Positions 1 through 27,639 of a stretch of DNA of 27,639 bases are shown in pieces. Where the stretch lies: positions 1-27,639 of IMG/VR virus record IMGVR_UViG_3300023174_000540, one strand, 5' to 3'. The notes under the pieces were generated by a model. That model was not told where the DNA came from. It did no database searches and saw nothing but the letters and a program-made list of their open reading frames with translations. Origin of the DNA: a virus. Each line of letters opens with the position of its first letter. Position 1 is the first letter of the stretch. A program made the translations under genes and the position numbers.

Positions 1-177
1 TACTTCGGCTGCTTTTTCCAGAGTCTCGGCAGGAACGTCTTCTGCTACTGCTTCTTCTGCAGGAGCCTCAGCTGGAGCTGCATCTTCTGCAACAACTTCT
101 GTCTCTTCAACGGCTGCTTCAACTGCTGCATCAACTGCAACATCTTCAGCAACTACGTTTTCTGTGTTATCTGACAT
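1..177 (-). CDS. Possible nested in-frame scaffold protein (internal start), partial
   Basis: An ATG at 175-177 is in frame with the protease gene (residue 264) and would make the Ala/Glu-rich tail alone, beginning MSDNTENVVAEDVAVD and continuing past the left edge. It has a full AGGAGGT ribosome site six bases upstream, better than that of the protease itself. Phage lambda uses the same layout: protease C and the nested in-frame scaffold Nu3. I infer that this nested product is the assembly scaffold. Direct proof is absent, and the 3' end cannot be seen. Confidence 0.5.
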   Translation of the reverse strand, partial: MSDNTENVVAEDVAVDAAVEAAVEETEVVAEDAAPAEAPAEEAVAEDVPAETLEKAAEV

Positions 178-966
178 TTCATTACCTCCTTCTGCGTTTG
201 CCTGTTTTGCAATTTTTTGTGTATCAGGCAACGTAAATCTTGACTGCTTATATGCATCAAGAATCTTATCAATCTCTTTTGCTTTGTTGACATCTGAACT
301 TTCAACCCAACCAATAAGTTGTGCTGGCTTACCAGATACTGGTGAGTCATATGTCTTATCTGTTGAGATAAAAACAGAGTTACTATCTTCACAGTAAAAA
401 ATATTTTCGGTTACAACATCTACTGCTATACCCTTTGCAATGTATTGTCCATTTACCTTCTGAATAGAAAGAATGTTACATAGCTCATTTGCTGGTGAAT
501 CTACAATTGATAGTTCCATTAATTCATAGTCTTTAATAAATCTTACAGTTTTACCTGTAGCCTTATTAACTTCATTATCTGATTCTTTAATTTTTCCGCC
601 GATTGAGAATCCTGAAAGAGTTCCGTCTAAAACTTTTTCCCAGCTATCTTGTGCGCCTTTTGAAATGTATGCTGTTACATAAACACCGTTATAAAACTCT
701 TTAGTTGTTGGATCGTAGAAAGTTTCTGGCTTGAAAGAAACCATCTTGCCAACTGCAAGAGATCCGTGCATCTCACGAATGTTTCCACGGAAACTTTCAA
801 ATGCTTTTACGCTTGCTTCTGCTGTTACAACATCGCCTGTTTGATCAATATTGTCAAGCGTTGCAAAACCAGAAACAGTTCTCTGTTCACGGTTAACTTT
901 AGTAAAAGGAACGGACAAATTAATGTCATTGCCATGGCTAGTCCACAAAGACTTTTCAATATTCAT
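1..966 (-). CDS. Prohead protease (XkdF/HK97-like) with C-terminal scaffold-like extension, partial
   Basis: The gene runs off the left edge; 322 codons are visible from ATG at 966. Residues about 30-150 resemble caudoviral prohead serine proteases of the XkdF/HK97 gp4 type: VSGFATLDNIDQTGDVV is followed by a probable catalytic His67 (REMHGSLAVG) and a SGFSIGG motif in which Ser121 is the likely nucleophile. Such proteases cleave scaffold and capsid subunits during head maturation. From about residue 250 the protein becomes Ala/Glu/Val-rich and acidic, like a scaffold or delta domain. An internal start with a strong ribosome site lies at residue 264. It directly follows the portal gene, the usual place for this family, and the major capsid gene is expected to the left. 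No Shine-Dalgarno precedes ATG 966, and an in-frame TAA lies shortly upstream, so this is the first usable start. Family call is fairly sure; the catalytic residues are inferred by motif. Confidence 0.85.
   Translation of the reverse strand, partial: MNIEKSLWTSHGNDINLSVPFTKVNREQRTVSGFATLDNIDQTGDVVTAEASVKAFESFRGNIREMHGSLAVGKMVSFKPETFYDPTTKEFYNGVYVTAYISKGAQDSWEKVLDGTLSGFSIGGKIKESDNEVNKATGKTVRFIKDYELMELSIVDSPANELCNILSIQKVNGQYIAKGIAVDVVTENIFYCEDSNSVFISTDKTYDSPVSGKPAQLIGWVESSDVNKAKEIDKILDAYKQSRFTLPDTQKIAKQANAEGGNEMSDNTENVVAEDVAVDAAVEAAVEETEVVAEDAAPAEAPAEEAVAEDVPAETLEKAAEV
175..190 (-). promoter_or_regulatory. Internal Shine-Dalgarno and start codon within protease gene
   Basis: Read on the minus strand, AGAAGGAGGT is followed by six bases and ATG. 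The site is encoded by Ala-Glu-Gly-Gly-Asn-Glu linker codons just before the acidic tail. It is one of the strongest ribosome-binding sites in the window. Confidence 0.6.
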
Positions 967-973
967 ATGCTTA

Positions 974-1002
974 ATTTTAGCGACTTATAGATAAAAAGGC
1001 AA
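974..1002 (-). promoter_or_regulatory. Putative promoter for a leaderless protease mRNA
   Basis: Minus strand: TTGCCT (997-1002), a 17-base spacer, TAAAAT (974-979), then seven bases to the ATG at 966. The distance places the expected transcription start at or next to the start codon, and no ribosome site is present. This is inferred from consensus only; the -35 matches four of six positions. Confidence 0.35.
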
Positions 1003-1019
1003 ATAACAGTTGAGTGGGG

Positions 1020-2603
1020 TTAGTCAACTTGTCTGCCATCGCCTTTGGCATTTCTTCCTTCTCCAGAGATATCTGGAGAATTTGCTTGGCGATCTTGAGA
1101 TCTTTGTCTGGTATTTCCAGCTAGCGATGCCTGCTCTGCTTTTGCTGGACCCTTTAATTCAATAACATCATCTCCACCATCTAGCGGAATCATGCCTTTT
1201 CTAATTCGAACTTCATTAGGGGTAATTACCTGCATTCTTAAATATCTTTCATCAATTTTAGATTGCGTATCCTCATCGGTTAAAGTTAATTCATTAAATT
1301 TAAGTACTAGGGCATCAGTTTTTTCTTCAAATATTTTATTTACTTTTTTCTCTAAAATCATTTGTGCTGGTCGGCAAACCTGCTCTTTAAATGTTTTATC
1401 TGCGTCTCTAGCTACCGCTAAATTAACTCCTTCTGGAGTTCCAATTTTATTAATTGGTACACGATGGGCTAAAAGAATTTCATCCCTATTTGATTTACGA
1501 TAAACATTAAATGAAGATTCCTGTGGGTTTGCTTCAACTGGCTCCATCTTAAATTCAGTCTTTGAGTCTGGGGTATCTCCTGGAAGTGGAATATATAGGG
1601 ATCTATGATTCTTGCCCTTTAGTCCAACCTGAAAAAATTCAAGCAATTTTCTTTCTGATTCTGGAGAAAGCTTTGCTCCCTTTACTGTAATAATATATCT
1701 TGGAACCGCCTTGTTTTCAAAATAATCTAGGTTGTATCTTCCAGATAGCTCGTTACCTGCAAGTGCTACCTGAGCTGCAATGATGTCTGGAATGCCATAG
1801 TAGTTATTCATAGGAGTGTACTTCTTCAAATGAATAATTTCATTTGGGCGATCTTCTTGTCCAGCAATTGGATTTTCTACATCTGTCTCTCCAAAGTTGC
1901 TGAAGTATACAGCCTTGCCATATAGCAATTGAATAAATCCGTCTCTTAGTCTGCGTACACGCATTGTCTTTGCTGGGATATGCCCAATGTATCCAATGTT
2001 TCCGCCTGTAGTTCTGCCAATTTCAATATATCCATTTCCTGTTGCTTCTAAATCTGTGTAAGTCTTAATTAAAGTTTGAGTAAATGTATCTTCATCATTT
2101 GTTGTATCTAGCCATGCGTGAATGTCTTGGCGCAACTTGCTAATTTTTCTACGTGCTCTTTCAAGAGACTTGTCGTCTGTAAGTGAATCAAGAGCATCAT
2201 TTGTTTTCTTTGTTTCTACAAAGTCATATCCTAAGCCAACGATGTTGGCAACCTTTGCGTTAATTGCCGCATAGTTATATGTTGATGTTTCATAGACCAC
2301 TGATAAGTATTCAAGATTGTATGTTGGCTCTACTAAATCAAACATAGCATATCCTGTAATAGCTTGTGCTAATAGGTTTTGCTGTGTTCCCGTTCCTTCT
2401 ACGCCAGTAAACGACTTAGAAAATTCTCTACTTATCTTGCGCTTAAAAGAAGAACCTAGTCCTCTAACTTTTTTTAATTCGTCTATTCCTGCAGCAAATG
2501 GATCATTGCTTACTTGATCTTTTTTTAAAGAAAACCAGTCCGCTGTATTTGAAATATCAATTACGTTTTCTGATGCATCATCATCAATAAATTCTACGGT
2601 CAT
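1020..2603 (-). CDS. Phage portal protein
   Basis: 527 aa, a typical length for portals of the PBSX/HK97 type. Portals form the dodecameric ring at one head vertex through which DNA is packaged and to which the tail is joined. The core (about residues 240-400) shows the family pattern: YYGIPDIIAAQVALAGN, then NLDYFENKAVPRYIITVKG, a long helix (SPESERKLLEFFQ) and a NRDEILLAHRVPINKIG segment near residue 390. The C-terminal 40 residues are charged and look disordered. Its start overlaps the stop of the upstream 113-aa gene by four bases (ATGA), so the two are translationally coupled. The protease gene follows 53 bases downstream, as in the PBSX xkdE-xkdF order. No terminase is found on the upstream side. 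Confidence 0.92.
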   Translation of the reverse strand: MTVEFIDDDASENVIDISNTADWFSLKKDQVSNDPFAAGIDELKKVRGLGSSFKRKISREFSKSFTGVEGTGTQQNLLAQAITGYAMFDLVEPTYNLEYLSVVYETSTYNYAAINAKVANIVGLGYDFVETKKTNDALDSLTDDKSLERARRKISKLRQDIHAWLDTTNDEDTFTQTLIKTYTDLEATGNGYIEIGRTTGGNIGYIGHIPAKTMRVRRLRDGFIQLLYGKAVYFSNFGETDVENPIAGQEDRPNEIIHLKKYTPMNNYYGIPDIIAAQVALAGNELSGRYNLDYFENKAVPRYIITVKGAKLSPESERKLLEFFQVGLKGKNHRSLYIPLPGDTPDSKTEFKMEPVEANPQESSFNVYRKSNRDEILLAHRVPINKIGTPEGVNLAVARDADKTFKEQVCRPAQMILEKKVNKIFEEKTDALVLKFNELTLTDEDTQSKIDERYLRMQVITPNEVRIRKGMIPLDGGDDVIELKGPAKAEQASLAGNTRQRSQDRQANSPDISGEGRNAKGDGRQVD

Positions 2604-2941
2604 CTCATTCCCTTCAACTTCTTCATTTCGTCTTTATAGTTTCCAATGTCTAGTGGGTCTGGAACTAATCCCCAGTCAAGTCTTTTCTTTTGGTACTCAA
2701 ATTCTTCGTCATCAATTTTTCTTCTTGCAGAAAGAAATTTAGGCCTGCCCTCATGTATGCCAAATGAGCGAACTTCTCTAGCCAAAGCATCGACTCTGGA
2801 TTTATTTCCTTTTTTAGAGGTGACTGAAAGAAAATTCCCATCATCGTCCCCAATCCATCTGCCATCAGGCATTTCCCAAACATATATCCCAAGTACGCTC
2901 TCTTCTTCAAGTATCTTGGTGTTTATACGATTAATGTCCAT
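2600..2941 (-). CDS. Small hypothetical protein upstream of portal
   Basis: 113 aa, soluble and highly charged. The N-terminal half contains a compact Trp-rich stretch (GIYVWEMPDGRWIGDDDGNFL) that looks like a small beta unit. The C-terminal half is Lys/Arg/Glu-rich and probably helical (RKIDDEEFEYQKKRLDWGLV). I do not recognise the family. The ATGA overlap with the portal suggests the products are needed together, for instance in head assembly or packaging. No Shine-Dalgarno lies just before ATG 2941; a TAAAAT box sits eight bases upstream, which suggests a leaderless transcript. A three-codon mini-ORF (ATG GTA AAA TAA) with an AGGAAG site lies just upstream. Confidence 0.75.
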   Translation of the reverse strand: MDINRINTKILEEESVLGIYVWEMPDGRWIGDDDGNFLSVTSKKGNKSRVDALAREVRSFGIHEGRPKFLSARRKIDDEEFEYQKKRLDWGLVPDPLDIGNYKDEMKKLKGMR

Positions 2942-2949
2942 AGTAATTT

Positions 2950-2978
2950 ATTTTACCATTACTTCCTGCACAAGTCCA
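2950..2978 (-). promoter_or_regulatory. Putative promoter for the small gene and portal (leaderless)
   Basis: Minus strand: TGGACT (2973-2978), 17-base spacer, TAAAAT (2950-2955), then eight bases to ATG 2941. The spacing would start the mRNA at the start codon. Four of six bases match at -35 and five of six at -10. This is a motif inference only. Confidence 0.35.
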
Positions 2979-3003
2979 GCTTTTGTCACACAGATGGACA
3001 ATT

Positions 3004-4848
3004 TTAGATACTTTGTAACACAATCCAGTCATTATTATAAGACTTGATATCCTTTTCTGTCACAGTAATTGACGGATCAGAAACTGACACTGCTGGCCTT
3101 CCTACATATAAGGAATAGTGGGTGGAAACTATTGCTTGAGTTAGTTCTTTTGAATATATAGCAATGTTGTTATATAGACAAGTTGGGCCGCCTGAACCTG
3201 AGTAATTAAACTTTAATATGCCTGAAGAAGGTTGTGATAAAACTAATACAACATGATATAGTTGATTAGCAGCAAATACATTTGATATATTTGTTTGTGT
3301 TGTTTGATCTACTCCATTTACATAGATTTTTAATATATTGGTCTTTGTTATTGTTCCGTTTCCCGCCCAAGAGTACGCAGAGGCCGTGTATGACCCCGTA
3401 GCTGCCGCATCTAGTAAGGTATTAGCCGTAAGGTCAGACGGAGTAAAAAACATCTCTACGGACTTTATAGAGCCTTGTGTGGTCAAGTTAAATCCAGAAC
3501 CAGGCTTTGTCCTTATTCCATTATCATAGTGTCTAGAAAGAAGTGGATAATTTAATGACCCTAAATAATACTCAGATGAAGATGAAATTAGGTCGCCATA
3601 ATTGTCTGCATATACATCTTTATTTGTATAAAAACTAATTGCAAAATACGCTAATCTTGGTAAATATTTACTAGCATCAGATGTGGACATGGTTATTTTA
3701 ATATAAACAACTCCGTTAGTGCTAAATGAATCTTTTGTATATTGAGGCAAGGGCTGTCCATTTAAACAATTTTGCCAATTTGTTCCGTCTACGCTTGACT
3801 CTACTGTTATGCCTAAATCATTTCTCCATTCCACCTTTGAACTTACAAATGGAATTTGGCTAGGTATTAAAAATGAGTCTTCAAGAATAAATGTTTTTGA
3901 TTGAACTGAATCTGTTTTATAAAAAGAAATATAGCCTGCAGATTCATTATAGTATGTGTTGCTATCAAGAAATTCCGACCATTGTTTATTTACTGGATAC
4001 GAGTATTGAAATTGAGCTCTTATAGAAGCATCTGTGCAAGAAAAAAGAATTCCTTGATCTGGTGAAACAACTTGAATTGCTGGTGCAGAAAAATTTCCAT
4101 CTCCATAGTGTCTTTGTATAGAAGAGGAAGGAAGAGAATATCTATATATGGCTGGAGCATCAACAATAAAAGAATCTGTAGATACAGTTGTTGGCCCTAT
4201 AGCCAAGGCTAATGAGGTATTTGTAAATTTAAAGTTTTCGGCTAATGATCTTGTTGCAACTAGCCTACCATCAACATACAAAGAAATCGAATATACAGAA
4301 TAAATTCCTACTAAATGCATAACTCTTTTAGAGTATGTTACTGGATATCTAACTGATTCGGTTGCAGATACTTTAAAAACTATATCTCCATTTTGCCAGT
4401 ATAGTCCTATGTTGTTTAAGTTATCTGACATAATTGGAGTTTCAGTAGATGAAAATATAGAGGGAGATATCCAGCATTCAATTGTAAAATCATTATCAGA
4501 TGAATACTTATTTCCAATTCCTCCGCTTGAGGTTGATCCATAATAATCTTTATTTGTTGATAACTCTATTTTTCCATTATTTGAAATATTAGTTCCGTAT
4601 TTTCCGCCTGATACTAATGGCAACAAATAATCATTTAAGGGAAACTCTCCATTATAGGTTGCATTATTTCCACATCCTGAATAATCTGAAGCGGTAGAAG
4701 TAGATAAAGAAGAGTTATAATAAGATGGCTCATTATAAAGCGTAGTACTATCATTATAAGTAGAAACAAAATAAAAGCTTGTATAAAGTTCATCTAAAGG
4801 CCAAAATCCTATTGGATGATCTTTAATAACTTTTAGTTGGTATGACAT
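3004..4848 (-). CDS. Minor tail protein/adhesin with two LamG-like (concanavalin A-like) domains
   Basis: 614 aa. It opens with MSYQLKVIKDHPIGFWPLDE, a beginning typical of laminin-G-type jelly rolls. The first lectin-like domain spans about residues 95-250: FTIECWISPS, then ISLYVDGRLVAT and the allied strand SLALAIGPTTV. A middle beta domain (about 280-410) includes a WRNDLGITVESSVDGTNWQNC segment. A second LamG-like domain lies at about 440-600 (KSVEMFFTPSD, LKIYVNGVDQTT, YHVVLVLSQ, LYNNIAIYSKELT). LamG_3 domains bind glycans, so a role in host-surface recognition on the virion is likely. It has an AAGGGG ribosome site and follows the fibre gene at 4858 by nine bases. The site of attachment on the virion is unknown. 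Confidence 0.78.
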   Translation of the reverse strand: MSYQLKVIKDHPIGFWPLDELYTSFYFVSTYNDSTTLYNEPSYYNSSLSTSTASDYSGCGNNATYNGEFPLNDYLLPLVSGGKYGTNISNNGKIELSTNKDYYGSTSSGGIGNKYSSDNDFTIECWISPSIFSSTETPIMSDNLNNIGLYWQNGDIVFKVSATESVRYPVTYSKRVMHLVGIYSVYSISLYVDGRLVATRSLAENFKFTNTSLALAIGPTTVSTDSFIVDAPAIYRYSLPSSSIQRHYGDGNFSAPAIQVVSPDQGILFSCTDASIRAQFQYSYPVNKQWSEFLDSNTYYNESAGYISFYKTDSVQSKTFILEDSFLIPSQIPFVSSKVEWRNDLGITVESSVDGTNWQNCLNGQPLPQYTKDSFSTNGVVYIKITMSTSDASKYLPRLAYFAISFYTNKDVYADNYGDLISSSSEYYLGSLNYPLLSRHYDNGIRTKPGSGFNLTTQGSIKSVEMFFTPSDLTANTLLDAAATGSYTASAYSWAGNGTITKTNILKIYVNGVDQTTQTNISNVFAANQLYHVVLVLSQPSSGILKFNYSGSGGPTCLYNNIAIYSKELTQAIVSTHYSLYVGRPAVSVSDPSITVTEKDIKSYNNDWIVLQSI

Positions 4849-4857
4849 TTATACCCC

Positions 4858-5352
4858 TTATGCCATTGCGATTGTTCTTGAAACTTCTAATAAATTTGTT
4901 CCGTCTGAAATAAAATCAAAAACAAAATATCTAGCAGTAGTAACGCCTGTAGCAAGAGTTCCTTGAGATCTAAATCCCGTTCCAAATGTCATCGTATAAG
5001 ATGTTGTTCCGCTTGTTAAAACAACTAGACTACAACGTGTGCCCGCTGCTGGAACTGTAGTTGTAAATGATCCAGTTGCAGTTGGAGTTACTCTAACATT
5101 TCTATTTGCAGAAAGGGCTAGGGCAAGAGTTCCATTTGCTAATGCTGTAAATGTTTTTTCTAGTTGTGAAATTCTAAAATCTAAAGAGTTGGTATCTGCA
5201 GATGAATTTATACCAACTTTTGCTTCTAATGCCTCAATTGCATCATTTGCGTTTGCATGTTGATCGGCATGCAAAACTCCAGCATCATTTAGCTTATTAG
5301 ATGATGTAGGATTTGTTAGCGCATCAAGCGATGTAGGAAAGTTAGTTGCCAT
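4858..5352 (-). CDS. Short tail-fibre/virion protein
   Basis: 164 aa. The first half (MATNFPTSLDALTNP; then HADQHANANDAIEALEAKVG) is a motif often seen at the start of tail-associated proteins of environmental phages; EALEAKVG with the following SLDFRISQLEKTF looks like a short coiled coil that could trimerise. The second half (about residues 75-164) is a Thr/Ser-rich beta domain (RNVRVTPTATGSFTTTVPAAG). The likely role is a short fibre or fibre tip. It lacks a Shine-Dalgarno; an extended -10 box ends six bases before the ATG, so the transcript may be leaderless. The LamG adhesin follows directly. Confidence 0.65.
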   Translation of the reverse strand: MATNFPTSLDALTNPTSSNKLNDAGVLHADQHANANDAIEALEAKVGINSSADTNSLDFRISQLEKTFTALANGTLALALSANRNVRVTPTATGSFTTTVPAAGTRCSLVVLTSGTTSYTMTFGTGFRSQGTLATGVTTARYFVFDFISDGTNLLEVSRTIAMA

Positions 5353-5358
5353 TATTTT

Positions 5359-5367
5359 ATTATATCA
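5359..5367 (-). promoter_or_regulatory. Extended -10 promoter (TGATATAAT) just upstream of short fibre gene
   Basis: Minus strand TGATATAAT matches the extended -10 consensus TGnTATAAT completely. The box ends six bases before ATG 5352, no ribosome site is present, and a -35 is poor. A leaderless mRNA for the fibre gene is inferred. Confidence 0.4.
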
Positions 5368-5372
5368 GAATA

Positions 5373-5609
5373 TTATTCTGCTAGCATTTCTGGCAAAGAC
5401 TTTAGCTCTGCCTCATGTACATCAATAGCTGCTTCTAAAATAGCAATAGCCTTATCTGTAGATTCAACGCCTGCCTCATCAGCAATATTTTCAAATGCCT
5501 TCTTGTTTAGTGAATGTTGGTATAATTCTGCAGCAAGCTGAGAAATTCTTTGCAAAACAATGCTTCTTTTTTGTTCTGCATTTAAAATATTGTTATAATC
5601 AATTGTCAT
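5373..5609 (-). CDS. Small helical hypothetical protein
   Basis: 78 aa from ATG 5609 (MTIDYNNILNAEQKRS...). A longer in-frame start at 5654 would add 15 residues, but it lies inside a hairpin, while ATG 5609 has a good AAGGG ribosome site. The product is all helical and acidic, with regular Leu/Ile/Ala spacing (RSIVLQRISQLAAELYQHSLNKKAFENIADEAG). No catalytic motif is visible. I do not recognise the family. It sits between the glycosylation operon and the fibre gene at 5352; 20 bases separate it from the latter. Confidence 0.6.
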   Translation of the reverse strand: MTIDYNNILNAEQKRSIVLQRISQLAAELYQHSLNKKAFENIADEAGVESTDKAIAILEAAIDVHEAELKSLPEMLAE

Positions 5610-5631
5610 TTTTATTCCCTTTTTATTAATC

Positions 5632-5654
5632 TTGTAGGCACTTGTGTGCCACAA
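5632..5654 (-). terminator. Hairpin at the end of the glycosyltransferase operon
   Basis: TTGT and GGCAC pair with GTGCC and ACAA around a TTGT loop, with one bulged A (nine base pairs). It lies seven bases after the stop at 5661. No run of U follows, so it may be a processing or mRNA-stability element instead of a full intrinsic terminator. Confidence 0.4.
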
Positions 5655-5660
5655 TTTATA

Positions 5661-6398
5661 CTATGGATTTAGTGTACCATTAAATTCATATGAACCTACA
5701 TGTGTTGTTTTAGCATATGGGGCTGCATAAACTTTATTCCCTAGCTTCCGCCACATATGGCAAAAATTAACATCTTCCCCCATGGCTAATCCTTCTTCGC
5801 TTATATCAGTTTTCCAAAATTCATACACCTTATCTCCAGGGTTTACACCTTGAATTTCAGATCCACTATATTTATAAGACCTGACAGAATCTTTAAGTTT
5901 ATCAAAAACTGATCTTTTTATAATCATCATTCCCGTCCCAATATGTGAGACTTCAAATGACTTAGTAAAATCTTCTGGTTGATCTTGTCCTGGCAATAAT
6001 GCAAGATTAAATTCGCCACTATATTTACTTAAAGATTGTGCTGGTATTCCATGTTGAACTGCTTGAGATATAGAATTCCAATTCATTCTCTTCTTAGGAA
6101 CTACTCCGCCAATAATATCTTTATCTTCTTGAATCATACGCAGAACATCTTCTGGCTTAAATGATTGATCGGCATCAATAAAGAATAAATAATCACACCC
6201 TGAAGCCAAAAACATTTGAGTAAATAAATCTCTTGCTTCGGTTATAATAGAATTATTATACATATCTCTAAACTGAACTTCATAACCATTATCCAATAAA
6301 AACTTCATTGTATTAAATAAACTCTTAGCATATGATCCATGGCACATTCCGCCATACATTGGAGTTGCGATAAATACTGATTTAGATTTTTTGGACAT
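5661..6398 (-). CDS. GT-A type glycosyltransferase (second of pair)
   Basis: 245 aa from ATG 6398 (MSKKSKSVFIATPMYGG). An in-frame ATG at 6452 exists, but 6398 has an AAAGGG ribosome site and gives the same N-terminus as the paralogue at 7889. The nucleotide-sugar fold shows FIATPMYGG at residues 9-17, and a metal-binding DAD (residues 75-77) in YLFFIDADQSF. A C-terminal GEDVNFCHMW...GNKVYAAP...THVG motif is probably part of the acceptor and catalytic site. GT-A enzymes transfer a sugar from an NDP-sugar to a glycan, protein or DNA acceptor; the acceptor here is unknown. The start overlaps the FkbM methyltransferase end by 17 bases, so the three genes form one operon. Confidence 0.8.
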   Translation of the reverse strand: MSKKSKSVFIATPMYGGMCHGSYAKSLFNTMKFLLDNGYEVQFRDMYNNSIITEARDLFTQMFLASGCDYLFFIDADQSFKPEDVLRMIQEDKDIIGGVVPKKRMNWNSISQAVQHGIPAQSLSKYSGEFNLALLPGQDQPEDFTKSFEVSHIGTGMMIIKRSVFDKLKDSVRSYKYSGSEIQGVNPGDKVYEFWKTDISEEGLAMGEDVNFCHMWRKLGNKVYAAPYAKTTHVGSYEFNGTLNP

Positions 6399-7179
6399 AT
6401 TGAGATCCCTTTGTCGCCATTCCTGCATAAAACATTTGTAGCGATATATCAACAGCAGAAGAATACAAAATGTCTTCTGATATATATATTACATTATATT
6501 GATTTTCATATTCAAAATCTCTTGCAATTGGAACAAAATTTCTATCGCATAGGAATTTATTTATTTCTCCAACTAAAGCCTGATTCTCCCAAAATGTCGC
6601 TTGCTCTACTTCAATAAAAATAGCTTTAGTATTCTTTAATGAATCTTCTGCTCCAACAAGAACATTTAACGATGAGCCTTCTACATCTATCCATAATGCG
6701 TTGCTTTGATTTTCCCACTTTTTATTTGCAATAAATGTATCTAACTTTGTGCACTCAACTTTATTTTTTTTGTAAATAGTATCTTCATCATTGATTTTTG
6801 ATAATATTGAGTCGGCACCAATGTTTATTGATCTTGTACCAGACTTAGTACTAATAGCAACATTAATATCAATTTCACCGTTATGATCTGATACGGCCAT
6901 ATTTAAATATTCAATATTAGATATAGCGTCTTTAGCTTGATCAAAATTACGTGGACTTGCTTCAAATGCCACAACATTTTTTACTTGGTCTTTAATGAAC
7001 ATTGAAAACTCTGCGTTTAATGCACCTATTTCAAAAAATGAATCAACTTTGCTATTTGTAATTATATTGGCAAATAGGTTTGCTAGTTCTATAACACTCT
7101 TTTGTCTTGCCTTTTCATCTGGCAAATCATATAGGGCAGACTGCATTACTAAGCTATTTAGAATAAATTCTTTAGACAT
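6382..7179 (-). CDS. FkbM-family SAM-dependent methyltransferase
   Basis: 265 aa. A class I methyltransferase fold is visible: motif I is FFEIGALNAEFS (Glu50, Gly52), the acidic end of strand 2 is AFEASPRNF (Glu73), and the FkbM hallmark is LWIDVEGSSLNVLVGA (Asp165, Glu167). FkbM enzymes usually O-methylate sugars. The position between two paralogous glycosyltransferases, with a one-base TAATG overlap upstream and a 17-base overlap downstream, suggests that it caps or modifies the glycan that they build. The N-terminal 45 residues are helical and precede the Rossmann core. The substrate is not known. Confidence 0.85.
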   Translation of the reverse strand: MSKEFILNSLVMQSALYDLPDEKARQKSVIELANLFANIITNSKVDSFFEIGALNAEFSMFIKDQVKNVVAFEASPRNFDQAKDAISNIEYLNMAVSDHNGEIDINVAISTKSGTRSINIGADSILSKINDEDTIYKKNKVECTKLDTFIANKKWENQSNALWIDVEGSSLNVLVGAEDSLKNTKAIFIEVEQATFWENQALVGEINKFLCDRNFVPIARDFEYENQYNVIYISEDILYSSAVDISLQMFYAGMATKGSQYVQKI

Positions 7180-7889
7180 TATATCCTCTGCTTAAATTTG
7201 TTTGTTGTAGACATTTGTCTAATATGCTCCCATGTAATTGGTTGCTTCTTCATATGGGTAACTAATACTCTAGGGTCAAAGTATAATTCTATTCCCGCCC
7301 TATATGCTTTAATACACCATGATATATCTTCACCAACTGCATCAATCATATCTGTTCCATCTGGATTTTCTCCAACTTTAACATATTCATGATTAAACCA
7401 AGGTCTTTGAATCTTTTCAAATACACCTGACTTCATTGCAACAAAACCAAATCCAAGGCTTTGAACTCTAAGCGGATCTTTTAAATTAACTATCTCTGTT
7501 GCTGGCATTCCTCCTGGGGCACCCCAAGCATGCACAGTTGTTGTAAAGCCATCTGCTAATAAATATGCGCCAGAGGCAACATCATACTCTGAATCATATA
7601 TTTTAAAAAACTGTTCTGGTGTCCAAGAGATGTCTGAATCAATCCAAAATATTTTATTATAAGTAATATCGCTACCTCCTGGAGAAGTTTGGGAGGGATC
7701 TAAATTTAATCCTTCTACTCCAGAAGCTGTTAATTCTCTAGCATGGTGTACAAGTGAAGAATAGTTATTTAACCACTTATAAGTAATGCCACGCTTATCA
7801 CATTCTGCTAAAGTTTGAACTAAACTTTTTACATATTGTGATTCTAACATTCCGCCTGGTGTTGCAATTAACACATCATAATGTTGCAT
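7179..7889 (-). CDS. GT-A type glycosyltransferase (first of pair)
   Basis: 236 aa. VLIATPGGM opens the nucleotide-binding fold, and IFWIDSDISW carries the DxD metal motif (Asp84, Asp86). The C-terminal GEDISWCIKAY...GIELYFDP...VTHMKK matches the GED-xxxC-G-Y-P-TH pattern of the gene at 5661, so the two are paralogues with about the same length. It is the first gene of the operon, starting 21 bases after a strong consensus promoter's -10 box. The ATG is preceded by AAAGG, a modest ribosome site. It probably acts in the host cytoplasm. Whether the glycan ends up on fibres, capsid, phage DNA or the host surface cannot be told from the sequence. Confidence 0.8.
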   Translation of the reverse strand: MQHYDVLIATPGGMLESQYVKSLVQTLAECDKRGITYKWLNNYSSLVHHARELTASGVEGLNLDPSQTSPGGSDITYNKIFWIDSDISWTPEQFFKIYDSEYDVASGAYLLADGFTTTVHAWGAPGGMPATEIVNLKDPLRVQSLGFGFVAMKSGVFEKIQRPWFNHEYVKVGENPDGTDMIDAVGEDISWCIKAYRAGIELYFDPRVLVTHMKKQPITWEHIRQMSTTNKFKQRI

Positions 7890-7910
7890 TTATAATCCTT
7901 TGTTTAGACA

Positions 7911-7940
7911 ATAATAACAGACAGGGGCTGATTTTGTCAA
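7911..7940 (-). promoter_or_regulatory. Strong sigma70-type promoter for the glycosylation operon
   Basis: Minus strand: a perfect TTGACA (7935-7940), an 18-base spacer and TATTAT (7911-7916, five of six matches), then 21 bases to ATG 7889. The -35 lies inside the hairpin at 7920-7948, so ending upstream transcription and starting a new unit share the same DNA. Confidence 0.6.
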
Positions 7941-7948
7941 CCCCTGTC
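7920..7948 (-). terminator. Hairpin between the small protein gene and the glycosyltransferase operon
   Basis: GACAGGGG pairs with CCCCTGTC (eight perfect base pairs), and after one mismatch TGA pairs with TCA around a TTTTG loop. It follows the stop at 7968 by 19 bases. The bases after the stem (TGTTATTATTG) are only partly U-rich. It could terminate or attenuate read-through from the adhesin cluster, or act as an operator, since it overlaps the -35. Confidence 0.55.
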
Positions 7949-7967
7949 ATAATTTAATTTATTTTAA

Positions 7968-8249
7968 TTAAGCAGGTGGATTATTACGTGCTTCCATTTG
8001 AGCTCGCATTTCTGCAATTTCTTCAGGAGTCGGTTTTGGTGCTCCTTGTTCTCCACGAGCATTTGGTGCATATGGAGCATCTTCATCATTAATAGATGCA
8101 AGGTATAGTTCAGCCCATGCTGTTGCTTCTGCTGCATCTGCCCATGCATCTCCATTTGGCCAGTTTGGCTGGTATAGAGAAGGTGCTTCAGATCCTGGAT
8201 AAAATACTTTTACCGCATTATCTGCATCTAGTTCATATCTTGCTGTCAT
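7968..8249 (-). CDS. Small acidic protein, possibly fibre-associated
   Basis: 93 aa, rich in Ala, Glu, Trp and Pro. The N-terminus (MTARYELDADNAVKVFYPG) resembles a short beta hairpin. A helix with Trp (WADAAEATAWAELYLASI) and a Pro/Glu-rich end (KPTPEEIAEMRAQMEARNN) follow. Tail-fibre assembly or chaperone proteins are often this size and lie just after fibre genes, but no firm motif supports that here. It has an AGGAGA ribosome site, a possible promoter and a palindrome upstream. Confidence 0.6.
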   Translation of the reverse strand: MTARYELDADNAVKVFYPGSEAPSLYQPNWPNGDAWADAAEATAWAELYLASINDEDAPYAPNARGEQGAPKPTPEEIAEMRAQMEARNNPPA

Positions 8250-8270
8250 TTATTTCTCCTAATGTTTTAT

Positions 8271-8286
8271 AGAATCAATTGAATCT
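8271..8286. repeat. Imperfect palindrome upstream of the 93-aa gene
   Basis: AGAATCAATTGAATCT is a 16-base palindrome with one mismatched pair per arm. It lies between a putative promoter (8309-8337) and the ribosome site of the 93-aa gene, a normal place for an operator. No repressor gene is visible nearby. Confidence 0.3.
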
Positions 8287-8308
8287 ATATTTGCTAAATT
8301 CATTATAT

Positions 8309-8337
8309 AGTATAACATAATGATTTAAAATAGTCAC
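8309..8337 (-). promoter_or_regulatory. Putative promoter upstream of the 93-aa gene
   Basis: Minus strand: GTGACT (8332-8337), 17 bases, TATACT (8309-8314). A second box, TATAAT, overlaps just downstream in TATATAATG. The 91-base gap between the two small genes otherwise holds only A/T-rich sequence and the palindrome. Confidence 0.4.
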
Positions 8338-8340
8338 TAT

Positions 8341-8604
8341 TTATTCTGTTACTGAAAGCACTTCTGGCATTACTTCCATAATTCCAATAGAATTTAGATA
8401 ATCTGATGTTGGTTCTGTAAAAGTATTTGAGGTTTTATCATAGGTACTCCAACGAGCAGGGATTGTTTTGTCGTCAAGCCAAATAAACTTATCAAAGTTT
8501 TTTTCAATACAAATTCTAGTTGCAAAATCGTCATCTTGTTCTACAAACACATAGGTATCTTCTACTCGATTATTTACAAGGAATGTATAATGTTTTTCAG
8601 CCAT
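8341..8604 (-). CDS. Small hypothetical protein following the glycine-rich adhesin
   Basis: 87 aa from ATG 8604 (MAEKHYTFLVNNRVEDTYVF). A longer reading from 8616 overlaps the previous gene; ATG 8604 sits at a TAATAATG junction with GGAG before it, so I chose it. The protein is acidic with beta-rich character (VEQDDDFATRICIEKNFDKFIWLDDKTIPARW). It immediately follows the glycine-rich adhesin gene and may help to fold or attach it, as gp38-type accessory proteins do, but no homology is apparent. Confidence 0.6.
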   Translation of the reverse strand: MAEKHYTFLVNNRVEDTYVFVEQDDDFATRICIEKNFDKFIWLDDKTIPARWSTYDKTSNTFTEPTSDYLNSIGIMEVMPEVLSVTE

Positions 8605-8606
8605 TA

Positions 8607-9428
8607 TTAACTCCAATACGTAATTCTTGCATAGCCTGAACCGCCTGCCGCACCAGCAACAGAACTGTTTACTGCTAATGGTGCGCCACCGCCACCGCCT
8701 GAATTTGTAGCGCCTGCTGTAGCAGCGCTTGCACCACCACTACTTCCGCCACCGCTTGCACCTCTTAAAGTTGTGTAATAAAGGCTTCCTGCGCCACCGC
8801 CACCAAAACCGTCTATACCTGCTCCTGGAATTGAAAAACCAACGCTTCCAGAAGCAGGCGCTCCTGCTCCGCCTTGGCTTCCAGCACCATTACTGCTTGA
8901 TGCAAGACCAGATGTATTACCAGTTGATACAAATGCTATGTATTGAGCGCTTTGTCCTGCGCCACCACCAGCACCGCCACCGCCAGCAGGTTGTTGGCCA
9001 CCGCCTACGTTGTAACCGCCACCGCCACCACTTCCGCCGTTTCCAGCAGCAGGCAAAGTCCCAGTTGGACCACCGCCACCACCGCCACCACCAAAAGCAG
9101 TCGCAAGCGCACCAAACGTAGTATCTCCACCATTGCCGCCATTTGTACCACCGCTACCGCCAGCAGTTCCGCCAGCGCCAATAGTTACCGTGTATGAAGT
9201 ATTAGGAACAACTGTGATTGTTTTTTTTACGACACCACCGCCACCGCCGCCACCGCCGCCTGCTAATCCTGAAGGTTGAGAACAACCACCGCTACCACCA
9301 CCACCACCAACAAGAAATAAATCAACTGTTGTTACGTTTGCAGGAGTAACAAAAGTGGTTGTGCTTAAATACTCAATAACTTTTTGAGTTACGCTGCTAG
9401 AAACGGCAGGATATATACTTGTTGGCAT
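8607..9428 (-). CDS. Glycine-rich tail adhesin
   Basis: 273 aa. The N-terminal ~40 residues (TQKVIEYLSTTTFVTPANVTTVDLFLVGGGG) match the entry to glycine-rich phage domains. From about residue 36 the protein is dominated by runs such as GGGGGGGGG and GGGGGGYNVGGGQQPAGGGG up to the C-terminus, which ends in the strand GSGYARITYWS. This is the pattern of the Gly_rich_2 type, and resembles the polyglycine-II helix bundle of the T-even adhesin gp38. Such domains form receptor-binding tips with variable loops between the glycine runs. It starts at a TAATG junction with the beta-domain gene at 9428-9760, whose GGAG in the final Glu-Ile-Ser codons is its ribosome site. It is the distal gene of the cassette array. 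Confidence 0.82.
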   Translation of the reverse strand: MPTSIYPAVSSSVTQKVIEYLSTTTFVTPANVTTVDLFLVGGGGGSGGCSQPSGLAGGGGGGGGGVVKKTITVVPNTSYTVTIGAGGTAGGSGGTNGGNGGDTTFGALATAFGGGGGGGGPTGTLPAAGNGGSGGGGGYNVGGGQQPAGGGGAGGGAGQSAQYIAFVSTGNTSGLASSSNGAGSQGGAGAPASGSVGFSIPGAGIDGFGGGGAGSLYYTTLRGASGGGSSGGASAATAGATNSGGGGGAPLAVNSSVAGAAGGSGYARITYWS

Positions 9429-9760
9429 TATGAAATCTCCGATCCAAATGTTGTAAATGTTGAAGTACCATTAGTGGAAGATACTCTAATTCCATTTGGA
9501 TTTGTTAGGGCAAACCCGCTTTTTAAGGTTATAGTCGTATTTCCAGCTATGGTATTATTATACACTATATAATTTAAATTTGCCGCAGGTATTGCAGCAG
9601 TTGGCACAAGAGCAATACTAAATGTATCTACAGATGTTGATGTATTTGTAATATTAATTGATTTAATTATTGTAGATGTGAGGGAAGGAACAGAATAATG
9701 CAGAGTTTCAGTATTTGCAATAGGTGCTGTTTGTCCTAATACTTTATAACTAGTAGGCAT
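9428..9760 (-). CDS. Type A beta-domain protein without propeller (unit 3)
   Basis: 110 aa. It consists of one compact beta domain: MPTSYKVLGQTAPIANTETL, then SINITNTSTSVDTFSIALVP, a short linker (TAAIPAANL), and NYIVYNNTIAGNTTITLKSG to the C-terminal TFGSEIS. It is closely related to 11010-11342 and to both ends of 12544-13713, in which seven propeller repeats sit where this protein has the linker. It therefore shows the uninserted form. Stop and start are coupled to the neighbours by TAATG overlaps. The function is inferred to be a virion decoration or fibre-base protein. Confidence 0.7.
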   Translation of the reverse strand: MPTSYKVLGQTAPIANTETLHYSVPSLTSTIIKSINITNTSTSVDTFSIALVPTAAIPAANLNYIVYNNTIAGNTTITLKSGFALTNPNGIRVSSTNGTSTFTTFGSEIS

Positions 9761-11010
9761 TATGAAATCTCCAATCCATATGTAGAAAATGTTAAATTAG
9801 AATTTCCTCTTACAACTATAGAATTTTGCGGAGCTAATGTAATTCCTGGCTCAAGTACTTGAAAAGAATTAGCTGCTATTGTAACATTTTTGTAAAGGTT
9901 GTTTAATGAGGAAGAAGAATATAATGTTGTAAGTGGTCCTCCATAAACAACATCTAGCCAAGTTTGAAATGCTGGTAAAGTTCTTAAAGTCCAACTAATT
10001 CCGTTTGTTGAGGTTGCAGATGTTGAGCTTGCAGAATATGGACCAGAGACTGCAACAAAAGTTCCATTGCCCTGTGTTACTGAATACCAATTTGCAGTTG
10101 CTGGCAAAGTTACTGCCGTCCAAGTTGTTCCGTCTGTGGATCTAGCAGCAGCATTTGTTACTCCGATAGCACTAGTAGTTAATGAAACTGACAAAAAAAT
10201 TCCAGCTCCAAAAGTTGTAGCAACCCAATTTTCATTAGAAGGCATAGTTACTGTTGTCCAAGTTATTCCGTCGGTTGATATTGCTGCTAAAGTACGAAGT
10301 TCTGCTGTTGCTACAAATACTCCATTACCAAAAGCCATTGATTTCCAAGAAGCAACTGTAGGGAGAGTTCTTGTTGTCCAGGTTATCCCGTCAGTTGAGG
10401 AAGCAGCTTGTGTTGTACCACCTGAACTATTATATGAAACTGTTGCAAAAACTCCATTACCAAATGCATTTGTCCAAAATCTACCTAAAGATCCAGGTAT
10501 CGAGGTTGTAGACCAAGATACTCCATTTGTTGAATAATGTACGGTATGACCTATGGCATTACCAGTTAATATATATTTTCCATTTCCATATGAAATTGTG
10601 TTTGTACTTCCAGACGCACTTCCAAGAGTACTCAGTGTCCATGTTATTCCATCGGTTGATAAACCTATTGATGTAGTAGATGCAGTAGTTGATACAAATA
10701 AAGAATTACCATAAACTATTCCTTTTCCTCCTGTTCCGCCTAAAGTAGTTACTGCAGTCCATGTGATGCCATTTGATGAAGTATACACCTGTGTATCTAA
10801 AGATTGTAAAACAAAAGTGGGAGTAGCGATATTTGATGTATTTACTATTGAATTATAAATATTTATATCAAAAGTTTGAACAGAAGCTGATCTATTTACT
10901 ACAGTAATATTACTGATTAAACTTTGAGTATTGGCGGGGGATACATAAAGCACATTCTCTGTAGTATCACTTGGAGAAACTTGTCCTAATATTTTATATA
11001 ACTCAGGCAT
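9760..11010 (-). CDS. Type B beta-domain protein with inserted seven-repeat propeller (unit 3)
   Basis: 416 aa from ATG 11010; an earlier ATG at 11046 would overlap the upstream gene, whereas 11010 fits the TAATG junction used by all its paralogues. Residues 1-62 are the first half of the beta domain (MPELYKILGQVSPSDTTENV). Residues 63-368 hold seven repeats. Residues 369-416 complete the domain (LNNLYKNVTIAANSFQVLEP, ending YGLEIS). Each repeat runs FV-x(10-20)-S-T-D-G-I-T-W-T-x-(R/T)-T-L-P-x(5-8)-W-x(5)-F-G-N, a shortened Asp-box (BNR) signature. Seven copies predict one complete beta-propeller presented from the small domain. Sialidase catalytic residues are not evident, so binding seems more likely than catalysis. 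Ribosome site GGAG lies in the previous gene's last codons. Confidence 0.75.
   Translation of the reverse strand: MPELYKILGQVSPSDTTENVLYVSPANTQSLISNITVVNRSASVQTFDINIYNSIVNTSNIATPTFVLQSLDTQVYTSSNGITWTAVTTLGGTGGKGIVYGNSLFVSTTASTTSIGLSTDGITWTLSTLGSASGSTNTISYGNGKYILTGNAIGHTVHYSTNGVSWSTTSIPGSLGRFWTNAFGNGVFATVSYNSSGGTTQAASSTDGITWTTRTLPTVASWKSMAFGNGVFVATAELRTLAAISTDGITWTTVTMPSNENWVATTFGAGIFLSVSLTTSAIGVTNAAARSTDGTTWTAVTLPATANWYSVTQGNGTFVAVSGPYSASSTSATSTNGISWTLRTLPAFQTWLDVVYGGPLTTLYSSSSLNNLYKNVTIAANSFQVLEPGITLAPQNSIVVRGNSNLTFSTYGLEIS
9907..10824 (-). repeat. Seven Asp-box-like repeats (propeller, gene 9760-11010)
   Basis: Seven in-frame units of about 40-46 codons. Each contains S-(T/S)-(D/N)-G-(I/V/T)-(T/S)-W. 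These copies are more diverged from each other than those of the gene at 12544-13713. Confidence 0.8.
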
Positions 11011-11342
11011 TATGATATCTCCGTTCCAAATGTTGTAAATGTGCATGTTCCATTAGTTGATAAAACTCTAACCCCGCTTGGATAATTTAAAGTATATGGA
11101 TTTTTAATAGTTACAGTGGAATTTCCAGGTATGGAACTATTATACGCTATATAGTTTGAAGTTGTTGCAGCAGTTGCAGCAATTGGCACAATAGCAATAC
11201 TAAATGTATCAGCAACTGCTGATGTATTAGTAATATTAATTGATTTAATTACTGCAGAAGTAGCGGAAGGAACAGAATAATGCAATGTCTCAGTATTCGC
11301 AATAGGATCTGTTTGTCCTAATATTTTATAATTAGTTGGCAT
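11010..11342 (-). CDS. Type A beta-domain protein without propeller (unit 2)
   Basis: 110 aa, the second uninserted type A copy: MPTNYKILGQTDPIANTETL at the start, SVADTFSIAIVP, then the linker IAATAATTS, NYIAYNSSIPGNSTVTIKNP and the C-terminal TFTTFGTEIS. Its first 55 residues are nearly the same as those of 12544-13713 up to the insertion point, which makes it a direct 'empty-site' partner of that gene. It is coupled by TAATG to both neighbours. A role as virion appendage or fibre-base subunit is inferred from the context only. Confidence 0.7.
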   Translation of the reverse strand: MPTNYKILGQTDPIANTETLHYSVPSATSAVIKSINITNTSAVADTFSIAIVPIAATAATTSNYIAYNSSIPGNSTVTIKNPYTLNYPSGVRVLSTNGTCTFTTFGTEIS

Positions 11343-12544
11343 TAAGAGATCTCCATTCCATATGCTGAAAATGTTAAATTGGAATTACCTTTAATACTTA
11401 TAGAATTTTGTGCTCCCAAAGCAATTCCTGGTTCTAAAATTTCAGATGAGTTTGCAGCAATTGTAACATTTTTATATAAGTTGTTTAATTTAGGAGAAGG
11501 GAAACTCCCATATTGAATTTGATAAGCATTTGATGGTAATGTTGATGTTGTCCAAGTTATTAAATCAGTTGAATAGGCAATTGATGAGAGATTGCCTGGC
11601 GATGCATAAAAATTTCCATTGGCATAAGTTGCTCCACTCCAAAAAGCAGAGGATGGCATTGTACGTAATGTCCAAGTTATGCCGTCAGTTGAGGAGGCAG
11701 CGGTGGTATTAGCAGAATTTCCAGCTCCAAAAGCAAGCCAGGTATTAGATAAGTAAAAAACATAACTCCATTCAGAAACTGCTGGCATTGTGCGTGTTGT
11801 CCAAGTTATTCCATCTGTTGATGAAGCTGCTAATGTTGCAGCAAATCCTCCACCTCCAGTTGCAAAAAATTTATCAGCACCATAGGCAGCTGTCTGCCAT
11901 CCATGAGTTGCATTAGGCATAGTTGTTATTGTCCAAGTTAATCCGTTTGTTGAATATAATGCTGTACCTGAATTATAAGCAATCAAAATAAATTTACCAT
12001 TTCCAAATGTTGCTCCTCTCCACTGGTTAAAAGATGGCAAAGTTACTGCTGTCCAAGTTGTTCCATCATCTGTTGATCGTAATGAGCTAGAGCTACTTGC
12101 TCCTAAAACATATGTATTATTGCCATAAGCAATTGAATTCCATGATGTGCTTGCGAGTGGAGTTGTTGTTTGAGTCCACGTAATTCCATTTGTTGATGTT
12201 GCTGCTACAGTTTCAAAATTTGATACAGATAAAAATTTAGAATTTGCAAAAAATAAATTATTCCACCGAGCAGTTGAGGGAAATGTGCCTGTTGTCCAAT
12301 TTACGGCATTAGTTGAAGACATGACTGTATTATGAGCAGGAAAAGGCGATTTAATAGCAACAAAATTATTTAAAATTGGAATATTATTATAAACACTAAT
12401 ATCAAATGTTTGAGCGGAAGCAGATCTATTGGTAACAGTAATATTAGTTACTAATGTTTGAGTATTAACAGGAGATGTATATAAAACATTTTCTAATGTA
12501 TCTGTAGGTACTAATTGTGATAATATCTTATAAGATTCAGGCAT
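11342..12544 (-). CDS. Type B beta-domain protein with inserted seven-repeat propeller (unit 2)
   Basis: 400 aa. Residues 1-59 (MPESYKILSQLVPTDTLENV, ending FDISVYNNIPILN) and 353-400 (LNNLYKNVTIAANSSEILEP, ending YGMEIS) are the two halves of the type B domain. Residues 60-352 carry seven repeats. The third repeat contains STDDGTTW, a full-length canonical Asp-box (S-x-D-x-G-x-T-W), which supports the link of the shorter SxDGxTW form in the other repeats to the BNR/sialidase-type propeller. The start is at a TAATG junction (GGAGATATCATAATG). The protein is rich in Ser, Thr, Asn and Ala with few charged residues, as in phage fibres. Host-surface binding is inferred. Confidence 0.75.
   Translation of the reverse strand: MPESYKILSQLVPTDTLENVLYTSPVNTQTLVTNITVTNRSASAQTFDISVYNNIPILNNFVAIKSPFPAHNTVMSSTNAVNWTTGTFPSTARWNNLFFANSKFLSVSNFETVAATSTNGITWTQTTTPLASTSWNSIAYGNNTYVLGASSSSSLRSTDDGTTWTAVTLPSFNQWRGATFGNGKFILIAYNSGTALYSTNGLTWTITTMPNATHGWQTAAYGADKFFATGGGGFAATLAASSTDGITWTTRTMPAVSEWSYVFYLSNTWLAFGAGNSANTTAASSTDGITWTLRTMPSSAFWSGATYANGNFYASPGNLSSIAYSTDLITWTTSTLPSNAYQIQYGSFPSPKLNNLYKNVTIAANSSEILEPGIALGAQNSISIKGNSNLTFSAYGMEIS
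11489..12367 (-). repeat. Seven Asp-box-like repeats (propeller, gene 11342-12544)
   Basis: Seven in-frame units of 39-46 codons. The fifth and sixth units share the longest near-identical stretch (AASSTDGITWT). Confidence 0.8.
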
Positions 12545-13713
12545 TATGATATCTCCGTCCCAAATGTGTTAAATGTGCATGTTCCGTTTGTTGAAGTTAC
12601 TTTAATACCGTTTGGGTTTGTTAATATATACCCAGATTTAAGTGTCATGGTTGAATTTCCAGATATAGCATTATTATACATTACGTAATTACTTATAGTT
12701 GATGGAGTACTTCCAAAAGCTACTGAATACCAATTTCTACTTGCTGGCAATGTACGTTCTGTCCAAGTTATGCCATCGGTTGATGAGGCGGCAGTGGTTG
12801 AATTATATGCTATTGCAACAAATGTATTATTTCCAAAAGATGCCCCTCTCCAATTAGCAGATGCTGGCAACGTCCTCTGTGTCCAGGTTATGCCATTGGT
12901 TGAGGAGGCAGCTGAGGATGAAAGATTTGCTACTGCAACAAATGTATTATTTCCAAAAGATGATCCATACCAATTGTTATACATTGGCATGGTAAATAAA
13001 GTCCATGTTATTCCATCTGTTGAGTAGGTTGCAGTTGTTCCAAGTGATAGTGCAACAAATAACCCATTTCCATAAACAAAAGTATTCCAGGAGGATGTTG
13101 GCATAGTGCTTGAAGTCCACGTTATTCCATCGGTTGAAGAGGCGGTGTCGGATGCAGATTGTGATACTGCAACAAATTTATTATTTCCAAATGCTATTTT
13201 AACCCAATTAGAACTTATTGGTACTGTACGTAAAGTCCAGGTTATCCCGTTGGTTGAGGAGGCGGCTGCTGTTCCACCTGTAATTGCAACAAATGTACTA
13301 TTTCCAAAAGATGCATATCGCCAACCATTAGTACTAGCGCTAGGTAATGTACGCAATGTCCAAGTTACGCCATCAGTTGAAGAGGCAGCGTTGGTTGAGT
13401 TATTTGCTACTGCAACAAATATGTTATTACCAAATTCTGCGGCAAACCAATTATCATTTGCTGGTAATGTGCGTAATGTCCAAGTTATGCCGTCGGTTGA
13501 GGAGGCGGCGGAGGATGAATTATATGCTATTGCAACAAATGTATTTACAAGCTGTGGAATCATTCCAATACTAAATGTATCAGCAACAGAAGATGTATTT
13601 GTAATATTAATTGCTTTTATAATAGTAGATGTAGCGGACGGCACAGAATAATGCAATGTTTCAGTATTTGCATTTGGTGCAGTTTGCGCTAAAAATTTAT
13701 AATTAGTTGGCAT
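12544..13713 (-). CDS. Type A beta-domain protein with inserted seven-repeat propeller (unit 1)
   Basis: 389 aa. Residues 1-56 (MPTNYKFLAQTAPNANTETL, ending TFSIGMIPQLV) and 336-389 (NYVMYNNAISGNSTMTLKSG, ending FNTFGTEIS) match the complete 110-aa type A proteins at 9428 and 11010. Residues 57-335 are seven repeats of 40, 42, 39, 39, 39, 40 and 40 residues, adding a predicted seven-bladed propeller. Repeats 1, 6 and 7 are the most alike (NTFVA(I/V)A at the front and AASST(D/N)GITWT in the middle). The high DNA identity between repeats suggests recent expansion or gene conversion. It is the only type A gene in the array that carries a propeller. The start is TAATG-coupled to the gene at 13713. 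Confidence 0.77.
   Translation of the reverse strand: MPTNYKFLAQTAPNANTETLHYSVPSATSTIIKAINITNTSSVADTFSIGMIPQLVNTFVAIAYNSSSAASSTDGITWTLRTLPANDNWFAAEFGNNIFVAVANNSTNAASSTDGVTWTLRTLPSASTNGWRYASFGNSTFVAITGGTAAASSTNGITWTLRTVPISSNWVKIAFGNNKFVAVSQSASDTASSTDGITWTSSTMPTSSWNTFVYGNGLFVALSLGTTATYSTDGITWTLFTMPMYNNWYGSSFGNNTFVAVANLSSSAASSTNGITWTQRTLPASANWRGASFGNNTFVAIAYNSTTAASSTDGITWTERTLPASRNWYSVAFGSTPSTISNYVMYNNAISGNSTMTLKSGYILTNPNGIKVTSTNGTCTFNTFGTEIS
12709..13545 (-). repeat. Seven near-identical Asp-box-like repeats (propeller, gene 12544-13713)
   Basis: Seven units of 117-126 bases. A DNA motif close to GTCCAAGTTATGCC(A/G)TC followed by GGTTGA(G/A)GAGGC (as read on the plus strand) recurs in most units. 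This is the most homogeneous of the propeller arrays. Confidence 0.85.
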
Positions 13714-14906
13714 TATGATATCTCCACACCATAAGCTGAATATGTTATAAGATTGCCAGATACAACAATAGAATTTTGAGGATTTAATATAATTCCTGGT
13801 TCTAGAATTTGAGATGAGTTTCCTGCAACTGTTGCCTGTTTATATAAATTATTTAATGCTGGAGATACTAAATTACCACAAATAATATTACCCCAAGTAA
13901 TGTTTCCTGGTATCGTGCTTATATCCCAAGTTATGCCATCAGTTGATACTGCAGCATTAGTTGTTGACCCAACTGCAACAAATTTATTATTTCCAAATGC
14001 TACTGAAGACCATTGACTACTTGTTGGCATAGTATTTAAAGTCCAGGTATTTCCATTTCCAGAATATGCAGCTGTAGTAGTAGTTCCCGATGAAGGTGTT
14101 GCAATAGAAACCCATGTGCTATTTCCAAAAGCTAATGCACCCCATTCAGCAACCGCTGGCATTGTACGTAGTGTCCATGTTATTGCATCAAGCGATGTGG
14201 CAGCAGTAGTTGTTGCAACACCTAGTCCAGCAATAGCAACAAATTTATTTCCACCATAAAGAGTTTTATCCCATGTAGCAGTTGAATTTGGTAAAGTTGT
14301 TATTGTCCAAGTTATAGCATCAGTAGAATATACTGCTGTAGATTTATTGTAAACAACAGTAACAAAAACTCCTAAGCCAAAAGATAACCCTCTCCATTGT
14401 TCTGAGCTTGGTAAAGTTGTTTGTATCCAAGTTATTCCATCTGTTGAATATGCTCCTACATTTGAAATATTCCTAACAGAAACAAATTTACTATTTCCAT
14501 AAGCTAGTGAGAGCCATGAACCAGAACTGGGCAAAGTTCTTAAGTTCCATGTTATTCCATCACTTGATGTTGCTGCTGATGTTGAACCAGATGCTACTGC
14601 AACAAATGTATTATTTCCAAATGCTATTTGATACCAAGCAACGCTTGCTGGCATTGTACGTAGTGTCCATGTTATTCCATCGGTTGAAGAAGCAGCAGTG
14701 GTACCAGTATATCCAACTGCAACAAACGCATTAGGTTGAATAACAGCATTATTATAAAGACTAATATCAAAAGTTTGAGCATCAGATGATCTATTAGCAA
14801 CAACAATATTATTAACTATTGTTTGAGTATTTGCTGGAGATGTATAAAGAACTACTTCATTAGCACCAGGGGCTACTTGACCCAATATCTTATATGCTTC
14901 AGGCAT
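13713..14906 (-). CDS. Type B beta-domain protein with inserted seven-repeat propeller (unit 1)
   Basis: 397 aa and the first gene of the array. Residues 1-58 (MPEAYKILGQVAPGANEVVL, ending ISLYNNAVIQP) and 346-397 (ending ITYSAYGVEIS) form the type B domain. Residues 59-345 contain seven repeats of 40, 40, 40, 41, 43, 44 and 39 residues, consistent with a seven-bladed propeller. Repeats 4 and 5 read STDAITW and SLDAITW, replacing the Gly of the Asp-box. Unlike the other five members it is not TAATG-coupled upstream: it has its own AGAGAAGAG ribosome site after a 27-base gap, as expected for the head of the array. Confidence 0.77.
   Translation of the reverse strand: MPEAYKILGQVAPGANEVVLYTSPANTQTIVNNIVVANRSSDAQTFDISLYNNAVIQPNAFVAVGYTGTTAASSTDGITWTLRTMPASVAWYQIAFGNNTFVAVASGSTSAATSSDGITWNLRTLPSSGSWLSLAYGNSKFVSVRNISNVGAYSTDGITWIQTTLPSSEQWRGLSFGLGVFVTVVYNKSTAVYSTDAITWTITTLPNSTATWDKTLYGGNKFVAIAGLGVATTTAATSLDAITWTLRTMPAVAEWGALAFGNSTWVSIATPSSGTTTTAAYSGNGNTWTLNTMPTSSQWSSVAFGNNKFVAVGSTTNAAVSTDGITWDISTIPGNITWGNIICGNLVSPALNNLYKQATVAGNSSQILEPGIILNPQNSIVVSGNLITYSAYGVEIS
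13872..14732 (-). repeat. Seven Asp-box-like repeats (propeller, gene 13713-14906)
   Basis: Seven in-frame units of 39-44 codons with the FV-x-S-T-D-G-I-T-W-T...W...FGN pattern. Confidence 0.82.
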
Positions 14907-14933
14907 GTAATTATACTCTTCTCTTTATTCATA

Positions 14934-15323
14934 TTAAATCATCGCAAAAAATACATTTAATGTAGGAGGGGCAACCCATGTAATGCCTGTTCCTGTAGAA
15001 CTTAATAAATATCCACTAATTCCTACTGAACCGCCAGCCCTTAAAGTGCTATTTGCAGTTAATGCACCATTTGCAGTTAATGCACCATTTGCAGTTAATG
15101 CACTATTTGCAGTTATTGCACCATTTGCAGTTATTGCACCTGATGTATTTATTGAACCTAATGTGGATATTGAACCATTTGTAGTTAATGTACCATTAAT
15201 TTGAACATTGCTACTAAATAGAGAATCTCCTAAAACACCTAGTCTATTATCAATTGCAACTGATGGGAAAAATACTGTACCACCAGTGTTAATATAATTA
15301 GACTGCTCTCTTGTAAGAGGCAT
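14934..15323 (-). CDS. Small fibre protein with ten 6-residue repeats
   Basis: 129 aa. After a 44-residue N-terminal region (MPLTREQSNYINTGGTVFFP) come ten hexads at residues 45-104, such as TLTTNG, AITANG, ALTANG and ALTANS, with Leu/Ile at the second position of nearly every unit. This regular spacing predicts a slender beta-helical or trimeric fibre shaft. The C-terminus (GTGITWVAPPTLNVFFAMI) is hydrophobic. A strong AGGAGG ribosome site starts right at the stop of the upstream 1192-aa gene. It probably adds to the fibre formed by its neighbours. Confidence 0.68.
   Translation of the reverse strand: MPLTREQSNYINTGGTVFFPSVAIDNRLGVLGDSLFSSNVQINGTLTTNGSISTLGSINTSGAITANGAITANSALTANGALTANGALTANSTLRAGGSVGISGYLLSSTGTGITWVAPPTLNVFFAMI
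15012..15191 (-). repeat. Ten 18-base repeats encoding hexapeptides
   Basis: An 18-base period with near-identical copies at 15048-15137 (GCATTAACTGCAAATGGT-like). It is in frame, so a change in copy number alters shaft length without a frameshift. Confidence 0.85.
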
Positions 15324-15336
15324 TTATTCCTCCTTA

Positions 15337-18300
15337 TTAAGCTTGTGCTTCAGACCAAGATAAACGACCAGCAATTGCTACTGGTGCAGAAGATTGATTC
15401 TGTACCACAATTGTTAATGTGTCTGGACCATCTGGGTAAATTCCAGCATTTGAGTTAGCTGAAATTCCTCCACCTAGTAGTGCATTACCAAGATCACGAA
15501 CTTTTTCAAGGTCAATTGATGTTGTTGAGTTTGTAAAGAAACCACCAGTAATTTCACCACCTGTTACTGTTGTTGATCCGCCTCTATAGTCTGCAATTTG
15601 TGCAAGTGAAGAGTTTGGAACTGAAAGATTATTAACAACATTAGTCCAAGCAGTTGTTGTACTTGGTACACCATTAAGTACTGCTGTTACAAGAATACTG
15701 ATCTGAGATGAGTTTCCTGCAGGTGCTGCAGCAGAAATATCAAGTGCTTTTAGAATTAACTGCATTCTGTTAATAATTTCACGGCTGCTAAATGATGCTG
15801 CTATACCGCTATCAACAGAAGGCGCAACTCTAATTGAGAACAATGCTTTTGTAGCAGATGTTCCTGTAAATACATAAGTTCCTGTTGCTTGTACAGTAAA
15901 GTTATTGCTCATTGTAATTTCTTTTGTAACTGGGTTAATTGCAGTAATTGTATTACCTGATGCAAGTCCAGTTCCTGAAACCCATGCCATACCTACAACT
16001 AATTGTGTAATATCATTTACAATCATTTTTGCTTGTGAGGTGGCGCCACCTGAAGTATATGTTACAGATGTATTTCCAAGGGTTCCCTGTAAAGCAGTCT
16101 GTGCAGACTGTCCATATGTAAATAGAAGTGATTTATCATCATCAAATCTTCCATCCATAATTACAGATGATCCCCAGTGTGATAATGCTGGTGCAAATGA
16201 AGGCATTGCAAGTTCTACAGATGTTGGAGAAGTTGCTGAGTATGTATATGCCTGTCCTGTAGATGCAGTTGCACCTACAGAAGCGGTGCTACTTCCCATA
16301 CCAGAAAATGTTACTGTTGGGTTTGTTGCTGTGACTGCTTGATTTAATGTAATTGTAAGACCAGAAATATTTGTAACAAATGTTCCATCTGGTACTGGGG
16401 ATGGGCTAGTAGTACTATATACACGTTGACCAATTTGTAATCCTGCTGTTGAAGCCACAGTTCCAACATTTGAGCCTGATGCTGCTGTTAAAGTTACACC
16501 AGCAAGAGCACTTCCTGGTTGACCACGAGTCAAACCAGTAAATGTTGTTGCAGTTTTTCCAGTATAGTTTACAAATTCATAATTTTGTGAAGCCTGATTT
16601 GCTGTACTTCCTGGTCTAATTACAAGGGTTCCAGATGTAGGAAATTGTGATGTATCTGAAACTGTTAATGATGTATCAGAAGCTCCCACTGAAGCAGCAA
16701 GAATTGTATCAACTGCTTCTGAATTTGTTTCATAATGTGCAGGAAGGTTTCCTGAACGCATATAAGCTTCATTATTTACATTGTTATTAGCAATCTTATG
16801 TGCATAAATAACATCTCCATTTGGCCCTCTAACGCCAAATCTAATAAATCCTGCGCCATACCATGAGTAATCAATATAGAACATTTGCATCTTTGATAGA
16901 TCAATATTATATCCTGAAGGACCAGTACCATCTAATTTGTCAATGTTAAATGATGATTGTGGAGTTTTAATATCTTGTGTTTTTGAAGCAACAACTAAAG
17001 TTGCTGTTGTTCCACGATAAGGTGGATTTATTACCATAGATGTATCTGAAGCAATATCCATAACCTTATAAGATTGGCCACGAATTACAATGTAATCCCC
17101 TGGAGTTAATTGTTTAGAAAATGCTGTTGGAAATTCTGCATTTGTTTGAGTTACAGTATTGTTTCCATTTGTTACTGATACTTTACCTCCAAGTTGGAAT
17201 ACAGAGTTTCTACGTACCGCATTTAATGTTTGGCCATCATACTCCCAAAACATACCATTTTGAATATCAAAAATGCCTAGTCTATTTACAGCTCCATACC
17301 AGTTTAATACGCTTAAAGTAAATAAACCAGCTGCTGTTGTTGCAGATGGAGCAGAAAGAGCAGTGTATGTAAATTTAGTTTGTGATAATACGTTTGCAAC
17401 AGTAAATGTTCCATTATATGCAGAATCATTTGTTACACCTGCAATAACTATTGTTGATCCTGGCTGAATATTATGCGGTTCACGAGATTGAACTGTTACT
17501 GTAGTAGAAGAAGATGTTAATGAATCAACTGTTGCGTATGGACGCATAATTGTTCCTGTAGACATCTGAATGCCTTTACCTGATTGGTAACGGAAATAAC
17601 GTCGTGTTTGACGTATTGCTTGTTTATTGTTTGAAGATGCATTTGTTGAAAATAAAACTCCACCATCAAACGCTCTATGTGTTACTTGGCCTTGTGGACG
17701 AACATATATTGCAGCAGATGTTACTGTAAGTCCTGAAGGAACACCTAAAATTGGATTTGCAAAATAAGTAAAAGATGTCGGAGTTAAAACAGAAGCAACT
17801 GTGTAATTACCATTTGGTGGATTTGTTCCAGTGATACCTGTTACAGCAATTTCATTACCAACAGATAAACCATGAGGAACTGTAGTTACTACAGTAAGTT
17901 GATTTCCGCTTGGTGTTATAGATGTTGGAGCTGCACCAATTTGTGCACCAGTATAAAGTGTTCCTGGATAAATAATAGTTTTACCTGCATCATAAAGTGC
18001 TGTAATTGTTGTAGTATTTACAGCTTTTGCTGTATAAGTAAATGATGTATTTGTGCTTATTGTTTCAATAACAAAGTTACCATTAGCAATTGATAATTGT
18101 GTATCTTGTACAAAAATTGGTGTTCCAGCTGCTAAACCTGTTGTATTTGTACATGAAACTGTAACAGTTCTGCTATTTGTAGATAGTGCAATACCTGAAA
18201 TTGATGGAACTGGAACTGTTGAAGGATATGCAAATGGACGCATATTATTTAATATTGCTGTTTCCCATTTTGTTCCCTGAGTACCATATTCAAAATCTGT

Positions 18301-18915
18301 ATCAATTAATGCCTGTGGAGAAGATGTTCTAAACTTATTTACTGGATCTAATTGTGCTTCACCTGGCTCAAATTTTTCAATATATTCATCAATAGTAATT
18401 TGAAGTTTATCTGTTGAAGTCATTGCTGCTGTATTAAAATTTAAAATTAATGAAGTATATCCATTTGCACCGTACATAATTGTATTATATGTAGTTGCAG
18501 TAAGTGATGGATCTGAAAAATTATAAACAACTTGATTTGTAGTAACATTAGTAATTAATACTAGACGCTCTCTTGCAATATATCTTGGAATAACTAATTG
18601 TTTTGCTAATGTAGTAATATTAGTAATTGCTCCTGCTATTGGGGTAGTCCCGCCAATTGCTGAGAATGTAATTGAGGTAGAAGAAAGAATGGCTGTAACA
18701 CGATAGGTGCCTCCAGATCCAACAGAACCCGCTCCTGCTGTTGCTGTAAAGAATGAACCTACTGCCAATCCCGCCGTTGATGTCATTCCTGTAATTGTTG
18801 CACTCCATGGACTTAATGTTGATGCAACTATTGAACCTACTGTGCCTGTTGAAGAAACAATGGATGCTGTTGGGTTAAACGTATATCCTGTTTCTAATAA
18901 AATTTTTCTTGCCAT
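15337..18915 (-). CDS. Large virion structural/tail-fibre protein (T4-like aquatic-phage type)
   Basis: 1192 aa. Four copies of a ~65-residue beta domain with the pattern VT-x-PHG(I/L)-x-G-x-x-(I/V)-x-(V/I)-x-G...NG-x-(F/Y)-x-V-x-x-(V/I)-x-(S/T)-F-(T/S)-(Y/F) lie at about residues 20-90, 237-298, 330-390 and 463-525. Between them are segments that I recognise from virion proteins of T4-like cyanophages and pelagic phages: FEYGTQGTKWETAILNNMRP (208-227), RRYFRYQSGKGIQMSTG (438-454) and MFYIDYSWYGAGFIRFGVRG (678-697), followed by NNNVNNEAYMRSGNLPAHYE. The C-terminal part (1020-1192) is a separate globular region. It is probably a major tail-fibre or baseplate-linked structural protein. The AGGAGG ribosome site is made by the Leu-Gly-Gly codons ending the upstream gene. 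Confidence 0.75.
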   Translation of the reverse strand: MARKILLETGYTFNPTASIVSSTGTVGSIVASTLSPWSATITGMTSTAGLAVGSFFTATAGAGSVGSGGTYRVTAILSSTSITFSAIGGTTPIAGAITNITTLAKQLVIPRYIARERLVLITNVTTNQVVYNFSDPSLTATTYNTIMYGANGYTSLILNFNTAAMTSTDKLQITIDEYIEKFEPGEAQLDPVNKFRTSSPQALIDTDFEYGTQGTKWETAILNNMRPFAYPSTVPVPSISGIALSTNSRTVTVSCTNTTGLAAGTPIFVQDTQLSIANGNFVIETISTNTSFTYTAKAVNTTTITALYDAGKTIIYPGTLYTGAQIGAAPTSITPSGNQLTVVTTVPHGLSVGNEIAVTGITGTNPPNGNYTVASVLTPTSFTYFANPILGVPSGLTVTSAAIYVRPQGQVTHRAFDGGVLFSTNASSNNKQAIRQTRRYFRYQSGKGIQMSTGTIMRPYATVDSLTSSSTTVTVQSREPHNIQPGSTIVIAGVTNDSAYNGTFTVANVLSQTKFTYTALSAPSATTAAGLFTLSVLNWYGAVNRLGIFDIQNGMFWEYDGQTLNAVRRNSVFQLGGKVSVTNGNNTVTQTNAEFPTAFSKQLTPGDYIVIRGQSYKVMDIASDTSMVINPPYRGTTATLVVASKTQDIKTPQSSFNIDKLDGTGPSGYNIDLSKMQMFYIDYSWYGAGFIRFGVRGPNGDVIYAHKIANNNVNNEAYMRSGNLPAHYETNSEAVDTILAASVGASDTSLTVSDTSQFPTSGTLVIRPGSTANQASQNYEFVNYTGKTATTFTGLTRGQPGSALAGVTLTAASGSNVGTVASTAGLQIGQRVYSTTSPSPVPDGTFVTNISGLTITLNQAVTATNPTVTFSGMGSSTASVGATASTGQAYTYSATSPTSVELAMPSFAPALSHWGSSVIMDGRFDDDKSLLFTYGQSAQTALQGTLGNTSVTYTSGGATSQAKMIVNDITQLVVGMAWVSGTGLASGNTITAINPVTKEITMSNNFTVQATGTYVFTGTSATKALFSIRVAPSVDSGIAASFSSREIINRMQLILKALDISAAAPAGNSSQISILVTAVLNGVPSTTTAWTNVVNNLSVPNSSLAQIADYRGGSTTVTGGEITGGFFTNSTTSIDLEKVRDLGNALLGGGISANSNAGIYPDGPDTLTIVVQNQSSAPVAIAGRLSWSEAQA

Positions 18916-18918
18916 TTG

Positions 18919-19374
18919 CTATCCTCCTAGGACTATATCCAACGCTTTGAATGGATACGTTGTTGTTGTTGAAGTTATTGTTGGGCCTGCCATTAATCTT
19001 GCATCAAACTGTGAACCTGCTGGGACGGCTTCTGGAAATACAATATATCCATCATTATCCACACGAACACCATTTTGAGCAATCATAGACTGCCAAACAT
19101 ATTCTGCATTACTTACTCTTTGAATTATACCATTTATGCTTAATAAAAGCCTAAAAGGATTTGATATTGTTACTTGTTGACCTTGATATCTAGGAATAAA
19201 CCTATTTGTTATCCCGTCAAAATAATTAGACATATCATCAAGTGGGGTAATTTCTGGAATAGATATAAGGGTTCCTAATTTAACTTTCCAATAGGCTCCC
19301 GTCCAATACCATGTTTTTGAACCAGATGTATACTCCTGGTTTAAAGATGGACTATTTGGAAAATTAATTGGCAT
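18919..19374 (-). CDS. Small virion protein (fibre/baseplate type)
   Basis: 151 aa. The N-terminus (MPINFPNSPSLNQEYTSGSK, then TWYWTGAYWKV) is a short beta motif found at the front of many fibre-type proteins in T4-like environmental phages. The C-terminal half includes FRLLLSINGIIQRVSNAEY and a TTTYPFKALDIVLGG end. It has an AGGAGA ribosome site. Its last codons, Leu-Gly-Gly-stop, contain the AGGAGG that serves the 1192-aa gene, so the two are coupled and probably work in the same structure. The exact role is unknown. Confidence 0.65.
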   Translation of the reverse strand: MPINFPNSPSLNQEYTSGSKTWYWTGAYWKVKLGTLISIPEITPLDDMSNYFDGITNRFIPRYQGQQVTISNPFRLLLSINGIIQRVSNAEYVWQSMIAQNGVRVDNDGYIVFPEAVPAGSQFDARLMAGPTITSTTTTYPFKALDIVLGG

Positions 19375-19406
19375 CTATATATCTCCTATTCTGCATTGTT
19401 TCCTTT

Positions 19407-20717
19407 TTATACTGTAGTTGCTGGGCCAGCGTACAAAGCAAATGATGTAGGAGTAAAAGAAGTAGCTGATCTTGTGGTAAGGGTAGTGCCCGAATGCCCA
19501 ATTAGAGTATTTGAAATTATAGCTCTAGGAACTCCACCTGATATTGAACCATTAGACCCCAGGTTAAACCAATTAGTGCCATCAGTTGAATATCCATGAT
19601 TTGTGTTAGATGCCATAAAATAATAAGTAACTCCATTAATTGATCCAGATAAAGTCTTTCCTTGTAAATAGTCCCAGGTCAAGCCTGTGCCAGCATAACT
19701 TTGAAAGCTACCAGAACTATTAGTCCATGTTACTCCATCGGTACTTCTTTCTGGACCACCAGTAAAAGCATTTTGAGAATAAAAAAATCCGTCGGGAGCA
19801 TAAACAGTAAAACCAAATTGTGTGCTATTTACTCTATTACCTTCAGTAAATGCTGTTCCATTTGTAGAATATGCTACAGTTGTACTTACTGAAGAACCAA
19901 CACTAAGACCTCTTGACGCAAGAAATCTTGTTGGGCTTGCTGCTAAGTTACCCCATGCTCCTAGCTGCAACAATGTGCCAGCAGTCCAAGTAAACCCATC
20001 GGTTGAATAATATGTTTGGCCAGCGCTGTAGTCGGAAAGGCTTCCAGAAGTAATCACGCAATATCTACCAATAGTAGATGCATAAACAATATTTCCTTGA
20101 CTAACTGCTGCTGGAAATGTTCTTAGTGTCCAGGTTATTCCGTCTGGGGATGTATAAAAGCTTGTTGTTGGAGATCCAGCACTTGCCTGAAATGCAAAAA
20201 ATAAATCATTTGTTCCTTGAATAGTCCATGTTGTTGAAAACGTAGATGTTCTTGAAGTCCAAGTAGAACCATCTGTTGAGGTATAATAAGTTGTTCCTGT
20301 ACCGCCCATATGAACCCAAACTCCAGCAGTATATGCGGTAGTCTGCTGCCCTGAAGGCTTGAAATAAGAATTTGTTGCTGCTGTTAAAGCGGTTAAGCCA
20401 GTTGTAGATGCGTTTACATAATAGTTTCCAATTTGAGATGCTAGATTAAAAGTAACGCTAGATGCTCCAGCGGGCAATGTGCATACTTTTGGAGTATTTG
20501 CCACTAAAGCAAATGATTGCCCATCACTAAATGAAACAGATCCAGCTCTTCCAGCAAGAGCAATATGATCTCCAGCTGGTATAGAAACTGTTTTTGATGC
20601 AGTAGTATTTGGAACAGTAGTAATCATACCTTCAAAAATTGTAGATGATGTTCCTGGAACTGCAGGAGGAATAAGCACAGATGCTGCCACTGGCGCAGGA
20701 AACGTATTAATACCCAT
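19407..20717 (-). CDS. Beta-domain plus seven-repeat propeller protein (diverged)
   Basis: 436 aa. Residues 1-131 form a different N-terminal part (MGINTFPAPVAASVLIPPAV, with a PAGDHIALAGRAGSVSFSDG strand segment). From residue 132 come about seven diverged repeats: STDGSTWTSRT, SPDGITWTLRT, STDGFTWTAGT, STNGTAFTEG, STDGVTWTNSS, STDGTNWFNLG and a degenerate last unit. This is the same Asp-box-like propeller as in the 9.7-14.9-kb array, but it stands at the C-terminus and is not inserted within a domain. Start is TAATG-coupled to the EIS-ending gene at 20717, so it repeats the small-domain plus propeller pairing. A host-binding role is inferred. Confidence 0.7.
   Translation of the reverse strand: MGINTFPAPVAASVLIPPAVPGTSSTIFEGMITTVPNTTASKTVSIPAGDHIALAGRAGSVSFSDGQSFALVANTPKVCTLPAGASSVTFNLASQIGNYYVNASTTGLTALTAATNSYFKPSGQQTTAYTAGVWVHMGGTGTTYYTSTDGSTWTSRTSTFSTTWTIQGTNDLFFAFQASAGSPTTSFYTSPDGITWTLRTFPAAVSQGNIVYASTIGRYCVITSGSLSDYSAGQTYYSTDGFTWTAGTLLQLGAWGNLAASPTRFLASRGLSVGSSVSTTVAYSTNGTAFTEGNRVNSTQFGFTVYAPDGFFYSQNAFTGGPERSTDGVTWTNSSGSFQSYAGTGLTWDYLQGKTLSGSINGVTYYFMASNTNHGYSTDGTNWFNLGSNGSISGGVPRAIISNTLIGHSGTTLTTRSATSFTPTSFALYAGPATTV
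19410..20324 (-). repeat. About seven diverged Asp-box-like repeats (gene 19407-20717)
   Basis: Six clear STDGxTW-like motifs and one degenerate unit are visible. The spacing (39-49 residues) is less regular than in the main array. The ends are approximate. Confidence 0.6.
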
Positions 20718-21022
20718 TACGAAATCTCCACGCCTGATATATGAAAATTAATTGTTGTTGCAGATGCTCCGCCTGTAATTGTATTTGTAGCAGCAAGTAC
20801 CTGCTTAAGATCAATATACACTGTAGTATATGCGGCAATTGCGGCTGTTGTATGTAAAGCAATTCCAGCAAATGTTAAAGTAAATGTACCCGCAGATGCT
20901 GCAGTATTTGTTACTGCAATATTTGTAACAACTGTAGTTGTTGCAGCGGGAACGGTATATAAATTTGTAGTTGTTGTAAGAGAAGCTGCTGTTCTTGCTA
21001 ATACTTTACTTGTTGTAGCCAT
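20717..21022 (-). CDS. Small beta-domain protein ending in EIS (diverged member of the cassette family)
   Basis: 101 aa: MATTSKVLARTAASLTTTTN, then NIAVTNTAASAGTFTLTFAG and the end FHISGVEIS. The layout (short N-terminal strand, NIxVTNTxxxxxTFxL, C-terminal EIS) matches the type A/B domains without a propeller, though the sequence has diverged. A GGAGG ribosome site lies nine bases before the ATG. Its final codons provide GGAG and a TAATG junction for the propeller gene 19407-20717. The role is unknown; it is probably an appendage subunit of the virion. Confidence 0.65.
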   Translation of the reverse strand: MATTSKVLARTAASLTTTTNLYTVPAATTTVVTNIAVTNTAASAGTFTLTFAGIALHTTAAIAAYTTVYIDLKQVLAATNTITGGASATTINFHISGVEIS

Positions 21023-21058
21023 TAGTTACTACCTCCATATATATTATCATAACACATT

Positions 21059-21400
21059 TTAATATGCTCCCATTAATTGCATTACAGCAATATCTTCTTG
21101 ATATAGATTAGATGCAAATCCGCTACTATTTAATTCCACCCATTGATATGAGTCTCCATCATTTATATAAGTAAGTTTTGTTCCATCTAAGGTATCTACC
21201 CATATGTCTCCAACTGTAGGAGAAACTGGAGCGGTTGCGCTAAATGTATATTTAATTCCACCAGCACCCGTTGTTGTTACAGTTCCATCTGCTAATAAAT
21301 ATTGACTAGAAGTTCCTCCTGTTTTAACAAAAGAGGTACCAGTTATTGCGCCACCAGCGTCAATACCGTTTTTTACTTTAAAATTTTTCTCTGTTGCCAC
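21059..21400 (-). CDS. Small tail-fibre domain protein with GTG start
   Basis: 113 aa. The first residues are MATEKNFKVKNGIDAGGAIT, like the front of the 749-aa fibre gene next upstream (MATNREFRVKSGAYVEGSSG), so both may use the same attachment domain. GIKYTFSATAPVSPTVGDIW, then TYINDGDSYQWVEL, is a small beta module common in fibres of aquatic phages. Translation appears to begin at GTG 21400; an in-frame TGA lies six bases upstream, so no longer start is possible. A GAGGGG motif lies 14 bases upstream, far for a normal ribosome site, and an ATG-TGA start-stop lies between. Confidence 0.65.
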   Translation of the reverse strand: MATEKNFKVKNGIDAGGAITGTSFVKTGGTSSQYLLADGTVTTTGAGGIKYTFSATAPVSPTVGDIWVDTLDGTKLTYINDGDSYQWVELNSSGFASNLYQEDIAVMQLMGAY

Positions 21401-21436
21401 AGAAGTTCACATATCCCCTCTTGTATTAATTAAATG

Positions 21437-23686
21437 TTATGCTGCTAAGATATTACCTAAAACCTTTATTGAAGTTGTTCCAGTTGTTCCAGATACTGGA
21501 GTTACTGTCATAGTAATATTATTAGAAACTACTGTAAGATCTACGTTAGCAATAGTTACGTTAGAAGAAACTTCTGAATATGAAGTCATCCAAACTGTTG
21601 TACCGTCTGTTGTCCATGTGCTCTTAACAACTTGAGAGTTAACTCCATTTTTAATTTTAACAATGAATTCTCCTCCGTCATATGAGGCTGTTGCACATAT
21701 GCTAGAGAGTGTAGCAGCGGTTACTCCAGTAGTTGAACCACTGGCATTGACAGTTGCTGCATTTGCACCATATGTTACTGTTCCAGTAAATGCTGGGCTA
21801 TTTGAGAATACTACTACACCGCTAGCGCTTCCAGTTTCATCAGTTATTGCTGCTGCTAAGTTAGCACTAGTTGGAGTTGTAAGGAATGTTGCAATTCCTG
21901 TACCCATTTGAGTAACACTGAGTGTTCCGTCTCCACCAGATGTTGTAACAAGACCATTAGTTGTAAGAGAACCAAGTTTCTTATTTGTTAAAGATTGTCC
22001 TGTATTAAGATCTACAAGAGTTATTGCTCCAGTTGCTGGCAATGTTGCAGTTGTAAGAGAAGATCCACCTGCTAATGTTATTCCACCAGATCCAGTTGTA
22101 GTAAATGTACCTGCAGTGCTTACATTTCCACCTAAAGTAATTGTATTTGAACCGTTATTTACTCCAGTTCCACCATATGTAGCTCCAATTAATGAACCTT
22201 GCCAGGTACCTGTTCCAATTGTTCCAAGAGTTGTAATAGATGATTGTCCTACGTATGTAGATGCTATATCAATAGAATCTGCATTTACAAGAATTCTATT
22301 TGCAGTACCTACTGCATCAATTGAATTACCATTTTTTACAAGACCAGCACCTGCACTTGTTGTGGATACTCCTGAGAATTGACTCCAGTTAATAGCAGAT
22401 GTACCAACTGTAGTTACTACTGCAATTTGCACCCAAGACTGGCTACCATTAGTTGGACCCGCTACAATATAAGTTAAATCACCTTGACCTAATTCTGGAA
22501 CCTGATCATTATCTACAGCACGAGTAAATACAAATGATGTTGTGGTTCCAACTGTGCCAACAGATGTTACTGTATAAATACCATTCTGAAGTGCTGTTGC
22601 TTGATCTTTAATAAGAACACGATCTCCAACAACTAATGTTTGGCCGTCAATTGTAATTGCTGTCCAGTTAGAAGATGTAGCAATTGTAAGTGTTGCTCCA
22701 ACTCCCGTTGAATTGTTATTATAAGTTGTTGTTATTGTTCCGCCGACTAGGTTTCCTGCTGTTCCAAGTGCTCCAGTTGTTGCATATGCTACTGCATCAT
22801 GAGCATTTACTCCAGTTGCAACTCCATCAACATATTGCTTTGTTGCTGCGTGTAATGCTAATGTTGGGTCTGCTGCAAGAGTTACAGTTCCAGTAAATGA
22901 TGGGTTATTAAGTGGAGCTCTAGATGTATCAGTTGCGTGAACGTGATCTGCACGAGCAGTTGTAGTAGCTGTTCCAACTGCAGCAACTCCATCCATTACT
23001 GGTGTTGTTGAGCTTAATCCTGTTATGCTATTAAAAGATGTACCTGTTGCTACACCAATATTTGGTGTAGTAAGTGTTGGAGACGTATCAAATACTAATT
23101 TTCCAGAACCAGTTTCATCTGAAATAACGCCTGCTAATTCAGCAGAGGTTGTTGCTGCAAATACTGATAATTTATTTCCTGTATATGCTACTGTTCCGCC
23201 AGTTCCAAACGCTACAGAAGATGCATCAGTTCCCGTAAATGTTAATGTGTTGCTTGCTGTAAAAGTTTTTCCATCAGCAATTGTTAATGTTGATCCTGTA
23301 GCAGGAGCGGTAATTGCAACTTTATTTATAGATGTTGCTGATGCAACACCAAGGACTGGTGTTGTAAGAGTTGGAGATGTTGCAAATACAAGAGAACCAG
23401 ATCCAGTCTCATCTGAAATTACACCAGCTAATTCTGCTGAAGTTGTTGATGCAAATGCGCTAAGCTTATTAGCGGTAAGAGCAATTGTTCCAGTTGCATC
23501 TGGAAATGTAATTGTTTGTGATCCAGTCAGGGTTGCTGGTAGAAGAGTTATACTTCTATTTGATGATCCGCCATTACGACCTGTAATAATTAAAGCATCT
23601 TGTGTAGCTGATCCTATAATTGTAACGCCAGAAGAGCCTTCTACATATGCTCCACTTTTAACTCTAAATTCTCTATTTGTTGCCAT
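21437..23686 (-). CDS. Long repeat-containing tail-fibre protein
   Basis: 749 aa, Ser/Thr/Gly/Ala-rich. The N-terminus (MATNREFRVKSGAYVEGSSG) resembles that of the gene at 21400 and is probably the virion-attachment end. Two near-identical segments, KLSxFAxTTSAELAGVISDE at about residues 74-117 and 171-213, and a weaker third around 610-650 (ANLAAAITDETGSASGVVVF), form a repeated fibre module. Other fibre signatures are HAATKQYVDGVATGVNAHDA near 285, a ~70-residue DGQTLVVGDRVLIKDQATAL segment that is common in phage fibre proteins, and a TYGGTGVNNGSNTITLGGN stretch. An AGGAGA ribosome site overlaps the preceding stop. The protein is very likely a side or long tail fibre; the receptor-binding end is probably the C-terminus. 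Confidence 0.8.
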   Translation of the reverse strand: MATNREFRVKSGAYVEGSSGVTIIGSATQDALIITGRNGGSSNRSITLLPATLTGSQTITFPDATGTIALTANKLSAFASTTSAELAGVISDETGSGSLVFATSPTLTTPVLGVASATSINKVAITAPATGSTLTIADGKTFTASNTLTFTGTDASSVAFGTGGTVAYTGNKLSVFAATTSAELAGVISDETGSGKLVFDTSPTLTTPNIGVATGTSFNSITGLSSTTPVMDGVAAVGTATTTARADHVHATDTSRAPLNNPSFTGTVTLAADPTLALHAATKQYVDGVATGVNAHDAVAYATTGALGTAGNLVGGTITTTYNNNSTGVGATLTIATSSNWTAITIDGQTLVVGDRVLIKDQATALQNGIYTVTSVGTVGTTTSFVFTRAVDNDQVPELGQGDLTYIVAGPTNGSQSWVQIAVVTTVGTSAINWSQFSGVSTTSAGAGLVKNGNSIDAVGTANRILVNADSIDIASTYVGQSSITTLGTIGTGTWQGSLIGATYGGTGVNNGSNTITLGGNVSTAGTFTTTGSGGITLAGGSSLTTATLPATGAITLVDLNTGQSLTNKKLGSLTTNGLVTTSGGDGTLSVTQMGTGIATFLTTPTSANLAAAITDETGSASGVVVFSNSPAFTGTVTYGANAATVNASGSTTGVTAATLSSICATASYDGGEFIVKIKNGVNSQVVKSTWTTDGTTVWMTSYSEVSSNVTIANVDLTVVSNNITMTVTPVSGTTGTTSIKVLGNILAA
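23045..23467 (-). repeat. Internal direct repeats in the 749-aa fibre gene
   Basis: Two copies of a ~43-codon module (residues about 74-117 and 171-213), read as SAELAGVISDETGSG...TSPTLTTP. The copies are about 291 bases apart. They are mostly conserved at protein level, with several silent changes. Confidence 0.65.
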
Positions 23687-23698
23687 TTTCTTATCTCC

Positions 23699-24193
23699 TT
23701 ATGCCCCTATTGCAGTTCTTAAAAATCTTACTGAAATGGGTTTTTTTGTGCCGATTGGTGAAACCTTTAAATAAATTATACCATTAGTTTTGTCCGCAGT
23801 TATGTCTGCTAAAGGGGTATCTGTATATACATCTCCGTATCTACTTAATAATAGATCATTTTGATCAGATGTTAAATTTGCTTCCAAGGAGTGAGTCTCA
23901 CCTGCAAAAGATATTTGAATTGTATATTTAAGAGTTTTCCATACATTTATATCTGCAGTATCAATAGTGGTTAAAGTATCTATTCCAGTAAGATTGCCTT
24001 TAAGCTGATCTGATAATTGTGTTAAAGGAACCCAGTTTCTGCCGCCTTGTGTAGATGAAGTTAATACATAATCTGAGCCAGCAGGAACCCCTAAATCTGG
24101 TTCTGTTTCTGGTAAACTAATATAATTATATCTATCTGGATTTACCTCAGTTGGGGGAGTTTTTTTAACTTTACCTGATTTAAGTTCAGCCAT
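23699..24193 (-). CDS. Virion-associated hypothetical protein
   Basis: 164 aa. A Pro-rich front (MAELKSGKVKKTPPTEVNPD, then YNYISLPETEPDLGVPAGSD) leads to a beta-rich domain (YTIQISFAGETHSLEANLTS; IIYLKVSPIGTKKPISVRFL). The start overlaps the stop of the 110-aa gene at 24186 by eight bases, and CTGGAG is its ribosome site. It lies within the fibre block. I see no firm family match; a structural role on the baseplate or fibre is inferred from position and the beta-rich make-up. Confidence 0.6.
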   Translation of the reverse strand: MAELKSGKVKKTPPTEVNPDRYNYISLPETEPDLGVPAGSDYVLTSSTQGGRNWVPLTQLSDQLKGNLTGIDTLTTIDTADINVWKTLKYTIQISFAGETHSLEANLTSDQNDLLLSRYGDVYTDTPLADITADKTNGIIYLKVSPIGTKKPISVRFLRTAIGA

Positions 24194-24518
24194 TTAAAGT
24201 CTCCAGAATGCTCAATACTACTTTTACTGAGCTATTAGTACTTGCTAAAGCTTTTACTGCACTCCCAGATTCTAAAACAAGCTTTCCCGTAGTAGCAGAA
24301 ACTGCATCATTTGCGGGAATAGAAAAATCTTTTAATAATTCAGTAGTAGTAGATCCTTTAAAATGTGAAAAAGTTATTGTTTTAGTAGAAGCACTTGTAT
24401 TGCTTACTTGAGCCATTAAAATAATAGAAGTGTATCCTGTAGGAGCAGTGTATAGGGTTGTAGAAGTTGTTGTTAATTCTGCTGTAACTGTTTTAAATAT
24501 ATTAAGTGTTTCTGCCAT
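24186..24518 (-). CDS. Small beta-sandwich protein, distant relative of the cassette domain
   Basis: 110 aa: MAETLNIFKTVTAELTTTST, then TLYTAPTGYTSIILMAQVSN and TSASTKTITFSHFKG, then PANDAVSATTGKLVLESGSA. The order of elements (T-x-LY-x-(A/V)P near residue 25, xVSNTSAS-x-TxTF, then a glycine turn) is like the 110-aa type A proteins and the gene at 20717, without the EIS ending and without a propeller. It may be an ancestral, uninserted member of that family. It has an AAAAGGAGA ribosome site. The role is probably structural. Confidence 0.6.
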   Translation of the reverse strand: MAETLNIFKTVTAELTTTSTTLYTAPTGYTSIILMAQVSNTSASTKTITFSHFKGSTTTELLKDFSIPANDAVSATTGKLVLESGSAVKALASTNSSVKVVLSILETLNG

Positions 24519-24530
24519 GATATTCTCCTT

Positions 24531-25871
24531 TTATCCCTCTATTGCCAATATGTATGGGGTCATTACTGCAAATAAACTTTTATCAAAAGTAACTCCTGTA
24601 ATAGTACCAGTTCCTCTATTAATAACCAAATCTGAACCAATTCTAAAATCACCTAACTGATCAGTACTTGTATAATAAACTTGACCCCCTAATTCTTGAA
24701 CAACTTCAGTTGCCTGATTAGGAATTCCACCATTTTGAGGAAGTGAAGTAATAACATTAGTTCCGCTTCCACTATATTCAAAAGTATGTCCTGCAGCTGT
24801 AATTCTACTTGGTTGATAAAATCTTGCAGTTGTTCCTGATGATACTGAAGTTTTTAATCTTTCAACTAATGTAATAGTAGAGCTGCCACTAGAAATTGGA
24901 GTAACTCCTTTTACTGTGTAGTAGTTTGCTCCATTATCAAAAGTTACAGTATTATTAACAAAAGGTGTTTGAGATAATCCAGATAAAGTAACTACATTTT
25001 CGGTAGTATTTATTTGTGGCGAAACTCCCGAATATAATTGTGGGCTTACTCCTGTTGCTTTTAATCCAAAATTACCAAAACTAGAATCAGAGCCAATTAG
25101 AGAACAAAATCCTCCACTTTCACAAAGTATTCCAACATCACAGCAAATTGTATATATGCTAATAAGCTGAGCATAACCTTGATTTAAAATATGAATACCT
25201 TTTCCGCCTTGATTGAATTGAGTATACTGAGCGGCAAGCATTGATTTACCGCCGCCGACTACAGATCCATCAACTCTCATTCCCGTACCAGTGGTAGTAC
25301 TTGAAGAACAATTATTTACATAAGGACTTGAAACAATATTTCCAGCGGAGCCATCTGGGTTAAATGCAATTGCTGCTGATGGTGATAAATGTCCTTTAAA
25401 TGAAAGTCCTGAAATGTAATTTCCATTGTTAACATAAAAAATATCTTGTGTAGCATTATTTGGTCTAACGGCAGTTGTTCTAAAGTTGTCTCCTATTAAA
25501 GAAACATTTGTTGGAACTGTAACTGGATTATTTTCATAATATGTTCCGCTTTTTACATAAACTGTTGTGCCAGCAGTTGCAACTTGTAAAGCTGCTTTAA
25601 TTGTTAATTTTGCTTTACCTAAACTTGTTCCGTTATTTGCATCGCTGCCGCTTTTAGAAACATATAAAACATTTAATACAGAATCATTAGATGAACCAGA
25701 ACTAATCCAACTAGTTCCATTCCAAAAATAAAGGGATTTATCGCTACTTGAGCTGTTATAATAAACTTGGCCTTCTACTGGAAAAGCAGGAGCAGAAGAT
25801 AAATTTTGAATTCTTGCATTTAACAATTGATTTTGATTTAAATCTAAATTAATTACAAATGTTTTTTTCAT
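24531..25871 (-). CDS. Right-handed beta-helix tail-fibre/tailspike-like protein
   Basis: 446 aa. An N-terminal part (MKKTFVINLDLNQNQLLNAR; FPVEGQVYYNSSSSDKSLYF) carries a common fibre module. VLYVSKSGSDANNGTSLGKA at about 68-87 followed by TIKAALQVATAGTTVYVKSG is the classic entry to right-handed parallel beta-helix (pectate-lyase-like, DUF1565) domains. The helix runs through about residue 290 and includes Cys-rich turns (SIYTICCDVGILCESGGFCS). The C-terminal section (RITAAGHTFEYSGSGTNVIT and QLGDFRIGSDLVINRGTGTI) is well known to me from T4-like cyanophage proteins. Such helices bind or cleave surface polysaccharide; no catalytic residues can be assigned here. AGGAGA is its ribosome site. 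Confidence 0.8.
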   Translation of the reverse strand: MKKTFVINLDLNQNQLLNARIQNLSSAPAFPVEGQVYYNSSSSDKSLYFWNGTSWISSGSSNDSVLNVLYVSKSGSDANNGTSLGKAKLTIKAALQVATAGTTVYVKSGTYYENNPVTVPTNVSLIGDNFRTTAVRPNNATQDIFYVNNGNYISGLSFKGHLSPSAAIAFNPDGSAGNIVSSPYVNNCSSSTTTGTGMRVDGSVVGGGKSMLAAQYTQFNQGGKGIHILNQGYAQLISIYTICCDVGILCESGGFCSLIGSDSSFGNFGLKATGVSPQLYSGVSPQINTTENVVTLSGLSQTPFVNNTVTFDNGANYYTVKGVTPISSGSSTITLVERLKTSVSSGTTARFYQPSRITAAGHTFEYSGSGTNVITSLPQNGGIPNQATEVVQELGGQVYYTSTDQLGDFRIGSDLVINRGTGTITGVTFDKSLFAVMTPYILAIEG

Positions 25872-25879
25872 TTTATCTC

Positions 25880-26323
25880 CTATGACAGATAGGCTATTCC
25901 AGCAAAAGGCTGAGCCATCTCAATTGTTAGTTTTTTATTAGTGTTATAGGCTATTCCGACTTCTAAAATATCTCCTGCAACTGTTTTTACTGTTACGCCT
26001 GGGTTATATCCTAAATTATGGTTTATAACTAGAGAATACATTCCGTCTACTGGACCTGTTAACTGCAATAATGTCCAAGAATATTCAAAAAATGAAGCAT
26101 TTTGTAAAATGTAACTATAAGCTCCAGCCCAGCTGCCGTCTAAAAGTTTTGGGCCAGTAAGTCTTGTTGTATCTTTATCATAATAAAAATCTCCTTCAAG
26201 ACCAAGGTTATCTGCTGGCGCACCATTGCCATTAATGATTCCTCTTCCCCTTTGTCCTTGAGGACCAGGGGTTTGTACTATGACTTCATTATTTGGAACG
26301 GTTACAATAATTGTTTCTGTCAT
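25880..26323 (-). CDS. Short fibre protein with collagen-like segment
   Basis: 147 aa. The N-terminal strand (MTETIIVTVPNNEVIVQTPG) leads to three Gly-X-Y triplets (GPQGQRGRG), then GAPADNLGLEGDFYYDKDTT, a fibre motif, and a C-terminal beta domain (SLVINHNLGYNPGVTVKTVA; EVGIAYNTNKKLTIEMAQPF). Collagen-like triplets and the NHNLGYNPGVTV motif are common in phage fibre tips. It is coupled to the upstream gene by a TAATG overlap. The role is probably a short fibre or an adaptor in the baseplate. Confidence 0.72.
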   Translation of the reverse strand: MTETIIVTVPNNEVIVQTPGPQGQRGRGIINGNGAPADNLGLEGDFYYDKDTTRLTGPKLLDGSWAGAYSYILQNASFFEYSWTLLQLTGPVDGMYSLVINHNLGYNPGVTVKTVAGDILEVGIAYNTNKKLTIEMAQPFAGIAYLS

Positions 26324-26670
26324 TATAATGTTACCGATCTACTAAGTGTTAAAAATCCTTCTATCAATTTAATTTTGTTTGCATTTGAATCTGTTAACAT
26401 AATGTCATAAGATGATTTTGGATAGAACAGCTTATTAGTTTGTGTAGGAGTCATTTTAATTGTTAATTTACCAAGGGTAGGTGATATTACAATTCCACCT
26501 GATGGAGACGTTAGACTAAATGCTAATTTGGTTCCGCCTTTTGTATCACGCACTTGCATTTTTGCTGATGAGCCTGTTAAGTCAATGGGCAATCCATTAT
26601 TGTCTTTATATTCAACAATAAATGTAAAAGTGGCATTTTGATCCACTTCGAAATTCTTTTGTCCTGCCAT
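26323..26670 (-). CDS. BppU-like baseplate/fibre adaptor domain protein
   Basis: 115 aa, the first gene of the fibre block. FTFIVEYKDNNGLPIDLTGS followed by SAKMQVRDTKGG and a SYDIMLTDSNANKIKLIEGF end resembles the N-terminal Ig-like domain of the lactococcal-phage baseplate upper protein (BppU) and related phage proteins, which tether receptor-binding proteins to the baseplate. The similarity is by motif memory and needs a profile search. AGGAG serves as ribosome site. A long hairpin (26689-26728) separates it from the holin-like gene. Confidence 0.65.
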   Translation of the reverse strand: MAGQKNFEVDQNATFTFIVEYKDNNGLPIDLTGSSAKMQVRDTKGGTKLAFSLTSPSGGIVISPTLGKLTIKMTPTQTNKLFYPKSSYDIMLTDSNANKIKLIEGFLTLSRSVTL

Positions 26671-26688
26671 TTGCTAGTACTCCTAAAT

Positions 26689-26728
26689 AGGAAAACTCCT
26701 ATGCTTATTTTAGCACAGGAGTTATCCT
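26689..26728 (-). terminator. Long inverted repeat between the holin-like gene and fibre block
   Basis: Two 19-base arms (AGGATAACTCCTGTGCTAA and AGGAAAACTCCTATGCTTA in complement) pair at 16 of 19 positions, plus a G-U, around a T-rich loop. No U-run follows directly. It may be an intrinsic terminator with weak U content, a bidirectional barrier or an RNA-processing site. It precedes the fibre block. Confidence 0.55.
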
Positions 26729-26744
26729 AACTGTAATTATTAAA

Positions 26745-26981
26745 TTACTTGTTAGTAAATCCAAATTCTTTATTACTTGGACTTAAAGCCTTCAAAATTA
26801 CTGGTGCTACTGCTGCGAATCCACCCATTAGAAGGTCCTTTGGACTTGTATTTCCAGTCATGTACAAAGCAATTGCTGCTGAAAGAAATGCACGAGCATA
26901 TGTTCCAAGCGCTGCTAAGATTTGTTCTGTCATTGTTACCGTTCCATCCTTGTTTAAATCGGCTTTATCAATTTTAGCCAT
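26745..26981 (-). CDS. Holin-like membrane protein with EF-hand motif
   Basis: 78 aa. Residues 8-19 (DLNKDGTVTMTE) fit the 12-residue EF-hand calcium loop at all key positions: D8, N10, D12, G13, V15, T16 and E19. Two hydrophobic segments follow (about 25-43, AALGTYARAFLSAAIALYMT, and about 50-66, LLMGGFAAVAPVILKAL), then a short charged tail. Size and topology suit a holin that forms the lysis lesion in the inner membrane, but a general membrane role is possible. The ribosome site GAGGAG comes just after a small hairpin. No endolysin is adjacent; the neighbours are the reductase and fibre block. Confidence 0.65.
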   Translation of the reverse strand: MAKIDKADLNKDGTVTMTEQILAALGTYARAFLSAAIALYMTGNTSPKDLLMGGFAAVAPVILKALSPSNKEFGFTNK

Positions 26982-26996
26982 TTTGTCATCTCCTCG

Positions 26997-27033
26997 TGGG
27001 CGGGATGCCCATGAATTTTCGGTGTTAACCGAA
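26997..27033 (-). other. Two small hairpins in the leader of the holin-like gene
   Basis: TGGGC-loop-GCCCA (26997-27011, five base pairs) and TTCGGT-loop-ACCGAA (27018-27033, six base pairs) lie in the 68-base gap after the reductase stop. The first ends two bases before the GAGGAG ribosome site of the holin-like gene; it could affect access to that site. The second may end the reductase transcript, although no U-tract follows. Confidence 0.4.
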
Positions 27034-27049
27034 TACTATAATTCTACCA

Positions 27050-27639
27050 TTAAGAAGAAATATCTACAAGCTCACAATTTCCATCTGAGCTACAGGCAAG
27101 CGTAGCATTTGTAGAAGTTCCATCTTCTGTCTCATAGAATGATAAATCTTCCCAGCGAATGTTTTCTGGCATCTTAGAAACTAATTCATCATACTCTTCT
27201 TTTGTAACTTCTTGATATGGCGCTTGCTTATATGAGTGATCTGAATGAGGAAGGAATGAAATACCAGAGACCTCATCAAAATGCTTGTATACCCAAGATC
27301 CTACTTCCATCCATTCGTCTTCCTTTACAGAAACTGTAATTGAAGGCTTGTGCTCACACCATGCACGTTGATAAACTAACCAAATGTTTAGGTGCTCAAT
27401 AGCAGTTAAATCATTTCTAACAATTGCACCTTCTGGTGCCTTTACAGGAAATGAAAATACGTATGTATCTGCTGGCTTCATTACATCATCTTCTACAGGA
27501 ATGCCGACTTCTTTAAGAAAGGTAGAAATTGGATCTCCTTTTGAACCACGAACTGTACGAATGTAATATGGAGAATGCCAAGCATGCATTCCTGAAGATA
27601 CCCCGACCAATTGGGACACTGTTCCTGATGGCTTTACAC
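27050..27639 (-). CDS. Adenosylcobalamin-dependent (class II) ribonucleotide reductase, C-terminal part
   Basis: About 195 C-terminal residues are visible; the reading frame is open to the right edge, so the start lies outside. KPSGTVSQLVGVSSGMHAWH, then SPYYIRTVRGSKGDP, matches the monomeric class II ribonucleoside-triphosphate reductases (RTPR/NrdJ type): PSGT lies in the substrate phosphate loop, and YYIRxVR is a conserved strand. NTP-to-dNTP reduction supplies building blocks for phage DNA. The C-terminus ACSSDGNCELVDISS holds a Cys-x5-Cys pair, which is probably the redox shuttle that regenerates the active-site thiols; E. coli NrdA has CX4C in the same place. A GTG at 27617-27619 is internal and is not the start. 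This enzyme needs B12 from the host or environment. It is the only metabolic gene in the window. Confidence 0.85.
   Translation of the reverse strand, partial: VKPSGTVSQLVGVSSGMHAWHSPYYIRTVRGSKGDPISTFLKEVGIPVEDDVMKPADTYVFSFPVKAPEGAIVRNDLTAIEHLNIWLVYQRAWCEHKPSITVSVKEDEWMEVGSWVYKHFDEVSGISFLPHSDHSYKQAPYQEVTKEEYDELVSKMPENIRWEDLSFYETEDGTSTNATLACSSDGNCELVDISS

Follow-up and report, generated by a model that had tools for sequence, protein, structure and literature searches.

Six tandem genes with empty and filled versions of one domain

The window analysed here, a 27,639-base IMG/VR fragment of a virus of bacteria that is classified as linear, carries all of the genes in question on its minus strand. 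Its layout runs from a portal and a prohead protease through sugar-transfer genes to a six-gene cluster and then to tail-fibre-like genes. The cluster consists of six tandem open reading frames at 9428-14906 (minus strand), which overlap in TAATG at each gene junction and are transcribed in the order B4, B3, B2, A2, B1, A1. Common to all six is a host domain of about 110 amino acids, referred to here as the platform. In two genes the platform is empty: A1 (9428-9760, 110 aa) joins an N-terminal half (about 9602-9760) to a C-terminal half (about 9431-9574) through a nine-residue linker (about 9575-9601), and A2 (11010-11342, 110 aa) has its linker at about 11157-11183. The other four genes carry a repeat array, predicted to form a propeller, within the platform: B1 (9760-11010, 416 aa; propeller about 9937-10821, C-half about 9763-9906), B2 (11342-12544, 400 aa; propeller about 11501-12370), B3 (12544-13713, 389 aa; N-half about 13552-13713, propeller about 12703-13548, C-half about 12547-12690), and B4 (13713-14906, 397 aa; propeller about 13869-14732). 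A hidden Markov model of the blade finds seven matches in each of B1, B2, B3, and B4 and none in A1 or A2. The open reading frames and this model confirm the original prediction of four filled and two empty paralogues at these positions, and the repeat lies far beyond what chance would give.

Further relatives lie on the same strand of the window: the empty platform paralogues C1 (20717-21022, 101 aa; platform HMM, and phrog_1276 at E 1e-5) and D1 (24186-24518, 110 aa; phrog_1276 at E 4.5e-14), and a separate propeller protein, E1 (19407-20717), which adjoins C1 and has six blade matches (residues 134-383) behind an unrelated N-terminal region of about 130 aa. The phrog_1276 profile is matched by nine of 10 empty platform members, with profile positions of about 1-111 aligned at E values from 3e-5 to 4.5e-14; this profile is 325 positions long, so that the platform covers its first third only, and the entry is without functional annotation.

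The platforms fall into two subtypes, type A (A1, A2, and B3; 69-75% identical to A1) and type B (B1, B2, and B4), with a mean C-half identity of 60% within types and 31% between them, and the cluster reads as three B-then-A pairs: (B4, B3), (B2, A2), and (B1, A1). Given the two subtypes, only B3 can be set like for like against A1 and A2 as their filled form, and an alignment of all six genes as a single family was rejected.

Blade repeats and the Asp-box motif

Asp-boxes take the form S-x-D-x-G-x-T-W or the short form S-x-D-x-x-x-W and lie in the turn between strands 3 and 4 of a blade (PMC2716378). The window repeats carry this motif and fit the short form: B3 has seven short boxes, B2 has one canonical box (STDDGTTW), and some boxes among the window repeats are degenerate (SLDAITW, SGNGNTW, STDLITW, and STDDGTTW). 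Across 154 ORFs with blades, short boxes outnumber canonical ones by 972 to 45 in a search that was biased towards the short form. The modal blade count in this set is seven or eight, a count of eight representing seven blades of which one is split, and double arrays have 13-14 blades. Seven four-stranded blades with S-x-D in the strand 3-4 turn are shared with Asp-box propellers of the BNR/Ycf48 type; nearly all boxes here are short, however, whereas PMC2716378 describes the short form as typically confined to one or two blades. The curated Pfam BNR and Ycf48-type models and the NCBIfam models gave no match to the propeller proteins of the window; the sole model above cut-off there was EPTP (in B3), with DUF6242 below cut-off.

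Blades of the same number in different propellers are 45.1% identical, those of different numbers 44.7%, and blades within one propeller 48.3%. Positional orthology of blades was rejected on the near equality of the first two values, a lack consistent with the continuing amplification of blades for which propellers are known (PMC9218822).

Predicted structures

AlphaFold2 models A2 as a jelly-roll-like sandwich of nine strands (pLDDT 90.4), four of them (residues 6-10, 19-23, 29-39, and 45-52) before the insertion point and five (64-71, 76-79, 83-86, 90-95, and 100-109) after it. In the model of B3 (pLDDT 92.7, with the propeller mostly above 93), each platform strand has its equivalent in A2 (the first four are the same and the C-terminal ones are shifted by +279), and the insert at residues 55-337 occupies the loop between platform strands 4 and 5. 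The insert is predicted to contain 28 strands, or seven times four, a total for which merged strands were counted by blade on our reading. Foldseek places Ycf48 among the top matches of B3 (15-19% identity); the seven-blade virginiamycin B lyase (Vgb) is matched with a TM score of 0.69-0.75 by target length, and six-blade kelch domains score mostly lower, at about 0.5-0.64. A closed propeller of four-stranded blades is thus found in prediction, from AlphaFold2 strands and Foldseek matches to complete seven-blade propellers, as had been proposed from the repeats. The further proposal that the two halves form one domain agrees with the monomer predictions of A2 and B3, in which the same series of strands appears with and without the insert.

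Matches of A2 to solved structures are weak (TM about 0.3-0.6) and fall on small viral jelly-roll-like proteins, and a sequence search against solved structures was uninformative. Against BFVD, A2 reaches TM scores of up to 0.92 to phage proteins, some of them named as virion structural or tail-fibre-like; cyanophage virion and tail-fibre-like proteins are included among the fold matches.

Orthologues that differ by a whole propeller

A syntenic relative of the window, contig L001, is 96.4% identical to it along a 2.9-kb stretch immediately downstream of the six genes. This contig carries an orthologue of B1 (L001:827-2005), a filled 398-aa counterpart of the empty A1 (L001:2005-3201), and a filled counterpart of the empty A2 (L001:3-827) in a gene cut by the contig end. 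The reverse state, with B empty and A filled, is found in L224 (L028) and L293, and both platforms of the pair are filled in L205, L207, L215, L222, and L025; in L215, one platform holds two propellers. When the N-half alone was used as the query, so that the scan was blind to the insert, the best 80 hits included 78 complete genes, of which 71 encode 108-112 aa and seven encode 391-428 aa (three of these being near-copies), with none between. The absence of intermediate lengths argues that insertion is all or none, and together with L001 and the two reverse cases it supports the suggestion that the propeller is gained or lost as a block. With 71 of these 78 genes empty, and with 98 empty members from another search, the wider platform family is overwhelmingly empty. 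Annotated phage genomes yielded distant propeller matches only, with no filled platform among them.

Histories of platform and propeller

On a tree of the platform, based on 102 columns and with modest support, the filled or empty label requires seven changes, of which well-supported branches impose at least three. Empty A1 and its filled counterpart in L001 are sisters (98/92), A1 sits inside a clade of 11 rows of which nine are filled, and one empty B gene is nested among filled B genes. Pairwise DNA alignment across the insertion failed in the repeats for most pairs, and the halves were therefore compared separately. The C-half of A1 is 93.9% identical in DNA to that of its filled sister and the N-half 76.7%, whereas the N-half of A1 is 86.2% identical to that of A2 in the same genome, so that the history switches at the insertion point.

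B1 and its orthologue in L001 are 90% identical in the C-half and 34% in the propeller; C-half and propeller identities are uncorrelated (Spearman 0.07, p 0.51); and propellers are 41.8% identical between platforms of the same type and 41.9% between platforms of different types, with a propeller tree that does not sort by platform type. As far as these alignments can tell, platform halves and propellers have unlinked histories, a pattern that fits either replacement or extremely fast turnover.

Ordinary divergence might account for the same data if each filled gene had inherited its own fast-evolving propeller and the empty genes were ancestral and never filled. Identities between propellers, at about 42%, are little above the minimum that the blade consensus imposes, and the uncoupling may therefore stem from very rapid divergence and not from replacement; the mostly empty wider family and the ancestral-like linkers of A1 and A2 also suit such a history. 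It sits poorly, however, with an empty gene that is sister to a filled orthologue inside a mostly filled clade, with two halves of that gene whose identities to the orthologue switch at the insertion site, and with an empty B gene inside filled ones, and we consider it unlikely. On gain versus loss, the signals point both ways: the empty genes in this clade are nested among filled ones, yet across the wider family the platform is mostly empty, and A1 and A2 have ordinary linkers. The linker of A1 is similar to a short segment of the L001 propeller but also to the linkers of ordinary empty members, and for this reason we do not claim a deletion scar in A1 or A2.

How the insert joins the platform

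The strands of a blade follow the order A (W..VAFG), B (FVAVA), C (AASSTDG), and D (ITWTLRT), and the arrays in the window begin with strand B and end with strand A. The last blade is therefore closed by both ends of the array, which meet at the A-B turn, and ends that meet there could replace a short platform loop. In arrays from many proteins, the starting point is mostly one of two turns, the A-B turn or, as in L138 and L142, the Asp-box turn. Both belong to the bottom face, which is conserved. Mean entropy there is 0.92 bits (A-B turn) and 0.68 bits (Asp-box turn), against 3.04 in the B-C loop and 2.96 in the D-A loop of the top face. Residue insertions in blades fall in or beside these two top-face loops. 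Across phages, arrays are mostly cut at these bottom-face turns, which leaves the variable top face free. According to PMC2716378, Asp-box propellers have a conserved face, formed by loops 1-2 and 3-4, and a variable one, to which function is limited in the structures known. Because tight turns are conserved and long loops variable in propellers generally, face polarity alone is no proof of binding.

Tail or capsid context

The original prediction placed these genes in a tail appendage, and both gene neighbourhood and predicted-fold matches point towards this context. Proteins with an Mtd_N domain are encoded directly upstream of platform genes in L028 and L019, and L205 has an Mtd_N/propeller protein. 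In the cyanophage relatives of D1, which adjoin tail-fibre genes, the platform gene lies between two such genes (P-SSM2) or beside one (B23), and tail-fibre PHROGs are matched by single members of the platform alignment. No reverse transcriptase, as would lie near the target of an Mtd-type diversity-generating retroelement, was found among the scanned ORFs of the window, itself a fragment.

The sandwich could alternatively be a cement, turret, or protrusion-type protein of the capsid, with the propeller as an optional surface decoration by which the virion might attach loosely to particles, mucus, or host glycans. The closest solved folds to A2 include the trimeric cement protein of KHP40, the protrusion of Omono River virus, the turret of HFTV1, and a pentameric capsid protein of a metagenomic phage, and two large neighbouring proteins in the window match PHROGs classed as "head and packaging" virion structural proteins. 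The Mtd_N and tail-fibre genes adjacent in relatives and cyanophages, the predicted-structure matches to tail-fibre-like proteins, and the tail-fibre PHROG matches speak against a place on the capsid, which seems improbable to us. That collapse or chimerism at repeats in assembly produced the two empty genes is very hard to believe, since, for all that this is a metagenomic contig with 28 related repeats and an exact repeat of 31 nt shared by B4 and B3, those 31 nt are the longest exact repeat in the region, the empty genes have intact frames, a normal-length linker, and no partial blade, and other contigs (L224 and L293) show the reciprocal pattern.

The reading we favour, at a probability of roughly two in three, is that of a swappable short-Asp-box propeller adhesin carried on a fibre-associated platform of about 110 aa, its receptor binding being inferred. 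A phrog_1276-like family of fibre-associated virion proteins would serve as the docking platform, into whose strand 4-5 loop a complete seven-blade propeller would be spliced as one block, the platform fold being retained whether or not the insert is present. A join on the conserved bottom face would turn the variable top face outward, where it may bind a ligand on the host-cell surface. Exchange could come about through recombination at the platform halves as well as through turnover of blades within arrays, and swapping, adding, or dropping the head might then alter adsorption range. In or near the tail fibres, the B and A platforms of a pair probably assemble next to each other, each independently filled or empty. 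Such genes offer natural before-and-after pairs for the insertion of a whole domain into a virion protein, and they open to direct test the question of how a phage acquires or exchanges a binding head while its structural part stays intact.

Relation to known systems and to propellers in other proteins

Propellers are known from phage receptor-binding proteins, including phi11 Gp45 (five blades), PRD1 P2 (five, distorted), and PhiKZ gp131C (seven), and the resemblance is that the propeller sits in a peripheral protein of the phage and has been proposed to point at the receptor (PMC4901313). The part of that paper considered here describes neither an empty form nor a pair of empty and filled orthologues for these three proteins; in our case, unlike theirs, a separate small domain carries the propeller as an insert in one of its loops. 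The domain mosaicism of Smug et al. 2023 (PMC10684548), a paper whose main text does not contain the word "propeller", is similar in that domains recombine in tail fibres and spikes. Here, by contrast, the unit of exchange lies inside another domain, is all or none, and occurs in both states in one genome. The case extends known phage domain mosaicism and is a new form of it; in the part of the literature covered, we found no earlier description of propeller insertion in phage fibres.

In L019, L138, and L142 the propeller sits in another platform loop, the one that joins strands 1 and 2; it also occurs at the platform termini (L033 and L034) and in many unrelated large virion-like proteins, and so appears with different partner domains, as in phage domain mosaicism. 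These varied contexts mark the propeller as a widely used cassette, while the platform is usually empty. A bolder and more tentative reading, which we think somewhat doubtful, is that of a dedicated docking system, in which tandem B/A pairs would accept or omit one closed propeller cassette circulating among virion proteins and attached nearly always by the conserved face, which would let every variable face work on every platform; if true, it would amount to a general plug-in format for phage adhesins. A joining rule by which both ends lie at one turn of the conserved face would explain how the cassette fits two loops and many protein contexts, and would aid the annotation of many unnamed phage proteins that contain it. 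Similar propellers were also seen in many bacterial genomes in a scan of genome contigs.

Gene junctions and flanks of the fibre cluster

Each of the six genes in the minus-strand cluster ends (at window 9428, 9760, 11010, 11342, 12544, and 13713) with a conserved C-terminal G-x-E-I-S motif whose codons contain GGAGAT. This GGAGAT sits where a ribosome-binding site would be expected for the following gene, whose start falls in the TAATG overlap. Upstream of B4, the first gene of the cluster in transcription order, a 129-aa gene contains 18-nt tandem repeats (window 15049-15195) that encode recurring TANGAL-like hexapeptides. After A1, the last gene, lies a glycine-rich gene (window 8341-9428; 273 aa plus a 91-aa gene), whose counterpart in the syntenic relative L001 is a 165-aa gene (L001:3201-3905); despite this difference, the DNA farther out is 96% identical between the two. 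The glycine-rich gene is a further variable site adjoining the cluster. Beside the cluster there is also a large concanavalin-like (Laminin_G_3) protein (window 3004-4848), together with genes for glycosyltransferase 2 and FkbM methyltransferase (window 5661-7889).

Propeller genes in other phages

Three proteins appear, from their matches to the blade-repeat HMM, to have multiple propellers per chain: the L134 (L134:1241-7402), L151 (L151:2399-5971), and L163 (L163:1340-4843) proteins have 33, 23, and 20 blade hits, respectively. L215 carries a run of five consecutive propeller genes with differing N-terminal parts (L215:3338-9969), one of which has two propellers within a single platform. 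Among named phages, a plus-strand frame of Synechococcus phage B23 (L441:9001-9795) encodes a propeller and the record has two minus-strand genes there, an annotation that is possibly wrong. Actinomycetia phage DSL-LC01 has a propeller among collagen-like fibre genes (L443:4989-5861) annotated as "photosynthesis system II assembly factor," a name probably transferred from Ycf48-like folds.
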